In this document: positions 1 to 64,000 of the stretch, in pieces
How the letters are laid out: the number at the start of each line of letters is the position of its first letter
How positions within the stretch are numbered: the stretch's first letter is position 1
Origin: Prosthecobacter debontii
GTDB taxonomy: Bacteria; Verrucomicrobiota; Verrucomicrobiia; Chthoniobacterales; Chthoniobacteraceae
DNA: 64,000 nt
Assembly (NCBI GenBank): GCA_945861385.1
Contig: CAMAUI010000001.1
Location: 1-64,000, forward strand
Direction: 5' to 3'
Notes under the pieces: model-generated
Seen by the model: only the letters and a program-made list of their open reading frames with translations
The model's database searches: none
What the model was told of the DNA's origin: nothing
Position numbers and translations under genes: made by a program

Positions 1-753
1 ACGCCATGGTAGAGGGTAGCCGGTGTTCTTGGGGTGGTCGAAAATGGCGATGTGAGCCTGGTCACTGCGACCCTCAAGTTTCATGCCGACATCCACCCAT
101 GATGCGGTCTGTCCCGTGGCATCGCTATTGCGCTTTCCGTTGCTGTTGATCGCAGCGCCCTCCATCCCGTCCCGCCACGGCATCCGGAGAAAAAGCCCGC
201 CGTAGTCATATCTTCCGATGGTGATGTCCGCGAGGCCTTCTCCCGTCCACTCGAGGTCCAGCAAGTATCGGTCGCCGCTGTCCCGCATCGTCCATACCTG
301 GGTCTCAGCCATGATCGGCTGACCTGCGGCATCCAAAAGATGATAGACCGTGCTCCACTTTACTGACTCGCCTTTAGCGACGACCGGCTTACTGGAGACC
401 CGGCGCCAATACCCGTTGCTGGGATTGTGGAAATAGTCCCGCCCATTGACTTTGGTAAAGCCCCAGTAAAGACCCGTCTGATGTTTGTGATGCGCCGGAC
501 TGAATTCCGTTAGAACGCCCTTGCCATCCGGTGCCACAATCGGATGCAGGTAAGGCCGCATGTCCGGCTTGGCGTTCTGCGTTAAGATCGGCTCGGCAAC
601 ATTTTCACGATATACAAATATCGTATTCGTGGCCTGGTCTTGACGCAGCGTGAGCGTGGCGGCTTGAGCCATGCTCATCGCACCCAGGCATAGCGCCAGC
701 AGGGTTAGGGTTAATTTAAGGTTCGTTTTGATAGCCTGATAGGGTGTATTCAT
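1..753 (-). CDS. DUF6807 (PmoA-like) secreted protein, 3' end outside window
   Basis: The frame is open from an ATG at 753 down to base 1, giving the first 251 residues. The N-terminus is a signal peptide: a Lys-containing start, a hydrophobic stretch (LTLTLLALCLGAMSMAQA) and a likely cut near residue 32, so the product should be exported. The stretch PYLHPI..DGKGVLTEFSPAHHKHQTGLYWGF matches the His-rich core of the DUF6807 family, often named 'methane oxygenase PmoA' although no link to methane oxidation is shown. Such proteins are common in Verrucomicrobiota and Planctomycetota near sugar-degradation genes. It starts 57 bp after the stop of the sialate-esterase-like gene, so the two probably share a transcript. 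Function is unproven; family assignment is fairly secure. Confidence 0.8.
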   Translation of the reverse strand, partial: MNTPYQAIKTNLKLTLTLLALCLGAMSMAQAATLTLRQDQATNTIFVYRENVAEPILTQNAKPDMRPYLHPIVAPDGKGVLTEFSPAHHKHQTGLYWGFTKVNGRDYFHNPSNGYWRRVSSKPVVAKGESVKWSTVYHLLDAAGQPIMAETQVWTMRDSGDRYLLDLEWTGEGLADITIGRYDYGGLFLRMPWRDGMEGAAINSNGKRNSDATGQTASWVDVGMKLEGRSDQAHIAIFDHPKNTGYPLPWR

Positions 754-809
754 TCGGAAATTGTGGTTCTGTTGCTGGTAGTCTCAATTGCCGGCAGGAG
801 AATTGCCGG

Positions 810-3800
810 TCAGAGCCTTGCGGCTGGCGAATTTCCGGACTGAAGCGGCACGTTGCAGAAGGTCAGGGCGGCGATGCCGTTGGCACCGGTGAGCAGGTTA
901 TCTTGATTCCAAGCGACTTCTTTGAGGTAAGTGATCTTCGTAGCGGTGGAGGGTTCCTTGAGTTTCAGGGTCAGCACGTTTCCGGCGACGCTGCCGGAGG
1001 CGACCTTGTCCTTTTCCCCGTCGAGGTAGAACTGGCTCACGAGGCTATCTGCCCAAACCACAGGCTGGTCGAATTCCAACGCGATCGTGTCTTTCGTTGC
1101 GTAGCTGGCTTTGCGCAGATTGGGCGCAGTGATGGAATCCTTGGGAATCTTGCCATAGTTGTCCCGCTCGATCAGAGGCTGGATCAAACGCGCGAATTCA
1201 GCCCAGCCGACCAGCGGAAAATGGCAAGGTCCGGCCGGTTTGATGCCCAGAGTGGACATGCAATCCATGTTCGAGAAGAATCGCGGCAGGGTCCTTTGCT
1301 TCTCGCGGATCATATCGCCGCCGCCGGTGTTCCCGGCCATGCTGCACGAGTTCGGCCAGATTTGAAAGATGTAATAGTGCTGGATGTTGGGAAAGTCCTG
1401 CTTCCACGCCGCTGACATTTCTAGGAAGTAATCCTGATAGGATTTCCAATCGAAGTCGCCGGTGGGCGAAGCGGAACCCTGGTTGTTCTCGCCCTGATGC
1501 CAGAGCACCCCCCGGATGCCGTGAGTCAGCCTGGCCTGTTCCATGCGAGCTAACATCCGGCCGTAAATCGTGTTTCGGTCGGTGGGGTCGGCCTCGTTGC
1601 GTTGGTGTTGGTCTATTCGTGTTCCGCCGACTGCTCCGTTGATCATGAAGATCGGAATTTTCTGACTTTCCACCAACCGTTTGGCCAGTTCCATGCCCCA
1701 CCAGCCAAGCTGCGCTTTCTCCTTTTTCTCAATTCTCCAAACAGGATTGCACCATAAGTTCTGTGGATCGTTTTTCCCGGCGGGTCCACCATAGCTGCGG
1801 ATCCACTCGTTGGTTTCCGCGGGAGACTTTTCTCCGGTATCGGTCGCCAGCGCGTTGGACTGACCGTCAATAAGGTAGGCGTCCCCGCACACCAGGTTGC
1901 TCACGGTCTGCACCACGGTCTCGGCCCCGCCCGTCTTCGTCCCGAACTCCACTTTGTATTTGATCAATCCCGGCTTGAGCTTGATCGAAAGAGCGTAGGA
2001 TTTGTCGGCGGCGGGTTTCTGCGTTTCCGTTTTGATGAGCTTGTCATCAGCATACAACTTCAAGAAGACAGAGTCAGCGTTGCTGCCCAGTGTTCCATTA
2101 TAAAATAGTGTTCCTTCGTTCCGGTCATCCCGGGCAAAAAACTGATTGTCAACCGGCTTCTCATCCTTGGCGGGCATTCTCTGAACCCAGGCATCTTTCT
2201 TAGGTTCTTTGACCTGGACCCTGGCCGTTTGCGTGACCATATCGCCTCCATTGCCGATCCTCGCCGTCACGATCATCTCCCCACTGTTTTGGGCACGCTT
2301 GAGGAGCAGTTTGCCCGGCGCGACTTCCTTGATCACGGCCAAACCCGAAACTTGCCAGTCATATTTCAACGCACCGGCATTTTTCGCCTGCAGGTCCTGC
2401 AAGTTTGAAATCTGCGGCACGATTTCAATGGTCGCGCGTCCATCCCATGTTGCCGGCGCTTTCAAGGTGAAAATCGGATCTGGGATCTCTTCCTTTACGG
2501 TTATCGGAATCTCAAGGTTCTTCACGGCAGCGGCATAGACCGCCTTAATGCGAAGGCTAAGCGCCTGGTCTCCGGTCACACGCCCGGCATCAATCGTGAA
2601 ACTGCGCTTGTCCACCGCCGCAATAGTTTCAATTCCGCCTTTTTTCAGGATCCAGTAAATCTTCTGCGCTCCCCCCACCTTGGCCGTCACCGTGGCGCTC
2701 TTGCCTTCCGATACGGTTATCTTCTGCTCAGACACCGAGAACTCCGCTCCAGACTGCACCAGAGGGCCCACCAGCCTCTGCATGGGTTTCTGATTCTCAT
2801 ACGTCATCCGGACCCAGTCGGGAGAGCGCGCCACTTTGGAAACCCGCACCTCGTCGATATCGCCGGTAAACTGGTAATTGCCATACCAGCCGCCGATATA
2901 CATCCTTGCCGGGGTTTGCACATTCAGGGGCAGACCGCCCTTATTCACACCATCAAGAACGCCGTTCACGAACAATCTTGATTCGCCTTCCTTGAAAGTG
3001 TGGACCACATGAATCCACTCGGACATGGCCAGCGGTGTCTTGCTGGCAACGTTGCCGGCTGAATTATAACAATCCATTCGGATATGCGGCGGACTTTCAA
3101 ATAGCATCGTCACTTTACCCTGGGCCTGTTCATTTCCCCAAGCGAACGGGTGGGTATTGGTTTTCTCCGCCTTGAACCAGACCTCGGAGGAGTGGGAACT
3201 GGATCCGGTGGGAAAGGTTGTGATCTTCTCCCCGCAGTTGATTCCCTTGCCTGGCACAAACCGCCGGCTCTTGCCGATCACTCCGGCGGAAACCGTGGTG
3301 CCGGTATCCTTGGCTTCGAGTGCGCCGACCTCATCCTTCACCGGATCGGCCAGATGAAAGACGCAGAGGTAGCCGTTGGATTCGTTGAACACGGCATTTC
3401 CCTTGGATTCGCTGACCGCATCCGCCTTGCCCCAGAACATTTTGAATTCCTGGTGTGCATTGCCCTTGATGACCGGTATGCGCACCCAGATGCTGGCCCT
3501 TCCTGCGGCCGCGTCCCACTCCTCGATTTGAAAGGCCAGCGGTGTGCCAGTGGGATTGGCAAAACGGAGATCCTCTCCACCGTCTTTCGCCTGGCTGAAA
3601 TCAAACCAGTCCTTGTCCAGCCGCACCAGCAGCGGGAAACCCTCCTCCACCGCTGTCGCCGGCAGGTCCGCGCCTTCCGGTGTCGTCAGGATGGTCATGA
3701 CGCCCGAATGTTTCCATCCTTGGAAAAGTGCGGCAGCCGCCTGCGTCGAACCCGTCGCTGTCTGGCCTTGGGCGCAGACATTGGAGACGACGGCGCCAAC

Positions 3801-3893
3801 GATGAAGGCAATCCGGGAAACGCGGATGGCAACGGAGTGGAAGAGGAAGGATTTCAAAGGTCTGATATAGAATGGATGCACCAGCTTTTGCAC
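810..3893 (-). CDS. Large secreted DUF2341/LamG-like protein with a sialate O-acetylesterase (SGNH) domain
   Basis: A 1027-residue protein. Residues about 15-45 form a signal-peptide-like hydrophobic segment ending in VCAQGQ. Residues about 60-180 resemble DUF2341 (FKMFWGKADA), and about 200-365 resemble a LamG/concanavalin-like sandwich (SEVWFKAE, MYIGGWYGNYQFTGDIDEVRV). Ig-like segments follow. From about residue 665 there is an SGNH/GDSL-type esterase: the nucleophile block LIDGQSNA near residue 675, then GAVGGTRID, WHQGENNQ, and a late CHFPL His near residue 889. This is the arrangement of sialate O-acetylesterases that deacetylate glycans. The long length and lectin-like front suggest a carbohydrate-binding extracellular enzyme. 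It precedes the DUF6807 gene in the same direction. A slightly later start is possible; the substrate is inferred. Confidence 0.82.
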   Translation of the reverse strand: MQKLVHPFYIRPLKSFLFHSVAIRVSRIAFIVGAVVSNVCAQGQTATGSTQAAAALFQGWKHSGVMTILTTPEGADLPATAVEEGFPLLVRLDKDWFDFSQAKDGGEDLRFANPTGTPLAFQIEEWDAAAGRASIWVRIPVIKGNAHQEFKMFWGKADAVSESKGNAVFNESNGYLCVFHLADPVKDEVGALEAKDTGTTVSAGVIGKSRRFVPGKGINCGEKITTFPTGSSSHSSEVWFKAEKTNTHPFAWGNEQAQGKVTMLFESPPHIRMDCYNSAGNVASKTPLAMSEWIHVVHTFKEGESRLFVNGVLDGVNKGGLPLNVQTPARMYIGGWYGNYQFTGDIDEVRVSKVARSPDWVRMTYENQKPMQRLVGPLVQSGAEFSVSEQKITVSEGKSATVTAKVGGAQKIYWILKKGGIETIAAVDKRSFTIDAGRVTGDQALSLRIKAVYAAAVKNLEIPITVKEEIPDPIFTLKAPATWDGRATIEIVPQISNLQDLQAKNAGALKYDWQVSGLAVIKEVAPGKLLLKRAQNSGEMIVTARIGNGGDMVTQTARVQVKEPKKDAWVQRMPAKDEKPVDNQFFARDDRNEGTLFYNGTLGSNADSVFLKLYADDKLIKTETQKPAADKSYALSIKLKPGLIKYKVEFGTKTGGAETVVQTVSNLVCGDAYLIDGQSNALATDTGEKSPAETNEWIRSYGGPAGKNDPQNLWCNPVWRIEKKEKAQLGWWGMELAKRLVESQKIPIFMINGAVGGTRIDQHQRNEADPTDRNTIYGRMLARMEQARLTHGIRGVLWHQGENNQGSASPTGDFDWKSYQDYFLEMSAAWKQDFPNIQHYYIFQIWPNSCSMAGNTGGGDMIREKQRTLPRFFSNMDCMSTLGIKPAGPCHFPLVGWAEFARLIQPLIERDNYGKIPKDSITAPNLRKASYATKDTIALEFDQPVVWADSLVSQFYLDGEKDKVASGSVAGNVLTLKLKEPSTATKITYLKEVAWNQDNLLTGANGIAALTFCNVPLQSGNSPAARL

Positions 3894-4139
3894 TGCTTCG
3901 CGCCCGGTGCAAATTTAGTTTCCCGATCATGTAGGGTGAAAACTCGCTCACCCGAAGCGCGGCCACCGCTCCGCGTTCTGACCGTCCATGGAGCGGCGGG
4001 CGAGAGAGCGAAGTGCCGCCCCTCTGTTCAGCTCAGTGTCTCCTTTGGCAGATGCCTGGGTGAAGCTGAGATGGGTGTTCTCGTCGGTGTCATAGACGCC
4101 CCTCGTCGTGTAGCGCTGACTCCAAAGAGTTGACGCATA

Positions 4140-6026
4140 TTACGCCCTGCGACGGCGGCGCACGCCTAGCAGCAGACCGAGGCCGCCCAGCAGCGACAGT
4201 GTGGTGCCGGGCTCAGGCACGGCCATGATTGTGATGCTGTCGTTGCTTCCATCTCCATAGTTGATGTCGTAGCCGGACGGCATTCCCACGATGGTATTGA
4301 ATGTCCCGGTCAGCGTTCCTGTGTAGGTGGCGATGGTGTAGCTGCCCGTGGCGGTGCCGCCATTCAGCAGCGTCAGCGTCAGTTGATCATCCGCTCCTCC
4401 GAGGTTCAGGTCGCCGTTGATGGCAAGCAGGTCGCTGGTGCTGTCCGGCGCATTCAATTCGATGCTGAGGATGGCTTTGCTCGCGCCGCTGCCGACGAAG
4501 TTGACTGTGTTAGTCCCCCCCGTGCCGATGTTCAGTTGGCCGATGCTCGCGCCGGGAGCCAGGGTGCCGCCTGCGTTCACATTCACCGTGGTCGCGGTGG
4601 CTCCAATCGTGCCACCAGAGCCGCCCAGCGTCGCGGTGTCGTTCACCGCCACCGATGTCGTGCCGGAGAGCGAGCCGCTCACCAACAAAGTTCCCGCCCT
4701 GACCGTCGTCGCGCCGGTGAAGGCATTCGTGCCGGACAGCGTGAGGGTATTCGCACCGAGTTTTGTCAGGGCGCGTGCGGAGTCGAGGTTGGTATTTTGA
4801 TCGAAGTTCCCAGCCGAAGTATCTATGGCAACGCCGGAGGCGGCGTTCATGGAGAAGCCGGTCAGCGTGGCATCGAAGAGGTTGTCCACATCCGTTGCGC
4901 TATAGAAGCCTGAGCCGCCCACACCGAGACCGATTGTGCCTGCCGCTGCTACAGTGGCAGTGGCAGCCGTTTTGGCGCTGGTGTTCAGGAAATTCAATAT
5001 ACCGCCGTTCACCGTCGTCGCGCCGGTGTAGGTGTTCGCGCCCGAGAGGGTGAGTGTGCCGGTGCCGTCCTTGGTTATACTGCCGTTTTGGCCGGAGATG
5101 TTGGCTGTATTATTTGCGATGGCGCCAGAGATAAGGGTATTGCCCGTGCCAGCAAAGGTTATGGTCTGGAATGTGGTAGTCCAATCCGTGTAAACATTGT
5201 TGGTCAGTGACAGCGTGCCGGCGCCGGTGATGTTGTTGGTGAGCATCCGGCTGCCGCCGCGGCCAGAGACGGTGCCACTGAACGTGATACTGAGGCTGCC
5301 CGTGACCGTCGCGTTGTTATTTAACCAAATGGGGTTGGCCACAGTGCGCGCCGTGCCGCTCGCCTCCAGGGTCGCGGTGGCTCCGTTGAGGCTCAGCAAC
5401 GTGGTGGCGTTGAAATCGGTGCCCGTAGTGGCGCCAAAGGCGCTGTCCGAGGCGATGATCACGGTGCCCGCGTTGACCGACATGGCGGGGGAGCCGTTAT
5501 TAGAAGCGCGGGTGAAGGTATTGGCGCCGGAGAGGACCAGCGTGCCGAGACCGTTCTTGACCAGGCCGGTACTACCGCCGGGTGTGCCGGCGATGACCGC
5601 GCTGATGGTGACGTTCTTGCCGGTCCCAAGGCCAGGGAGAACGGGGCTGACCACGGGACCGACCGTAATGAACGGGGTGCCCGCGACGGCAAGGGTGTTG
5701 GCGGAATTTCCATTGTTGTCGAGGATCCAGCTTGCGGCGGAACTGGTGTCTGTATCGCCGAATTTGAGAGTGGTAAAGGTCCGGGCGCTGTCAAGGTGCA
5801 CCGTGTTATCGGCGGTGATATCGATCGTGCTGAAGTCGGCGGTGAAGGCACCGTCCGCAATGGTGCCGCCGCTCCAGTTGGCCGTGTCGCTCCAATTGCC
5901 GCCGGAGGTTGTTTGTGTCCATGTGCCGTTGGCGGCGTGCGCGGCTTGCATGGTGAGGAAGGCCGCGATTGATCCCGCGAGAATACGCGAGGTTTTGCGG
6001 CGGAGGGGTATGGTGGGGTTTTTCAT
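4140..6026 (-). CDS. PEP-CTERM surface protein with autotransporter-associated beta-strand repeats
   Basis: I start at the ATG at 6026 because it gives a clean signal peptide (MKNPTIPLRRK, hydrophobic core, AHA cut); the frame also has an upstream ATG at 6071. The 628-residue mature region is rich in Gly, Thr, Ser and Asn. It contains three recognisable autotransporter-associated repeats of the form GLGTLVLSGANTFT, GTGTLTLSGANTYTGATTV and GANTLTLSGTNAFTGATTV. The C-terminus is a textbook PEP-CTERM anchor: VPEPGTTLSLLGGLGLLLG followed by a run of Arg. PEP-CTERM proteins are processed by exosortase during export, often in exopolysaccharide-producing bacteria. No exosortase gene is in this window. 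The gene is divergent from the GntR/LacI-type regulator at 6230, which could control it. Confidence 0.9.
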   Translation of the reverse strand: MKNPTIPLRRKTSRILAGSIAAFLTMQAAHAANGTWTQTTSGGNWSDTANWSGGTIADGAFTADFSTIDITADNTVHLDSARTFTTLKFGDTDTSSAASWILDNNGNSANTLAVAGTPFITVGPVVSPVLPGLGTGKNVTISAVIAGTPGGSTGLVKNGLGTLVLSGANTFTRASNNGSPAMSVNAGTVIIASDSAFGATTGTDFNATTLLSLNGATATLEASGTARTVANPIWLNNNATVTGSLSITFSGTVSGRGGSRMLTNNITGAGTLSLTNNVYTDWTTTFQTITFAGTGNTLISGAIANNTANISGQNGSITKDGTGTLTLSGANTYTGATTVNGGILNFLNTSAKTAATATVAAAGTIGLGVGGSGFYSATDVDNLFDATLTGFSMNAASGVAIDTSAGNFDQNTNLDSARALTKLGANTLTLSGTNAFTGATTVRAGTLLVSGSLSGTTSVAVNDTATLGGSGGTIGATATTVNVNAGGTLAPGASIGQLNIGTGGTNTVNFVGSGASKAILSIELNAPDSTSDLLAINGDLNLGGADDQLTLTLLNGGTATGSYTIATYTGTLTGTFNTIVGMPSGYDINYGDGSNDSITIMAVPEPGTTLSLLGGLGLLLGVRRRRRA

Positions 6027-6168
6027 GGTGTGGGTGCGTGTTGTGGTTTGAATGTCTGGCAGAAATGTCATCGCGGTTTGGTCTGGTTGTGGTTTGGGTT
6101 GGAGTGGCTTGTTCGGGAAAAAATCTGGATTGATCTACGTGCTGCTTTTCTCCGTTTCTGCAACCAAG

Positions 6169-6183
6169 GCAAAATTTTATTGC
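6169..6183. promoter_or_regulatory. AT-rich imperfect palindrome between PEP-CTERM gene and regulator
   Basis: The 15-bp stretch GCAAAATTTTATTGC is a near-palindrome and the only AT-rich block in an otherwise GC-rich divergent spacer of 203 bp. It lies about 46 bp before the regulator ATG and about 140 bp before the PEP-CTERM ATG. A TAGAAT box follows at 6197-6202. This is the layout expected of an operator bound by the dimeric regulator encoded alongside, but that is inference only. Confidence 0.3.
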
Positions 6184-6229
6184 AAATCGGGTAGGGTAGA
6201 ATATCCCCCATCCGGCAACCACCCGCACC

Positions 6230-7312
6230 ATGTCCCTGCTCCGCCGCCTTTCCGTCGTCGAACAATCCGCCGCCCTCCTGCGCGAGGGTCTGCGGACGGG
6301 GCGCTGGAAGGGGCAGCTTCCCGGGGTGGTGCTGCTCGCGCAGGAACTCGGTGTCGCCACCAAAACGCTGCGCGCGGCGCTCCTGACCGTCGAGGCCGAG
6401 GGGCTGGTGAAAATGGGCGCGAACGGCCGCAGCCGTCATGTGCCCGCGCGGGTCGCCCGCCCGAAGCGTCCGCTGCGAATCGGCATCCTGCTTTTCGACT
6501 CACTGGCCAATGAATCCGGCGTCAGTATGGAACTCTTCCTCGAACTCCACCACGCGTTGGAATCGGCGGGATTCACCGTTTTTTTCGCGGAAAAATCGCA
6601 GTGCGAGCTGCGGCACGAGGAGCGTCGCATCGCCTCCCATGTGCGGAAAGCGCGGGCCGACGCATGGGTGGTGAGCGCCGGTCCGCGCGCCCTGTTGGAG
6701 TGGTTCGCCACGCAGCCGTTCCCGACGCTGGCCATGTTCGGAAACCGCGCCGGATTGCCCATCGCTGGCATAGGGCCGAACAAATTGCCCGCCGTGCTCA
6801 CCGCCACACGCCAGCTCATCGCGCTCGGCCACCGGCGCATCGTCTTAGTCGGCCGCCGGCCGCAGCGGGAACCCGTGCCGGCACCCGTGCCCAGCGCCTT
6901 TCTCACAGAACTGACCGCACATGGCTACGGCGGAAAACGCGACTTCAACCTCCCGGAGTGGGAGGAGACCCCCGAGGGCCTGCGCGCGCTCTTCACGTCG
7001 CTCTTTCGGACCACGCCGCCCACCGCCCTCATCCTCGACGAAACGCCCATCGTCCTCGCGGGGCAGCAGTTTCTCGCCGACCACAGACTGCGCGTGCCGG
7101 AGCAGGTCTCGATCATCGCCACCGACCGCGACCCCTGTTTCCAATGGTGCCAACCGCCGATCGCGCACATCAGTTGGCGCGTCGAACCGGTGATCCGCCG
7201 CATCGTGCAATGGGCCATCGCGCTCAGCGAGCGCCGCACGGACCTGCGCCAGGTGACCTTCCCGGCGGAGTTCATCCCCGGCGGCACCATCGGGCCGGTG
7301 TGGAAAGGGTGA
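6230..7312 (+). CDS. GntR-type winged-helix regulator with LacI-type sugar-binding domain
   Basis: A 360-residue transcription factor. Residues about 8-70 form a GntR-type winged helix (LREGLRTGRWKGQLPG, then LAQELGVATKTLRAAL and a wing). Residues about 80-355 form a periplasmic-binding-like effector domain of the LacI/GalR kind: LRIGILLFDS, then TRQLIALGHRRIVLVG, then PEQVSIIATDRD. GntR head plus LacI body is a hybrid often seen in Verrucomicrobiota. The effector is probably a sugar. It is transcribed away from the PEP-CTERM gene and has no downstream partner. The start at 6230 has only a weak ribosome site, but the wHTH begins directly after it. Confidence 0.88.
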   Translation: MSLLRRLSVVEQSAALLREGLRTGRWKGQLPGVVLLAQELGVATKTLRAALLTVEAEGLVKMGANGRSRHVPARVARPKRPLRIGILLFDSLANESGVSMELFLELHHALESAGFTVFFAEKSQCELRHEERRIASHVRKARADAWVVSAGPRALLEWFATQPFPTLAMFGNRAGLPIAGIGPNKLPAVLTATRQLIALGHRRIVLVGRRPQREPVPAPVPSAFLTELTAHGYGGKRDFNLPEWEETPEGLRALFTSLFRTTPPTALILDETPIVLAGQQFLADHRLRVPEQVSIIATDRDPCFQWCQPPIAHISWRVEPVIRRIVQWAIALSERRTDLRQVTFPAEFIPGGTIGPVWKG

Positions 7313-7427
7313 GACCCACGCGGCGCAATTTGCCGGGGATGCTCCTCCGGAGAGTGCTGACCGTGTGAATCGAGTGCCACCGAAACGACGTTTCGCCTCC
7401 CAAATCCGTTCCCAAACGAGAGGGAAA

Positions 7428-7561
7428 GCAGGCGAGGTTCACAACCTCGCGCGGGCGATCGAAGCGAGGCGGAGGGAGCCGCTCCCTGCGCGCAATGCTC
7501 CGCGCCTTCCTGCCGCCTGCGCCCATCCTACCGCGCGAAGCGGCAAAACCTCGCCTGCTTT
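7428..7561. repeat. Intergenic inverted-repeat element
   Basis: Two 12-bp arms, GCAGGCGAGGTT at 7428-7439 and its complement at 7547-7558, enclose about 107 bp; counting flanking A/T bases the match is 14-15 bp. The left arm is also half of an internal hairpin, GCGAGGTT-CAC-AACCTCGC (7432-7450). A further perfect palindrome, AGGGAGC-C-GCTCCCT, lies inside. The whole sits in the spacer between two convergent genes and could form a large cruciform or act as a bidirectional terminator. It resembles in style, but not in stem sequence, the elements at 18235 and 36857. Confidence 0.6.
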
Positions 7562-7753
7562 TCAATAGCCGAAATTCCGCATGTCCTCATACGGATCGAC
7601 CTTGTAAACGCTGCGGGGCCGGATGCGCGAGGTCGAGGAGGGCTGGGCGTTGGGATTCGGCGTAAGCGGCGAACGCGCCGCGCCTCCAGCCTCCGCCGTC
7701 GCCGCAGCCAGGTCGGCGGGGCCGTTGTAGGCGACGAAGGTATTGATCGGCAC
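7562..7753 (-). CDS. Short hypothetical ORF, probably the 3' remnant of a larger gene
   Basis: A 63-residue frame starting at GTG 7753 and ending VYKVDPYEDMRNFGY. The reading frame stays open further upstream with protein-like sequence (LFIAQHGRLQGGGRLASVP) until it runs into the hairpin cluster at 7823-7931, where no plausible start exists. This suggests the tail of a gene whose front was replaced by the repeat cluster, or a small gene with an unusual start. It lies at the 3' end of the ExbB/ExbD operon and on the same strand. I do not recognise the family. Confidence 0.35.
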   Translation of the reverse strand: MPINTFVAYNGPADLAAATAEAGGAARSPLTPNPNAQPSSTSRIRPRSVYKVDPYEDMRNFGY

Positions 7754-7822
7754 CGAGGCGAGCCGTCCGCCGCCTTGGAGCCGGCCGTGCTGGGCGATGA
7801 AAAGGGTCGGGTCCGCCTCGTC

Positions 7823-7931
7823 ACCAAGCTCCAGCTTGGTAACGCCATTGTCTGCGAAGCTCTGCTTCGTCCACGGCGGCCAGGAGCAGCGGCCTGCCTG
7901 CTGGAGGTAGGCGGATGACCCCCGTGGTCAT
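7823..7931. repeat. Cluster of short perfect hairpins downstream of the propeller/toroid operon
   Basis: Three short hairpins lie in a row: ACCAAGCT-CC-AGCTTGGT (7823-7840), CGAAGC-TCT-GCTTCG (7855-7869) and ATGACC-CCCGT-GGTCAT (7914-7930). They begin 27 bp past the stop of the 1049-residue protein gene. Stems differ in sequence but the loops are small and pyrimidine-rich when read on this strand. They may serve as 3'-end transcript structures; no T-run follows, so they are not classical intrinsic terminators. Confidence 0.55.
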
Positions 7932-7957
7932 TCCTGATCGCCAGGCGCCGAGAGGGG

Positions 7958-10900
7958 TTATGGCTTCTTTGCGGGTTCGCTCTTTTGCTTTGGCGGGGGC
8001 GCGTCTTTGTTGCGGAAGCCGTACATCGGCAGCAGGCGGTAGTAAACTTCGAGGCTCAGGGTCGCCATCGTGGTGGAGATCACGCGGCCACCGGCGGCGG
8101 CGTGTGCAGTGCTCGGATCCCAACTGCCGGCTTCGTCCCCGGCCTTCTTTTGCAGGAGTGGCATGGTTTCCTTGAAGCGCTCGTTCCACTCGGTCCAAAT
8201 CACACCCTGGTGCTGGTAGAGCGCGAGGGTGGTGTAGTAAACGGCGTACATGTCCGGGGCGCGGACGTTCATCGGGTGCATCTTGAGCGCCTCGGCGCTT
8301 TCAGTCATGCGCGGGTCGGTGGGCGGGACGAGGTCGAGCTGGCGGCAGAACATCCCGGTGGCGATCATCGCGGCGTTGCTGCGCTCCGGCCCGGTGTAGC
8401 CGTAGAGGCCGCCGTGTTTGCCGCCGCCGGCGGTGTCGAGCCACTTGCGGGCTTTTTCAAAAACTGCCTCCGGAACTTCGAGCCCGGCCATGCGCGCGCT
8501 GTGCAGCGCCATGTATTGCCAGCCGGTGACGGAGGTGTCGGAGTCGCCCGGCGTGGGCGTGTAGCGCCAGCCTCCCTTGGGGCTCTGGGCGGAAATGATG
8601 AGCGCGATGGCTTTTTCCGCGGGGGCCTTGAGCGCGGGATCTTTGCTCACGCCGTAGGCTTCGCAGAGCGCGATGGCGGCGATGCCGTGGGCATACATCC
8701 GGCCGGCGGGACCATCGAGGTTGCCGTTCGGCTTTTGCTGGGCGACCAGCCAGTCGATTCCCTTGCGGATGTTGCCCTGATACTTGTTCTCGGCGGTGTG
8801 GCTGGCGCCCCAGCCGTAGAAGCAAAGCAGCGCGAGTCCCGTGCTGGCGGTGTCATAATCGCCGTTGCCGCCGTGCTTGCGGGTGTCCCAGTGGCCCGCG
8901 GGTTCCTGGTTGCGCGCGAGCCATTCGAGCGCGAGGCCGATGGCGCGTTCGGTGGCGTCGGAGCCGCCGAGCTGGTCAATGGTTTCCTGCGAAGGTTTGC
9001 CGCGCTGTTTCTGGATCAGCTTGGTCAATGCGTTGGCGTCGAGTTCGTGTTGCGGCGTTTCGAGTTTGCCGGGCAGGAGCGGGTCGGATTGCGAATCGGT
9101 GCCGGGCAGCTTGAGCGCCATCGTGGCGAGGGTGCCCGCGCCATCGAGCTTCGGCGGCGTGCCGACGGCTTCGAGGCCGCGGTGCGCGACGACGGTATCG
9201 CCGCCGGTGTCGGTGGTCTGCGTGGCGGCCCCGCCGGCTTTGACTTCCGTGGCTTTGGTCGGTTCCTGGGCCGGGGCGTTGGCGGGCGTGGCGTTCTTGG
9301 CCAGCTTCGCGGTGGCAACCTGCGGGATGGCGTTCGTGGGCACGAACACGTCGTTGAGCGGGTTGGCCTGCTCCACCGCTTTCTGCTGCTCGGCGGGGTT
9401 GCTTTCCTCGAGCTTCGGAGTTTCCGGCTCGGGCAGCACGGTCGCGGGTAGCGCGCTGAGCAGCGGCAGGTCTTTTGCCGGCATCGGCACGGGTGTTTCG
9501 GCGGCGGCGGTGTTGGCTTTCGAAAGGCGGATGTCGGTGACGAGCGAGGTCTTCGCGGTGCTCGCGACGATGGGCGTCGTCTTGGTTTCCTGCTGCGGCT
9601 CGAAGCGCGGAATCTTGAAATCGCTCTCCAGTTTGTCGGTCACGAGCGCGACGGGCGTGTCGGCCATCTTCACCTCCTGCGGGGTGCTTTCGAGCGCGAG
9701 TTTTTCCTGCGCGAGCGCCTCGATGCTGACCGCGATTTCCGGAGACTGCGCCTCGCCGCCGGGCTTCATTTCTTCGCTGATGAACCAGATCATCATCAGG
9801 AAAAGGATGAGCAGGTGAATGGCGGCGGAGCCGGCGAGGCACTTGTGGTAAAGGCTGGTCAGGTCGCGCCAGCGCTCGAGCAGATAGATGAGGGCGATGA
9901 GCGCGGCGAGGGCGAGCAGCAGCCGCCACAGGATGTTGTTGAGCAGCGTCTTGAATTGCTCCCAGCGCGAGAAGTCGGTGTAGCCGAAAACCTCGCGCGT
10001 GGTGGAGCGGTAAAGGCGGTAGTTCTGCTCCGGCGCCGCGGCGGCGTCGGGCAGTTTCGCGCTGAAGAGCAGGTCGAAGCCATCCATGCGCACGGCGGGA
10101 TCGGTGGTGTCGCCCGCCTTGAAATAGAGATCCACTTTTTCCGGCGGCTGCGTCACGCCCGCGACAACGCGGCTGAGGTAGATGCCAAATCCGGTCTCGT
10201 CTTTGCGGTCGCGATCGGAGGCGAGAAAGACGTGGTCGCCGCGCCGGGTGAGCGCGGCCTCGGCGTCGTCGGCGGTGGAATTCAGCGCGCCGACGGGCTC
10301 GGCGGCGGCGAATTTCGGCAGCGGTGGCAGCACGGGTTTCGCGGGCGCTTTCGGGTCGGCTTTCGGGGCGGCTTTCGGGTCGGGTGCGGGCGCGGGGACG
10401 GGCTCGGCGGGCAGCGCGCTGGCGACGAAGATGTCCTCGCGTTTGCCGTTGCGGTCGGAGGTGAAATACAGGCGCGTCCCGTCGGCGGAAGGCGCGGGGC
10501 CGAGTTCGGAGGCGGGGGTGTTAAGCGGCTGGCCGAGCGACTCGACGCCGCCCCACGCCTTGCCATCCCAGCGCGCGGCATACAGATCGTAGCCACCCGC
10601 GCCGCCCGGGCGGTCGGACGCAAAGTAGAGCGTGCGGCCATCCTGCGAGAAGGCCGGCCCGCGCTCGTTGGCCGGGCTGTTGACTGCGGCGACAGGCTCC
10701 GGGCGCGACCACACGCGGCCATCCCAGCGCGCGAGAAACAGCTCCGCGTTTTTGCCGGCGGCTTCATCCCAGCGCACCAGCACCATCATCGTGCCATCGG
10801 GCGAAAAGGCCGCTTCGACGCGCCCGCCCGGCAGGTTGACCGGATCGGGCACGGCGGGTGCCTGCGGGTCTTTCTGCTCGGTGAAAACATTCTGCTTCGG

Positions 10901-11107
10901 GTCCTGCCAAAGAACACGCCGGGCTTTCTCCTCCTCGACGCCGACCTTGGTGCCGGCGTTGTCGGTGAAGTACGCCCACACCTCTTCGTGCAGTTTGCCC
11001 TGGATCACCCAGCCGAGCCCGACGAGTACGGCGAGCGCGGCAAGGGCGAAAAAGATACGGCCCTTGCTGCGTTTTTTCCTGATTAGTCGTTTATCGTCGG
11101 TGCTCAT
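7958..11107 (-). CDS. Membrane protein with PD40 beta-propeller blades and C-terminal squalene-cyclase-like toroid (1)
   Basis: 1049 residues. A membrane helix lies at about 17-38, which should place the next part outside the cytoplasm. PD40/TolB-like blades span about 90-350 (AFSQDGRTLYFASDRPGGAGGYDLYAA, then APSADGTRLYFTSDRNG). Two more helices lie at about 395-415 and 425-450. A long Pro/Ala/Thr/Lys linker leads to an alpha/alpha toroid at about 715-1035, with QW-like motifs (NQEPAGHWD, QSPKGGWRYT) and DSDTSVTGW. Toroids of this type occur in terpene cyclases and prenyltransferases; I do not see the DxDD cyclase motif, so catalysis is doubtful. Start is 6 bp after the stop of its paralogue, last in the TPR-ExbB-ExbD operon. 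Role inferred: periplasmic partner of the ExbBD motor. Confidence 0.85.
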   Translation of the reverse strand: MSTDDKRLIRKKRSKGRIFFALAALAVLVGLGWVIQGKLHEEVWAYFTDNAGTKVGVEEEKARRVLWQDPKQNVFTEQKDPQAPAVPDPVNLPGGRVEAAFSPDGTMMVLVRWDEAAGKNAELFLARWDGRVWSRPEPVAAVNSPANERGPAFSQDGRTLYFASDRPGGAGGYDLYAARWDGKAWGGVESLGQPLNTPASELGPAPSADGTRLYFTSDRNGKREDIFVASALPAEPVPAPAPDPKAAPKADPKAPAKPVLPPLPKFAAAEPVGALNSTADDAEAALTRRGDHVFLASDRDRKDETGFGIYLSRVVAGVTQPPEKVDLYFKAGDTTDPAVRMDGFDLLFSAKLPDAAAAPEQNYRLYRSTTREVFGYTDFSRWEQFKTLLNNILWRLLLALAALIALIYLLERWRDLTSLYHKCLAGSAAIHLLILFLMMIWFISEEMKPGGEAQSPEIAVSIEALAQEKLALESTPQEVKMADTPVALVTDKLESDFKIPRFEPQQETKTTPIVASTAKTSLVTDIRLSKANTAAAETPVPMPAKDLPLLSALPATVLPEPETPKLEESNPAEQQKAVEQANPLNDVFVPTNAIPQVATAKLAKNATPANAPAQEPTKATEVKAGGAATQTTDTGGDTVVAHRGLEAVGTPPKLDGAGTLATMALKLPGTDSQSDPLLPGKLETPQHELDANALTKLIQKQRGKPSQETIDQLGGSDATERAIGLALEWLARNQEPAGHWDTRKHGGNGDYDTASTGLALLCFYGWGASHTAENKYQGNIRKGIDWLVAQQKPNGNLDGPAGRMYAHGIAAIALCEAYGVSKDPALKAPAEKAIALIISAQSPKGGWRYTPTPGDSDTSVTGWQYMALHSARMAGLEVPEAVFEKARKWLDTAGGGKHGGLYGYTGPERSNAAMIATGMFCRQLDLVPPTDPRMTESAEALKMHPMNVRAPDMYAVYYTTLALYQHQGVIWTEWNERFKETMPLLQKKAGDEAGSWDPSTAHAAAGGRVISTTMATLSLEVYYRLLPMYGFRNKDAPPPKQKSEPAKKP

Positions 11108-11113
11108 GCGAGG

Positions 11114-13477
11114 TCAGCCAGCGGCTTTTTCCGGGGCGGTCGGTGTTTCCTCCACGGGCACCGGACGGAGCGCGCGGATGGTGAGGTAAAGAAACGCGAC
11201 GAGCGCGAGCGCGGCGGCGATCAGCCAGACGAGGTTGCTGCGCAACCATTCGCCGGAGGGCATTTTTGCGTAGTCGAACTGCCGCACGACGCGCTTGCTT
11301 TTCGCGCTGAAAAGACCGGCGGTGCCGCCGTCGCGGGTGGAATTGAAAAGCAGGTGGAAGCCCGCCATGCGCACCGCTGGATCGGTCTCGTCACCCGCGC
11401 TGTTGACCTCGGGGCCGAGGTTGACCGGCGCGGTCGGCGCATCGCTGCTGACGCGCGAGCGGTAGATGTCCGCCCCGCCAAGCCCGCCCGCGCGGCGCGA
11501 GGTGAAATACATGAAGTCGCCGTGGTCGGTGACGACCGGTGCGGTGTCGTCGGCGGGTGAGCTGAGGACCGCGAGATGTTTCGCGTGGCGGAACATCGGC
11601 GTCTTGGGCAGCGCCTCGCCATCCACGACGTTCGGGTTTGGCCCCGCCGGGTCCGGCTCGAAACCGAGGCCGTAGAGCGGCGAGTAGCGGTAGTGCGCCT
11701 CGAGGCAGAGCGTGACGAGCGCGGTGCAGATCACTGGGCCCATCCCACCGGAGTGGCCTCCGGTCCAGAGCCACGAACCGTCAGCGGTCTGCGCCTTGAG
11801 ATACTCCGCGTGCATCTTTTCCTTCCATTCCCGCCACAGCGGTCCCTGATTCTGATAGGCCGCCAGGGAGCCGTAGTAGGTGTAATAGACATCCTCCAGC
11901 TTGAAGCCCGTGGTCTTTAAATAGCTCGCCGACTCGAACGCCCGCGCCGCGTTGGCCGACGCTCCATGCAACTGCGAGCAGAAAAATCCGACCACATCCA
12001 TGGCGCCGGAGCCGCGACCGCCCTTGCCGGGCGAATCCGTGTAGCCATACGCGCCGCCCTCCTTGCCGCCGCTGATGCGCTTGAGAAAATTCACCACGCC
12101 CGCCTTCGTTTTTTCCGGCACCGGAATGCCGGACATCTCGGCGCTGGCCAGCGCCATGACCATCCAGCCCGTCACCGAAAGGTCGCCGCGTTCCTTCGGA
12201 GTATAGCGCCAGCCGCCTTCCTCGTGCTGCGAGTCCGCGAGGAATTCGATCGCTGCGATTACGCGCGGACGCAGGGCGGTGTCCTTGGTCACGCCGTAGG
12301 CCTCGAACAGCGCGAGCGAGGCGATGCCCATGTCGTACATCCCCTGGCCCGGCGGATTGGGCCCGCGCAAATCCCCAGTGGCGACATTCTGCTGGCTCAG
12401 CAGCCAGTCGAGCCCGCGCTTCACGTTATCCCGGTATTTGCACTCGATGTCGTGGCGTTCGCCGCGGCCATAAAACGCGAGCAGCGAGAATGCGGTCGCG
12501 GCGACATCGTGGCCGGCCTTGCCCTTGTTCTTGCCGAGATTCCAGCGTCCGTCCGGATCCTGCGTCGCGGCGAGAAAGGCGAGCGCCTTGCTCACTGCCG
12601 CCTCGGTTTCAGACGAGCCGCCGAGCTTCGCCATCACTGCGGGATTCGCCAGCGCCCCCTGGCGCAGCGAGTAGAGCATGCTCAACTGATGCTCGACGAT
12701 CAGCTCGAAGGGCGTGTCGCCCGCGATGTCGGCGGAGTAAATGTCGAAGTCCACCTTGCGGTCGTTGACGTTCTCCAGCAGCGCGGCCGCTGCGGCGGCG
12801 GCAGCGGCTTCCTTCTCGCCGATGCCGACGACGGGGTGCGGACGGTTCGAGGCAAAGTAGAGCACGATGCCATCGGGCGATGGCGCGGGGTCCGTCTCGT
12901 CGAAGGGTGTGTTGACCCGCTCGGTCAGCGGCATCGGCCACGCGTATTCGACGCCGTCCCATTTTGCGACCCAGATGTCGGTGCCACCGCGTCCGCCGGG
13001 CCGGTCGCTGGAGAAGTAAAGCAGCTTGCCGTCGCCGCTCAGCGCCGGCGCGGTTTCGTGGAACTTGCTGTTCAGCGCGCGCATAGGTCGCGGCGCGCCC
13101 CAGTTGCTCCCATCCCACACGCGGAGGAAAAGGTTCGCGTCTCCGCCCGCGGCGCCGGTGGTGTAGATCATCCGCGTTCCGTCGGAGGAGATGGTCGGCT
13201 GGCGGATGTCATCCGCGGGGCCGACCCCTTCGCCCGACGGCGTCGCCTTTTCCCACAGCACGTAACCCGGCTTCACATCCCGCGCGACCTGCTCGAACGC
13301 AACTTGGTCCGTGTATTTATACCAGCGCTCCGGGCGCAGATACCACCACGTCCAAATCACCCCGGCGAGCAATAGCGCCAGCGCACTCCACGCGTAAATC
13401 CTGTAACGCCGCGCGCGCGTCAGGCCGAGGAAAGCCTTGCGCGGAGCTGCGGATTCGTTGGCGGGTGTGTCGGCCAT
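11114..13477 (-). CDS. Membrane protein with PD40 blades flanking a squalene-cyclase-like toroid (2)
   Basis: 787 residues, a paralogue of the next gene with the parts rearranged. An N-terminal helix lies at about 28-50 (IYAWSALALLLAGVIWTWWYL). PD40 blades follow at about 85-235 (GDGKLLYFSSDRPGGRGGTDIWVA). The toroid is at about 290-610 (TQDPDGRWNLG, QHEEGGWRYT, GDLSVTGWMVMAL, ending TLCLEAHYRYSPLYG). More PD40 blades follow at about 640-735, and a C-terminal helix at about 750-772. In the other protein the toroid is last, so the same modules were shuffled after duplication. It starts 6 bp after exbD. No cyclase DxDD motif is seen. A scaffold or glycan/lipid-binding envelope role with ExbBD is my inference. 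Confidence 0.85.
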   Translation of the reverse strand: MADTPANESAAPRKAFLGLTRARRYRIYAWSALALLLAGVIWTWWYLRPERWYKYTDQVAFEQVARDVKPGYVLWEKATPSGEGVGPADDIRQPTISSDGTRMIYTTGAAGGDANLFLRVWDGSNWGAPRPMRALNSKFHETAPALSGDGKLLYFSSDRPGGRGGTDIWVAKWDGVEYAWPMPLTERVNTPFDETDPAPSPDGIVLYFASNRPHPVVGIGEKEAAAAAAAAALLENVNDRKVDFDIYSADIAGDTPFELIVEHQLSMLYSLRQGALANPAVMAKLGGSSETEAAVSKALAFLAATQDPDGRWNLGKNKGKAGHDVAATAFSLLAFYGRGERHDIECKYRDNVKRGLDWLLSQQNVATGDLRGPNPPGQGMYDMGIASLALFEAYGVTKDTALRPRVIAAIEFLADSQHEEGGWRYTPKERGDLSVTGWMVMALASAEMSGIPVPEKTKAGVVNFLKRISGGKEGGAYGYTDSPGKGGRGSGAMDVVGFFCSQLHGASANAARAFESASYLKTTGFKLEDVYYTYYGSLAAYQNQGPLWREWKEKMHAEYLKAQTADGSWLWTGGHSGGMGPVICTALVTLCLEAHYRYSPLYGLGFEPDPAGPNPNVVDGEALPKTPMFRHAKHLAVLSSPADDTAPVVTDHGDFMYFTSRRAGGLGGADIYRSRVSSDAPTAPVNLGPEVNSAGDETDPAVRMAGFHLLFNSTRDGGTAGLFSAKSKRVVRQFDYAKMPSGEWLRSNLVWLIAAALALVAFLYLTIRALRPVPVEETPTAPEKAAG

Positions 13478-13483
13478 GGTTTC

Positions 13484-13903
13484 CTAGTTTTGCGTCTTCA
13501 CCGCGATGTTCGCCTTCGGCACGCCAGCGTGGCGGCAGATGGACATGACGTTGGCGAGGTAGAGGTGCTTGGCATCCTGGTCGCTGCGGATGAGCACCTT
13601 GATGTCGGGCTTTTTCGCCACTTCGTCGGTCATCCACTTCGTGATGCTCTCCTCGGTCACCTGCTTTCCCAGCACGATGTAGGAGCCATCCTTGCGGATG
13701 TTGATGGTGATGAGGTTGCCCGCCGACTGGGTCAGCGCCTGGTTCCTCGCGTCCACCGGCAGATTCACCGTGTGGTCAATCTCCTCCTCCTTGAACGTCG
13801 TGGTGACGAGGAAGAAAATGAGCAGCAGGAAAATCAAATCCATCATGCTGGTCATGCTGATCAGCTCATCGGTGTTCGGGCGGGGGCGGCGGCGGCAGTT
13901 CAT
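13484..13903 (-). CDS. exbD: ExbD/TolR-type biopolymer transport protein
   Basis: 139 residues with one membrane helix at about 20-40 (MMDLIFLLLIFFLVTTTF). Asp22 sits at the start of that helix, matching the essential proton-carrying Asp of ExbD and TolR. The remaining part is the small periplasmic domain (GSYIVLGKQVTEESI..W, IRSDQDAKHLYLANVMSICRHAG). It works with ExbB to convert the proton gradient into movement of envelope partners. The start codon overlaps the end of exbB by 4 bp, indicating translational coupling. No TonB or Tol-Pal gene is nearby; the partners here appear to be the two propeller/toroid proteins. Confidence 0.93.
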   Translation of the reverse strand: MNCRRRPRPNTDELISMTSMMDLIFLLLIFFLVTTTFKEEEIDHTVNLPVDARNQALTQSAGNLITINIRKDGSYIVLGKQVTEESITKWMTDEVAKKPDIKVLIRSDQDAKHLYLANVMSICRHAGVPKANIAVKTQN

Positions 13904-14670
13904 GGCTTGGCGGGCGTGGGTGTGAGCCGGGCGTGTTTCACGACAAACTCCGTGCCGACCTCGTCAATGTGGTCAATCGCCCGGTCCGCCCTGCTGGAGA
14001 GCCACTGGAAAAGTAACAGCACCGGGATGGCAATGGTCAGCCCGGCGGCGGTGCTGACGAGGGCCTCGTAAATGCCGGTCGCCAGGTCCGAGGTCTTGGC
14101 CGCGCCGCCGCTTTCCGCCGTGGCTTGGAACGAATCAATCATGCCGTAAATGGTCCCCAGCAGACCCAGCAACGGGCTGACGCTGGCGATGAGGGAAAGC
14201 GGGCGCAGACTGCGCGTGATCTTGTCGGCCTCGCGCGCGCCTGCGTCCTCGATGGCCTTGCTCACCGCTTGGTAGCCCTCGTTCCGCCATTGGATGCCCG
14301 CCTTGAAAACGTGGCCCGCAGCACCTTTCGACTCGTCGCAGTAATCCTCCGCCTTTTTGCCCGTGGGATCCGCATCCCACGCGGTCGCGAGACCCGAGAG
14401 AAAGCCGTCGGGCAGGATGCGATTCCGGCTCAGCGAGATGAAGCGCTCCAGCCCGAGCGCGAGCGCGAGAATCGAGCCGAGGCCGAGAGGCCACATCACC
14501 GGCCCACCCTTTTTGATGAGGGTGAACATCGTGTCCTTTTCCTTGCCGGCGCCCGCGCCAGCCTCCGCGGCATGGGCCACCGAGTGACACGCGAGGAAGA
14601 CGAATGTGCTGAGCAGAAGCGCCGCGCTCCATCGCCGGATTTTCAGAATATGAGGTTGGTTTGAGTGCAT
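13900..14670 (-). CDS. exbB: MotA/TolQ/ExbB-type proton channel with an added signal peptide
   Basis: 256 residues. The first 35 residues look like a signal peptide ending HAAEAG, an extension seen in many Verrucomicrobiota and Bacteroidota ExbB proteins but absent from E. coli TolQ. Membrane helices follow at about 55-75, 160-185 and 200-225. The conserved channel signature is present: LRPLSLIASVSPLLGLLGTIYGMIDSF, then EALVSTAAGLTIAIPVLLLFQW. It forms the stator channel with ExbD in the inner membrane. It starts 18 bp after the upstream TPR gene and overlaps exbD by 4 bp. Confidence 0.94.
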   Translation of the reverse strand: MHSNQPHILKIRRWSAALLLSTFVFLACHSVAHAAEAGAGAGKEKDTMFTLIKKGGPVMWPLGLGSILALALGLERFISLSRNRILPDGFLSGLATAWDADPTGKKAEDYCDESKGAAGHVFKAGIQWRNEGYQAVSKAIEDAGAREADKITRSLRPLSLIASVSPLLGLLGTIYGMIDSFQATAESGGAAKTSDLATGIYEALVSTAAGLTIAIPVLLLFQWLSSRADRAIDHIDEVGTEFVVKHARLTPTPAKP

Positions 14671-14688
14671 GGGTTTTTCGTTGGTTGG

Positions 14689-17600
14689 TTATTGATTGGT
14701 GCGGAGTTGGTCGAGGTATTGGCGGGCCACCACGGCCGCGTTCTCCTTGCCGTAACGGTTGACGACATCCTTGAAGCTCTTGGTGGCGTCATCGCGCTTG
14801 TTCTGCGCGAGCAGCACGCGGCCGATTTCGAGCGCGGCCTTGGCCTGCCAGTCCGGGTATTGTTTGTAATTCAGTTCGAGGTTCACAAACTCCGCCAAGG
14901 CCTCCTCGTATTTCTTCGTGTTGAAGAGACATTCGCCGGTCTGGAAACGGCCTCGCACGGTCCAGAGGTCGAGGAGCTTCGGGTCGGCGAGCAGCTTGCG
15001 GTATTCGTTGATGGCTTCGTTGAATTTGCCGGTGTTCTCCAGCGCGAAACCGAGGCCGAAGATGGCGTTGCGCGTCCAGCGGCTTTCCTTGAACCGGTTG
15101 AGAAAATCACGGTAGGTCGCGATGGCTTCCTTGTGCTGCTCGGTCATCGCCTGGGTCTCGCCGAGCCGCATGACGATGCTCTCAGACAGCGCCGCGTCGG
15201 TGCCGGGGAGCTTCGCGGCGGCGGCGAAATGGTCGCGCGCCGCGACGGTCTCCTTGAGTTTCAGCCGCGATTCGCCGGCCTGGAAAAGCATGGACGCGCG
15301 CAGCTTCGACTTCGGGTAATCCGTGAGCAGCGTTTCAAAAAGCCCCGCGGCGGCCTGGTGATCGCCCTTCTTGTAATGCGCGCTGGCGAGCTGGATGCGG
15401 ATCGGCTCCCGCAGCGTTTCGTCGGTCGTGGCCTTCAGGGTTTCCGTGAGCTGCGTGATGACTTTCTCCTGCGCGCCGCTGTCGAGGTTCAGCTCGGCGA
15501 GTTCGCTCTGCACCTTCACGAGGAGCGGGCTTTTCGGATGCTTCGCGAGCAACTGGTCGTAAAGCGCGACGGCCTCCTTGTTGCGCTTCAGCGAGCGTTC
15601 GCACCACGCCCATTCGTAGAGCGCCTGGTCGGCAAATTCGGCGTCGGGATGTTTCTCGATGAAGCGCTTGAAGTGCCCGGCCGCAGGGCCCCAGCTCTCC
15701 ATCCGCGCGGCGGAAAGCCCCGCGTAATAAACCACGAGCGCGAGTTTCTCGTGCTGCGGGAACTGGCCGAGCATCTCGGGAAAATGTTTCGCCGCGTCCT
15801 TGAAGTTCGCCGCGTTGACCAGCGCGATGCCGTGCTGCAAGGCGGCATCGGCGCCGAGCGGATGATTGCGCGGGACTTTCGCGAAGCGCTCGCCGGCGGG
15901 CACGTGCTTGTTCTCGGAGGCATCCACCCAGCCAAGGTAATACAGCACGCGCGGCATCTGCGCCGCGGCACCCGCTTTGAAAGGCTCCTTCGCCGCCGTG
16001 TCCTCGGCGAGAAAGCGTTCGAGCGCGGCCCGCGCGAGCGCGAGATCCTGCATTTCGTAGGCGAGGCGGCCTTGTTCGGCGAGCGCGAGCGGCAGGTGCG
16101 GCGTGGGCGCGCCAAAATCGCCGGTGAGGGTGATCAGGTAATCGAGCGCCTTTTCCTTCTGGTTGGTTTTGTCGCAAGCGACGGCCAGTTGGAGCAGCGC
16201 GGTATCGAGGTTGGGCGCCATCGTGACCGCCCGCTTCTTGCGGTTCTTCGGCTTGCCGCCTTTGCCGATCTCGACGGGCGTGCCCATGTCCACGCGAGCG
16301 CCGACAAAGGCCTCCAGCGGCGGGATCGCCTCGGCCCACTTTTCCTGGCGGAAAAAACAGTCGCCGACCACGAACGACAACTGGGCGAAAAGACGGCCCT
16401 CGGGCTTCTTCGCGAGCAGCGGCCTGGCGCTGGCGAGCGATTCCTCCCAGCGGCCCGCGAGGTGGTGAATCTGCGCGAGACGAAACTCCGCCGCGAGCGC
16501 GTTCGGGTGATCCTTGTGCGCGGCGAGAAACTCCGCGTAGGCCTTCGTCGCTTCCTCGGCGCGATTGAGCAGGAAAAGGTTTTCCGCGCGGATGAACCGC
16601 GCGTCGCCGACCAGCGGGCTCTGCGCGAAGCGCTGCAACAAGGCGTCGTTCACCTGCATGCTGCCGTTGAAATCCTGCAGCTTGTGCAGGCACGTCGCGC
16701 GCTGGGCCAGCACCTCCGCCATCTGGCCGAATTTTCCGCGCCCCTCCACGCGCTGCAACGCCGCCGCCGCCTTCGCCCAGTCGGGCGTCTTGCGGCTCAT
16801 CTCCGCGTTCGCGTAGTCAAAGTCCAGGTCGTCAATCACCGGCGACGCCTTGAAGCGCCCGACCACCGGCGCGAGGATGTCCGCCGCTCGGTCGAAGTTT
16901 TCCTTGTTCCGCGAAAACACCCGCGCCCACCAAAGGTTGGCCTTCGCCGCCACGAGATCATCGCCCCCAGCAAGCGCCGCGAATTGCTGCTCCGCCTTCT
17001 TGTCCTCCCGCTCAAAGAGACTGCGCGCGATGTAAAGTTTCGCGTCGCCGACATACGGCGCAGGCTGCCCTTTCTCGTCGGGCTTCGCGTTTTTCAGATA
17101 CCCGGCGAAATCAGCCTCCGCCGGTTCGTACTTCTTGAGAATAAAGCGGGCGACACCCAGCCGGTACTGGCACTCGGCGGCCTCGATGCCGGTCATGCCA
17201 GGCAGCGCCGCCGCGAAGGCCGGCTCGGCCTTCTCGGGCTGTCCGAGGGTGGCGTGGCACTCCGCCTGGAGGTAAGCCGCGCGCGTCTTCCAAGCAGCGT
17301 CCGCCTCGGTGGCTGCGACCTTTTCGAGCGCCGCCGCCGCTTCCGCGAGCTTGTTCGTTTTGAAAAAAGCAAAGCCGCGCTGGTAGATCCCGCGCCCCGC
17401 CTGGTCGGGACTCGGCGTGGTCGCGAGCAGCTTCTCCGTCCACTCGATGACCTTGTCCCACTCCGCCTTTCCAAACGCCACGTCGCAAATCGCCGCCAGC
17501 GCCGCCGTCTTGAACTTCGGGTCCGCCAGCTTCTCCCAGTTTTCGATGAACAGCTTCCGCGCATCCTCCGCCTTCGACGAGTGCAACATACATTGCCCTT

Positions 17601-17934
17601 GCAGCATGATGATCCGATCCCGCTCGATCTCCGCGGCGAGGCCCGGCTTGGCCAGCAGCGCGGCGAAATGCGGCAGCGCCTTGTCGTATTGCTTCAGCGC
17701 ATAAAAACTCAGCCCCAGCCCCCGCCGCGCCATGTCCGCTTTCGGATGGTTCGGGTGCTTCGCGAGAAAGCCCTCAAACTGCGGGATCGCCACTGGGAAG
17801 AGGTTGCGATTGTAAGCCGCGTTCGCCACGAAATACTGCTCCAGCTCCGGATCATCCTGCGCACTTGCCCCGGCCGTGCCGATTGCGAAGAGCCCACATA
17901 GAACGAAAGCCGCCTTTTCTATGCGACGCATCAT
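14689..17934 (-). CDS. Exported tetratricopeptide-repeat protein heading the ExbBD operon
   Basis: I start at ATG 17934. It gives a signal peptide (MMRRIEKAAFVLCGLFAIGTAGASA, cut before QDDPE). The frame stays open 540 bp further upstream, but that extension has no protein character and runs into the hairpin element at 18235-18413. The 1081-residue product is almost all TPR units, recognisable by Gly/Ala/Leu/Tyr spacing (FPVAIPQFEGFLAKHPNHPKADMARRGLGLSFY, then YDKALPHFAALL). It resembles the YbgF/CpoB and BamD style of periplasmic TPR proteins but is far longer. TPR arrays are protein-binding scaffolds. As the first gene of the operon it may link the ExbBD motor to the propeller/toroid proteins. 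Confidence 0.87.
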   Translation of the reverse strand: MMRRIEKAAFVLCGLFAIGTAGASAQDDPELEQYFVANAAYNRNLFPVAIPQFEGFLAKHPNHPKADMARRGLGLSFYALKQYDKALPHFAALLAKPGLAAEIERDRIIMLQGQCMLHSSKAEDARKLFIENWEKLADPKFKTAALAAICDVAFGKAEWDKVIEWTEKLLATTPSPDQAGRGIYQRGFAFFKTNKLAEAAAALEKVAATEADAAWKTRAAYLQAECHATLGQPEKAEPAFAAALPGMTGIEAAECQYRLGVARFILKKYEPAEADFAGYLKNAKPDEKGQPAPYVGDAKLYIARSLFEREDKKAEQQFAALAGGDDLVAAKANLWWARVFSRNKENFDRAADILAPVVGRFKASPVIDDLDFDYANAEMSRKTPDWAKAAAALQRVEGRGKFGQMAEVLAQRATCLHKLQDFNGSMQVNDALLQRFAQSPLVGDARFIRAENLFLLNRAEEATKAYAEFLAAHKDHPNALAAEFRLAQIHHLAGRWEESLASARPLLAKKPEGRLFAQLSFVVGDCFFRQEKWAEAIPPLEAFVGARVDMGTPVEIGKGGKPKNRKKRAVTMAPNLDTALLQLAVACDKTNQKEKALDYLITLTGDFGAPTPHLPLALAEQGRLAYEMQDLALARAALERFLAEDTAAKEPFKAGAAAQMPRVLYYLGWVDASENKHVPAGERFAKVPRNHPLGADAALQHGIALVNAANFKDAAKHFPEMLGQFPQHEKLALVVYYAGLSAARMESWGPAAGHFKRFIEKHPDAEFADQALYEWAWCERSLKRNKEAVALYDQLLAKHPKSPLLVKVQSELAELNLDSGAQEKVITQLTETLKATTDETLREPIRIQLASAHYKKGDHQAAAGLFETLLTDYPKSKLRASMLFQAGESRLKLKETVAARDHFAAAAKLPGTDAALSESIVMRLGETQAMTEQHKEAIATYRDFLNRFKESRWTRNAIFGLGFALENTGKFNEAINEYRKLLADPKLLDLWTVRGRFQTGECLFNTKKYEEALAEFVNLELNYKQYPDWQAKAALEIGRVLLAQNKRDDATKSFKDVVNRYGKENAAVVARQYLDQLRTNQ

Positions 17935-18234
17935 CCCGGGGCTGTAAATATGTGCGATTCCACTCCCTGGGATGGCGTGTCCCGTGACGGGTGGGCGATC
18001 ATCAGCCAGATGGCGTCCGTCTTTTTCGGGAAAGGGCATGTCGGTGGCAAAGGTTGGTTCAATGGATCTGCTGGACGCGCTAGGCGTCACGCGACGAATA
18101 AACTCCCAAGCCGAATTATAATTAGCTCGAATGCTGCCCGGAGGCCGGGTGGGGCGTGATTGTAAGTGAGTCCACCTGGAGGAGCAGAAAGGGCCGTGGA
18201 AGCTGGGGTGAAGGTGTGGAGAGGCGGCGCACAA

Positions 18235-18413
18235 GGAGCGGCGACATTCCTGTCGCCGTCGCTGGTTGCGCCGGAGGCGCGCATTTTCCGGCAGGGTGGC
18301 GGGCGGTGGCGAGTGAGGGAAAATTTTTGCCGCGGAACGGTGCTCCGCCGCGTTGCCGAGGGTGTGCGCGCCTTCGGCGCATGCGCGGACGGCGACAGGA
18401 ATGTCGCCGCTCC
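18235..18413. repeat. Nested multi-hairpin inverted-repeat element
   Basis: Arms of 24 bp (18235-18258 and 18390-18413) are exact complements, and similarity continues inward to about 49 bp. Each arm is itself two hairpins: GGCGACA-TTCC-TGTCGCC at 18240-18257, and GCGCC-GGA-GGCGC at 18268-18280. They are mirrored by GCGCC-TTC-GGCGC (18368-18380) and GGCGACA-GGAA-TGTCGCC (18391-18408). It occupies the 613-bp spacer 17935-18547 between the divergent TPR operon and the MoeZ-like gene. I see no gene in the rest of that spacer, only likely promoter DNA. See the loop-conservation finding. Confidence 0.85.
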
Positions 18414-18547
18414 CTGCCGCCGCCTGCACGCTTGCGGACCGGAAATCAATCACGCCCGGCCGGGTGCATTCCACAACTTCCGCACTTCCCGCTTCTCACT
18501 TCTCGCGTCACAAGCAATCCTCCGCCCCCATTTCGGAAAAAACCATC

Positions 18548-19741
18548 ATGCCAGTGCCAAGCATCATCGAGGCTTCGCGGAGTGCGAAGCAGGAATTCAG
18601 CAACGACGAGATCGCGCGCTATTCGCGGCATCTCATCATGCCCGAGGTCACGCTCGAAGGGCAGAAGCGCCTCAAGGCCGCGAGCGTGCTGTGCATCGGC
18701 GCGGGCGGGCTCGGCTCGCCCATTTTGCTCTACCTCGCCGCGGCGGGCGTGGGGCGGCTGGGGATCGTGGACAGCGATGTGGTGGATTTTTCCAACCTCC
18801 AGCGCCAGGTCGTGCATGGCACGAAGGACATGGGCCGCAGCAAGTGCAAGTCGGCCCGCGAGCGCATCCGCGACATCAACCCAAACGTGCAGGTGGATAT
18901 CTTCGAGACGCTCTTCACGTCGGAAAATGCGCGGAAGATCGCCGGGCCGTACGACATCATCATTGATGGCACGGACAACTTCCAGACGCGCTACCTCACG
19001 AACGACCTCTGCTTCCTCACCGGGAAAGTGAACGTGTACGGCAGCATCTTCCGCTTCGACGGGCAATGCACCGTCTTCGCCCCGCGCCTCGGCGGGCCGT
19101 GCTACCGCTGCATGTTCCCCGAGCCGCCGCCGCCCGGCGAAGTGCCGACCTGCGCGGAAGGCGGCGTGCTCGGGGTGCTGCCGGGCATCATCGGCGTGAT
19201 GCAGGCGGTCGAGGCCGTGAAGCTCATCTGCGGCATCGGCGAACCGCTCATCGGCCGGCTGGTGAATTTCGACGCGCTGGCGATGAAATTCCGCGAGTTC
19301 AAACTGCGGAAGGATCCGAAGTGCCCGCTGTGCGGCCCGGATCCGACGGTGACGGACCTCATTGATTACGATCAATTCTGCGGCATCCCGCAGGCGCGTG
19401 CCCGCAAGGAGGAGGAGGCGAATGTGCCCGCGGTGAGCGTCGAGGAACTCAAGGCGAAGCTCGATGCGAAGGCGGCGTTCAAGTTCGTGGATGTGCGCGA
19501 GCCATACGAGCGCGACATCTGCGCGCTGGCGGGCGCGGAGCTGATCCCGATGGCGCAACTCCCCGCGCGGATGAGCGAGCTGGACAGCGCGGTGGACACG
19601 ATTTTGATCTGCAAAAACGGCGCACGCTCGGCGCACGCGGTGAAGATGCTGCAGGAGGCGGGCTTTGGCCGCGTGTGGAATGTGGCGGGCGGCTTCGATG
19701 CGTGGGCGGAGCGGGTGGACACGGCATTCCCGAAATACTGA
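18548..19741 (+). CDS. moeZ: MoeB/ThiF-type sulfur-carrier adenylyltransferase fused to rhodanese (MoeZ-like)
   Basis: 397 residues from ATG 18548 (MPVPSIIEASRSAKQEF); the upstream open frame is repeat DNA. Residues about 20-270 form an E1-like domain. The nucleotide loop GAGGLGS is at 51-57, the DGTDN segment follows, and the adenylate/sulfur-transfer Cys lies in VPTCAEGGVLG. Zinc pairs CYRC and CPLC are both present. Residues about 295-397 form a rhodanese domain with active-site loop ICKNGARS. The enzyme adenylates the C-terminal Gly of a MoaD/ThiS-like protein and loads sulfur, serving molybdopterin, thiamine or tRNA thiolation. It overlaps the Trm112-like gene by one base (TGATG). No carrier-protein gene is in the window. 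Confidence 0.93.
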   Translation: MPVPSIIEASRSAKQEFSNDEIARYSRHLIMPEVTLEGQKRLKAASVLCIGAGGLGSPILLYLAAAGVGRLGIVDSDVVDFSNLQRQVVHGTKDMGRSKCKSARERIRDINPNVQVDIFETLFTSENARKIAGPYDIIIDGTDNFQTRYLTNDLCFLTGKVNVYGSIFRFDGQCTVFAPRLGGPCYRCMFPEPPPPGEVPTCAEGGVLGVLPGIIGVMQAVEAVKLICGIGEPLIGRLVNFDALAMKFREFKLRKDPKCPLCGPDPTVTDLIDYDQFCGIPQARARKEEEANVPAVSVEELKAKLDAKAAFKFVDVREPYERDICALAGAELIPMAQLPARMSELDSAVDTILICKNGARSAHAVKMLQEAGFGRVWNVAGGFDAWAERVDTAFPKY

Positions 19742-19962
19742 TGACCGGGTTGCTCCGCTGCCCCGAGACCCGCCAGCCGCTGGAACCGGCACCGCGTGAT
19801 CTTGTGGGACGATTGCTCGCGCTTCGCGAGGCGGGTTCCCTGCGGACGCGCTCCGGCTTGGTGCCAGAGCCGTTTGAGGATGCGCTGGTCACACTCGACG
19901 GCGCGCGGACTTATCCGATCCGCGACGGAATTCCGGTGCTGCTGGCGGACGAGTCGTTCTAG
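19741..19962 (+). CDS. Trm112/UPF0434-type small protein
   Basis: 73 residues, with the start ATG overlapping the TGA of the MoeZ-like gene. The front LLRCPETRQPLE and the tail YPIRDGIPVLLADES are the two conserved ends of the Trm112-like/YcaR family. Members are small zinc-ribbon-like proteins that activate methyltransferases in eukaryotes and are of unclear role in bacteria. Only one Cys remains in the front motif, so zinc binding is unlikely. Coupling to a sulfur-transfer enzyme hints at a shared pathway such as tRNA modification, which is inference. Confidence 0.8.
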   Translation: MTGLLRCPETRQPLEPAPRDLVGRLLALREAGSLRTRSGLVPEPFEDALVTLDGARTYPIRDGIPVLLADESF

Positions 19963-20012
19963 AGCAGGTGCCATTCATTCCGCCGCATACCGGGAACCAT
20001 CCGCCTGGCACT

Positions 20013-23000
20013 CTATTCCGCCTGAATAGACGAGAACTGCGCGGCCATCGCCTCGAAGACGAACGGCCAGTCATCGCGCTTTCGCTGCCGGAACAACTGC
20101 GCCGAGGGATACCACGCGCAGTCCGAGCCCGACATCAGCCAGCGCCAGTCGGGCACGTGTGGCAGGGCAATCCACACCGGGGCGCCCATTGCTCCCGCGA
20201 GATGGGCGAGCGCGGTGTCGCTGGTGATGACGAGATCCAGTTGCGCAATGATCGCCGCAGTGTCGAGAAAGGGCCGCAGCGTATCGGGCTGGCCCGGATC
20301 GGGAATCTCGATGGCGAAAGGCGCGGCTTTCACTTGCTCAAGCGCCGGACCTTGCTGGAGCGCGATCCAGCGGATGCCGCCGACTTTCCCCAGCGGCGCG
20401 TATTCGCGCAGCGGGATCGAGCGGAGCGCGTCGCGCTTGAAGCGCGGATTCCCCTGCCAGCCGAGGCCCACTCGGAATCCTTCGCTCGAGCCGATCCGCT
20501 CGCGCCAATAATCGAGCAGTGGCACCGGGACTTTAAACTGCGGAGGTGCCAGACCGGGCATCGTTTCGGGTCGGGTGCCAAAGACGGCGGGCAGCGTCAT
20601 CAACGCGATCTGCGCATCCGCAGCCGGTAGCGGCTCCCCTTTTGCGATCACGTCATCCACGCCGGGCACCAGCCTCACGAGCGGCACGAGCGATGCCTGG
20701 CATTCGACCACGAGTCGCGCGACACGCTCGCGTGCGGCGGGCAAAAAGCGGAGGCAATTGAGTGTGTCGCCGAGACCCTGCTCGGCATACACGAGCAGGG
20801 TCATGCCCGGTTGCGCTTCGCCATTCCACGCCGGTCGCTCGCCACGCCGATCTCGGGCACCGGGGCGTTTCCAGCGCCATTCGAATTCCTCGAACCCGCG
20901 CTCCCAGTCGCCGCGCAGGAGCAGGCACTGGGCGCGGTTGAAATGCGCGAGACCATGCTCCGGCGCGAGTTGCAGGGCGGTTTCGATGGCGACCATCGCT
21001 TCGTCGAACCGGCCGAGTGAAAAGAGCGATGCGCCAAGGCTGTTGTGGATCTCGGCCTCGCCGGAGTTCAGGCTCAGCGCACGGTGAAACTCCATGATCG
21101 CTTCATCGTCCCGCATTTGCGTCGCCAGCGCCGCGCCGCGGTTGTGCCGGGCATCTGCGTTCGCCGGATCCAGTCTCAGCGCCTCGTCGAAAGCGGCAAG
21201 CGCCTCGTCGTTCCGTCCGCAATGCACGAGCAGCACACCGAGGTGTAGGTGAAAAACCGCTGGCTCCGGCGCGATCCGGATCGCCTCACGATGGCAACGC
21301 TCGCCCTCCTCGAACCGCTCCTGTTCGCGGAGCACGACGCCGAGATCGTTCCACGATTCCGCGTCGCGTGGATCCGCGGCGACTGCCCGCCGCAGCGCCG
21401 ACTCCGCTTCGTCGTTGTGACCGCGTCGTGCGAGGCTGCGTCCAAATCCGCGCCACGCGGCGGCCGAGCGATCAAGCTCCACGAGTTTCCGCCACGCGAA
21501 TTCAGCGCGTTCACGATGCCCCGCCGTATCGCTCAGCACCGCAAGATTCCTCCACCCGTTCGCATACGACGGGTCGAGACCGACCGAGCATTCGAGCGAC
21601 GCGAGCGCGTCGCCGACGCGACCGAGTCCCTTGAGGACGGCGGCGCGGTTCGAGTGAAACTCCGCGCTGCCGGAGTCAATGGCGATGGCTCGATCAATCA
21701 GCGTGAGACCCTCCGCAGATCTCCCCGACTGATGTTCGAGCAGTCCCATCAGTTGCATCGCGGTCGCGGAATTCGGATCGCGCGCAAGGACTTCGCCATA
21801 CAACTCACGCGCCTCGGCGAGCCGCCCTTCGCGGTGCAGCGAGATCGCCCGCGCCATCCGGTCCGGCTCCGGCGATTCCGCAGGCGTACGGCCTTCGAGC
21901 GCGTCGAACAGCGGAGCGAGATGCCGCTCATACGCCTTCCACCTGCCGACCGAGCGCGTGTGAACCGGCTCGCGGACTTGCTGCGCGCTGGCGGTCTGCA
22001 CGATGCGATCCGAGCGGTGAAAATCCAGGCAGCGCGCATCCCATTCCAGCCCGCAGAATTCGACAAGCGCCCGCGACCATCGCCCGGAATCGCCGACCAA
22101 ATCCTCGTAGAGCACGTCCAGCATCCGCAGCGGCAGCACGGTGCGCCAGTGCGCCATGAGTCGCTCGTAGTCGCGGAAAAAGGTGCCGAGATCCGCGAGG
22201 TCGAATGTGAAGTTCAAGCCCTGGCTGGCGAAGTTGTGGAAGAAGCACGAGAGGCAGGTGTCGCGGGCGTCGCGCATGCAATGAATCACGCGCGCCCCTG
22301 GAAAGAGCAGCGCGATCTGGCCGAGATGCAGGAAATTGACCGTCGTCTTGTCCACCACGCGGGCCGCTTCTCCTCCGAGCTTCCGATACCGCGCGAGTTG
22401 CTGCTCCGCGGCTTTCCTCAACTCCTCGTGCGTGCCGCCGGCTCTCAGCGATTGCGAGATTTTGAGGACGTCGTCCAACTCGCCGGCATCGCTCACCTGC
22501 GGATGGCTGGCGAGGATCTGCTCCACGAGCGTCGTGCCGGAGCGCGGCATGCCGAGCACGAAGACCGGGAGTTCGCTCTCGATGCCCGACGATGCGGAGC
22601 GCTCGAAAATCCCGGCGGGAAATGCCGCGATGATCTCGTCCACGCGGCGCGCATGTTGTTCGCGATCGAAGGCGATGCCGCGCTGCGCGTAGTCGGACCT
22701 GCGCCAGCGGCCCGCCTCTTGCGCATGGCGGAACGCTTCGTCCCACGCGCCCATCCGGTCGTGAACCGCGGCCATTCCGAAACCGAGCAGCCCGCGCGTC
22801 GCAGCGGCCGTGCGCGGGCTGGCGATGATTGATTCGATCGCGTGGATTTCCCCCGCGCTGAAACGGTGCCGCGTGTGCGCCGCGAGCGAATACCACGCCG
22901 GGATGTGCTGTGGTTCGAGTGCAACGACACGCCGCAGGCACTCGGTCGCCTCGGCAGATTGGCCGCGCCGCAACAAGTCGTTCGCGAGATTGTTGAGCGC

Positions 23001-23843
23001 AGGCGTATAGTCCGGTGCGATCTCGAGAGCGGTGCGAAGGTGGGCCGCAGATTCATCGAATCGTTCCTCCGCTTCGAGTGCCATCGCCAGATTGTTGCGG
23101 GCCTCGGGACCGCGCGGATTGAGCCGCACAGCCTCTTCAAGCAGCGGAAGGGCTTCGGCTTGCCGGCCGATGGTGTTGAGGATGTCGCCGAGGTTCGTGA
23201 GCGTATCTGCATCGTGCGGCGCGTGGCGCAGTGCCTCGCGCAGATGCGGCTCGGCTTCCGCCGCGCGCCCGAGCCGCTTGAGCGCGACAGCGAGCTGGTT
23301 GAGGCCATCCACATTTGCCGGATCGAGTTCCGCCGCGCGGCGAAGCACCGGCTCTGCCTCGGCGTTGCGCCCGATCATCAACCGAGCAAGTCCGAGTTTC
23401 CGCAAAGCGGCCGGGTCGTTGGCGCGGGCGGCGAGCGCGGCTTCGAGATGCCCGCAGGCTTCATCCCACTTCCCGGCACCGCATAGCATCACGCCAAGGT
23501 TGCGGCGTCCGGCGGAGTAAGCGGGATCAAGCCTCGCGGCTTCGCGGAGTTGCGCGATGGCGTCGCCCGCGCGCCCGGCGGCACGCAGGGAAACCGCGAG
23601 ATTCGAACGGAAAACTGCCTGCTTTGGATCGAGTTCGATCGCGGCGCTGATTCGCACGATGGCTTCGGCGACGCGCCCCTGCTGCTGAAGAATCACGCCG
23701 CTGAAATGGAGCGCTTCCGCGTGGCGCGTATCGGCTTCGAGCACTTCGCGGTAGCCTTCGGCGGCGCGCTCGATCTCGCCGACCCGATGCAGACGCCGCG
23801 CCTCGGCGAAGCGTCGCTCGATCCGGTTCTCCCGATCGCCCAT
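20013..23843 (-). CDS. TPR-sulfotransferase-TPR-glycosyltransferase fusion protein
   Basis: 1276 residues with four blocks. TPR units fill about 10-350 (typical AYxxLG/AxxxxP spacing). A sulfotransferase domain lies at about 425-655: the PAPS-binding loop FVLGMPRSGTTLVEQI, then IHCMRDARDTCLSCFF as the 3'-phosphate site. A second TPR array runs about 665-955. The last 310 residues resemble the GT9/GT41-like transferases that follow TPR arrays: LVYAEQGLGDTLNCLRF, GLGWQGNP, and the sugar-nucleotide loop VITSDTALAHLAGAMGAPVW. The enzyme could add sugar and sulfate to proteins or glycans bound by the TPR coils. It begins 16 bp after a beta-repeat surface protein, the obvious candidate substrate. 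No signal peptide, so it should act in the cytoplasm. Confidence 0.88.
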   Translation of the reverse strand: MGDRENRIERRFAEARRLHRVGEIERAAEGYREVLEADTRHAEALHFSGVILQQQGRVAEAIVRISAAIELDPKQAVFRSNLAVSLRAAGRAGDAIAQLREAARLDPAYSAGRRNLGVMLCGAGKWDEACGHLEAALAARANDPAALRKLGLARLMIGRNAEAEPVLRRAAELDPANVDGLNQLAVALKRLGRAAEAEPHLREALRHAPHDADTLTNLGDILNTIGRQAEALPLLEEAVRLNPRGPEARNNLAMALEAEERFDESAAHLRTALEIAPDYTPALNNLANDLLRRGQSAEATECLRRVVALEPQHIPAWYSLAAHTRHRFSAGEIHAIESIIASPRTAAATRGLLGFGMAAVHDRMGAWDEAFRHAQEAGRWRRSDYAQRGIAFDREQHARRVDEIIAAFPAGIFERSASSGIESELPVFVLGMPRSGTTLVEQILASHPQVSDAGELDDVLKISQSLRAGGTHEELRKAAEQQLARYRKLGGEAARVVDKTTVNFLHLGQIALLFPGARVIHCMRDARDTCLSCFFHNFASQGLNFTFDLADLGTFFRDYERLMAHWRTVLPLRMLDVLYEDLVGDSGRWSRALVEFCGLEWDARCLDFHRSDRIVQTASAQQVREPVHTRSVGRWKAYERHLAPLFDALEGRTPAESPEPDRMARAISLHREGRLAEARELYGEVLARDPNSATAMQLMGLLEHQSGRSAEGLTLIDRAIAIDSGSAEFHSNRAAVLKGLGRVGDALASLECSVGLDPSYANGWRNLAVLSDTAGHRERAEFAWRKLVELDRSAAAWRGFGRSLARRGHNDEAESALRRAVAADPRDAESWNDLGVVLREQERFEEGERCHREAIRIAPEPAVFHLHLGVLLVHCGRNDEALAAFDEALRLDPANADARHNRGAALATQMRDDEAIMEFHRALSLNSGEAEIHNSLGASLFSLGRFDEAMVAIETALQLAPEHGLAHFNRAQCLLLRGDWERGFEEFEWRWKRPGARDRRGERPAWNGEAQPGMTLLVYAEQGLGDTLNCLRFLPAARERVARLVVECQASLVPLVRLVPGVDDVIAKGEPLPAADAQIALMTLPAVFGTRPETMPGLAPPQFKVPVPLLDYWRERIGSSEGFRVGLGWQGNPRFKRDALRSIPLREYAPLGKVGGIRWIALQQGPALEQVKAAPFAIEIPDPGQPDTLRPFLDTAAIIAQLDLVITSDTALAHLAGAMGAPVWIALPHVPDWRWLMSGSDCAWYPSAQLFRQRKRDDWPFVFEAMAAQFSSIQAE

Positions 23844-23859
23844 TTTGCAGTGCGGTGCC

Positions 23860-26091
23860 TTACACGCCCGGCAGGACGGAGACGAAGCCGCCGGTGGCGG
23901 TCACGTTGCCCGTGATGACGCCGAGGTGGTCCACAAAATCCCCCGCCGTGCCCGGCGTGGTGACGGTGAACAACGATCCGCCCGCGACGAGTTGCGTGAG
24001 CTTGCCGGTGACCGCGATGGTGTCCTGGATCGCACCGCCCACGATGATCCGCGCGACGGCGCCGGCGAAATCGAGGTCCACGTCCAGGTCGCCGCCGATC
24101 GCCAGCCGTCCGAGGAAGGCGCCGCCGAAGGAATAGGTGTCGTCTGCGGACGTGCCGGCGATGTCGCCGATGTTGAATCGCGCAGTCTTCGTCACGTTTC
24201 CGGCCACGAGCACATGCGTCTGGCCCGCGGTGCCATCGCTGTTCGGGTCAAACGTCCCCGTGTTCAGCACCCCGCCGAAATCGCCGCCAACCGAGAAGCC
24301 GATGGTATCCGCATCGCCCTGGTCCCGGATCTCGTTCACCGTGATCCGAGTCCCACTCGCCACATGTCCGCCGACCTGGAGTTCGAAGTCATCGGCGATC
24401 ACGATCGCGTCGAAATCCCGGCCCACCGAGAACAACATATTGTCACCCTGAAGGAACTGGCTGCCCTTCAGCACCGAGCCGCCCACGCTCATCGTCAGAT
24501 CCCCGGAGCCGGTCATGAACAGGCCCTGGAAGTTCCCGCCGATGGTCCACGTCTGCTGGCTGTCGTCGGTGAGGAATGAGCCTCCGAGGACGTTGCCGGT
24601 GACGTTCATCGAGATGTCGTCGTCCGAGGAAATGGCGGTCGTCTTGAGCAAGTTCCCGCCCACCGTCAGCGACACGCCGCCGGTCGTAGAGATGAAGCGT
24701 GAATTCGCCACGGTCCCCGTCGCGTTCACCACGATTTCATTGTCGGTTTCGATGATCGTGCGGGTCAACCCACCGGTGACCGTGATGGAGACGTCGTCGA
24801 AATTTGAGGCCCGGAACCGCGTGTCGGTGATGCTGGAGCCGATGGTCCCGGTCGTGTCGCCACTGAAGCGGCTTTTTTTAACGGATCCGTCGATCGTGAG
24901 CAGCGAATCGGAGTGACCGCTGCTGATGTCGGAATCCGTCACGCCTCCAGTGATGTCGAGGAACAGTTCGTTATCCGCCTCTATGGTCGATTTCATCACG
25001 CTGCCTGTCACCGTGATGGATGCGTCGGACGAACTGACAAGCGTCGCGGCAGCGACATTGCCCGTCACCGTGCCGAACAAATCGGAGCTTCCTGCCACGA
25101 AGGTGCCGGACATATTGCCGCCCACTGTGAAGGTCAGCCCGTTGTCACACACCGCCGACGCACCGGGCAGGACGTTCCCCCCGACGGTCAGCGTGATACC
25201 GCCAGACCCTTGAACCCGCGCGCTGGATTTGAGGTCGCCGCTCACGTTCATGTTCACGTCGCTGGACTCCGTGGAAATAAGCCCGGAGAAGTGCCCGTTC
25301 ACGATCACGTTATCGAAGTCGTCGCTGTGGAGCACCGCCACGGGTGCGACGTCTTTATTAAACGTCCATACTCCATTGGTATTCCCATCAATATTGATCG
25401 TCCCGTTGAAGAGGCCGTTGAAGGTCGCGGCGCCCTGGAACTGGTTTCTCTGCACCCAACTGAAGTTGACGCCCGTGGTGCCGTTGATCGTCAGGTCGGA
25501 GCCAGCGGTTCCCGAGCCCCCGACAAACAGCGTGCCATCAATCAAATCCTTCCCGTCCCCGAGGATTATGTCCGCGTCCAAGTCCCCTCGCACCGTGATG
25601 ACCGCGTCCTTGTGCAGCCCGCCGGAAAGCTGGAGCCCGACATCCGCCGCATCGCCCACGATCGTGTCCACCACGAGTCCTCCATCCGCGGAGAAATTGA
25701 CGCCTTTGAAACTCCCCAGTGTGAACGTAGAACCCCCGGTCGAGTCCGGGACCGAATAAATGCCACGGAGAATTTTGTCCGACGTGATGTCGCCCATGAG
25801 AACCACGCCCGCACCCGCGCCGACATCCACCGAATAGGTCAGCGTGAAATTCGAACTCGCGCCCGTGATGACCGCGCTGGCGATGTCATCGGTGTCGTCC
25901 ACGGGGTTGCCGCCACCGTCGAGGAAGTTCACCGATCCCGCGCTGCCCGCAATCCGGACGGTGACGACATCGCCGTCAGCATCGGTGAACGTGGCCTGGG
26001 TGGTTCCGCCGATGGACAGCGGGTTGACGATGGTCGCGGGAGCGATGCGCTGCTCGAGCGGCTCCGGGTTTGAGTGCAGGGATGGTTTCAT
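23860..26091 (-). CDS. Large beta-repeat surface protein with N-terminal LEQRIAPA motif
   Basis: 743 residues from ATG 26091, chosen because AAAGGTG lies at ribosome-site distance. There is no ordinary signal peptide; instead the N-terminus reads NPEPLEQRIAPATIV, close to the LEPR-type motif at the front of large exported planctomycete and verrucomicrobial proteins. The rest is a run of short beta-strand repeats of the kind 'GGxVxxTxxxSDDDISMNVTGNVLGG', rich in Gly, Asp, Ser, Thr and Val with almost no Cys. This is the pattern of a right-handed beta-helix or filamentous surface protein. It is the first gene of a pair with the sulfotransferase-glycosyltransferase fusion. Location at the cell surface is inferred. 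Confidence 0.82.
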   Translation of the reverse strand: MKPSLHSNPEPLEQRIAPATIVNPLSIGGTTQATFTDADGDVVTVRIAGSAGSVNFLDGGGNPVDDTDDIASAVITGASSNFTLTYSVDVGAGAGVVLMGDITSDKILRGIYSVPDSTGGSTFTLGSFKGVNFSADGGLVVDTIVGDAADVGLQLSGGLHKDAVITVRGDLDADIILGDGKDLIDGTLFVGGSGTAGSDLTINGTTGVNFSWVQRNQFQGAATFNGLFNGTINIDGNTNGVWTFNKDVAPVAVLHSDDFDNVIVNGHFSGLISTESSDVNMNVSGDLKSSARVQGSGGITLTVGGNVLPGASAVCDNGLTFTVGGNMSGTFVAGSSDLFGTVTGNVAAATLVSSSDASITVTGSVMKSTIEADNELFLDITGGVTDSDISSGHSDSLLTIDGSVKKSRFSGDTTGTIGSSITDTRFRASNFDDVSITVTGGLTRTIIETDNEIVVNATGTVANSRFISTTGGVSLTVGGNLLKTTAISSDDDISMNVTGNVLGGSFLTDDSQQTWTIGGNFQGLFMTGSGDLTMSVGGSVLKGSQFLQGDNMLFSVGRDFDAIVIADDFELQVGGHVASGTRITVNEIRDQGDADTIGFSVGGDFGGVLNTGTFDPNSDGTAGQTHVLVAGNVTKTARFNIGDIAGTSADDTYSFGGAFLGRLAIGGDLDVDLDFAGAVARIIVGGAIQDTIAVTGKLTQLVAGGSLFTVTTPGTAGDFVDHLGVITGNVTATGGFVSVLPGV

Positions 26092-26093
26092 GA

Positions 26094-26108
26094 GCACCTT
26101 TGTGGTGC
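26094..26108 (-). promoter_or_regulatory. Hairpin covering the ribosome-binding site of the surface-protein gene
   Basis: Read in gene direction the leader ends GCACC-ACAAA-GGTGC-TC-ATG. The Shine-Dalgarno bases AGGTG form the 3' side and loop edge of a perfect 5-bp stem two bases before the start codon. A second stem-loop (GTGGCGAC with GTTGCCAC) lies just upstream. Such a stem could limit translation of the 743-residue protein. It may be chance; no known riboswitch fold was recognised. Confidence 0.35.
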
Positions 26109-26251
26109 AGCAAGCCGGTGGGTGGCAACGGAAAACTCAGGGGTCGCCACTTCGAGCGCACCGCGCGCCTGTCGGTGCCAGATTTGATCTGCCGCTCCCA
26201 TGGCCGACGCATGAGGCCTCATCGCCCCGGCGGGATTTTCTCCGCCCGGAT

Positions 26252-27190
26252 TCACTCCCCCGCTTCGAGCGCAAGCTCCGCGCACCCGAGGATGCCGGCG
26301 TCATTTCCGAGCGCGGCGGCCACCAGGCGGAGTTGTTCGTTGAACAGCTTGCTGGTGCGGTCGCGCAACGTCCGGCGGATCGGCGAAAAAATCAGCTTAC
26401 CCGCCGCCGCGATGCCACCGCCGACGACGATCGTGTCGGGGTTGAGAAGCCAGACGGCGTTGGTGAGTGCCGCGCCGATCTCCGTGCCGAGTGTGTCCCA
26501 CATCGCGAGTGCGATCGGATCCCCGGCCTGCGCGAGCTTGTCGAGGTCGGCGGGCGTGCATTCCTCGGGTGAGCGGACGTTTCCCGATGCCACGTAAAGG
26601 CGCGAGGCGCGTTCGGCGATGTTGCGATTTCCCACATACACCTCGAGGTCGCCGGGCGTGCCGTACACACCGCGCGGCCCGTGCAGGTCAATGCTCGTGT
26701 GGCCGAGTTCCCCTGCCGCAAACCGGCTCCCGCGGTAGAGCCGCCCATCGAGAATGAGCCCGCCGCCGACGCCGGTGCCGAGAGTGATGCAGAGCGCATT
26801 CGTGGCCCCGCGCGCCGCGCCGTGGCGGAACTCGGCGTATGCCATCGCGTTCGCATCGTTCTCGATCGCGGCGCGCAGGCCGGTGCGCTCGCGGAGCATT
26901 TTCAGCAGCGGCACTTCGTCCCAGCCCGGCACATTCGCGAGTCCGTGGACGAGTCCTTTGTCCGTATCCACAAAACCGGGCAGCCCGACGCCGACGGCGA
27001 CGACATCCGGGTGATCGCGGCGCAGCGCGGCGATTGCATTGAAGAGCGCATCGAACAACGTCCCCGCGGCAATATGGCTGCGGGTATCCACCTTCTCGCC
27101 ACGCTGGATGATGACGCCGGCCTGGACCACGGCCGGCTTGATGCCGGTGCCGCCGAAATCAACACCGATGGCTTTTGCGGGATTACTCAT
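26252..27190 (-). CDS. ROK-family sugar kinase lacking the zinc-site cysteines
   Basis: 312 residues from ATG 27190 (MSNPAKAIGVDFGGTGIK); the frame continues upstream but only as the antisense of the neighbouring gene. The phosphate loop is VDFGGTGIK, the catalytic Asp lies in ENDANAMAYAE, and the second ATP loop is ITLGTGVGGG. The ROK zinc site normally reads CxCGxxGCxE; here it reads GVYGTPGDLE, so all three Cys are gone while GELGHT and the Glu remain. The fold and ATP site look intact, so it is probably an active kinase for glucose, N-acetylglucosamine or similar without structural zinc. It is divergent from another ROK-like gene at 27266. Confidence 0.88.
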   Translation of the reverse strand: MSNPAKAIGVDFGGTGIKPAVVQAGVIIQRGEKVDTRSHIAAGTLFDALFNAIAALRRDHPDVVAVGVGLPGFVDTDKGLVHGLANVPGWDEVPLLKMLRERTGLRAAIENDANAMAYAEFRHGAARGATNALCITLGTGVGGGLILDGRLYRGSRFAAGELGHTSIDLHGPRGVYGTPGDLEVYVGNRNIAERASRLYVASGNVRSPEECTPADLDKLAQAGDPIALAMWDTLGTEIGAALTNAVWLLNPDTIVVGGGIAAAGKLIFSPIRRTLRDRTSKLFNEQLRLVAAALGNDAGILGCAELALEAGE

Positions 27191-27265
27191 GCGGGCATGA
27201 AGCGGACTCCTGCGGCGTGGGCAAGGCGGGAAATTCGGGCTGGCTGCGCGCGATGCTCTTCGGGA

Positions 27266-28762
27266 ATGATTTCCCGCATCGTGAAAACCACTCCGCTCCT
27301 GCGCCCGCCGCTCGATCCCGGCGTGCAGCATGCCGCGCTGTGGAACCGTGCCTTTCGCGCGCTCGGGCCGGCGCAACCGCTGGCTGTCGCGCTCGAACGG
27401 CCCGATGGAACGGTGTCCCGGTTCGATTTCAAAATCCTGCCGCACTCCGGCGCGAATGCCGCGCTGAATCTCCGCCACGTCGAGCGCCTCGTGAAATTCC
27501 TGCTCTGGTCGCGCGGCGCATCGCGCGTCGTGATCGGCGGCGAACCGGCCCTCGCGGCTGAATTGCGGGCGATCTACTCCGCGGGCGGCGCGCGAAAATT
27601 TGACTTCGATTTTTTCAGCGAGGTGTACGGCGCGCTCGATATTGAATCCTGCGGCTTTGATTCCACGCCCGCTGCGCACGAGACGCAGATGCCGCTCGGG
27701 CGGCATCTCGATGGCTGCCGCATCGGCTTCGATCTTGGCGGCTCGGACCGGAAGTGCGCGGCGCTCATCGAGGGCAAAGTCGTCTTCTCCGAGGAGGTCG
27801 CGTGGGACCCGTATTTCCAGGCCGACCCGCAGTATCACTACGACGGCATCGCCGACACGCTGCGCCGCGCCGCCGCCCATCTTCCACGCGTGGATGCCAT
27901 CGGCGGCAGCGCCGCTGGCGTGTATGTCGGAAACGAAGTCCGCGCCGCGTCGCTCTTCCGCGGTGTCTCGCCGGAGGATTTCGAGCGCAGAATCCGCCGC
28001 ATCTTTTTCGACCTGCAACGCGAGTGGGGCGGCGTGCCATTCGAGGTCGCCAATGACGGCGAAGTGACCGCGCTGGCCGCCTCGATGAGCTTCGGAGAAA
28101 ATCGCGTACTCGGCATCAGCATGGGCACGAGCGTCGCCAGCGGCTACGTCACAGCGAGCGGCGCGATCACGCCGTGGCTGAACGAACTCGCCTTCGCACC
28201 GGTGGATTATCGCTCCGTGGCTGCGACGCCCCCGTCGTCCCGATACATCGGGATTTCTGCGGCGCCCCCGCCGCACGAGTCGTCCTTGCGACGAGGCGTC
28301 GCGGATACATGTTACGACGAGGGCGTCGCAGCCACGGACGAATGGAGCGGCGACCTCGGATGCGCTGTCCAATTTTTCTGCCAGCAGGGCGTCGCCCGCC
28401 TCGCCCCGCTTGCGGGTATCGAACTGCCAGCAGGGATGAAATTCGCCGACCGCCTCGTGCAAGTGCAGGAACTCATGGCTGCCGGCGACCCACGCGCACG
28501 GCGCATCTACGAGACCATCGGCATCTGCTTCGGCTACGCCATCGCGCACTACGCGGAGTTCTACGACATAGGCACGCTGCTCATCCTCGGCCGCGTCACG
28601 ACCGGCGAAGGCGGCAACCTCCTGCTCTCAAAAGCCGGCGAAGTACTGCGCGCGGAATTCCCCGCCCTCGCCGAGAAAATCAAGCTCCGCACGCCGGACG
28701 AAAAAGACAAGCGCCACGGCCAGGCCGTCGCCGCGGCGAGCCTCCCCAGAATCCCCCGGTAG
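27266..28762 (+). CDS. ROK-like actin-fold protein with an in-frame palindromic insertion
   Basis: 498 residues from ATG 27266 (MISRIVKTTPLLRPP), 75 bp from the divergent ROK kinase start. A sugar-kinase-type ATPase core is visible: IGFDLGGSDRKC near residue 153, AIGGSAAGVYVG, VANDGEVTALAAS and GISMGTSVASGY. The C-terminal half keeps family character (EWSGDLGCAVQFF, YAEFYDIGTLLILGRVTTGEGG). Between them, residues about 317-357 are encoded by the 125-bp inverted-repeat element at 28214-28338 and look unlike the rest (PPSSRYIG, APPPHESSLRRG). The frame is intact on both sides. The substrate is unknown; neighbours point to amino-sugar metabolism. Confidence 0.8.
   Translation: MISRIVKTTPLLRPPLDPGVQHAALWNRAFRALGPAQPLAVALERPDGTVSRFDFKILPHSGANAALNLRHVERLVKFLLWSRGASRVVIGGEPALAAELRAIYSAGGARKFDFDFFSEVYGALDIESCGFDSTPAAHETQMPLGRHLDGCRIGFDLGGSDRKCAALIEGKVVFSEEVAWDPYFQADPQYHYDGIADTLRRAAAHLPRVDAIGGSAAGVYVGNEVRAASLFRGVSPEDFERRIRRIFFDLQREWGGVPFEVANDGEVTALAASMSFGENRVLGISMGTSVASGYVTASGAITPWLNELAFAPVDYRSVAATPPSSRYIGISAAPPPHESSLRRGVADTCYDEGVAATDEWSGDLGCAVQFFCQQGVARLAPLAGIELPAGMKFADRLVQVQELMAAGDPRARRIYETIGICFGYAIAHYAEFYDIGTLLILGRVTTGEGGNLLLSKAGEVLRAEFPALAEKIKLRTPDEKDKRHGQAVAAASLPRIPR
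28214..28338. repeat. Palindromic element inserted in frame within a coding sequence
   Basis: Arms of 25 bp (28214-28238 and 28314-28338) are complementary with a single mismatch. The middle contains further stems: CCCGAT-AC-ATCGGG, TGCGGCG-CCCC-CGCCGCA and CGACG-AGG-CGTCG. The element has no stop codon in the host gene's frame and adds about 40 residues to the ROK-like protein. Its reading resembles a mobile palindromic element rather than protein-coding drift. It differs in stem sequence from the intergenic elements elsewhere in the window. Confidence 0.85.
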
Positions 28763-28847
28763 AGCCGGACGTAGCCCGGATGGCCTTTGGAAACACCCCG
28801 GCCGAACGAAAAAACCGGGCGCGCTGCGGGCGTTCAAGACTTCGGCC

Positions 28848-28874
28848 TTGCGACCGGCTAGCCGCGGCTATACT
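28848..28874 (+). promoter_or_regulatory. Candidate promoter for mazEF giving a near-leaderless transcript
   Basis: TTGCGA at 28848-28853 and TATACT at 28869-28874 resemble -35 and -10 boxes with a short 15-bp spacer. The mazE ATG follows only 9 bp after the -10 box, so transcription would begin at or next to the start codon. No Shine-Dalgarno lies before that ATG, which fits a leaderless message. The same layout precedes the cassette at 45625. Confidence 0.45.
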
Positions 28875-28883
28875 TACTTCCCC

Positions 28884-29144
28884 ATGACGACAACGCTGCA
28901 AAAATGGGGCAACAGCCAGGGGATTCGCCTGCCAAAACCACTCATCGAAGCTCTCCGGCTCAAGGAAAGCGCGGAAGTGAATCTGACGCTCGAACCAGAA
29001 CGCAACGCCATCGTGATCACCGCGGTGAGGCCGGAGCGGAAAACCCGCGGCAGGCACCGCATCGAGGATCTCGTGGCGGCGATGCCGCGCAAATACAAGG
29101 CGGAGGAATTCGGCTGGGGCGTTTCGGGCCGGGAGGTCTGGTAG
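28884..29144 (+). CDS. mazE: MazE-type antitoxin
   Basis: 86 residues from ATG 28884. The front MTTTLQKWGNSQGIRLPKPLIEAL is the AbrB/MazE swapped-hairpin DNA-binding fold, with the family hallmark KWGNSxGIRLPK. The acidic and basic tail (EDLVAAMPRKYKAEEFGWG) is the part that usually wraps the toxin. It neutralises MazF and represses its own operon. Its stop overlaps the GTG start of the toxin (TAGTG), the classic toxin-antitoxin coupling. Confidence 0.92.
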   Translation: MTTTLQKWGNSQGIRLPKPLIEALRLKESAEVNLTLEPERNAIVITAVRPERKTRGRHRIEDLVAAMPRKYKAEEFGWGVSGREVW

Positions 29145-29479
29145 TGCCGGCGTACGTGCCGCGGCAGGGCGATGTGGTGGCGCTGGATTTCGACCCGCAA
29201 GCCGGCCACGAGCAACGCGGGCGCCGCCCGGCGCTCGTGGTGAGCAAGGACGCTTTCAACCGCGGCACGGGCATGGCCATTTGCTGTCCCATCACGAACA
29301 CGGATCGCGCGGTGCCATTCCACGTCCCGATTGAGGGCCGGACTTCGCTGACGGGCTTTGTGATGTGCGAGCAGGTGAAGTCGCTCGATTTCAAAACCCG
29401 GCGGATGAAATTCATCGAGCACGCCTCGCAGGAGGTGCTCGACGATGTCCTGGCGATCATTGATGCGTCAGTGTTCTGA
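29144..29479 (+). CDS. mazF: MazF-type endoribonuclease toxin
   Basis: 111 residues starting at GTG 29144, chosen because GGGAGG lies 7 bp before it and the codon overlaps the mazE stop. The PemK/MazF core is clear: VPRQGDVVALDFDPQAGHEQRGRRPALVVS, then CCPITNTDRAVPFHV, and TGFVMCEQVKSLDF with the conserved substrate-binding face. MazF cuts single-stranded mRNA at short sequence-specific sites. Length is typical of the family and no key part appears missing, so the pair is probably functional. Confidence 0.93.
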   Translation: MPAYVPRQGDVVALDFDPQAGHEQRGRRPALVVSKDAFNRGTGMAICCPITNTDRAVPFHVPIEGRTSLTGFVMCEQVKSLDFKTRRMKFIEHASQEVLDDVLAIIDASVF

Positions 29480-29484
29480 ACCGC

Positions 29485-30345
29485 ATGAAATTTCACCTCG
29501 CCACCGCTGACATTTTCATCCCCGACGGCACCCCCGTCGCCGATGCGCTGGCGCGGACGACGCACCTCGGCATCGGAGCGCATCAGGACGACCTCGAGTT
29601 CATGGCGTTCGGCGGGATCATCGAATGCTTCCACCACGGGGACGCGCAGTGGTTCACAGGCGTTACCTGCACCAACGGCGGAGGCAGCGCGCGCACCGGC
29701 GAATACGCAGCATTTTCCGACGAGCAAATGCGGGCCGTCCGTCGCGGGGAGCAGCGCCAGGCGGCGGTCGCCGGGCGCTACGGCGCGATGATCCAGCTCG
29801 ATTACCCCAGCAGTGTCGCCAAGGATCCCGCCGACTCACGCCTGCGCGAAGACCTCCGCTCCATCCTCGCCGCGACGCAGCCCCGCATCGTCTATACCCA
29901 CAACCCCGCGGATAAGCACGCCACCCACATCGCCGTCGTGGTGCCGGTGATCGAGGCCATCCGCTCGCTGCCGCGCGACCAGCGGCCAGCCGCGGTTCAC
30001 GGCTGCGAAGTCTGGCGCGACCTCGACTGGCTGCCGGACGCGGAGAAAGTCGTCCACGACGTGAGCGGGCACGATCATCTCGCGGTGGAACTGAACGGCA
30101 TCTTCAAAAGCCAGATCAGCGGCGGAAAACGCTACGACCTCGCCGTCCTCGGCCGCCGCCGCGCAAACGCGACCTTCATTGCCAGCCATGCCACGGACAA
30201 AAGTGACGCCCTCGCTTTTGCAATGGACCTCACGCCCCTCGCGCACGACGACTCGCTCGACATCGTCGCCTACGTCACGGGTTTCATTGACCGCTTCCGC
30301 GCGGATGTGGCCGGGAAAGTCCACGCACGCCTCGGAAAACACTGA
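29485..30345 (+). CDS. PIG-L family deacetylase
   Basis: 286 residues. The metal-binding motif GAHQDDLEFMAFGG (His33, Asp35, Asp36, Glu38) and the later HNPADKHATH, which supplies the third metal His, mark the PIG-L/LmbE fold. Family members remove an acetyl group from N-acetylglucosamine-type sugars. It starts 5 bp after mazF and ends 3 bp before nagB. The two products form a natural pair: a deacetylase would release an amino sugar, and NagB would deaminate glucosamine-6-phosphate. Substrate is inferred from context. Confidence 0.9.
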   Translation: MKFHLATADIFIPDGTPVADALARTTHLGIGAHQDDLEFMAFGGIIECFHHGDAQWFTGVTCTNGGGSARTGEYAAFSDEQMRAVRRGEQRQAAVAGRYGAMIQLDYPSSVAKDPADSRLREDLRSILAATQPRIVYTHNPADKHATHIAVVVPVIEAIRSLPRDQRPAAVHGCEVWRDLDWLPDAEKVVHDVSGHDHLAVELNGIFKSQISGGKRYDLAVLGRRRANATFIASHATDKSDALAFAMDLTPLAHDDSLDIVAYVTGFIDRFRADVAGKVHARLGKH

Positions 30346-30348
30346 ACC

Positions 30349-31134
30349 ATGGAAATCATCATCCAACCCACACCGGAAGCCGGCAGCATCATCGCCGCGC
30401 GCATTATTGCCAGGCTCGTCCGCGAAAATCCGGACAGCGTGCTCGGCCTCGCGACAGGCGCGACGCCGGTGGCGACGTACCGCGAGCTGATCCGCATGCA
30501 CCGCGAGGAGGGCCTCGATTTTTCGCGGGTGACCACTTTCAACCTCGACGAGTACGTGGGCCTGCCGCTCGAGCATCCGCAGAGCTACCACACGTTCATG
30601 GACGAACATCTCTTCCGGCACATCAACGTGCCGCGCGGGCGCATCCACATCCCGGACGGCATGGCCGCCGACATCCCCGCGGAATGCGCGCGCTTCGAGG
30701 CTGCGATCCGCGCGGTGGGCGGCATTGATCTGCAACTCCTCGGCATCGGGGCAAACGGGCACATCGGGTTCAACGAGCCCGCATCGTCGCTCGCCTCGCG
30801 CACCAGGATCAAGACGCTCACGGCGCAATCGCGGGCGGACAACGCGCGGCACTTCGACAACGACCTGGCGAAAGTTCCGATGCACTGCATCACGATGGGC
30901 GTGGGCACGATCATGGACTGCCGGCAGGTGCTGCTGCTGGCCTTCGGGGAGAACAAGGCTGATGTAATCGCGGAGGCGTGCGAGGGCGCGATCAGCGCGA
31001 TGAACCCGGCGACGATTCTTCAAATGCACCCGGTCGCGAAATTCGTGCTCGACGAAGCCGCTGGCGCAAAGCTCCGCCGGCGCGACTACTACCGCTACGT
31101 GTGGGAGAACAAACCGGAGTGGCAGCGGCTGTAG
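30349..31134 (+). CDS. nagB: Glucosamine-6-phosphate deaminase
   Basis: 261 residues. The sugar-phosphate loop LATGATPVATYREL, the catalytic base in FNLDEYVGL (Asp67) and the active-site motif GANGHIGFNEP (His138, Glu143) are all in place. The position equal to E. coli Asp141 is Asn136, as in several Gram-positive NagB proteins. The enzyme converts glucosamine-6-phosphate to fructose-6-phosphate and ammonia in the cytoplasm. With the ROK kinase and PIG-L deacetylase nearby it suggests use of N-acetylglucosamine or related amino sugars. Confidence 0.95.
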   Translation: MEIIIQPTPEAGSIIAARIIARLVRENPDSVLGLATGATPVATYRELIRMHREEGLDFSRVTTFNLDEYVGLPLEHPQSYHTFMDEHLFRHINVPRGRIHIPDGMAADIPAECARFEAAIRAVGGIDLQLLGIGANGHIGFNEPASSLASRTRIKTLTAQSRADNARHFDNDLAKVPMHCITMGVGTIMDCRQVLLLAFGENKADVIAEACEGAISAMNPATILQMHPVAKFVLDEAAGAKLRRRDYYRYVWENKPEWQRL

Positions 31135-31252
31135 CTGGGAGATGGGGTTGCGCATCGCCACGCGATCCACGCCGCCCGGCGAACCGGGAACTCGCGTTGG
31201 CGCCGGCCAGAACGCGGAAAATCAGAACGCGGCACGGGCCGGTTTGCCTCCA

Positions 31253-33055
31253 TCATGGAGCTTCCGGGGCGGGGGTGGGAATGTCCGTGCCGGGCGGCAG
31301 GGTGCAGTTGGCGAACGCGGCGATGTCGGCAGCGGCGCGGCGGAGGTCGGGGAGCGTTTCGGTGGCGCCGGCTTTGGTGAGGCGCTCGCGGCGTGTGGCG
31401 AATTCGTCGTCGTCCGGCTGCCACAGGCCGATGATGATTCGCGCGGAGGGGAGGCGGTCGCGCAGGCGCTTGCAGAGCGCGCGGGCGGCGATGGTGGAGA
31501 CGGGCGGGAGCGAAGAGATGCAGACGATGGCAGGCGCGAGTGCGACGGCTTGCTCGACGGATTCGGAGGCGAGCAGTTTCGATGAAAGCACGGTGGCGGT
31601 GACGCCGGACGCGGCGAGCATTTGCGCGAGCATGAGCGCGGCGAGTTCGTCGCCCTCGTGGCTGGCTGGGATGCAGAGGATAGGCGTGGTCGTCGTGAGG
31701 GATTCGGCGGGTGGCACCGCGAGGTCGGCGAGGATTTGGCGGAGGATTTGGAAGGCATCGGTGCGCGCGGTGTCGGATAGCACGCCTGCGCGGAAGTCGT
31801 CCTCGATGCTGCGCAGCGCGGGGAGCACGGCTTCGTCGAAGGCGGCGGGCGCGGTGTGTTCGCGTGTGTGCTGCTCGATGATGTCGCTGGCCTCGTCTTC
31901 GTTTTGCGCGAGCAGCCGTTGGTAAAGCCGGTCGCCGGGGGAGATGGACGGTTTGTCGCCCATGAGCAGATCGAGGAATGAAAGCGCGGGCAGATATTTC
32001 CCCGCGACGGCGAGGCAGACGGTGAGTGGTGTGGCGAGCACGAGGCCGACTCCGCCCCACAGCCACGTCCAGAAAAGCGCGGAGACGATGACGGCGAGCG
32101 GGGAGATCTCCGTGCTCGTGCCATAGAGCCAGGGCTCGATGACGTTGTTGGATACCAGCTCGCACACGACGAAGAGGCCGATGGTGAGGAGCGGCTGGTT
32201 CCAGGACTCGAATGCGGCGATCGAAAGCGCGATCGGAAATGCCGCGGCAAGCCACGGGCCGATGTAAGGCAGGAACCGCAGCGCCAATGCCAGCAGCCCC
32301 CAAAACACCGCGTTGGGAATGCCGATGAAGTACAGCCCGACGCCAATCGCCAGTCCGAAGCTGGCGTTGACGAGCAACTGCGCGAGCAGGTAGCGGCTGA
32401 TGCGGTGCCCGGCTTCGTCGAACGCCTGCGTGGTCACACGCACCCGCCCGTGGCCCACGAGATGGATGAGACGGTCGCGCAGATCCGCGCCGGCGAGGAG
32501 CATGAAAATGACGATCACGATCACGACCGCCGTGTTGCCGAGTGGCTCCACGACCGGCCACAGCACGCCCATGAGCATTTGAATGGAACCGTCCGCCGGC
32601 GGGATCACTTCCACCCGCATCGGGCGGTTCTTTTCCGCCACGGCCGGAGTCGCGTCCTCGGGCTTGTTCATCGCGGCGGTCACATCGCCGATGGTCTGCA
32701 CCGCGAGGCGTAGCGGATTGTTTTCCCCAGTCTTCAGCGCGGAGACCCGCGCGATGAGGTTGTTGCGGTATTTTGGCAGCGACCCGGCGAGATCGAGGAA
32801 CTGGCTGGTGACGAGATACGCCAGCCCGCCGATGAGCACGAACGCCAGCGCCGTCGTGACAAGCACCGCGCCGACGCGCCCGAGCCGCCAGCGTTCCAGC
32901 CGCCGGACGAGCGGAGACAGCAGGAAGCTCAGCAGCCCGGCGAGCACCAGCGGAATAAAGAAATCCTGCGCGTAACGCAGTGTCGCCGCCGTGAGAAGGA
33001 ACAACGCGACGACCAGCAGCGGCCCGGTGAGACTCTTGCGGTCGGCGAGATTCAT
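31253..33055 (-). CDS. AI-2E/PerM-type permease fused to a B12-binding-like domain
   Basis: 600 residues from ATG 33055. Residues about 10-340 have the hydrophobic pattern of the PerM/AI-2E exporter family: paired helices at the front (LLVVALFLLTAATLRYAQDFFIPLVLAGLL), a soluble insert, then GVGLYFIGIPNAVFWGLLALALRFLPYIGPWLAA. Residues about 345-470 are helical. The last 120 residues resemble the Rossmann-like cobalamin-binding fold (PILCIPASHEGDELAALMLAQMLAASGV, then CISSLPPVSTIAARALCKRLR), but the DxHxxG cobalt-ligand motif is not visible. The tail may bind another ligand or act as a sensor. It overlaps the small gene before it by 4 bp. Confidence 0.85.
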   Translation of the reverse strand: MNLADRKSLTGPLLVVALFLLTAATLRYAQDFFIPLVLAGLLSFLLSPLVRRLERWRLGRVGAVLVTTALAFVLIGGLAYLVTSQFLDLAGSLPKYRNNLIARVSALKTGENNPLRLAVQTIGDVTAAMNKPEDATPAVAEKNRPMRVEVIPPADGSIQMLMGVLWPVVEPLGNTAVVIVIVIFMLLAGADLRDRLIHLVGHGRVRVTTQAFDEAGHRISRYLLAQLLVNASFGLAIGVGLYFIGIPNAVFWGLLALALRFLPYIGPWLAAAFPIALSIAAFESWNQPLLTIGLFVVCELVSNNVIEPWLYGTSTEISPLAVIVSALFWTWLWGGVGLVLATPLTVCLAVAGKYLPALSFLDLLMGDKPSISPGDRLYQRLLAQNEDEASDIIEQHTREHTAPAAFDEAVLPALRSIEDDFRAGVLSDTARTDAFQILRQILADLAVPPAESLTTTTPILCIPASHEGDELAALMLAQMLAASGVTATVLSSKLLASESVEQAVALAPAIVCISSLPPVSTIAARALCKRLRDRLPSARIIIGLWQPDDDEFATRRERLTKAGATETLPDLRRAAADIAAFANCTLPPGTDIPTPAPEAP

Positions 33056-33309
33056 TTGCGCTCAAGATCCGCATCTTGGGCGCAACAGCAAGCACACGTC
33101 TTCCGCAACCCGATCACAAGCAGCGCGGACGGGACGAGGGAAAACGCCGCTTTGAGCAGCCCTGCTGCGATGGGGCGGAGCGGCAGCACGGTGAGCAAAA
33201 GCCCCGCGCTGAAAGCGGCGGCGGCAGTCTTCCCCGGTTCACGGCGCGCGTATTCCGTGGCGCGCTGCATCGCGGCATCGAGGCGCGGGATGTTTTTTCG
33301 TTTAGCCAT
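33052..33309 (-). CDS. Small membrane protein upstream of the permease
   Basis: 85 residues. A basic front (MAKRKNIPRLDAAMQRATEYARREPGK) is followed by two short hydrophobic stretches (TAAAAFSAGLLLTVLPL and LLKAAFSLVPSALLVIGL) and a Cys cluster (CACCC). The layout recalls small membrane-anchored stress proteins such as DUF883, but the match is loose. The stop overlaps the permease start by 4 bp, so the two are made together. Function unknown. Confidence 0.7.
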   Translation of the reverse strand: MAKRKNIPRLDAAMQRATEYARREPGKTAAAAFSAGLLLTVLPLRPIAAGLLKAAFSLVPSALLVIGLRKTCACCCAQDADLERK

Positions 33310-33375
33310 TACACCCAGTATATCGCGCCCCGGCCCGCTCCTGCGTGTATCGCGCTGCGGATCGCTGGCTGCTTG

Positions 33376-33561
33376 TCAAAGCGCCGCAATCTCGTCATGA
33401 ATTGCCTCTTTGGTGCGTCCGAGCGTTTTCTGTAGGCGCCCAAGCAGTTCGTCATACTTGCCTTCGACATACAGAAGGTCGTCGTCGGTGAGGTGGGCAT
33501 ACTTTTGCTTCAGCTTGCCCTTCACTTCGTTCCATGAGCCTTTGAGTTCGAGTTTAGTCAT
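33376..33561 (-). CDS. CsbD-family stress protein
   Basis: 61 residues. The sequence MTKLELKGSWNEVKGKLKQKY followed by LTDDDLLYVEGKYDELLGRLQ has the typical CsbD/YjbJ signature (W..xKGKxKxxxGxLTDDDLxxxxGxxxxLxGxLQ). These small hydrophilic proteins are abundant under general stress in many bacteria; their mechanism is unknown. It is part of a run of small minus-strand stress or envelope genes. Confidence 0.9.
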   Translation of the reverse strand: MTKLELKGSWNEVKGKLKQKYAHLTDDDLLYVEGKYDELLGRLQKTLGRTKEAIHDEIAAL

Positions 33562-33681
33562 AGTGTTTTTAGGTTTTTTGGTTCAGGTTTGGTGTCGGTG
33601 CTTAGTGAATTGTAGAGGGTGAGCACATCTGGCCCACGCCCAAGCGCGAGCATCGGGCATCGTGGGTTTTCCCGGTCCCGT

Positions 33682-33840
33682 TCAAAGTTTACCCAGCAGA
33701 AGCAGGATAATCAGAATGACGAGCACCAAGCCAAGTCCGCCGCTGGGGTAATACCCCCAGTTCCTGCTGTGAGGCCACGTGGGGATGGCACCGAGCAGCA
33801 TGAGGATGACGATGATGAGTAAGATTGTTCCGAGTGACAT
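33682..33840 (-). CDS. DUF3309-type small membrane protein (1)
   Basis: A 52-residue frame from ATG 33840. It reads MSLGTILLIIVILMLLGAIP, then TWPHSRNWGYYPSGGLGLVL, then a second hydrophobic helix ending LLGKL. The two-helix hairpin with central W.HSR.WGY.PSGGLG is the DUF3309 family. A clear paralogue is at 42625. The family is widespread in soil bacteria and its role is unknown. Confidence 0.88.
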   Translation of the reverse strand: MSLGTILLIIVILMLLGAIPTWPHSRNWGYYPSGGLGLVLVILIILLLLGKL

Positions 33841-34059
33841 ATTTTTCCTTTCGTTTTATGGGTGTGGTTTGTTTTGGTGATTTATTGCGCCGGACAATGT
33901 CCCGTTCAGCATTTTGAGACTACACCGTTCTTGTTCAAGAACGTCCCTTTTCTACTCCGCCTTTTGGAGGGATCCAGACATGCGCGCACGCCAGCCAGAG
34001 CGGCGCTCGCATCATGGCGCACGTTGCTCAGCGCACGGCGCAGGCTGGATACGCGGCGG

Positions 34060-34272
34060 CTACTTCTTCACCGCGTCCTTTACCGCGTCCTTCGCATCCC
34101 TGCCCGCGTCCTTCAGGTCTTCCCCCGCATCGCGCAGCTTCTCGTTGGGGCGGCGGTCGAGGGCGTCGTCCACTTTGTCTTTGATTTTCTCGCCGACCGG
34201 CTTCGGTTTTTCCTCACAGGCAGCAAAGGTGAACAGTGCGGCGGCGAGTGTGATGGTGTTTAGTGTTTTCAT
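34060..34272 (-). CDS. Small highly charged lipoprotein
   Basis: 70 residues. MKTLNTITLAAALFTFAAC is a lipoprotein signal with the acylated Cys at residue 19. The rest (EEKPKPVGEKIKDKVDDALD.RPNEKLRDAGEDLKDAGRDAKDAVKDAVKK) is an amphipathic, Lys/Asp/Ala-rich helix with an 11-residue LEA-like periodicity. Such proteins occur near CsbD and other stress genes. A longer relative lies at 41561. Confidence 0.82.
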   Translation of the reverse strand: MKTLNTITLAAALFTFAACEEKPKPVGEKIKDKVDDALDRRPNEKLRDAGEDLKDAGRDAKDAVKDAVKK

Positions 34273-34294
34273 AGAGTGTGTGGCTTGGAATTTT

Positions 34295-34375
34295 ACTCTT
34301 ACTTCTTTGTCTTGCTCTTGCTCGAATGGCGACGGTTTTCAGAGCAAGAGCACGAGCAAGAGAAAGAGTAAGAAC
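34295..34375. repeat. Inverted repeat built from GAGCAA/TTGCTC units
   Basis: A pyrimidine-rich arm (34295-34323) is nearly complementary to a purine-rich arm (34342-34375) made of GAGCAAGAGCACGAGCAAGAG-type units, with an 18-bp loop. It lies between the start of the small lipoprotein and the stop of the NlpC/P60 gene. The asymmetry of purines and pyrimidines is strong and unlike the other hairpins in this window. It could end the NlpC transcript or form an unusual DNA structure. Confidence 0.7.
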
Positions 34376-34382
34376 GTGTGAA

Positions 34383-34886
34383 TCAGTCGCGCAGTCCCGG
34401 GACGCGTGCGTAGCCGATGAAGGTGCTGCGCTGCTCGCTGGCGATGGACGTGCGCGGCATCGTGAAATCGAACACGCTGACTCCGTTTCGCTTCTGGCCG
34501 TGGTAGGTGCGCCCATCGCTCGATCCAATCATAATTTTCGCGCCGCCTGACTTTTCGGTGCCGAGGTAAATCATCGTATGCGTGACAGGCGGGTCATGCG
34601 CGGTCGCGTAGGTGCCGCTCCAAAACAACAAGTCGCCCGGAAGCAGTTCGTCCATTTCAAAGCTGTCCGGCTTGCGGCTGATGACCGCGCGAAAACCCCG
34701 GGCCTTGCGCACCCACGAGTAGAGCGCGCTCGAGTCGCGCGGCACTTGCGTGAGGCCGTGCTGGCGCAGGACGTAGTAGATGAAACCGGAGCAATCCATG
34801 CCGCCGCTGGCGGGGTCAGCGGAACCGAAGGTGTAAGTGAGATTTTGCCGGGCGAGATCGAGGCTGGATTCGATGAGCTTTCGCAC
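34383..34886 (-). CDS. NlpC/P60-type peptidase without a visible signal peptide
   Basis: 167 residues from a GTG at 34886, the only plausible start after an in-frame stop at about 34952. The NlpC/P60 core is complete: DCSGFIYYVLRQHG with Cys32, LLPGDLLFWSG, and VTHTMIYLG with His103. These enzymes cut peptidoglycan stem peptides between D-Glu and the diamino acid. Normal members are exported, yet no signal sequence precedes the domain. Either the front was lost, or the start lies in another frame, or the protein acts inside. A second NlpC-like gene is at 56417. Confidence 0.82.
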   Translation of the reverse strand: MRKLIESSLDLARQNLTYTFGSADPASGGMDCSGFIYYVLRQHGLTQVPRDSSALYSWVRKARGFRAVISRKPDSFEMDELLPGDLLFWSGTYATAHDPPVTHTMIYLGTEKSGGAKIMIGSSDGRTYHGQKRNGVSVFDFTMPRTSIASEQRSTFIGYARVPGLRD

Positions 34887-34993
34887 CCCTGCCGGCTGCC
34901 TGCTGTCGCCGGTGAGCGGGCATGCTCGGTGGGGACTCAGGCCACCGTGTCAGAGTGGGCGATGCACAAGAAAGTTTTCCGAGGAGGCATCCG

Positions 34994-36790
34994 ATGCCGT
35001 GGCTTGAGCCGATAATGAAGTTCATGAACGACCACTCTTATACTTCTCCAGAACGTCTCGAAGACCGCATCGCTCCCGCCGGCCTTGTCACGGTCAGCTT
35101 TTTGAATGGCCTCCTGACGATCAACGGTGCGGATGGGGCCGATCACGATGTTGCAATCGTGAAGACGGGGATCAACACCTTCCGTGTCGAAGGCAATGCC
35201 ACCGGTATCAATGACGTGGCTCACAGTTCGAAAAACTTTCGTGGCACCCTCAATCATCTGCTCATCGAGGGTGGTGCCGGGGCAGACACCTTCGGGTTAA
35301 CCAATCTGAATCCGCTCAAAAGTTTGCGTTTTCACGGCAATGACGGGGTTGACGCTCTGAGCACTAAAAACCTCAGCGTGCTTGCTGGCGGCCGCGTGGA
35401 TATTGCGCTCGGCTCGCAAACGGGCTCGGTCAATTTTGGCGGGGCCATGACCAGCATCCACAGCTACTTGAATCTCGACCTTGGAGGAGGCGGAAAGGTC
35501 GGCTTCGGTTCGGCACTCACGACCATAGACGGCAACGTGGCAGTCACTGGCGGCCCCGGCAGCGATTCGGTTTCCATCACCGGGGACACCACGCTCTTCA
35601 AGCAAAAATTCACCCTGAATGGCGGAGATGGAAATGACACCTTCATCGCCGCCGGGAACTCTCTGCATGTGCGGGGATTTGTCGCCATGGATGGCGGAGC
35701 AGGCAGCAACCTTTTCTTCTTCGCCGCAAATCACAATAGATTCGGCAATAGTCTGACGCCCGGCTTGGTGGACTTGAAACTGGGGGAAGGTCCCGGAGCG
35801 GTCACGTTCCTTGGGGATTCCACCCATGTATTGGGAGATTTGAAAATAGACCTCGGCACTGGCGGGGGCACGGCTCAACTGAACTCCGCGGTGGGCAGTT
35901 TTCGCAATCACGTGCAGGTCACCGGGGGTGCGGGCAATGACACTTTGGAATTTAACGGGAGCACGAGCATTGGAAGGAGCCTCTCATTTGTCGGCGGTGT
36001 CGGAGATGACGCATTGAGAGCAACGGGAAATCTGTTTGCGGTGAAAGGCAGCACCAGCATGGATGGCGGCAGCGGAGCCGAGGCCAGCATCTTTGACCTG
36101 AACGTGGTCAGTCTGGCGCTGGCTGGCCTGACTGTCAGAGGGGGTGTTTCGAACGATACCGTGAGCATTATTGCGGATGGCACCATTACCGGAAATGCGA
36201 ACCTGATGCTGGGATTGGATGGCACGGGGCCCACGAGTACGATCCTGCGCAGCCGCGCAGGCCTTGCTGACGGGCTCAAGTTTGGAGGGACGCTCACCAT
36301 CGAGACGCTCGGCGCGACGGTTGATTTCCTGACGATCGCCAACATTCAGGTCGCGAAAGCCTTCGACGCTCAAACGGGCGAAAACGTGAGCACTGTCAGC
36401 ATTTCCAAGCTGAACGTCAAAAGTGACATCAAGCTCCAAACCGGCTCCGGCGCTGACGTGGTGAACATTGACAACGTCAATGCCCTGGATTTTTACGTGG
36501 ATACGGGAATAGGGGCTGACGAACTGCGAATCGAGCGCAACGCTTCGTACACCGGGGCCTCGCTTGTGCTGGGCAACACGACAATCCTGACCGGAATTGG
36601 AGCCGATCAGATCCGCATTGGCAATCCCAGCGACCCCGCGAATCTGAGGGCATGGTTCATAGGCGCAATGACTCTGGATGCAGGAGATGGTGCGAACATG
36701 CGCAATGATATCCTGGGAAGTAATTACTTCGTGTCTGCTCCGACAATTGTCGCAACGGGCGGCGATTTGACGGAAACCGCGGCGATCTAA
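34994..36790 (+). CDS. Beta-repeat surface protein with N-terminal LEDRIAPAG motif
   Basis: 598 residues from ATG 34994, preferred because GAGGAGG lies 6 bp upstream; in-frame ATGs also occur at 35015 and 35024. The N-terminus reads MNDHSYTSPERLEDRIAPAG, closely parallel to the surface protein at 23860-26091. The body is a chain of short repeats such as VTGGPGSDSVSITGDTTL, LNGGDGNDTFIAAGNSL and VTGGAGNDTLEFNGSTS. These GGxGxD-like turns recall hemolysin-type calcium-binding repeats, so calcium-stabilised beta-roll folding is likely. No PEP-CTERM or other anchor is seen. Function probably structural, at the cell surface. Confidence 0.85.
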   Translation: MPWLEPIMKFMNDHSYTSPERLEDRIAPAGLVTVSFLNGLLTINGADGADHDVAIVKTGINTFRVEGNATGINDVAHSSKNFRGTLNHLLIEGGAGADTFGLTNLNPLKSLRFHGNDGVDALSTKNLSVLAGGRVDIALGSQTGSVNFGGAMTSIHSYLNLDLGGGGKVGFGSALTTIDGNVAVTGGPGSDSVSITGDTTLFKQKFTLNGGDGNDTFIAAGNSLHVRGFVAMDGGAGSNLFFFAANHNRFGNSLTPGLVDLKLGEGPGAVTFLGDSTHVLGDLKIDLGTGGGTAQLNSAVGSFRNHVQVTGGAGNDTLEFNGSTSIGRSLSFVGGVGDDALRATGNLFAVKGSTSMDGGSGAEASIFDLNVVSLALAGLTVRGGVSNDTVSIIADGTITGNANLMLGLDGTGPTSTILRSRAGLADGLKFGGTLTIETLGATVDFLTIANIQVAKAFDAQTGENVSTVSISKLNVKSDIKLQTGSGADVVNIDNVNALDFYVDTGIGADELRIERNASYTGASLVLGNTTILTGIGADQIRIGNPSDPANLRAWFIGAMTLDAGDGANMRNDILGSNYFVSAPTIVATGGDLTETAAI

Positions 36791-36856
36791 AGCCTGTACG
36801 GAACTTCGGAGTGCAAGTGGTCGGCGGCCACGGATGCGCGGAGGCACGCTGGCAAA

Positions 36857-37009
36857 GGGGAGCGCACGCTTCCAGCGTGCAGCGCCCGGCATCCCTGCCG
36901 GGCGCACCGGTCGTGCGGCGGGGAGCGGGGCCTTCGGTTTCACTCGGAACGCAAGCGAGCGTGCCCGGCAGGATGCCGGGCACGGCGGGCTGGGAAGCCC
37001 GCGCTCCCC
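36857..37009. repeat. Multi-hairpin inverted-repeat element with TCC/GGA loops
   Basis: Outer arms GGGGAGCGC and GCGCTCCCC enclose four perfect hairpins: GCACGCT-TCC-AGCGTGC (36864-36880), GCCCGGCA-TCCC-TGCCGGGC (36884-36903), GCCCGGCA-GGA-TGCCGGGC (36963-36981) and GCGGGCT-GGGA-AGCCCGC (36985-37002). The first pair carry TCC loops and the mirrored pair carry GGA loops. It fills most of the 489-bp spacer 36791-37279, where I see no gene. It follows the surface-protein stop by 67 bp. Confidence 0.88.
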
Positions 37010-37279
37010 ATTTCAAACGCGCTCTCACGCGCCTGGGCTCTGCGGCTCTCTTCCGTTTCGCCAAAATGCCACAAAGTGCCGTACAGGCTCTAAAAGGCAT
37101 TCCGGGAGGTTAAACGCCTTCCTCTGGCTTTCTTTCAGGTGATCCGTGGCGTCCGGAGCCGCCACCTCGGGGCGGGTCCTGAGTTTGTCGCTTTTCATCG
37201 GAAATTGAATCGGCGCAACAGCACCACGGACGAAATTCGATACGCGCAATGGAGCGGTGTCGCGCGAATCCATTGGCGT

Positions 37280-37675
37280 ATGAACATCAACCACATCATT
37301 CCCGCCCTCGCGCTCGCGCGATCAGCGAAACCGTCTTTGCCTTCGCCGTCCATGGAACACCGGATTCCCAGCGCGCCGCCCCGGCTCGATCTGACGAAAC
37401 CGAAATCGAATTCCACATCGTGGCTCCGCCGCACCTGCCTGTGTGCGCTGCTGGTCGTTTCCGTTGTTCTCTCGGGTTGCGCAACGCGCGAACAGAGCGC
37501 GCTCCTCGGGGCCGCGATTGGCGGAGGCGCCGGCTACGCCCTGGGAAGATCGGCCCACAATCACCACGGAGACAACTATCGCAAGGGCTACCGCGACTCG
37601 CGATATGGCTACCGATATGACCGCCGCGACAGCCGCGGCTATTACGACCGCCGCGGTTTCTGGCATCGGTACTGA
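37280..37675 (+). CDS. Glycine-zipper lipoprotein with an Arg/Tyr-rich tail
   Basis: 131 residues from ATG 37280; ATG 37352 is an equally possible start. A hydrophobic stretch LCALLVVSVVLSGC forms a lipobox with the acylated Cys at residue 67 of the longer form, giving an unusually long n-region. A short glycine zipper follows (LLGAAIGGGAGYALG), then an Arg/Asp/Tyr-rich tail (YRKGYRDSRYGYRYDRRDSRGYY). Glycine-zipper lipoproteins sit in the outer membrane. The role is unknown. Confidence 0.7.
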   Translation: MNINHIIPALALARSAKPSLPSPSMEHRIPSAPPRLDLTKPKSNSTSWLRRTCLCALLVVSVVLSGCATREQSALLGAAIGGGAGYALGRSAHNHHGDNYRKGYRDSRYGYRYDRRDSRGYYDRRGFWHRY

Positions 37676-37753
37676 TGCGGCCGCGCCTCGCGCGTGAAAA
37701 AAAGTGCGCCCCTCATACATCCGCGTTCCCGATGCCAGCCGATTCATTGGCCA

Positions 37754-38026
37754 ATGAAAAAACACATCCCAACGATTCACCACACCATCGCACCCACCCA
37801 CGAAACGATCGCCGCCCTGGCTCAACGTCTCTACGAAGCGGAAGGCTGCCCGGATGGCCGCGCCGATGCGCACTGGCTCGAAGCCGAGCACCAATTGCGC
37901 GAATGCGCGGAAATGGTGAGCTCACCCGCGTCTCCTCAGACTGGCAACACGCCCGCGCGCCAGGGCATCACGGGTGTGCCCGCATCGAAGCCCGCGAAGA
38001 AGCGGTCGGGCGCTTCCGTGCGCTGA
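37754..38026 (+). CDS. DUF2934-domain small protein
   Basis: 90 residues from ATG 37754. The stretch HETIAALAQRLYEAEGCPDGRADAHWLEAEHQLR is the DUF2934 motif, a short helical segment common in small proteins of soil Proteobacteria and Verrucomicrobiota. The tail is Lys/Pro-rich and probably disordered. The start is uncertain, with a GTG at 37694 in the same frame. No function is known for the family. Confidence 0.72.
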   Translation: MKKHIPTIHHTIAPTHETIAALAQRLYEAEGCPDGRADAHWLEAEHQLRECAEMVSSPASPQTGNTPARQGITGVPASKPAKKRSGASVR

Positions 38027-38077
38027 GCGCGAAGCCCCGGCTCGACAGCGCGCGGCGTCCGCGCCATCGTCCGCATC

Positions 38078-38302
38078 ATGGCATTGCGCCGCTACACACC
38101 GCCGATCCGCCGCCTGCAGGAAGACTACAGCGCCGAGATCGCCCGCCGCTGGCGCAGCGCCCGCCGCGGCCCGCGCAAGCCGGGGCCGAGGATCATGGAC
38201 AACAGCGAGCCGTGGAATCCCGACCCTCGAACCGTCGCTGAGCTTTGGGAGATCGCCGCGCAGGTGAATGACCTCGTTAAAAAATGGAGTCCCCACAGCT
38301 AG
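38078..38302 (+). CDS. 74-residue protein overlapping a nucleotidyltransferase gene (possible antitoxin 1)
   Basis: A basic front (RRYTPPIRRLQEDYSAEIARRWRSARRG) leads to a helical tail (PRTVAELWEIAAQVNDLVKKWSPHS). Its last 19 bp overlap the nucleotidyltransferase gene, implying coupled translation. Size, overlap and partner match the layout of the cassette at 45625-46664, where the small protein is also 74 residues but has no clear sequence similarity. An antitoxin-like role is inferred from layout only. Confidence 0.6.
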   Translation: MALRRYTPPIRRLQEDYSAEIARRWRSARRGPRKPGPRIMDNSEPWNPDPRTVAELWEIAAQVNDLVKKWSPHS

Positions 38303-38985
38303 ACGCATTTGTCCGCCGCCTCACATCCGAGCGCCGTGTGCTGCTTCTCGGCGGGCTCGCCGTCATCGCACACGGGCACTCGCGCGCGACCAAGGACGCC
38401 GACATCTGGCTCGAACCGATGTCGTCCGCGGATGAGTGGGCGGGCGTGCTCGCCGCGGCGTGGGCGGATTTTCCAAACCTCCGCCTAGCGCGGCTGCCCC
38501 ACTGGACACCGCTGGCGACGCGCGGCGAGATCGCGGTGGCAGCCGATGAAACGGGAATGGTGCGGGTGATCGGGCTGGAGTGTCCGCTCGATGTTTTTCG
38601 CAAACCGAACGAGATCGAAATCGAGGACTTTGAGACAATGTGGGCGCGCTCAACGCTCAAGGACGACGGCGTCTATTTGCTCGATGCCGTTGATTTGCTG
38701 GTCTCGAAGGAGGACACGGGCCGGGATCGCGACCTCGCGGACAAGCGATTTCTCGAAGTGAAAATCCACACCGACTTCGGCGCAAAGCTCGCCGGCGCGT
38801 CGCTGGAGGAAGCTCGCGCGCTCTTCGCGCGCTACGCGGATCACGTCGTGTGCGAACGCGCGCTGGCGAATCCCGACGCGGCGGTGCGCTCGCTCGCCCG
38901 CGGGGTGCTCGAGGAGCTGGCCGCGCAGGGCGACTGGTTTTCGCGTGACGTGCTCGCGAGGCTCGATTCTGCGCCGCAGCAGTGA
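38284..38985 (+). CDS. Nucleotidyltransferase-fold protein (AbiEii/MNT-like)
   Basis: 233 residues. The front VLLLGGLAVIAHGHSRATKDADIWLEP matches the nucleotidyltransferase core GG(x)8-9[R.T.D]xD, with DAD as the probable metal-binding pair. The middle includes LLDAVDLLVSKEDTGRDRDLADKRFLE, typical of the helical region of AbiEii/DUF6036 proteins. Such proteins act as toxins that modify tRNA or protein partners with nucleotides, or as orphan enzymes. It overlaps the preceding 74-residue gene. The family level is secure; the toxin role is inferred. Confidence 0.78.
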   Translation: MESPQLDAFVRRLTSERRVLLLGGLAVIAHGHSRATKDADIWLEPMSSADEWAGVLAAAWADFPNLRLARLPHWTPLATRGEIAVAADETGMVRVIGLECPLDVFRKPNEIEIEDFETMWARSTLKDDGVYLLDAVDLLVSKEDTGRDRDLADKRFLEVKIHTDFGAKLAGASLEEARALFARYADHVVCERALANPDAAVRSLARGVLEELAAQGDWFSRDVLARLDSAPQQ

Positions 38986-38993
38986 CGCCCCGG

Positions 38994-39113
38994 CTACGTG
39001 CAGCCTTTTAGCAGATACACAATCAGCAGCACGGGAAGCGGGACACCCAGTAGCCACAGCAGCGCCCAGCCGACTTTTCCGCTCAGAGAGCGGTTGGAGT
39101 TTGTGATTTTCAT
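38994..39113 (-). CDS. 39-residue single-helix membrane protein
   Basis: ATG 39113 to TAG 38994. It reads MKITNSNRSLSGKVGWALLW followed by a continuous hydrophobic helix (LLGVPLPVLLIVYLL) and a KGCT end. The basic front and the GVP.PVLL core resemble small one-helix proteins seen in many bacteria beside stress genes. It is too short for most automated gene calls. Codon use is normal for the window. Function unknown. Confidence 0.65.
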   Translation of the reverse strand: MKITNSNRSLSGKVGWALLWLLGVPLPVLLIVYLLKGCT

Positions 39114-39155
39114 ACACAGATGAATCGCAGCCGGGCTCGTCTTTGTGCGTGCCGT

Positions 39156-39638
39156 TCACAAAATGACGGCGGGAATCGGGATGATCCCGCGCCATGCGCC
39201 GGTGGCCGCTCCGCGCTGCTCGATGAATTTACGAAAGCGGCGCAAGTCGCCCGCGATGCGAAAGGAAAGCGCGCCGAGCGCATCGGCGATCTTTTCCAGC
39301 AAGCCCCGTGTCTCGTATTCGATGAGGAGCGTCATGTTCGTCGTCTCCGTGTTGACCGACTTGAAATGGATCGTGCCCTTGTTCGGGCGGCCGCTCGTGC
39401 TGCGCCAGGAGATTTGCTGATCCGGCACCTGCCGGGTGATTTCCGCCTCCCATCCCACTTCCTGTCCAAGAATCTCCGCACGCCACGCCAAAACGCGATC
39501 ATTGAGCTGCACCACGGATTTCACCCCCTCCATGAAATTTGGGAACTCCTCGAATTGCGTCCACTGGTTATAGACCACGCTCAGCCGCGCGTTCACCTGG
39601 ATGGCCTTTTCGATGCGCTCTATCGTGATAGTTTTCAT
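39156..39638 (-). CDS. SRPBCC-family (cyclase/dehydrase-like) protein
   Basis: 160 residues from ATG 39638; an ATG at 39650 adds four residues. The sequence ARLSVVYNQWTQFEEFPNFMEGVKSVVQLNDRVLAWRAEI followed by WEAEITRQVPDQQISWRS is the START/Coq10-type helix-grip fold, known for binding hydrophobic ligands. Stand-alone members like this are common in stress gene runs together with CsbD and DUF2934 proteins. Ligand unknown. The start is 65 bp from the transporter stop on the same strand. Confidence 0.85.
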   Translation of the reverse strand: MKTITIERIEKAIQVNARLSVVYNQWTQFEEFPNFMEGVKSVVQLNDRVLAWRAEILGQEVGWEAEITRQVPDQQISWRSTSGRPNKGTIHFKSVNTETTNMTLLIEYETRGLLEKIADALGALSFRIAGDLRRFRKFIEQRGAATGAWRGIIPIPAVIL

Positions 39639-39703
39639 GCAATCATCCATCGCGCCCAAGCGTGCCGCTGGCTGTGCGCATGGTGAAAACTTTTCCGGCC
39701 AGG

Positions 39704-41500
39704 TTACCGCACCGGCCAGAAATGCGGCACGAGCGCGATGGCGATGAGGTAGATCAACAGCGTGAGCGGCGCACCGACGCGCGCGAAATCGCGGAATCGG
39801 TATCGTCCCGGTCCATAGACCATGAGGCACGAAGGTTCGAGCGGCGTGAGATACGAGCAGCTCGCGGCGACGGCGATCATCATGGCGAAGGTGCGCGGAT
39901 TGAGGCCGAGCCGATACGCAGTGGCGATGGCGACGGGCAAAACGACAATGGCGGCGGCCTGATTCGACATCGGCTGCGTGAGTAGCACCGTGAGACAAAA
40001 GAACGCGCTCAGCACCACGGTTGGGCCGCAGCCGTCCGTCCACGCGGCGATTTTTTCCGCAAGGTAGCCCGCTGTCCCCGTGTGCTCCATCGCCGCGCCG
40101 AGGGAGAGCATCGAAGCGATGAGGATGACGGCCTTCCATTCGACCTCGCGGTAAGCCTCCGTTGAACTGATGCAACGCGTTGCGAATACGGCGAAGACCC
40201 CGAGCATCACGGCCACTGGCAGGCTCACGAGGTTGAAGGCCGGCAGCAAAATGACGCTGGCAAAAATGCCGATTGCGACAGGTGCCAGCCACAACTTCGG
40301 ACGTCCCTCCTCGGGCGTACCTACTACGCGCACGGCATCCGACTGCTCCATCGCCTGCAGCCGGTCGCGGTGCCCCTGCAGCAGCAGAATGTCCCCGACG
40401 CGCAGTTTCACCGTGCTGATCTTCCGCTGCATTGTCTCACCGTGGCGGCTGATGCCGAGGACTTGAATTCCGTATCGCTCGCGAAAGCCGTAGCCCTTCA
40501 ACGTCCGGCCAATCAGCTCCGAACGTGGCAGGACGAGCGCCTCGACCAGCCCGAGGTCTTCCGGCGAAAGACCGGGATCGGAGAGTTTCACGTCTGCTTT
40601 GATTTCGATGCCGGTGATGTCCTTGATCTTCAGGATTTCCTCACTCCCGCCCTCGACGACCAGCACATCGCCCGCCTTCAGGACGACATGCGCGTCGGGC
40701 CAGAGGCTCCCATCCTTTCCACGCAGGATGCGCAGGATGCGGATATCGAGGTCGCGTCCGATGCCCGCAACCTCCACAGTTTTCCCTGCGAGCGGCGAAT
40801 CCGGCAGGATGATGATCTCCGAGAGATACGGGCGAAAGCCAAGCGTTCCATCCTGCACCGCGTCGCCGGCAAAGCGATCCGGCACAAGGCGCCGCCCGAC
40901 CGTGAGCAGATAGATCACGCCCACGACCGCAATCGGGATGCCGACCGGGGCCAGCTCAAACATTCCCATCGGCGCGAGTTTGTAGTCCTTCAAGATACCG
41001 CTCACCACGATGTTCGTGCTCGTGCTGATGAGCGTGACGGAGCTGCTGACGATGCCCGCGAACGCCAGCGGCAGCAGCAATTTCCCCGGACTCATCTCCG
41101 CCCGCCGCGCGAGGCCGATGACCACCGGCAGAAAGAACGCGGTCGAAGCCGTGTTGCTCATAAAAGCGCCCAGCGCCGCCGACGCCACGACGATCACCAC
41201 CAGCAGACGGAGCGGATCCTTCCCCGTCTGCCGCAAGATCGCGCGCCCCGCCAAATCCATGACTCCCGTGCGCAGCAGCGCCGCCGTGAGGATGAGCAGA
41301 CCGAGGATGACGATGACCGTATCACTTCCAAAGCCGGCAAACGCGCGCTCCGCCGGCAGCAGCCCCGTGAGCGTCAGCGTGAGCATCAGGCCGAGCGCGA
41401 CCACATCCGCCGAGATGATCTCCACGGCAAACAACACCATCGCAACGACGGTGAGGGCCAATAGAAGAATGATGGGAAAAGTCACGGTTGCACAGTTCAC
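39704..41500 (-). CDS. SLC13-type transporter with two RCK_C (TrkA-C) domains
   Basis: 598 residues. Hydrophobic helices at about 8-200 and 395-595 flank a soluble middle. The front half carries LGLLILTAALLRTGVMDLAG and GAFMSNTASTAFFLPVVIGLARR, the back half LTQPMSNQAAAIVVLPVAIATA, the paired hairpin motifs of the divalent-anion symporter family. The central 200-380 region holds two TrkA-C units (ILPDSPLAGKTVEVAGIGRDLDIRILRILRG and LVLPRSELIGRTLKGYGFRERYGIQVLGISRHG). Substrates in the family include sulfate, dicarboxylates and silicate-like anions; RCK_C parts usually sense ligands. The substrate here is unknown. Confidence 0.9.
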   Translation of the reverse strand: MNCATVTFPIILLLALTVVAMVLFAVEIISADVVALGLMLTLTLTGLLPAERAFAGFGSDTVIVILGLLILTAALLRTGVMDLAGRAILRQTGKDPLRLLVVIVVASAALGAFMSNTASTAFFLPVVIGLARRAEMSPGKLLLPLAFAGIVSSSVTLISTSTNIVVSGILKDYKLAPMGMFELAPVGIPIAVVGVIYLLTVGRRLVPDRFAGDAVQDGTLGFRPYLSEIIILPDSPLAGKTVEVAGIGRDLDIRILRILRGKDGSLWPDAHVVLKAGDVLVVEGGSEEILKIKDITGIEIKADVKLSDPGLSPEDLGLVEALVLPRSELIGRTLKGYGFRERYGIQVLGISRHGETMQRKISTVKLRVGDILLLQGHRDRLQAMEQSDAVRVVGTPEEGRPKLWLAPVAIGIFASVILLPAFNLVSLPVAVMLGVFAVFATRCISSTEAYREVEWKAVILIASMLSLGAAMEHTGTAGYLAEKIAAWTDGCGPTVVLSAFFCLTVLLTQPMSNQAAAIVVLPVAIATAYRLGLNPRTFAMMIAVAASCSYLTPLEPSCLMVYGPGRYRFRDFARVGAPLTLLIYLIAIALVPHFWPVR

Positions 41501-41560
41501 CCGCCGCAGCCTTGTCTCAAGGCGCGGTCAATCGTCGGCCGCAGCGGCATTTCCAACGGG

Positions 41561-41899
41561 CTACTTCTGTTCGCGAGTGTCCTTGGCTTTTTCCTGAAGT
41601 TCCTTCGCGGCTGCCTCGCCCGATTTGCGGATGCTCTCGGCGGTTTCCCCGGCGGCTTTCTTCTCCACTGCGGCGCGCACTTTCGCGGCGTCCTTGGTGG
41701 CTTCCGCGTCGAGGGCGGCTTGCTTCGTGAGGTTGGCGGCGTCGGTCTTGGCGTCTTTCTTGACGGTGTCGGCCTTGTTTTCCAGCGCGTCGGCTTTGCT
41801 TTCGATTGCGTCCTTGCGGGCGGATTCGACCTTGTTGTCGCATGCGGTGAACCCGATCAGGGCGGTGACGATGGTGGTGAGTGTGATGGTTGTTTTCAT
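41561..41899 (-). CDS. Charged helical lipoprotein
   Basis: 112 residues. MKTTITLTTIVTALIGFTAC is a lipoprotein signal with the acylated Cys at residue 20. The rest is a long Ala/Lys/Glu/Asp helix (ADALENKADTVKKDAKTDAANLTKQAALDAEATKDAAK) with coiled-coil periodicity. It looks like a longer cousin of the lipoprotein at 34060. As there, a DUF3309 gene lies within about 1 kb. Function unknown; perhaps an envelope spacer or stress protein. Confidence 0.82.
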   Translation of the reverse strand: MKTTITLTTIVTALIGFTACDNKVESARKDAIESKADALENKADTVKKDAKTDAANLTKQAALDAEATKDAAKVRAAVEKKAAGETAESIRKSGEAAAKELQEKAKDTREQK

Positions 41900-42010
41900 G
41901 GTTGTTTGTCTCCATGGAATCGCAGCCCGAGCGGACGCCGGTCGTGTTTATTTTCCGCCCTTTCCAAAATAGGCGCATCCAGCACGGGGGTGCGCCGCGA
42001 TTCCAAGGGC

Positions 42011-42478
42011 ATGAACCAGGAACTGAAAATCACCCGCGAACGCATGATCGAACTGCTGAACGAGGATCTCGCCCGCGAGTTTCAGGCGGTCATCGCCTAC
42101 ACCGTCTATAGCCAGACGCTCAAGGGCGCGGCCTTCTCGGACATCGCGCGTGAACTGACCATCCACGCCACGGAGGAGCTGAGCCACGCCATGCAGATCA
42201 CGAAGCAGATTGATTACTTCAACGGCACGCCCGTGACGAAGCCCGCGGAAGTGAAGATGTCCGGCAACGCGGAGGACATGCTGCGCTTCGACCTCGAGAA
42301 CGAAAGGGTGACGATCCTCAATTACCGTGAGCGCATCCGGCAGGCGGAGGCGATGGGCGAGTTTGGCCTGAGCGAAGTGCTGCGCAAAATCATCGCCCAG
42401 GAGCAGGAGCATCTCACCGATCTGGCGGGCGCCTTGGGAATCGAGAACCCGACCATCGAGGGATCGCGCGCGCAGTGA
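42011..42478 (+). CDS. Ferritin-like (bacterioferritin/DUF892-type) protein
   Basis: 155 residues from ATG 42011 with AAGGGC just upstream. Four-helix ferritin-like features are clear: EDLAREFQAVIAYTVYSQ in helix A, ATEELSHAMQITKQIDYF in helix B with an ExxH pair, FDLENERVTILNYRERI in helix C, and IAQEQEHLTDLAGALG in helix D with the second ExxH. These residues bind a di-iron centre. The protein may store iron or protect against peroxide, consistent with nearby stress genes. It is not a clear Dps or canonical ferritin. Confidence 0.88.
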   Translation: MNQELKITRERMIELLNEDLAREFQAVIAYTVYSQTLKGAAFSDIARELTIHATEELSHAMQITKQIDYFNGTPVTKPAEVKMSGNAEDMLRFDLENERVTILNYRERIRQAEAMGEFGLSEVLRKIIAQEQEHLTDLAGALGIENPTIEGSRAQ

Positions 42479-42624
42479 TTCGCCATGGCGCGAGCTGAGG
42501 GCCCGCCATGTTTGTTTGCGTTTCCGCCGGTGGTCATCGTGCGCGGTGGATGTGCTGGCCGTGGAAAATTGAGCGCACAACATTCCGATACAGCCAGCCC
42601 CGGTGGCAGCCCCGATCCAATGGC

Positions 42625-42777
42625 ATGACTACAATCCTGCTCATCCTCCTCATCCTGCTCCTCATCGGCGCGCTGCCCACTTGGGGACACAGCCGCAACT
42701 GGGGCTACCGGCCAAGCGGCGGCCTCGGTCTCGTCCTCATCATCGTGCTCGTCCTTTTGCTCGCCGGGAAAATCTGA
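42625..42777 (+). CDS. DUF3309-type small membrane protein (2)
   Basis: 50 residues from ATG 42625. A hydrophobic helix (TTILLILLILLLIGALP) is followed by TWGHSRNWGYRPSGGLGLVL and a second helix ending LLAGKI. It is the paralogue of the 52-residue protein at 33682; the central 20 residues are almost identical. Function unknown. Confidence 0.88.
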   Translation: MTTILLILLILLLIGALPTWGHSRNWGYRPSGGLGLVLIIVLVLLLAGKI

Positions 42778-42848
42778 CGGCAACCGCGCGGCGACTTCCA
42801 ACCCCGAGGCCCCCCGCGATGTGCCGCCGCATCACAACCACCCACCAC

Positions 42849-43376
42849 ATGTCCAGCACCGCTGTATTTTGCGTTACCAAATCCCGCTCCCAAGGTGATC
42901 GCATCATTGATCGTTTGCACACCTCGGGCTTCGCCTATTCGGAAATCTCCGTGCTCATGCCGGAGACGGATTCCGACTGTGACATGGGCCCCATCAAAGC
43001 CACAAAAGCGCCGGAAGGCACTGTCGCAGGGGTCGCTACTGGCGGAGCCGCCGGCGGCGTCCTCGGCCTGCTCGCCGGCCTCGGCGCACTCGCCATTCCC
43101 GGCATCGGCCCGTTGATCGCCGCAGGGCCACTCCTGGCCGCGCTCAGCGGAGCCGCCATTGGCGCTGCGACCGGCGGGGTCGTCGGAGGCTTGATCGGCC
43201 TCGGCATCCCGGAGATCAAAGCGAAAATCTACGGGGAGAAACTCAGAACCGGCAATTACATTGTCTCGGTACACACGCACAACTGCGACGAGGTGGACCG
43301 CGCAATAGCGATCTACCAGGATCATGAGGCAGAGGACATCTCGACAACACGCGCGGCGACAACCCCGCTGCCGTAG
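42849..43376 (+). CDS. Glycine-zipper stress protein (general stress protein 17M/DUF1269-like)
   Basis: 175 residues from ATG 42849. The front TAVFCVTKSRSQGDRIIDRLHTSGFAYSEISVLMPE is an alpha/beta unit like the general stress 17M domain. The middle is a large glycine-rich hydrophobic segment with repeated G-x-x-x-G spacing (GVATGGAAGGVLGLLAGLGALAIPGIGPL, then AALSGAAIGAATGGVVGGLIGLG) that can insert in a membrane. The tail EKLRTGNYIVSVHTHNCDEVDRAIAIYQDHEAEDIS closes the domain. Its 3' end overlaps a PEP-CTERM gene remnant in another frame. Confidence 0.82.
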   Translation: MSSTAVFCVTKSRSQGDRIIDRLHTSGFAYSEISVLMPETDSDCDMGPIKATKAPEGTVAGVATGGAAGGVLGLLAGLGALAIPGIGPLIAAGPLLAALSGAAIGAATGGVVGGLIGLGIPEIKAKIYGEKLRTGNYIVSVHTHNCDEVDRAIAIYQDHEAEDISTTRAATTPLP

Positions 43377-43651
43377 CCCCGTCCATCATCATTGCGCGAG
43401 GCGGTGTCGCGGGTGGCGGAATGTTCCCGCAGGGTTGGGATACCGACTTCACGGTCGGCGGGAGCACCTTCCAACTCCACAACACCCACCTTGGCAACCC
43501 TTGCGTCTATCTCAAAGTCATCACCGGGGTACCGGAACCGGGCAGTGGCATGCTGGCCGTGTTTGGAATGCTGGGGCTTCTCGGCTCGGCCCGCTTCCGC
43601 GGTCGCCAGCGCAACTCTGAGGAAGATGGCGCGGCTGGACGCGCTCCATGA
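43335..43651 (+). pseudogene. 5'-truncated PEP-CTERM gene
   Basis: From just after an in-frame stop (43332-43334) the frame reads protein-like sequence (HLDNTRGDNPAAVAPSIII, then VGGSTFQLHNTHLGNPC) and ends with a PEP-CTERM anchor, VPEPGSGMLAVFGMLGLLG followed by RFRGRQR. There is no start codon before the internal ATG at 43421 and no signal peptide, so the front of the gene is missing. The first 42 bp overlap the stress-protein gene in another frame, marking a deletion or recombination junction. Probably a decayed surface protein gene. Confidence 0.65.
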
Positions 43652-43720
43652 TACGCCGGACGCCCCCGAATAACCCGACGGTCGGACTGCGCGGCATGGA
43701 TCGGGACAGCCAAAGGCCCT

Positions 43721-45337
43721 CTACGTGGACTTGCCGGCCCGTTCATACGGCCCCTGCCTCCCGCCGATCATTTCCAAAATCTTGCGCGCGGCGTTGTGGC
43801 CGGGGATGCCGCTGACCGCGCCGCCGCGCTGTGCGCTGGAGCCGCAGAGGAAGACGTTGGCAAATTCCGTCTCCACGCCCCATGTGCCGGCCTGCGTGCG
43901 ATTTTCCGCGAAGGGAAATGTCAGCGCGTTCTGGAAGATGTTACCGTGGAAAAGGCCAAGCGCGTCCTCGATGTCCACGGGACTTTTTCCTTCGATGCAC
44001 GGGCTGCCGTCGCGGGCCACGGCGAGGCAATCCTCCAGCGGCTCGGCCAGCCAGGTGTTCACGCTCTCGATGAATTTCTTTTGCGCGGTGGCCCGCATCG
44101 TTTCGTTGTCGCGCGCGAACAGCGCCCACGGCGTATCCAGCCCGAAAAGCGTCATCGTGTGGAAGCCCTGCGCGCGAAGCTCCGGCGCGAGGATGCTGTC
44201 GTCGGTCAGCGTGTGGCAGTAAATCTCGCACGGCAGCGGGTCCGGCAGCCGCCCTTCCGCCGCCTCGCGCTGGCTGCGCTGCATCTGTTCGTAGCCTTCG
44301 TGACTGTGGAAGGTGCCGCAGAAAGCGTCCGCCGCCGTGTGGCGCGATGCCTTCAGCCGCGGCAGCCGGCGCAGCAGCATGTTGATTTTGAAAACGGAAC
44401 CCTCGTCCGTGGCATCGGGCTGATGCGGCTGCCCGAGAATCTTCGCGAGCACGTTGCGTCCGAAGTTCACGAGAAGGAAACGCGCTTCGACTGTCTGCGC
44501 CTTGCCGTCCACGGAAAACTCCACGCTGCGCTTCTTGCCGGTCACATCCAGCGAGCGAATCTCCACACTCGTGAGCATCTCCGCGCCGCTCCCGCGTGCC
44601 GCGCGCTCCAGTTCCCCGGCGACGCGCCCCATGCCGCCGACTGGCACCTTCCACTCGCCGGTTTTGTTGCCGATGAGGTGGTAGAGGAAACAGCGGTTCT
44701 GCAGCAGCGAGGCGTCGTGCGGATGCGTGCAGACGCCGATCTTCGCATCCGTGAACACGAGGCCGCGCACCACATCGTCGCGCAGGTAACGCTCGATGGC
44801 GCACCCGAGCGGCTCCTCCGCCAGGCTGCGCCACGCCTCGCGGTGGCGGTCGTCCACGTCGAAGCGGCTGCGGAAATCCTCCTTCGCGACGAGCGGCTCC
44901 AGCATCGTGTCCCAGACCTTTTCCGCAAAGATGCGCGCGAGCCCGTAGAAACTTTGCATCTGCCCGCACTCCCGGTCGCTCCCCGTCAGCTCGCGCATCG
45001 AGCAGCGGCTCTGTTCTTCGGAAACATTGCTCAGCAGCAGCCCGTCGTGCGCGCCGTCTTTCACGTAGGGCGTGAAAGACCCCGTCGTGCGCGAACGCAG
45101 TTCGATCTTCAAGCCGAGGTCGCGAATGATTTTTTCCGGGAAGAGGCTGACGAGGTACGAGTAGCGCGAAAGGCGCGCATCAAAATCGGGAAACACCTTC
45201 TGCGACGTGGTGGCCCCGCCGATGTAATCGTTCTTCTCCAGCAGCAGCACGCTCAGCCCGGCGCGAGCGAGATAGGCCGCTGCGACCAGCCCGTTGTGCC
45301 CGGCCCCGAGGATGACCACGTCGTAGTTGGATTTCAT
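43721..45337 (-). CDS. FAD-dependent oxidoreductase, phytoene-desaturase/CrtI-like
   Basis: 538 residues from ATG 45337; a TTG two codons upstream is less likely. The front YDVVILGAGHNGLVAAAYLARAGLSVLLLEKNDYIGG is the dinucleotide-binding fold of the CrtI/amine-oxidase group, including GxGxxG and the acidic Glu at strand two. The C-terminus FLCGSSAQRGGAVSGIPGHNAARKIL is the second FAD contact, typical of phytoene desaturase/retinol saturase relatives. No carotenoid gene neighbours are present, so the substrate is unknown. It points away from the 45625 cassette. Confidence 0.9.
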   Translation of the reverse strand: MKSNYDVVILGAGHNGLVAAAYLARAGLSVLLLEKNDYIGGATTSQKVFPDFDARLSRYSYLVSLFPEKIIRDLGLKIELRSRTTGSFTPYVKDGAHDGLLLSNVSEEQSRCSMRELTGSDRECGQMQSFYGLARIFAEKVWDTMLEPLVAKEDFRSRFDVDDRHREAWRSLAEEPLGCAIERYLRDDVVRGLVFTDAKIGVCTHPHDASLLQNRCFLYHLIGNKTGEWKVPVGGMGRVAGELERAARGSGAEMLTSVEIRSLDVTGKKRSVEFSVDGKAQTVEARFLLVNFGRNVLAKILGQPHQPDATDEGSVFKINMLLRRLPRLKASRHTAADAFCGTFHSHEGYEQMQRSQREAAEGRLPDPLPCEIYCHTLTDDSILAPELRAQGFHTMTLFGLDTPWALFARDNETMRATAQKKFIESVNTWLAEPLEDCLAVARDGSPCIEGKSPVDIEDALGLFHGNIFQNALTFPFAENRTQAGTWGVETEFANVFLCGSSAQRGGAVSGIPGHNAARKILEMIGGRQGPYERAGKST

Positions 45338-45588
45338 CGTCAAGGCCGGGATCCTATTCGCGCCGCCCCGTAATTCGAGCGTGAACGTCGCTGGCCAGCG
45401 GGAAGACCGTGCAGCGCGTGGCGGGGGACGGTTGCTTCTCAGCGGCCGCTATCGCTCGGAACGGAGGAGGCGTGGGGCGCTGGTGCTGGCGTAAGAGCGC
45501 ATCGCCGAAGCCGGCGGCCAGATCCTCGCCGCCGCGTTCAATTTTCTCGCCGCAAACGCGATGAAACCCGGTCCGACTTTCCCGCGCC

Positions 45589-45617
45589 TTGCCGACCACG
45601 CCCAAAGCCGCTACCTT
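45589..45617 (+). promoter_or_regulatory. Candidate promoter for the AbiEii-type cassette, near-leaderless
   Basis: TTGCCG (45589-45594), a 17-bp spacer and TACCTT (45612-45617) form a fair sigma-70-like promoter. The ATG at 45625 is only 7 bp beyond the -10 box and no ribosome site precedes it. Transcription would start at the start codon. mazE at 28884 has the same arrangement. Confidence 0.45.
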
Positions 45618-45624
45618 TCCCCGC

Positions 45625-45849
45625 ATGAACGCCGCCACCGAAACCACGCCAGCGCCGACGCTCCTTTCCAAGGAAGTCTCGGAAGCCGCACGTGCGCTCA
45701 TCCGGCAATTCCCCGAGTGTTTTTGGTTTTGGAACCGCGACGCCGCCATTGAGTCCGCCGAGGACGCGCGCCTCGTCGTGCAAAACCTGCGCGAATACGG
45801 CGGGCACCGCGCGTGGCGCGAGGCGCAGCGGCTGCACTCATGCCTGTAA
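45625..45849 (+). CDS. 74-residue partner of an AbiEii-type nucleotidyltransferase (possible antitoxin 2)
   Basis: ATG 45625 to 45849. The tail CFWFWNRDAAIESAEDARLVVQNLREYGGHRAWREAQRLHSCL looks like a conserved small protein often found directly before AbiEii/AbiGii-type genes. It overlaps that gene by 10 bp. Unlike classical AbiEi it has no winged-helix part. It equals in size the small protein at 38078 that precedes the other nucleotidyltransferase. An antitoxin or adaptor role is inferred. Confidence 0.7.
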   Translation: MNAATETTPAPTLLSKEVSEAARALIRQFPECFWFWNRDAAIESAEDARLVVQNLREYGGHRAWREAQRLHSCL

Positions 45850-46664
45850 CGCCTTTCCAGCGCGAAGTCCTCCGCACTATCGTCGCGAACCGGAATGAAC
45901 TCAGTCATTTCGCCGGCGGGCTGGTTCTGCATGCCGATGCCGGTTCCGCTCGATACAGCCACGACTTCGACATTTTCCACGAAGCCGCTGAGGATGTCGC
46001 CCGCTCCAGCGAAGCCGACGTCGCCACGCTGCGTGCCGCCGGATACGAGGTTTCGCTCATTCGCGGTGACTGGTCGGAACCGGCAACATTTCGGAAAGCC
46101 CGCGTCGTCCGTGGCGATCAGCACGTCGAGATAGACTGGGCAGCCGATTCCGCGTTCCGTTTCTTCCCCGTGGAAAATGACCCGCTGCTCGGCTGCCGGC
46201 TGCACCTTTTCGACATCGCGACGAACAAAGCCCTCACCCTCTCCGCCCGCACCGAGACGCGCGACTACGTGGATATCGTGGAGCTTCACCGATTCTTCCC
46301 GCTCCCCGCCATCGTGTGGGCCGCGTGCGGAAAAGACCCCGGCTTCAGTCCGCTCCACCTGCTGAAAATGATGCGCCGCTTCGCCAGGATCGACCCGGCG
46401 AAGCTTTCCAAAATGGAGGCCCGCAAGCTCGACCCGCAAGCCCTCAAGCGCGCGTGGATCGAAATGTCCGACGAAGCCGAAGCGAAGATCACCCACCTCG
46501 CCGACACGCAGCCCGACACCCCCATCGGCGTCGCCTTCGTCGATGCCGCCGGCCACCCCGGCTGGCCCGGCGACACGCCCGGACTCACGATCCACCACCC
46601 GAGCGTCCGCGGCTGCCTCCCCCGCGTGGACGGCCTGGAGCCGGAAATCCCGCGCGGGATTTAA
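45840..46664 (+). CDS. AbiEii/AbiGii-type nucleotidyltransferase toxin-like protein
   Basis: 274 residues from ATG 45840. The core is FAGGLVLHADAGSARYSHDFDIFHE, with Gly-Gly, then the Asp-Phe-Asp metal pair, as in AbiEii nucleotidyltransferases. Downstream parts match the family: HVEIDWAADSAFRFFPVENDPLLG, LHLFDIATNKALTLSARTETRDYVDIVELH. AbiEii-type enzymes cause abortive infection or toxin-antitoxin killing by transferring nucleotides to tRNA or other targets. It overlaps the 74-residue partner by 10 bp and lies 22 bp from the Wadjet operon end, convergent with it. Confidence 0.85.
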   Translation: MPVTPFQREVLRTIVANRNELSHFAGGLVLHADAGSARYSHDFDIFHEAAEDVARSSEADVATLRAAGYEVSLIRGDWSEPATFRKARVVRGDQHVEIDWAADSAFRFFPVENDPLLGCRLHLFDIATNKALTLSARTETRDYVDIVELHRFFPLPAIVWAACGKDPGFSPLHLLKMMRRFARIDPAKLSKMEARKLDPQALKRAWIEMSDEAEAKITHLADTQPDTPIGVAFVDAAGHPGWPGDTPGLTIHHPSVRGCLPRVDGLEPEIPRGI

Positions 46665-46685
46665 GCTGCGGGCAGGGACGGAACA

Positions 46686-47546
46686 TCATTTTGGGGCCAT
46701 TTCCAAAAGCAGCGCCTCCTGTTCCAAGCCGGCGTTGTGTTTCTCGATGAGATCGAGCACCGGGCGAATCCCGGGCAGGGAAGACTTTCGCAGATTTCTC
46801 AGCAGGTTTTGGCTGTTTCTCATTTCGAGCAGGCGGCGTCTTGAAAATCGCGCGAAGCGGGCGGGCAGGTCGTCGGGACGGTGGAGCTTCACGCGTTCGC
46901 CGAGCTTTGCGCGGAGGCGCGTGAATTCGTTGAGGCCGGCAGGGTCGTAGTCGGGCAGGTGAAGCAGGGTGAAATCGGGTGTGGATGTGTGCGCGAGCCA
47001 GTTGAGGAGTCGGTTCGAGATGCGCCCGTGGCCGTAGATCGCGAGGCCCAGCGGAAGATCGAGGCGCTCGATGCACGCAAACACGACGGGGCTTTCGACC
47101 AGCGCGCACGAGCCGCGCAGCAAGTAGGGGCACTCCTTTTCGAGCGAGAAAGCGAAGACGCCGTGTTCCTGCGTTGCTGCCGCAACGTCCACTGGTTCTC
47201 CGGCGTGGAGCAACGCTCCTGCTTTCCACGCCCGCACGCAGACGATTTCCGCCGCGTCGTTCGCAAGCGCCTTTGAATCCCGGAAGCGCGCAACGCCAAC
47301 GATACGGCTCGGGGCATCGTCGAAGGCCCGGGCGTCCGGGTAACGCCGCGCGAAAAAGTCGCGCAGCGATTCCGCCTCGTGAACGACGAGACGGCGGCCC
47401 GCGCCGGAGCGTTCTTCGACGACCACGCCAGAGTCGAGTGCGGGGCGCAGCGTTTTGAGAAACGATGCGCTGCAGGCGGAGCGCGGCAGGGAACCTTGCC
47501 CGAGCAGTTCCAAGAGCTGCGCGCGAATGTTGTCCCCGGTGCTCAC
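46686..47546 (-). CDS. jetD: JetD-like Toprim subunit of a Wadjet system, short form
   Basis: 286 residues, shorter than the roughly 370-400 residues usual for JetD. The front (about 1-75) looks like a winged helix (IRAQLLELLGQGSLPRSACS). The C-terminal part has a Toprim-type acidic pair, TLLHLPDYDPAGLNEF near residues 192-207, and a Glu-containing segment earlier (AIYGHGRISNRLLNWLA). JetD is the nuclease that cuts circular DNA trapped by the JetABC condensin. It overlaps jetC by 4 bp. Assignment depends on operon context more than on sequence; it may be an alternative Toprim subunit (MksG-like). Confidence 0.78.
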   Translation of the reverse strand: MSTGDNIRAQLLELLGQGSLPRSACSASFLKTLRPALDSGVVVEERSGAGRRLVVHEAESLRDFFARRYPDARAFDDAPSRIVGVARFRDSKALANDAAEIVCVRAWKAGALLHAGEPVDVAAATQEHGVFAFSLEKECPYLLRGSCALVESPVVFACIERLDLPLGLAIYGHGRISNRLLNWLAHTSTPDFTLLHLPDYDPAGLNEFTRLRAKLGERVKLHRPDDLPARFARFSRRRLLEMRNSQNLLRNLRKSSLPGIRPVLDLIEKHNAGLEQEALLLEMAPK

Positions 47547-50254
47547 GGTTTTGGCGGGGGCTTGATGCCGACGCGATGGCGGGTGCGCAATACGATGCGC
47601 CCTTTCTGCGGCTTCAGATAGTAGAGCGCGCTGACTTCGCTGACCGATTCCGGCGCGGCGGTGATGGCGATGAAGCCGAGCTGCCGCGAGGTCGAAATGA
47701 TCACGCGGCGGTTGGCCGGATCGAGCGAGTGGATTTCGTCGAGGAAAAACGGCACTTCGCAGAGCGGCGATTTCGAACTGTCCTCGCGCAGGAGGCTGCG
47801 CAGCACGAGCAGGTTGAAAAGCACCTTGATGGTGATGGTTGTGCCGTGCGATTCGACCTGGTCGAGGTTGTGGTAGTGATGCGGCTTGCCGTCGTCCGCG
47901 GTGACGGTGAAGCGGAGCGTGAACAAGTCCGCGTAGCGCAGCAACGGGTTGGCATCGAATTTTTTCCGAAAGCCTTCAATCGCCGTCTCAAGGCCGGAAC
48001 TGTCGTCGAACAGGCCAGGCTGCTCGACCTCCGCGAGCCTGCGCAGAGAGCTGGCTATGTCCGCCTTCTCGATGACATCCATGCGCAGTGCGGTGAGGTT
48101 CGAAACCTGCACGGCTGCGAGCCTGCGGTTGAGTTGGGTGGCTGCGCTTTCGATGTCGCGGAGCGAGCGAAGCACCTGGTCGAAGGTGGCCCGCAGTTCG
48201 TGAAGCAGCAGCTCCCAATCGTGACCGAGCGCGTTCTCTCTGTCTGCCAGTGCTTCCAATTCTTCGCGCAAGAGGCGCGCGGTTTCGTTTTCGTCCGCGC
48301 CGGAGTAGTCGCTGCCGAGTTCCTTCTCGACGGCTTGCAGCGCAGTGCCGGCTTTGCCGTCGAGTTTTCCGAGATGAGTCTGCTGCCGCAGGAATAGCGC
48401 GACCGAGGCATCCAGGTCATCGGGAATTGCTTCCTCCAGCGGCACTGGCTTGGACCACTCGGGAGCCAGGCATTGATTGAATCTGCCAATCACTTCGTTA
48501 AACTGGTTTTCCTCGTTCCGTTTCAAGTCGTCCCCTTTCTCTTTGTCCTTTCGCGCAGTTTCCAAGTCACCTTCGAGTTTGCCGATCTGCGTGCTTGCTG
48601 TTTCCAAGTCGTGCCCGGCTTTCTTCAATTCGTTGCGGAGTTGCGGCAGCCCGACCCTGGCTTTTTGCAGTTCTTCCCATCCGAAAATCTTGCGACTCAA
48701 CTCAGCCTGCTCGCGTTCCTTTGTTTGAAGTTCGCGCGCGAGGTTTTCCCGCTCGTCGATCGCCTTGAGCACCGCCTCGCACTGGCGAAGCGTTTCCTCG
48801 TCGTCCGCCAGACGCTCGCGAATGGCCTCCGGGTTTTCGAGCGCGGCGAGCGTGTGCTGGCTGACGGGCAGCGGAATATCGGCGCTGCTATCGCGATAGG
48901 TGTCGTCCTTGATGCGCCGGTGCAGCGCGCGCAGCATCGCGATGAAATCATCCGGTTCTTTCAATCGGATGCCGTCGTCGCCGACGGGAGTCTCGAGCAG
49001 GTCGAAGTTGAAAAGTCGGGCGAGGGGCGAGAGTTCCGCGTCCGTCATGCTGCGGCGCAGCACGGTGACGAGTGCGCGGTCGAAATGCGCGACGGTCTGC
49101 CGCTTTCTCGTCACCATGTCGCGATAGACTTTGCATTGCGTCTCGACCTTCTCGCGCGTCTGGGTCTGTGCGGCGGAGAGTTGAATCTTGAGGCTGTGAA
49201 TCGCGTTCGTGAGGTTCGTGAGCGCGGCGCGGGACAGTTCCTCCTCGAAACCTGCAAACTGTTTCTCCTGGGCTGCGATGCTTTCCAATCGCGCCGTCAC
49301 CTTTCCCTTTATTTCGGCGAGCGATTCCTTGTTCTTTCTTCGGTCGGCGATTTCCTCGGTGAGCGATTGCATCCGTTCCTGCGCAGCCGATGCCTTCGCC
49401 TTCAGCTTCTCGATCCTGGCATCGTGCTCCTGCTCGAATGCCTGCCGCTTCGGCCGCAGGTCGCTCCATCGGTGGACGAGTTCGCTGCGCACCCGGTCCC
49501 GCTCGGCGCAGGTATCGACAAACAACTCGACCTTGCTTTGGTGCTCCTTGAAGCGGGTCAACTTTCGCTTTCGCTCGCGAATCCTGTCGTAGTCCTCCCC
49601 GAATAACTCGCGGACATCGAGCGCATACTTGTCCGCTGAAAGCCCGGCAAGCATGAGCAGCCGGTCGCGCATCTTGTCCTGCGTGATCTTGCTGAGTGAG
49701 AGCAGGTCTTTCAGCGTCTCGCGGAATTGCGGGTAGCGGTCGTTGTCGCGCAAAGCGACGAGACCCACTCCGCGCGACTCGCCTTTCGTCGCGAGCAACA
49801 GCAGCTCGCGATGCTCGTGCGCGGTTTTCACCAGCGTGAACTCACGCGATGCGAGACAGGCGGCCACGGCCTTCGGCTCACGGACTGCGCCCTTTGCATC
49901 GAAAAAATCGTCCGCGGCGAATGGCCCTTCGTAGTAGAACCGCTCGGGTTCACCGCCAGCCGCTTTGCTTTGCCCGCGCCAGCCAAAGACAAACTGTCCG
50001 CGCGCGCCGAGGCATTGGAAAAGCACGTAGCTATATTGGTTTGGGAAGTAATAGTCGCGCGTCTGGTCCGATGAGTAAGCGCCGAAATCCATGTGCCGCC
50101 GATCGTCGAGGTAGAGAAATTGCAGCGTGTTGATGAGTGTGGTCTTGCCCGTGTTGTTCTGGCCGACGATTTGCAGCGAACCGCTCGTTTCCACCTCCGC
50201 GAAATCGTAGCGCCCGGAGTTGATGAGGATGAGTTTTTGCGGGCCGTGCGGCAT
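47543..50254 (-). CDS. jetC: JetC/MukB-like SMC ATPase of a Wadjet system
   Basis: 903 residues from ATG 50254, one base after the jetB stop; a longer frame would overlap jetB. The front has Walker A IVGQNNTGKTTLINTLQFLY at 31-39 and an SMC-type context (MPHGPQKLILINSGRYDFAEVE). Long coiled coils fill about 200-700 (KAKASAAQERMQSLTEEIADRRKNKE and similar). The C-terminal head has Walker B PFFLDEIHSLDPANRR near residue 840 and a degenerate signature (SHGTTITIKVLF). The motor extrudes plasmid or phage DNA loops for cutting by JetD. Confidence 0.93.
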   Translation of the reverse strand: MPHGPQKLILINSGRYDFAEVETSGSLQIVGQNNTGKTTLINTLQFLYLDDRRHMDFGAYSSDQTRDYYFPNQYSYVLFQCLGARGQFVFGWRGQSKAAGGEPERFYYEGPFAADDFFDAKGAVREPKAVAACLASREFTLVKTAHEHRELLLLATKGESRGVGLVALRDNDRYPQFRETLKDLLSLSKITQDKMRDRLLMLAGLSADKYALDVRELFGEDYDRIRERKRKLTRFKEHQSKVELFVDTCAERDRVRSELVHRWSDLRPKRQAFEQEHDARIEKLKAKASAAQERMQSLTEEIADRRKNKESLAEIKGKVTARLESIAAQEKQFAGFEEELSRAALTNLTNAIHSLKIQLSAAQTQTREKVETQCKVYRDMVTRKRQTVAHFDRALVTVLRRSMTDAELSPLARLFNFDLLETPVGDDGIRLKEPDDFIAMLRALHRRIKDDTYRDSSADIPLPVSQHTLAALENPEAIRERLADDEETLRQCEAVLKAIDERENLARELQTKEREQAELSRKIFGWEELQKARVGLPQLRNELKKAGHDLETASTQIGKLEGDLETARKDKEKGDDLKRNEENQFNEVIGRFNQCLAPEWSKPVPLEEAIPDDLDASVALFLRQQTHLGKLDGKAGTALQAVEKELGSDYSGADENETARLLREELEALADRENALGHDWELLLHELRATFDQVLRSLRDIESAATQLNRRLAAVQVSNLTALRMDVIEKADIASSLRRLAEVEQPGLFDDSSGLETAIEGFRKKFDANPLLRYADLFTLRFTVTADDGKPHHYHNLDQVESHGTTITIKVLFNLLVLRSLLREDSSKSPLCEVPFFLDEIHSLDPANRRVIISTSRQLGFIAITAAPESVSEVSALYYLKPQKGRIVLRTRHRVGIKPPPKP

Positions 50255-50255
50255 G

Positions 50256-50792
50256 TCAGGCGGCAGGCTCCGCCGGTGCGCTCGCGGCCGCGGCGAGTTC
50301 CAGGCATTTGTCAAAGACGCGGTGAAACGGACGCAGGAAACGGAACTCGTCTTCGCCGACAAATTTCACCCAGCCATACCGCTCCATGTTCTTGAGGATT
50401 TGGCTAAGTCCGCCGACGTCTTCGACTTCCACCTGCCGCAACATCGCCGCGTATCGGTCGGAGGAAAGATGCGGCAGCTTCCCAATGAGGAAATGCTGGC
50501 CGAGCAGGAACTCTTCAATGGGACGACCCTGATTGGCCGCATGATCGACGAGGATAAACGAAAACACCGCGATCCGCGGCAGCGCGTCGGGAATGTTTTC
50601 CGGCGACTCCGGATCGAAGTAGAAAAAATCGCGCGCGTGCCGCACCAGCGTGATGCCGAGCGGTGCGAAGTATTCCGCATACGCCTCCGGCTGCATCGCG
50701 ACCGCTGAGAAAGCCGGCTCGTCCTCCGGCGACAAATGCCAGCCGCGCCGGAGCCGGTCGAAGACTTCCTGCAAATGGGGAAGCTCATTCAT
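50256..50792 (-). CDS. jetB: JetB/MukE-like (DUF4194) kite subunit of a Wadjet system
   Basis: 178 residues. The front PHLQEVFDRLRRGWHLSPEDEPAFSAV and LVRHARDFFYFDPES, and the tail LSQILKNMERYGWVKFVGEDEFRFLRPFHRVFDKCLEL, match MukE/MksE-type DUF4194 proteins. Tandem winged helices of this kind link the MukF-like subunit to the SMC arms. The start overlaps jetA by 4 bp and the stop is one base from jetC. Confidence 0.9.
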   Translation of the reverse strand: MNELPHLQEVFDRLRRGWHLSPEDEPAFSAVAMQPEAYAEYFAPLGITLVRHARDFFYFDPESPENIPDALPRIAVFSFILVDHAANQGRPIEEFLLGQHFLIGKLPHLSSDRYAAMLRQVEVEDVGGLSQILKNMERYGWVKFVGEDEFRFLRPFHRVFDKCLELAAAASAPAEPAA

Positions 50793-52012
50793 GCGCTGGC
50801 GAGTTGCACCGGCTCGGCGTCGAGCACGCCGTCGGTGGTCGGGTAGTCGCGCGCATCTCCGCCCGCGAAGGTCGCGTCGAACTCCGAATCGAAAACGAGC
50901 AGCGTGAATCCGGCGAGCATGTCCGCGGTGTCGCGCTGCGGGTATCGCTGCACCAGCCAGCCGAGCAGGTCCGGCAGCGGGACGCTTTCGCGAGCCGCGT
51001 CGGGGAGACTGTCGAGCCAGTGCCGGCGCACCAGATCGGCGGGCGTTTCTTCTTCCGCGGAAATCGCGATCACCGGCGCGGACTCCGGCGGATGCTCGAT
51101 GATGTTTCGCAAGGCCCGCTCAATCGCCGTGTCCCCCGGAACATTCTGCCAGCGCAGCGCACAACTTGTGATTGCATGACTCTGCGCCCATCCAGCGAGA
51201 CCATCCTGCTCCAGTCGGCGCAACGCGAGCGCCGCGCCCTCCGCGATGAACGAGGAGCGTCGCAGCGATTCGTAGAGCGGCTGCAGCTCGCGGCGGCATT
51301 GCTGAAAGACCCGCAAGGCGTGCCGCTGCACAAAGCGAAGGCGGCGCAGCCCGCGCTCCAGCGCCGGAAGATCGTTGAACAACCCGTGCTCGCGCGCCCG
51401 CTGCATCAATCGCTCCGTCTCGTCGAATGTCGCCCGCAGCGGCCCGTCGGGGCGCACGATTTCCACCATCGGATCCACGTAGCGCTCCATCCATCGCACG
51501 ATGCGCTGAAATTTCTCCCGCACGGAAACCGTCCGCCGCTCGGTCTTGTAGCGCGCCACTTCGTCGAGGATGCGGTGGTGCGTTTCGTCGAGGTCGGCAT
51601 GAATGCGCCGGAGGGTTTGATGGATTTCCTCCATCGCCATGCGGAGGAGCGAAAGATCGTCCTCCTCGATCGCGCGCACGAGCTGATGCCCCGTCACGCG
51701 GAGCGATTCCATGCAACCGCGCACCATCTCGGGCGTCGCCGCCTGCGCTTCGTCGAAAAGATACGCCACGAGTTTTCGCACGGGTTCCGCGAGGAGATGG
51801 AATTCGCCGCCCGGCTCCGTGGTGACGAGGATTTGCAGCTCCCTCAGCCGCCGCCATGTTGTTTCCGGCAGTTCATCGCACTGTCCCGGATTCGCCCGAA
51901 TCAACTGCCGCACGTCAGTTTCTGAAATCTCATCCTCATGCGCTGCCAGACGCTCCAGCAGCGGCACATGGCTGGAGCAGAAATTGAAGAACGCTTGGGC
52001 ATTGATTTTCAT
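50789..52012 (-). CDS. jetA: JetA/MukF-like kleisin subunit of a Wadjet system
   Basis: 407 residues from ATG 52012, preferred because GGAAG lies at ribosome-site distance; the frame is open 174 bp further up but without protein character. The front (FFNFCSSHVPLLERLAAHED) and the winged-helix and helical middle (LDETHHRILDEVARYKTERRTVSVREKFQRIVRWMERYVDPMVEIV) fit MukF/JetA-type proteins. The C-terminal part (SLPDAARESVPLPDLLGWLVQRY) likely contacts the SMC head. First gene of the jetABCD order. The subtype is not assigned; it does not look like DUF3375. Confidence 0.86.
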   Translation of the reverse strand: MKINAQAFFNFCSSHVPLLERLAAHEDEISETDVRQLIRANPGQCDELPETTWRRLRELQILVTTEPGGEFHLLAEPVRKLVAYLFDEAQAATPEMVRGCMESLRVTGHQLVRAIEEDDLSLLRMAMEEIHQTLRRIHADLDETHHRILDEVARYKTERRTVSVREKFQRIVRWMERYVDPMVEIVRPDGPLRATFDETERLMQRAREHGLFNDLPALERGLRRLRFVQRHALRVFQQCRRELQPLYESLRRSSFIAEGAALALRRLEQDGLAGWAQSHAITSCALRWQNVPGDTAIERALRNIIEHPPESAPVIAISAEEETPADLVRRHWLDSLPDAARESVPLPDLLGWLVQRYPQRDTADMLAGFTLLVFDSEFDATFAGGDARDYPTTDGVLDAEPVQLASA

Positions 52013-52182
52013 CGAAGAAACTTCCGGCACCGTGTGGCGTGCGCGGAATCTTGTCAGGGATTTTCTGCCGCAGTCTGAGAAGAGCGCATGGAGCAGTGTC
52101 GTGGGCGATGTGCCACGACGATGAATAGCCCGACGCCCGCACAAATTCCGAAATGACCGGGCCTCGACATGGCCGATTCGCT

Positions 52183-52779
52183 TCAATCGTCCGCTTCCTC
52201 GTCTGCGTGTTTGTTTGCCGTAAGGATGGCGGCGAGGGGATCGGGGGCGGTGAGGATTTCTTGCGGCAGATCGAAGAGGCGCTGGAAGGCGCGGCGCTTT
52301 TCGGCGAGCTCGCCGGTGGCTTCGGGCTCGGGGGCGGCGGCGCGGGCGAGGTATTCGTGCCAGCGCTGCACGTCGTGGTGGAGGCTGTGGTGGTGGCGGC
52401 GCCAGCGGGCGGCTTCGCGTTGGGCTTCGTCGAGCCAGCCGATGAGATCGAGGCGGTCCACGGCGGCGAGGCGCGCTTCGGCTTTGGCGAGGTCCTGCTC
52501 CACGCCGGCGAGGATGGAGTGCCAGATGACGAGATAGACGGGCGGTTCAGGCGGCGGATCCGCTTTGTCGCCCGACTCGCGGCGCGTTTTGGAACACGCG
52601 TCGCACCACAGGGTTTCTTTGACGATGCCCGTCATGACGGAACTCCCGGACAGCACCGAGCCGATTTTGAAATGCGCCATTGTGCAATCGAACTCCTTCG
52701 TCTGAAGACTGCGGACCCCGGCTCCGCAGGCCGGGCAGATCAGCGGCGTTTTGACGTAGATGGTATCGAACATTCCCAT
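52183..52779 (-). CDS. Hypothetical zinc-ribbon protein upstream of the Wadjet operon
   Basis: 198 residues. Two Cys pairs are visible, LICPACGAG near residue 15 and LWCDACSKT near residue 58, consistent with a zinc ribbon. A helical part follows (VEQDLAKAEARLAAVDRLDLIGWLDEAQREAARWRRHHHSLHH), and the end is acidic (NKHADEEADD). Same strand as jetA with a 170-bp gap. I do not recognise the family; its place suggests a possible accessory to the island. Confidence 0.68.
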   Translation of the reverse strand: MGMFDTIYVKTPLICPACGAGVRSLQTKEFDCTMAHFKIGSVLSGSSVMTGIVKETLWCDACSKTRRESGDKADPPPEPPVYLVIWHSILAGVEQDLAKAEARLAAVDRLDLIGWLDEAQREAARWRRHHHSLHHDVQRWHEYLARAAAPEPEATGELAEKRRAFQRLFDLPQEILTAPDPLAAILTANKHADEEADD

Positions 52780-52938
52780 GACGCCACGGTGCGCGGGCGC
52801 GCGGCGCAGGACAAGGGCACTGTGTGGCCGTCAAAGCACCGCCCCCGGAGTTCCGGCGGATTCAAGGTTGCGCTCCGCCGGGAAGATTGCGCCGGAACCG
52901 CGAGTATCGGGAAGAGAACCACCGTCCGTTAATTCTCC

Positions 52939-53559
52939 TCAGTGTCCTGGTGGCGGGGAGTCGTCGTCCGCGCGTTTCCATTCCTCGCCTTCCTCGTCGC
53001 GCTCCTGCCCGGCGAGGAATTCACCGAGGTCCACCACTTGCGCGTCGCCGGTGAGGGGGCCGCAGTGTTTCTCCATCCACTCGGCGTAATCGCGCGCGCT
53101 GGCTGCGCGGCTGGCTTGGGATTCGTCCGGCGTGAGCGTCCACGCGGGAGCGGAGAGCGTGAGTCGGAACTCGGCGGTCTGGATGACGACGCGCCCGTTG
53201 CGCTCGCTGAACCATTCGAGATAGAGCGCGTTCGCCCAGTGCCACGGCGCGGGCTCGCCGAGTTCGTAGAGCCGCATGAATTCCTCCATCGGCACGTCGT
53301 GGACTTTGACTTTCTGCGAAGCGGTGATGTCGCCGACCCAGCCGCGCTGGTCGGGATGCGGCGGGGCGTCGGTCATCGGGATGGGTTGCGGATTTTCAAA
53401 CGCGAGCGTGCAGCCGGCGAGGTCGGGCGCGCAGTCGCCGCGCAGGTCGAGCGTCATCGGCTCGGCGATGCCGGCGAGCCAGATGCGGCCGGTGACGCGA
53501 CCGCGCACGGTGTTGTCGAGTTCGCCGCGGAGGATGTGTTCGTCAAAGCGCCAGGCCAT
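52939..53559 (-). CDS. Hypothetical protein, DUF-like, in defence island
   Basis: 206 residues. The first half is beta-rich (MAWRFDEHILRGELDNTVRGRVTGRIWLAGIAEPMTLDLRGD), the second half is Glu/Asp-rich and ends with a run (EFLAGQERDEEGEEWKRADDD). No signal peptide, helix or known motif is visible. It lies 18 bp from the start-side neighbour DUF1186/SEC-C gene and 159 bp from the zinc-ribbon gene, all on the same strand, so they may be co-transcribed. Function unknown. Confidence 0.68.
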   Translation of the reverse strand: MAWRFDEHILRGELDNTVRGRVTGRIWLAGIAEPMTLDLRGDCAPDLAGCTLAFENPQPIPMTDAPPHPDQRGWVGDITASQKVKVHDVPMEEFMRLYELGEPAPWHWANALYLEWFSERNGRVVIQTAEFRLTLSAPAWTLTPDESQASRAASARDYAEWMEKHCGPLTGDAQVVDLGEFLAGQERDEEGEEWKRADDDSPPPGH

Positions 53560-53577
53560 GTGCGGGAGGGGATGCGG

Positions 53578-54879
53578 CTACGCGTTCTGGCCGCAGCACT
53601 TTTTGAATTTTTTGCCGCTGCCGCAGGGGCACTGGTCGTTGCGGCCGGTTTTAGGCGGGGCGATGAAGGGCTTGGGCGGGTCGTAGCGGGATGGGGATTG
53701 GTCCGCGAAATCCACAGTATTCGAGGTGCCGCGATTTTTCACCGCTTTGCGCGCATACATCGCCCACCAAGCCGTCTCTTTCGCCACGTCGGTGATCGGC
53801 GGGTGGCGGTGCTGGAAGTCCTCGAAGGGCGTCCGCGCGGTGTGCGAGACGCGGTTTTCGATCTCGTCCCACCCGATGCTGAAAGGATCCACGAGGCCAT
53901 CCTCGTACGGCTGACGGATGAGGGGCACGAGTTCTCCGGCGTCGAGATCAACGATGACGTTGGCGACAGCACACCACACGTAGGTTGGTTCGCGTTCGAG
54001 TTTGTCGCTGATGAGTTCGCGCAGGTAGGCGATGACCGTCTCGCGCGGCAGCTCGTCCCACGCGGCGAGGATTGCGAGCGAGTCGAGCGCCTGGCCGCGG
54101 CAGTACTCGTTAGCCTCGCGGTTCTCGACGAGCGCGCGGATTTCCGGGCGGTCGCCGCCGCAGACGGAGGCGAGAATCCGCGAGCCTGCCGCGGTGGGCA
54201 CGTCGCCCCCGATGTCGAACGCGCCTTCGTCCGGCAGCGCGAGCCAGCGCAGCACGAATGGGAACGCGCGCGGTTCGCGCCATTTCGCGAGGAGGTAAAG
54301 GGCGTGGCAGAAAAGCTGGCTGACTTCGCCCGAGGCCTCGGACGGTGCGGCGAGCCCGGCCTCCAGCGCGGCGAGCAGGCGGTCGGTGATTTCCTCGCGG
54401 CGCGCGTCGGCGGCCCGAAGCGCCTCGCGCGGCGGCTGTCCGCGCTCCTCGGAAAGCGCGACGATGATTTCCTCCGCCGGGATAAAGCCGCTGAGGTCGT
54501 TGTCGTCCGCGGGCGATTTCGGTTCGTGGGTGAAGCGATCCGTCTCCGCCCAAAACGGGCACTCGGGGCACTCGCGGCCGAGCGGGTAGTCCACGCCCTC
54601 CTCGTGCGGGCAGCCGGTGATGCGGTCGGAGAGGACGGTCTCGCGGACCTCGTGCGCTTTGAAAAACGAGGCGAGCTCGTCCGCCGTCTCCACGTCGTTG
54701 CGGATGTCGCCTTTTGCGACGAACCAGCGCTGCAGAGCCACGGGTGCGGCGTCCGGCGCTGGGATAACTGCGGCGACGGCCTTTGTGGCGCGCCTCGCGG
54801 TCGGGCCATACATCATCACGGTGCCGAGCGGGAAACGGCCACTGTCACTCTGGGAATCTGGCATCAACTGGTCAGGCAT
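53578..54879 (-). CDS. DUF1186 protein with SEC-C zinc motif
   Basis: 433 residues. A front zinc-like part has [21 protein letters not shown]. The central 180-370 part is the helical DUF1186 repeat type ([69 protein letters not shown]). The C-terminus is a SEC-C zinc motif, [23 protein letters not shown] domains serve as zinc-bound adapters in SecA and in many proteins, including some toxins and ribosome-related proteins. Role of DUF1186 proteins is unknown; there is an additional start codon at 54864. Confidence 0.85.
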
Positions 54880-54954
54880 CTGTGGTGCGGCAAGCGGGAT
54901 TTTCGCGGTACGCCCCGCGATGAATGTGGGAGCAGTTTGATTCCATTTTTTCAG

Positions 54955-56337
54955 TCACTTCAATCCCGCAAGCGCGGCGAGGGCCAGTTTGCGGGCTCCG
55001 GGCTGTTTGAACTTTGAGCTGGCGGCTGTTGTGAAGTCGGCCCGGGCTTCTTCCTTGTGGCCGAGGGCAAGGTGCGCGCGGCCTCGGTTGTAGCGGACGT
55101 AGGCATCGGCTGGCACATTCGCGATCGCGGCTTCGTAGGCTTCCAGTGCCTCTTCAGCGCGGTGGGAAAGGAGAAGCGCATCGCCCCGGCGGTTGTGGGC
55201 GCTGGCCGTGAGCGGGCGCAAGCGGGAGTGATCTGGCGGGAGCAAGTCGCTGAGCGCTGCGAGGACGATGTCGCATGTCTCCAGCGCGGCTTTGACCCTG
55301 GCGCTGGTCGCGGTTGCGGTCCGCAGATCCTCTTTTACGCGTTCCAGAAGTGTCTCCAGCGGTGCGGCGGCTTGGGCGGACGGGCCGCGGCCGCGCGCGA
55401 GGCGCCGGAGGGCCTCCACGCAATGGGCGGCGTCGCCGGAGGTGGCGAGTCTCGTGATTTCGGATTGGGTCGGCATCGGTATGGGGCGACCTTTCGGAAT
55501 GGGGGCTTCGTCCGTGGATGCCGGTGCGGAGGGACCCGCGAGGAAAACGTCCTCGCCGACCAGGCGTGAATACTCGGCGGGAACCTGCGCGCCGCGGGAT
55601 CGCTCCAGTACTCCTGCGCGCGTGCGCTTGAAGACCTGCTCGATGGTCAGCCCCGGCGTGCGCAAATGGCGGAGCAGCTCTTCGGTGTAGAGGCCGTTGA
55701 CGCCGTCACCATCGTTTGCGGTGCGTCCGGCATCGGTGGCAAATGCAATGAGCGAGCCGGCGGGCGGATTCATTTCGGAAAGGCCACCTGGTTTCGCGGC
55801 ATCGCGCGCCTGCGGATTGCGTGCGAGCGGCGTGCTGCGGCAGGCGTCGAGAATGACGAGATTGCAGCGTCCTTTGGCGGCGGCCATCTCGGCGACAGCT
55901 TGCTCTGCATTGAAGAGCTTCGTCTCCGCCAGCAGCCGCAGGCCGGTGCCGTCGGTGCCCGCGGGATCGTAACCGGATTTGATCGGGATGAGATAGTTCG
56001 AGCCTGCGACGTTGATGCCATGCCCGGCGAAATAGAACAAAGCCACTTCGGCTCCGCGCAGATTTTTCCGGAACCGTATGATGGCCGTCATCAGCCCGTC
56101 GCGGGTGACATTGTGCTTTTCGATGACGTTAAAGCCGAGGCTGCGCAGCGTTCTGGCCATCGCTTTCGCATCATTCACGGTGTTGCGGAGCGGACCGACC
56201 GCAGCCTCATAGCGGTTGTTCCCGATGACCAGCGCGGTGCGCGGGCCTTTCGCGGCATCAGCGGCCACACACACGGATGCGAAGGTGAGCGCGAGAGCGC
56301 AGACAATGGCACGGCGGACGCAGGTATCGGAATTCAC
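54955..56337 (-). CDS. Exported metacaspase-like peptidase with TPR tail
   Basis: 460 residues. Signal peptide at 1-25 (IVCALALTFASVCVAADA). Caspase-like p20 fold: ALVIGNNRYEAAVGPLRNTVNDAKAMARTL, catalytic His106 in FYFAGHGINV, catalytic Cys166 in VILDACRSTP. A later p10-like part contains AFATDAGRTANDGDGVNGLYTEELL. The end (about 350-450) has TPR-type helices (SHRAEEALEAYEAAIANVPADAYVRYNRGRAHLALG). Dyad intact, so catalysis is expected; metacaspases cut after basic residues. It is exported, which argues against direct action inside the cell in phage defence. Divergent from the NlpC-like lipoprotein gene, with a 79-bp shared promoter region. Confidence 0.9.
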   Translation of the reverse strand: MNSDTCVRRAIVCALALTFASVCVAADAAKGPRTALVIGNNRYEAAVGPLRNTVNDAKAMARTLRSLGFNVIEKHNVTRDGLMTAIIRFRKNLRGAEVALFYFAGHGINVAGSNYLIPIKSGYDPAGTDGTGLRLLAETKLFNAEQAVAEMAAAKGRCNLVILDACRSTPLARNPQARDAAKPGGLSEMNPPAGSLIAFATDAGRTANDGDGVNGLYTEELLRHLRTPGLTIEQVFKRTRAGVLERSRGAQVPAEYSRLVGEDVFLAGPSAPASTDEAPIPKGRPIPMPTQSEITRLATSGDAAHCVEALRRLARGRGPSAQAAAPLETLLERVKEDLRTATATSARVKAALETCDIVLAALSDLLPPDHSRLRPLTASAHNRRGDALLLSHRAEEALEAYEAAIANVPADAYVRYNRGRAHLALGHKEEARADFTTAASSKFKQPGARKLALAALAGLK

Positions 56338-56416
56338 GTTTGAAAGGTGAATGCTGTATCGCCGCGGAATGCAGCGGATTGCAAGCCGGTGCCGCGCGCG
56401 CTATCGCCACTTGCCC

Positions 56417-57277
56417 ATGATTCGACACGGCCGCCATACAACTCCAAGCCGGGTCTGCAGCGTTCTTGGAGGCCTGATGTTTCTTGCCGGCTGCGCCTCC
56501 TGGCGGACGAATCCGGAATCCTCCGCCCGCCTGGTACCCGGCGATCCCTCTGCTCCGTCACAGGTCACGCCCGCCGAGGCACTGTCCATCGCGCAGCAAT
56601 ATGCAACCCACGCATGGAAGCCTTTTGCGAATAACATCCTTCATGGCAAGGATCCGAAAGGCGTGGCGGTCAATACGCCGGACATTGGCTATCGAATGCA
56701 GTCCGACCGGCCCGGCTGGTGGGTGCCCGGCGATGTGAATCACGGCATTCCATACAAGTGGGGTGGCTTCGACGATCCGGCATCATTCGACATGGCGGTC
56801 GCGGAAGGGATGGCGGCGGGCGACGTTTCCTCGCCCGCAAAGCGGAGCGCGGACAACGCGGCCGTGAGCACCCTGGCGACGGGAGTGGACTGTTCGGGGT
56901 TCGTCTCGAGGTGCCTGAAGTTGCCGGTGGTTTACGATACCGCGCGGCTGCCATCCGTCTGCAACCTGCTCCCCAGCGCCGGGGATCTGCGCCCTGGCGA
57001 CCTGCTGAACATCCCGCGCAGGCACGTGATCCTGTGCGCGGGCTGGGCGACCTCCGACCGGAAGTGGATCTACTTTTACGAAACAGGCGGCGCGCCCGAA
57101 TACTGGAAGCCCGGTCTGAAACAGGCGCCGCTCGACGCACTGCTGGCGCTCGGCTACCGGCCGCTGCGATACCGGGGAATGGCCTGGCAGGCCCAGACCT
57201 CCGGCAAGGAAGTGCTCACACGCGGCTCCCGTTCACGCGCCCTGACCATCGTGAACCCGACGGTTGGTGAGCCGTAG
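56417..57277 (+). CDS. NlpC/P60-like lipoprotein
   Basis: 286 residues from ATG 56417; the frame is open further upstream but the lipoprotein signal starts here. The lipobox is MFLAGC, acylated Cys26. The catalytic Cys lies in GVDCSGFVSRCL (Cys159) and the His in RRHVILCAGW (His203), the dyad of NlpC/P60 or CHAP-like peptidases. The earlier part HGIPYKWGGFDDPASFD is the usual substrate-binding loop before the Cys. It probably trims peptidoglycan peptides from the outer membrane side. Divergent from the metacaspase gene. Confidence 0.84.
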   Translation: MIRHGRHTTPSRVCSVLGGLMFLAGCASWRTNPESSARLVPGDPSAPSQVTPAEALSIAQQYATHAWKPFANNILHGKDPKGVAVNTPDIGYRMQSDRPGWWVPGDVNHGIPYKWGGFDDPASFDMAVAEGMAAGDVSSPAKRSADNAAVSTLATGVDCSGFVSRCLKLPVVYDTARLPSVCNLLPSAGDLRPGDLLNIPRRHVILCAGWATSDRKWIYFYETGGAPEYWKPGLKQAPLDALLALGYRPLRYRGMAWQAQTSGKEVLTRGSRSRALTIVNPTVGEP

Positions 57278-57674
57278 AAAGCGGTCGCGCACTGCCGGGT
57301 GGTCGCTGTCGTTGAAGAGATTGATCGTCAGCAACGGGACAGCGCCTTCAGGGCTCCGCGGCACGTGCGGGGTGCTGGGAGTTGTTGATCCTAAAACCGG
57401 CAGTTGGGAGCCACGAAAAGGCGCAAGCGGTACAAGAGCGCTGCGAAACCGAAGAGTTTGCCCACACCCGGCGGGTGAAGAATTCCAAGTGGGGGGTGCC
57501 ACCATTTCCTCCTGCTTTTGTGGCGTCTGTGCGTTTTCGTGGCCCTTTCAATTGCCGTTTCGAGGCTGAATGGTGCCATGAATTTGCGATGCACCGGGCG
57601 AAATGTGGAGGGGCGTTGCCGGGGCGGCGGTGGCTCGTTGTCGCAAAGCAGGTTCTGGCGTTTCCCCGCCGTCA
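57278..57674. other. 397-bp spacer without a supported gene
   Basis: Between the NlpC-like lipoprotein and the DUF1501 gene stop I find no convincing gene, RNA or repeat. A minus-strand frame (57233-57505) ends with a protein-like stretch (PLLTINLFNDSDHPAVRDRF), but it overlaps the lipoprotein gene end and lacks a start with a ribosome site, so I do not call it. It may be the relic of a gene. The two flanking genes are convergent, so the spacer must hold both terminators. Confidence 0.4.
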
Positions 57675-58790
57675 TCACACCGGAAGCGACTTCAGCGCGT
57701 GGCCGGGGAAAATCTTCCCCATCGCCGTCGCGGTCGCACCGTGGCGGGCGAGCACGGGCGCGAGCACGTCGCGGTAGTTCGTCCACACGGGCAGGTCGCC
57801 GGGGCCTTCGAGCAGTTCGCGCGAGAGGCCGCGCCATTCGCCGTGCATGCGCCCGCCGCGCACGCCGCCCCCCATCACGAACATCACGCCGCCGCGCCCG
57901 TGGTCGGTTCCAAAGCTCGTGTTTTCCGCGAAGCGCCGGCCAAATTCGCTCATCACCACGACCGTCGTCGCCGCCATGCGCGCGCCCAGGTCCCTGCGAA
58001 ATGCCGCGAGGCCGCCGCCGAGGCTCGTGATGTTGCCGGTGATCGCGATGTTCTGCGTGAAATGCGTGTCCCAGCCGTTGAGATCCACGCTCGCAGCGTC
58101 GAGGCCCACGTCGGCGCGGATGAGCTGCGCGACCTGCCGGAGCCCCTGGTGAAAATCATCATTCGCGTCGTAGGCCGCGCCATTTGCGGGCGACGCCTTC
58201 ACGTCAATCGCCTCGATCCGCCGCATTGCCTCGAACGTGTTCTCCGCCGCCGCGCGCAACGGGCCGGATTCGATCTCGTAGAGCCGCCGCAGTTCGCGCG
58301 AGAACTCCGCGGTCTCCGTGCCGATGGAAAACTCCCCGATCTGCTGGAACGCCGTGGCGCCCGGCGCACCCGAGAGCACCTCCGGCAGCGTCGGTGCGAG
58401 CGCCACGGCGCTGAGCGGCGAAGTGCCCGGCCCGCGCGCGCGGAGGAACCGCCCGAGCCAGCCGCCCGCGACGAGGCCGCCGTGCTCCATCAAATCCTGC
58501 GCCTCGAAGTGCGAGCGCGTGTCGTCCTCGCTGCCCGCCGCGTGGACGATGGCGAGGTCACCTTCCTTCCAGGCGGCTTCGAGGGGGGCGAGTTGCGGGT
58601 GGAGGCCGAAGGTGCCGTCGAGATTGATGGTCTCCTGCTTTTTCACCGCGAGCAGCGGGCGCGCGCGGTAGTAGTGGTCGTCCTCGCGCGGCACGACGAG
58701 CGTCAGCCCATCCGCCCCGCCGCGGAGGAAGACGACGACAAGCGTGCGTTTGTCGTCGCGTTCAACGGTGGTGGAAAGTTGCGCGGCCAT
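57675..58790 (-). CDS. DUF1501 protein (sulfatase-like fold)
   Basis: 371 residues. RTLVVVFLRGGADGLTLVVPREDDHYYRARP and GGWLGRFLRARG mark the DUF1501 family, a relative of the alkaline phosphatase/sulfatase fold found in great number in Planctomycetota and Verrucomicrobiota. Later parts: DLNGWDTHFTQN and VVVMSEFGRRFAENTSFGTDHGRGGVMFVMGGGVRGG, with the expected metal-binding Asp and His residues (DTH, TDHG). It lacks the Tat signal that many members have, so it may stay inside or be carried by its partner. It starts one base after the DUF1800 stop, and the pair is a usual combination. Confidence 0.9.
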   Translation of the reverse strand: MAAQLSTTVERDDKRTLVVVFLRGGADGLTLVVPREDDHYYRARPLLAVKKQETINLDGTFGLHPQLAPLEAAWKEGDLAIVHAAGSEDDTRSHFEAQDLMEHGGLVAGGWLGRFLRARGPGTSPLSAVALAPTLPEVLSGAPGATAFQQIGEFSIGTETAEFSRELRRLYEIESGPLRAAAENTFEAMRRIEAIDVKASPANGAAYDANDDFHQGLRQVAQLIRADVGLDAASVDLNGWDTHFTQNIAITGNITSLGGGLAAFRRDLGARMAATTVVVMSEFGRRFAENTSFGTDHGRGGVMFVMGGGVRGGRMHGEWRGLSRELLEGPGDLPVWTNYRDVLAPVLARHGATATAMGKIFPGHALKSLPV

Positions 58791-58791
58791 G

Positions 58792-60339
58792 TCAGCAGCG
58801 TTGGAAGACTGGCGAGGCGAGCAGCAGCGCGAGGCCGTCGCCGGATTTCAGAAAGGCGTCGCTCTCCGCCGCGCCCGGCTGGCGGTTGAGCACCGTGGCC
58901 ATCATCGCCACGTCGCTGCCGATCTGGCGTTGCAGTTTCGTCCGCTCGATCCGCGTGCCGCCGATCTGGTTGTTCGCGAGCGCGAGCGCGAACTTCCACC
59001 GCCACAGCAGCGTCGCGTGCCAGTGGCCGGCCTCGAGCGGGTACCCATCGGGCGTCGGGTAGCGGAACGGAGCCTGCCCCATCTTTTCGAGATACGAGAG
59101 CAGCGGAAGCTGCGCGTCGGTATGCGCGTTCGTCGCGCGCAGCGCGGAGACGACGAAATGAAACGGGCGCTTCAATTTCCCGCCCGCGGATGCGCGAAAC
59201 TCCCGCGTGGCGAATAGCGCCCGCAGCGTCGTCTTGATGTCGCCCTTGCTGTCCGAGAAAGCCCGCGCGACGGAATCCACGGCGGCGGTGGGCGGTTCGT
59301 CGGCGATGAAGCGCGTGCAGAGCTTCGTCGCGAGGTAGCGCGCGGTGCTCGGGTGCGAGGCGACGATCTCGATGACGCGATCAATGTCACCCGCGCCGAG
59401 CCCGGCGGGGATCTCGTGGCCGAGCACGCGCTTCGCGTTGTCGTCGTGGCATTCCTTTTCAAAATGCACCTCCCCGCGCATGTTGAACGGCTTCCATTCG
59501 TGCGGGCGCTCGGCGAGCTTCTTGAGGTTGAGCAGCTCCCATCTGCGCGTGTCCTGCTTTTTGGAGCGCAGCGTCCAGCCGGTGAGGCAGCGCGCGACTT
59601 CCATCACATCCTGCTGGGTGTAGCCGCCGTGGACGCCGAGCGTGTGCAGCTCCATCAGCTCGCGCGCGTAGTTTTCGTTCGGCTTGTCGCCGGGCTCACG
59701 AACCGCGTTGGCCTGGCCGTCGAGATACCAGATCATCGCCGGGCTGAGCGCGCTTGCGCGGAGCATGTCGCGGAAGTTCCCGAGCGCGTGCCGGCGGATG
59801 ACATCGCGGTCGTCACCCGGCTTGCTCCAGTGGCAGTCGCCCTTGCCCGGATCTATGTTGAAGTGGTCGCTCCAAAACTCGCACATGACCTCGAAGAGCT
59901 GGCGGCGGCTGTAGATGGCGCGGAGCGTCGTGACGCGGCGGAGGATCGGCGGAAGCGATTCGTCATCCTCCTCGTAGTGCTCCCCGAGCGGTTCACACCA
60001 AAGATCGGTGAAACGCGCGGTCGCACGGTCGCAGAGCGTGTCGTCAATCGTCTCCGGCGCGAGTTGTTCCTCGATGAACGCATCCACGCCCGCCGCCGCG
60101 ACGTGCGCGTAGTCGCCGGGAACGGGGCCGAAGGTGAGCCGGTTCAGCACGTGCGCGACGGGATCAATGGTGGCGTTCGGCGGCGGGGTGAGCGGGCCGT
60201 CGAGCGGGCGCGAGAGGCCGAAGCCGAGCATCTGCCCGGCATTTTTTATCCAGCCCTGCGCGATGCGCAGGATTGCCGCGCTAAACACCAGCGCAGCGGC
60301 GCCGGTGACGACAAATTCGCGGCGGCTGGTTTTCTTCAC
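58792..60339 (-). CDS. DUF1800 protein with a Tat signal
   Basis: 515 residues from GTG 60339. The N-terminus reads MKKTSRREFVVTGAAALVFSAAILRIAQG, a twin-arginine signal. The body has VLNRLTFGPVPGDYAHVAAAGVDAFIEEQL, FEVMCEFWSDHFNID, NENYARELMELHTLGVHGGYTQQDVMEVARCLTGW, the DUF1800 signature motifs. Such proteins pair with DUF1501 proteins in tandem; reaction unknown. Its GTG overlaps the stop of the upstream membrane protein gene (GTGA), showing translational coupling. Confidence 0.92.
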   Translation of the reverse strand: MKKTSRREFVVTGAAALVFSAAILRIAQGWIKNAGQMLGFGLSRPLDGPLTPPPNATIDPVAHVLNRLTFGPVPGDYAHVAAAGVDAFIEEQLAPETIDDTLCDRATARFTDLWCEPLGEHYEEDDESLPPILRRVTTLRAIYSRRQLFEVMCEFWSDHFNIDPGKGDCHWSKPGDDRDVIRRHALGNFRDMLRASALSPAMIWYLDGQANAVREPGDKPNENYARELMELHTLGVHGGYTQQDVMEVARCLTGWTLRSKKQDTRRWELLNLKKLAERPHEWKPFNMRGEVHFEKECHDDNAKRVLGHEIPAGLGAGDIDRVIEIVASHPSTARYLATKLCTRFIADEPPTAAVDSVARAFSDSKGDIKTTLRALFATREFRASAGGKLKRPFHFVVSALRATNAHTDAQLPLLSYLEKMGQAPFRYPTPDGYPLEAGHWHATLLWRWKFALALANNQIGGTRIERTKLQRQIGSDVAMMATVLNRQPGAAESDAFLKSGDGLALLLASPVFQRC

Positions 60340-60827
60340 GGAAGCGCGGGAGCGGCGGCGCTGGATTTCCAGGGCTTTGCCAGCAGGAACGCGCCGAAGC
60401 CGCTCGCAAGACCGATGGGCGCCACGATGATCCATCCAAGCCCCGGCGTGATGAAGCACAGTCCGAGGACCACCCCGCCGCGCATCGCCTGGTTCCAGCG
60501 TTCCGCGTCCTCGCCGCACAGCCGCCTGCCGATGTGCATGGCAAGGCCGGCCGTGCCGACGAATGAAATGAGCAGCGGAACCGCCGCCACCAGCAACACA
60601 AAGCCGGCGCCGCCTTTTCCAAGCGCAGCCAGGACGACCACCAGCATGACCCCGAATGTGGCGATACCCACGAGCGCGCAGCGCACAGGCCGCTCGGCGA
60701 TCTGCTGGCGGCATGCATCCGTGGTTTTCACGAACAAGCCCGCGGCGGCGATCCAGTATGCGAGGAGGACCAGGAAAAAACCGAGGACGACCGACAGGAT
60801 TGTGAGAACCATTCCGGTGTAAGGCAT
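60336..60827 (-). CDS. Multi-helix membrane protein heading the DUF1800/DUF1501 operon
   Basis: 163 residues with four likely helices: about 6-30 (VLTILSVVLGFFLVLLAYWIAAAGLFV), 50-70 (ALVGIATFGVMLVVVLAAL), 75-95 and 120-150 (GVVLGLCFITPGLGWIIVAPIGLASGFGAFLLA). No known domain was recognised. The four-base overlap with the DUF1800 start means the three gene products are probably made together; it may anchor or export the pair. Confidence 0.78.
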   Translation of the reverse strand: MPYTGMVLTILSVVLGFFLVLLAYWIAAAGLFVKTTDACRQQIAERPVRCALVGIATFGVMLVVVLAALGKGGAGFVLLVAAVPLLISFVGTAGLAMHIGRRLCGEDAERWNQAMRGGVVLGLCFITPGLGWIIVAPIGLASGFGAFLLAKPWKSSAAAPALP

Positions 60828-60914
60828 GGTTGCGAGTGTAGCGCCCGAGGAATCAGTGGACAGCCGTTTGTTGGGATTTTCTGGCCGCCGCAGCCGGGTG
60901 CGGAGGGCGGCCAG

Positions 60915-61955
60915 CTACTTCGCGGGAGTGACGCCCGTTGCGCCGAGGAATGGCGGGTCTTCGCGCTGGACGGTCGGGCCTTCGCCGTCCGGGGAGTCGG
61001 CGGGCGTCACGGTGAGATCGTGGATTTTGGCGGCGCGGGAGATGCGGATTTTTAGCGGTTCGTCGGCGACGATGAAAAAGGAGGCGCTCAATACGTCCTC
61101 GGGATTGGCGATCTTCCTGTCGCCGACGCCGAGGATGACGTCGCCGGGGCGCAGGCCGCCGGTGAAGCCGGGGCTGTCCTTGCGGACGTCGCGGATGCGG
61201 GCGTTGCTGCCGTGCTCGGGGGCTTCAGTGACCCGCACGTCCGCGCCGAGCCAGCCTTGCCGGACGCGCCCGGAGGTGCGGAAGTCGCGGAGGACTTTGG
61301 AGGCGGCATCAATCGGGAGGGCGAAGATGCCGTTTTGCTCGCCGACGGTGCCGATGAGGATGCCGATGAGATCGCCGTTGAAATTCAGCACGGGCGAGCC
61401 GCTCTGGCCGCGCTGGACGGGGACGCTGATGCGGATGTGGCGCGTGGCGAAGAAGCGGCCGCGGAATCCGATGTCGAAGCCCGCGACCATGCCGAGGCTC
61501 GGCGAAAGCGGAAGGGCGAGGGGATGGCCGAGGACGATGACGGGGGCGGAAAGCCCGGTTTCCTGCGGTTTGGCGCAGGAGAGGAAGGGGAGGGGTTTCG
61601 TGGCGTCCACTTTCAAGATGGCGAGGCCGCTGCGGGCGTCGGCGAGCAGGCGGGTGGCGGGATATTTGTCCGTGCCGATGGTGACGACGATGTCGTCCGT
61701 CTCGCCGCCGACGCTGTAGGTGGTGAGGAGAGTGCCGTCGGCATCCACGAGGAAGGCGGTGCCGGAGAGGCGTCCGTGGTCGTCGCCGGCCTCGACGCGG
61801 CAGATCGCCTCGCCGCATTTGTCGGTGATGGCACGGATTTGGGCGGTGATCTGAGCGGAGAGATCCGGCTCCGCAGCGGCGAGGGTGCCGCAGGCGGGCA
61901 GTGCGGCGGCGGTGAGCAGGCGGAGGAATTTAGAAACGAATCCGGGACGGTTCAT
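60915..61955 (-). CDS. HtrA/DegP-like protein with degenerate catalytic triad and PDZ domain
   Basis: 346 residues from ATG 61955, overlapping the upstream gene by 26 bp. A signal peptide covers about 1-28. Residues about 50-225 are trypsin-like: GTAFLVDADGTLLTTYSVGG, ARSGLAILKV, VQRGQSGSPVL. The Ser nucleophile remains (Ser185 in GQSGSP). The His of the usual TNxHVV motif is replaced (TTYSVG, Ser81), and the Asp of DLAVLK is Gly110. A PDZ domain follows at about 235-320 (GGLRPGDVILGVGDRKIANPEDVLSAS). Proteolysis is therefore unlikely; a peptide-binding sensor or chaperone role is more probable. Third gene of the sigma operon. Confidence 0.85.
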   Translation of the reverse strand: MNRPGFVSKFLRLLTAAALPACGTLAAAEPDLSAQITAQIRAITDKCGEAICRVEAGDDHGRLSGTAFLVDADGTLLTTYSVGGETDDIVVTIGTDKYPATRLLADARSGLAILKVDATKPLPFLSCAKPQETGLSAPVIVLGHPLALPLSPSLGMVAGFDIGFRGRFFATRHIRISVPVQRGQSGSPVLNFNGDLIGILIGTVGEQNGIFALPIDAASKVLRDFRTSGRVRQGWLGADVRVTEAPEHGSNARIRDVRKDSPGFTGGLRPGDVILGVGDRKIANPEDVLSASFFIVADEPLKIRISRAAKIHDLTVTPADSPDGEGPTVQREDPPFLGATGVTPAK

Positions 61956-62439
61956 AGCTCGCTGGCTGCGTATCAATGACGAACCGCACCGGTATCTCCG
62001 CGCCTGCGAGCGATTCCCTGGTTTCGCGCGGGTGGTTCCGCTGGATCTTTGTGATTTTGAAGTGCGGGTTTCCCTGAAGGTTGAATGCGGGCTCCTGCTG
62101 TGCGACGGGCAGGGCGGGATCCTGTTGCGCGACTTGCGCGAGGGCGACCGATGGCGTGGCGGGGGTGTGCTTTGGCAGTGCGATCTGGATCATGCCGATG
62201 CCGATCATGAGCACCGCGGCCAACGAGCCGGCGTAGGCCCAGTCGCGCTGGGAGGAGGTGAGGAATCCGCCGACCCTGTCGAGGAAGATGCGCCAGGCGG
62301 GGCGGCGCAGCATTTCCTCGCGCTGGCGGCGGTGGACGGCGTGGAGCAGGTCGTCGAAGTAGCCGGGCGGCGGCTGTTCGAAGCGTTTGAGGCGGAGAAG
62401 TGCCTGGAGCTGTTGTTCGTTGAGCTGCTTGTTTTCCAT
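61930..62439 (-). CDS. Anti-sigma-factor-like single-helix membrane protein
   Basis: 169 residues from ATG 62439. The cytoplasmic-side front (MENKQLNEQQLQALLRLKRFEQPPPGYFDDLLHAVHRRQREEMLRR) is helical, followed by one membrane helix at about 67-88 (WAYAGSLAAVLMIGIGMIQIAL) and a periplasmic tail of about 80 residues. Size, layout and place directly after an ECF sigma gene (5 bp) fit an anti-sigma factor, although no ZAS zinc motif is seen. The tail could be read by the HtrA-like protein encoded next. Confidence 0.75.
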   Translation of the reverse strand: MENKQLNEQQLQALLRLKRFEQPPPGYFDDLLHAVHRRQREEMLRRPAWRIFLDRVGGFLTSSQRDWAYAGSLAAVLMIGIGMIQIALPKHTPATPSVALAQVAQQDPALPVAQQEPAFNLQGNPHFKITKIQRNHPRETRESLAGAEIPVRFVIDTQPASYEPSRIRF

Positions 62440-62444
62440 GTGAG

Positions 62445-63053
62445 TCACGAGTTGCTGGTCGGTGCGAATTCGGAGAGCCACGCTTGGAGTTGTTTGTGGG
62501 CGTAGAAAAGCCGGGAGCGGACGGTGCCTTCGCTGAGGCTGAGGATTTTTGCGATCTCCGCGTGGGCCATGCCCTGGATGTCGAACATCGTCACGACGGC
62601 GCGGTGCTCGGGGGTGAGCTTCATCATGGCTTCATTGATCCGCTTTTGAAGTTCGCCGAGGTCGGTCTCGCGCACGGGCGTGAGGTGCGATGTGAGTTCG
62701 GCGAATTCCTTGTCGTTGGCGATGCCGTTGTCCACGTCGTCGAGCGACATGGTCCAGCGGCGGCTGCGTTTTTTGAGGAAATTGAGGGAGGTGTTGACCG
62801 CGATGGAGTGGACCCAGGTGGCGAATTGTGATTTGCCGCGGAAGCCGCCGACGGAGCGGTAGGCCTTGGCCCACACATCCTGCATGAGGTCGTGCGTGTC
62901 CTCGTGGTTCGAGGTCATGTTGTAGATGAGCGAGTAAATGCGTGGGCTGTGCTTGACCACGAGCGTGTCGAAGGCCGTGGCGTCGCCGGCCTGCGAGCGG
63001 GCGACGAGCGCCTCGTCCTCGCGGCGGCTCAGCTCTTTCGGGTCTTGCTCCAT
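62445..63053 (-). CDS. ECF sigma factor
   Basis: 202 residues from ATG 63053; a longer start at 63158 exists but adds unstructured sequence. Region 2 is clear: AFDTLVVKHSPRIYSLIYNMTSNHEDTHDLMQDVWAKAYRSVGGFRGKSQFATWVHSIAVNTSLNFLKKR, including the promoter-melting WAKAYR stretch. Region 4 is LQKRINEAMMKLTPEHRAVVTMFDIQGMAHAEIAKILSLSEGTVRSRLFYAHKQL, the -35-binding helix-turn-helix. No extra C-terminal domain. It should steer RNA polymerase in response to an envelope signal passed through the linked anti-sigma-like protein. Confidence 0.94.
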   Translation of the reverse strand: MEQDPKELSRREDEALVARSQAGDATAFDTLVVKHSPRIYSLIYNMTSNHEDTHDLMQDVWAKAYRSVGGFRGKSQFATWVHSIAVNTSLNFLKKRSRRWTMSLDDVDNGIANDKEFAELTSHLTPVRETDLGELQKRINEAMMKLTPEHRAVVTMFDIQGMAHAEIAKILSLSEGTVRSRLFYAHKQLQAWLSEFAPTSNS

Positions 63054-63243
63054 GGCGCGCGCATCAGCCCTGCCAGCGAACGCCGTGGCAGGGAAGCTTG
63101 AATGTGTCGGAGCAAGGGGCGGCATGAGGGTGGTGAAAGTCAGGCAGGTCGAGGTCATGGTTCACGTTTCCGGGGGCGGGTCAATGCCGGGGATGGCCGG
63201 CACAGCGGCTTGAGCGTTGGCGAATGGGCGGTCATTCGGCTGG

Positions 63244-63271
63244 CTATGACACCGCCAGAGCACCTGTGTTC
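63244..63271 (-). promoter_or_regulatory. Possible self-regulated ECF promoter upstream of the sigma gene
   Basis: Read on the minus strand, GAAC at 63271-63268 is followed after 17 bp by GTCATAG at 63250-63244. GAAC is the most conserved -35 element of ECF promoters, which usually drive their own operon. The spacing is acceptable but the -10 element is only a fair match, and the distance to the ATG (about 190 bp) is long. The remaining 282-bp spacer (63054-63335) holds no gene I can support. Confidence 0.25.
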
Positions 63272-63335
63272 ATAAAAAATCAGCCCTGATCCGTGAACGG
63301 GGAGCGCGGGAAAAAGGTGATTCTTCCGAGGAGGG

Positions 63336-64000
63336 TCACGGTGCCGAGACTTTGGCGCGGAAGAATCCTGTGCCCGGAAGGCCGTTGGAACCGTCGAGGC
63401 TGAAGCTGCGGTATTCGTAGCCTGCGCCGGGAACGGGCAGCCCGGAGGTGAGCGGCCCCACGACATGGGCCGCGGTGAGGGCGGTAAAACCGGGCTGGGT
63501 GCCGCTGGCTTCGATCTCGTAGGTGATGCCTTCGTGTGATGCGGTGGGCGGGGTGGTGCCGCTAAACGCAGGCGTTCCGGCACGCACGGCAACGGTGAGG
63601 ACAAGCTCCTTGGTCGCATCGCCATCAATGTCGCTGTCCTCGGTGCGCGCGAAGACTTTCATATTGTCCGAGCCATTCAGCGGGTCGCCGTCGAAGGCAA
63701 ACTCTGCGAGGTTGATGTGCCCATCTCCGTCGGCATCCTGGCCGGGGGCATTGTTCGCCCCGGTCAATCCACGGTCGGCGGCCCAGGTGTCGTATGGTGT
63801 CGGGCCGGTGCTGGTCAGCGCGAGCACGCCGGTATTTTCGGTGAAGGTCCAAATCCGGGTGCCATCCAGCAGCGTCCAGCTCCCGTCGTTCTCGGGATCA
63901 CCATAGCCGACGACGCTGAACGTGGAGGCGAACGTCTCGTTCAAGGTTGCGACGCTGACCAGGGACCAGGAGCCGGACGTGGCGCTGACTGCGAAGGATT
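63336..64000 (-). CDS. C-terminal part of a large secreted protein, 5' end outside window
   Basis: The frame is open to the right edge; 221 residues are visible. It includes SGSWSLVSVATLNETFAS, DPENDGSWTLLDGTRIWTF and DADGDGHINLAEFAFDGDPLNGSDN. The last is a dockerin/EF-hand-like calcium loop (DADGDGHINLAEF) that commonly ends large verrucomicrobial extracellular proteins together with such beta-rich C-termini. No PEP-CTERM anchor is present at the true C-terminus (FFRAKVSAP). Family as a whole cannot be named from this tail. Confidence 0.8.
   Translation of the reverse strand, partial: SFAVSATSGSWSLVSVATLNETFASTFSVVGYGDPENDGSWTLLDGTRIWTFTENTGVLALTSTGPTPYDTWAADRGLTGANNAPGQDADGDGHINLAEFAFDGDPLNGSDNMKVFARTEDSDIDGDATKELVLTVAVRAGTPAFSGTTPPTASHEGITYEIEASGTQPGFTALTAAHVVGPLTSGLPVPGAGYEYRSFSLDGSNGLPGTGFFRAKVSAP

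Follow-up and report, generated by a model that had tools for sequence, protein, structure and literature searches.

How did a long palindrome come to lie in frame within a protein gene? In the window (the whole 64,000-nucleotide stretch of DNA analysed here), an open frame on the plus strand (P0001; ATG, 27266–28762; 498 amino acids) encodes a predicted ROK-fold protein, and a palindromic element of 125 bp occupies positions 28214–28338 of the same strand. We consider that the best full explanation of this element is a REPIN of a RAYT/REP system, in which two GTGG-tagged REPs stand head to head around nested inner REPs and an additional hairpin. On this reading, to which we assign a probability of about 0.86, the element would be a non-autonomous unit that was moved by a RAYT and is now translated as a loop within a gene under selection.

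Structure and site of the palindromic element

The two arms of the element (28214–28238 and 28314–28338) are 25 nt each, lie 75 nt apart and are 96% complementary, with the single mismatch that the first-pass annotation had described. The RNA fold of the element reaches −89.2 kcal/mol, compared with −59.0 ± 3.7 for shuffled sequences (z = −8.1), and none of 200 shuffles was as stable. No stop codon occurs in the frame of the host gene or in four of the five other frames, and the element occupies 41 codons, encoding residues 317–357 (SVAATPPSSRYIGISAAPPPHESSLRRGVADTCYDEGVAAT), in agreement with the initial description of a stop-free insert adding about 40 residues.

Comparison with the orthologues of P0001 (identity 49–83%) reveals the empty site. 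The site is covered in 16 orthologues, and in every one of these exactly five residues (e.g., DDAPV) lie between a DYR-type motif and (D/E)EWSGD, where the window protein has 41; none of them has the inserted stretch. Thus, 15 nt of the orthologues correspond to 123 nt here, a net gain of 36 codons that keeps the frame. Because the element is stop-free and the change in length is a multiple of three, the insert would be read through as a 41-residue loop, the REPIN having taken the place of a five-residue linker. In the AlphaFold model of P0001 (mean pLDDT 82.8), residues 319–353 are the sole internal segment below 50 within an otherwise confident ROK model, and residues 317–357 are probably a disordered loop rich in Ala, Pro and Ser.

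The assignment of the host protein is structure-based, because Pfam yielded no match for P0001; NCBIfam gave nothing useful. The best match of the AlphaFold model in the PDB is the glucokinase of E. faecalis (E = 9e-16), and the list of folds is headed by glucokinases, N-acetylglucosamine kinases and Mlc; as modelled, the fold is that of a ROK protein. By inspection, the gene is adjoined on the opposite strand by a canonical ROK sugar kinase gene (26252–27189; MSNPAKAIGVDFGGTGIKPAVV...), and small MazE/AbrB-like and MazF-like genes lie directly 3′ of it (28883–29479, plus strand).

It might be supposed that the ROK-fold gene is dispensable and decaying and that it tolerates the element as a lesion, its frame kept by chance. 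The orthologue is indeed absent from many relatives, the protein being present in 18 of 57 related genomes, the window genome included. However, dN/dS relative to G005 is 0.20 overall (0.21 before the insert and 0.18 after it), as in intact pairs, and it is likewise about 0.2 on either side in the comparisons with G004 and G003; these ratios point to purifying selection on P0001 outside the insert, and the gene would have stayed under selection after the insertion. Moreover, the ROK-fold gene carries no further lesion, and the same kind of insertion is found in single-copy housekeeping genes (see below). We regard decay as improbable.

The repeat family and its cognate RAYT within ClpB

RAYTs are single-strand transposases of the HUH/Y1 class that recognise tagged hairpins, and the element is built of repeats of this kind, each a short stem-loop with a GTAG-type end tag, here GTGG. 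The outer left REP (28217–28238, plus strand; GTGG-CT-GCGACGCCCCCGTCGT) and the outer right REP (28314–28335, minus strand; GTGGCTGCGACGCCCTCGTCGT on that strand) each differ by one mismatch from the REP consensus GTGGCTGCGRCGCCCYCGYCGC, and they form an inverted pair with the tags facing outward. The inner left REP (ATTTCTGCGGCGCCCCCGCCGC; 28253–28274, plus strand) has three mismatches to the consensus and is separated from the outer one by a nested hairpin, TCCCGATACATCGGGA (28238–28253), a near-perfect palindrome that is found again in many other copies of the element. The inner right REP is represented by an inverted stem, GCGACGAGGCGTCGC (28288–28302, minus strand), with a loop one base short, which scored under the threshold of the consensus scan and was read from the sequence.

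The REP unit of the window genome is GTGG-CT-GCGRCGCCCYCGYCGC, also written GTGG-CT-GCGACGCCC(C/T)CGTCG(T/C). When up to three mismatches were allowed, the unit had 67 matches in about 30 places of this genome, as against 6 for a control in which the pattern was read backwards; it is thus both high in copy number and dispersed, and further copies of the element exist, as the first-pass annotation required if its reading was to stand. Some of these copies are nearly complete, a large number are halves, and many lie between genes. Eight intergenic copies (L002, L008, L009, L012, L013, L018, L021 and L030) lie within larger elements whose outer inverted repeats are close to AGCCGGAACGATGCAGT and ACTGCATCGTTCCGGCT, and three others (L003, L004 and L024) lie within another larger element with the ends ATACCAATTGC and GCAAGTGGTAT. 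Exact 21-mer matches in Streptomyces, Nocardioides, Kribbella and a Trueperaceae bin look like chance occurrences in GC-rich genomes.

REPs are usually extragenic, whereas the window element and several others are intragenic. Besides the ROK-fold gene, REPs without a transposase occur in frame in DnaE, IleRS, ValRS, PurL and a peptidase U32 of the same genome; those in DnaE are absent from the relatives G003, G004, G005, G011 and G012, in which the site is a naturally variable linker. The intragenic position is not disqualifying, because intragenic REPs have been published: they were reported in 2013 from the verrucomicrobium O. terrae, which has the top intragenic GTAG count and in which GTGG is a variant of the GTAG tag, and the same study includes inserts in DNA-repair genes and in the tRNA synthetases of other species (Di Nocera 2013, PMC3733652). 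The in-frame REPs alone are one more case of that phenomenon, and the first-pass annotation, which knew of nothing like it in Verrucomicrobiota, was mistaken on this point, although its central claim, that a dispersed palindromic element had inserted in frame and become part of the coding sequence, stands.

What settles the identity of the window element as a REPIN is the presence of a cognate transposase between the same REPs. Among seven places with a Y1_Tnp domain (PF01797) in the window genome (G000), one (C17:25892–26125, within an element spanning C17:25505–26232; L091, L105) lies between inverted REPs at 25505–25526 (plus) and 26211–26232 (minus), inside ClpB. The first 21 nt of its left outer REP are identical to those of the window element, and on the left of both, the outer REP is followed by the inner REP; as a whole, the two share the layout of outer REP, inner REP, interior, inner REP and outer REP. 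This RAYT has no stop codon of its own and no clear start, and its open frame is continuous with that of ClpB at either end, joined by the REP-encoded linkers VAATPPSPSVAAAPSP and RSGDGAAATDGDEGVAAT; Pfam assigns Y1_Tnp to the same protein as the AAA domains and the D2 domain of ClpB. Its HUH motif, MPNHVH, is intact, and its tyrosine lies in RYIQRNP.

We compared ClpB among 38 genomes. The RAYT insert is present in G000, G002, G005 and G014; the other intact ClpBs lack it, and a few drafts show only fragments of ClpB. Apart from the fused gene, G000 has a single Clp-type match, a paralogue at 54%. The RAYTs of the four ClpBs group as one clade (100/98), which fits a single inherited insertion; their dN/dS is 0.10–0.32, with dS saturated in some pairs, and the HUH motif and the tyrosine are kept, G005 lacking the NP after the tyrosine.

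How, then, might the element have reached the ROK-fold gene? We propose that it was moved by a RAYT of its own RAYT/REP system in a Chthoniobacterales-type genome, for which the RAYT in ClpB (C17:25505–26232) is the closest candidate. The window element would correspond to the ClpB-RAYT element with the transposase exchanged for a short spacer, and because the layout is otherwise the same, it looks like a non-autonomous derivative. Some points count against this explanation. At the ROK site, 15 bp were replaced, and a search for a target-site duplication there revealed none. Single REPs are the presumed substrates of RAYTs, and the route by which REPINs move is unsettled. A further RAYT of the family may also be missing from the assembly, a draft of 174 contigs with 93.7% completeness.

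The initial comparison was with the Rickettsia palindromic elements (RPEs), and a repeat of that sort, unrelated to the REP/RAYT system, lacking a dedicated transposase and favouring coding genes, would account for in-frame insertion in unrelated genes and for a sequence open in five of six frames. This likeness does not extend to kind, however. The tag of the window family is GTGG, whereas RPEs, as described in PMC3733652, have the tag CGTC and no dedicated transposase; here the same REPs flank a cognate RAYT, and many copies in the window genome are intergenic. An RPE-like repeat is therefore a very improbable explanation.

RAYTs within other housekeeping proteins

RAYTs of a second type, each a complete HUH transposase domain, lie in frame in AlaRS (C149, L267), ThrRS (C46, L272) and RecG (C13:29870–30319, L106) of the window genome; AlaRS is single-copy in this assembly. 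A further RAYT, which has its own ATG, reads into RecF without a stop (C86:3977–4510, L104), as does one in G003 (C622, L204). The linker between RAYT and RecF in G000 belongs to another REP family (GKPAACPTVAQAAGLRERRTQAE). For the ThrRS fusion, AlphaFold gave a model that is poor overall (pLDDT 60, pTM 0.36), probably owing to a thin and partly misaligned alignment; its RAYT part (residues ~311–435) is confident, and ThrRS alone appeared among the matches listed in a PDB search with this model. At the corresponding ThrRS site, the close relatives G001, G008, G014 and G004 (L273, L274, L275 and L276) have an unrelated variable loop of ~55–80 residues.

When 388 genomes of the phylum were searched with a profile for the second type (A4), ten strong matches were obtained (E ≤ 6.3e-57), and all ten lie within open frames of 730–1316 residues that are host genes. 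Three are those in G000; the hosts of the other seven, named by reading the flanking sequence, are AlaRS (G118, G133, G207, G319 and G377) and RecG (G052 and G239). Across these 388 genomes, the strong matches thus place this clade nowhere but in long host frames. With the ClpB-type profile (A5), searched in 289 genomes, 47 of the 150 matches listed are in frames of at least 600 residues and 97 are in frames of fewer than 400 residues, the size of a free-standing RAYT; individual long-frame cases need checking, because GC-rich DNA can contain such frames by chance. Pfam detected a host domain together with Y1_Tnp in PriA, an Eco57I-type methylase, a B12-radical-SAM protein, LeuRS, HypF, AlaRS, MetH and ValRS; IspG, CarB and HsdR-like hosts were named from the translated sequence or the host domain alone.

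In the RAYT tree, the RAYTs of AlaRS, ThrRS and a methyltransferase group together (94/85), as do those of PriA and AlaRS (98/92). That RAYTs are not sorted by host gene strongly suggests that they have moved between genes. The embedded RAYTs retain the HUH motif and the tyrosine, and their dN/dS is mostly well below 1, which strongly suggests purifying selection.

Might the insert nevertheless be missing from the final protein, through RNA-level or translational skipping or through protein splicing? A very stable hairpin could in principle promote bypass. No bypass is needed, however, because the frame is open, and no intein or Hint splicing domain was matched by Pfam in any of the fusion or REP-carrying proteins scanned; we consider such removal highly improbable. 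That a chimera of assembly or binning placed the repeat in the gene is hardly credible: although the draft is fragmented and assemblies tend to break down at repeats, frame and homology resume exactly on either side within a 101-kb contig, and the same class of insertion occurs in independent genomes, some of 7–40 contigs.

With the RAYT-moved REPIN as our explanation of the window element, we are somewhat inclined towards a wider reading, in which a RAYT lineage of Verrucomicrobiota has turned intragenic. Its members, flanked by REPs and lacking a stop, would reside as internal domains within proteins that the cell cannot do without (AlaRS, ThrRS, ClpB, RecG and others), translated by the host, jumping between genes and leaving behind REPINs like that in the window. 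The REPs would then have two roles, as the ends used in transposition and as linkers that are translated, and a host could not easily delete an insert from an essential frame; the element would be an intein-like translational hitchhiker without splicing. After a search of the literature, we regard as new the occurrence of a transposase in frame inside housekeeping proteins and of a RAYT clade found nowhere else in 388 genomes; the full-text search, whose coverage left out most subscription journals, yielded the study of intragenic REPs as the sole precedent and no description of a RAYT forming an internal domain of a host protein. They may have been overlooked because automatic annotation probably records just AlaRS or ClpB. 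If the fusions are made, this would represent a mode of persistence of selfish DNA between transposons and inteins and a natural way for enzymes to acquire entire domains, and the function of RAYTs, a long-standing question, would become testable in single proteins.

Comparison with known systems

Inteins with homing endonucleases sit in frame inside housekeeping proteins, and the embedded RAYTs resemble them in placing a DNA-cutting domain in frame in such proteins at recurrent sites (ClpB, AlaRS, ThrRS and RecG). Unlike inteins, they have no splicing domain and are of the Y1/HUH class; linkers encoded by the REPs tie them to the host sequence, and they appear to remain part of the protein.

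RPEs (Ogata 2000, 2002, cited in PMC10969869) are likewise in-frame palindromes that add tens of residues in unrelated genes; the window family differs from them in its GTGG tag and its RAYT, RPEs having a CGTC tag and no dedicated transposase according to PMC3733652. The GTAG-superfamily REPs of O. terrae resemble the window family in being tagged short hairpins that form head-outside dimers, are dispersed and flank a RAYT (PMC3733652). In contrast to these, the window unit extends to 125 bp, or 41 codons, by virtue of nested inner REPs and a hairpin, and the cognate RAYT of the window REP is itself in frame in ClpB.

With REPINs and RAYT/TnpA-REP (PMC3116915, PMC6006769), the inverted REP pair as a mobile unit is shared, as is the REPtron arrangement, in which a transposase with an HUH motif and a tyrosine is flanked by the same REPs. 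RAYTs known so far are described as separate genes, whereas those found here have no stop of their own and are inner domains of host proteins.
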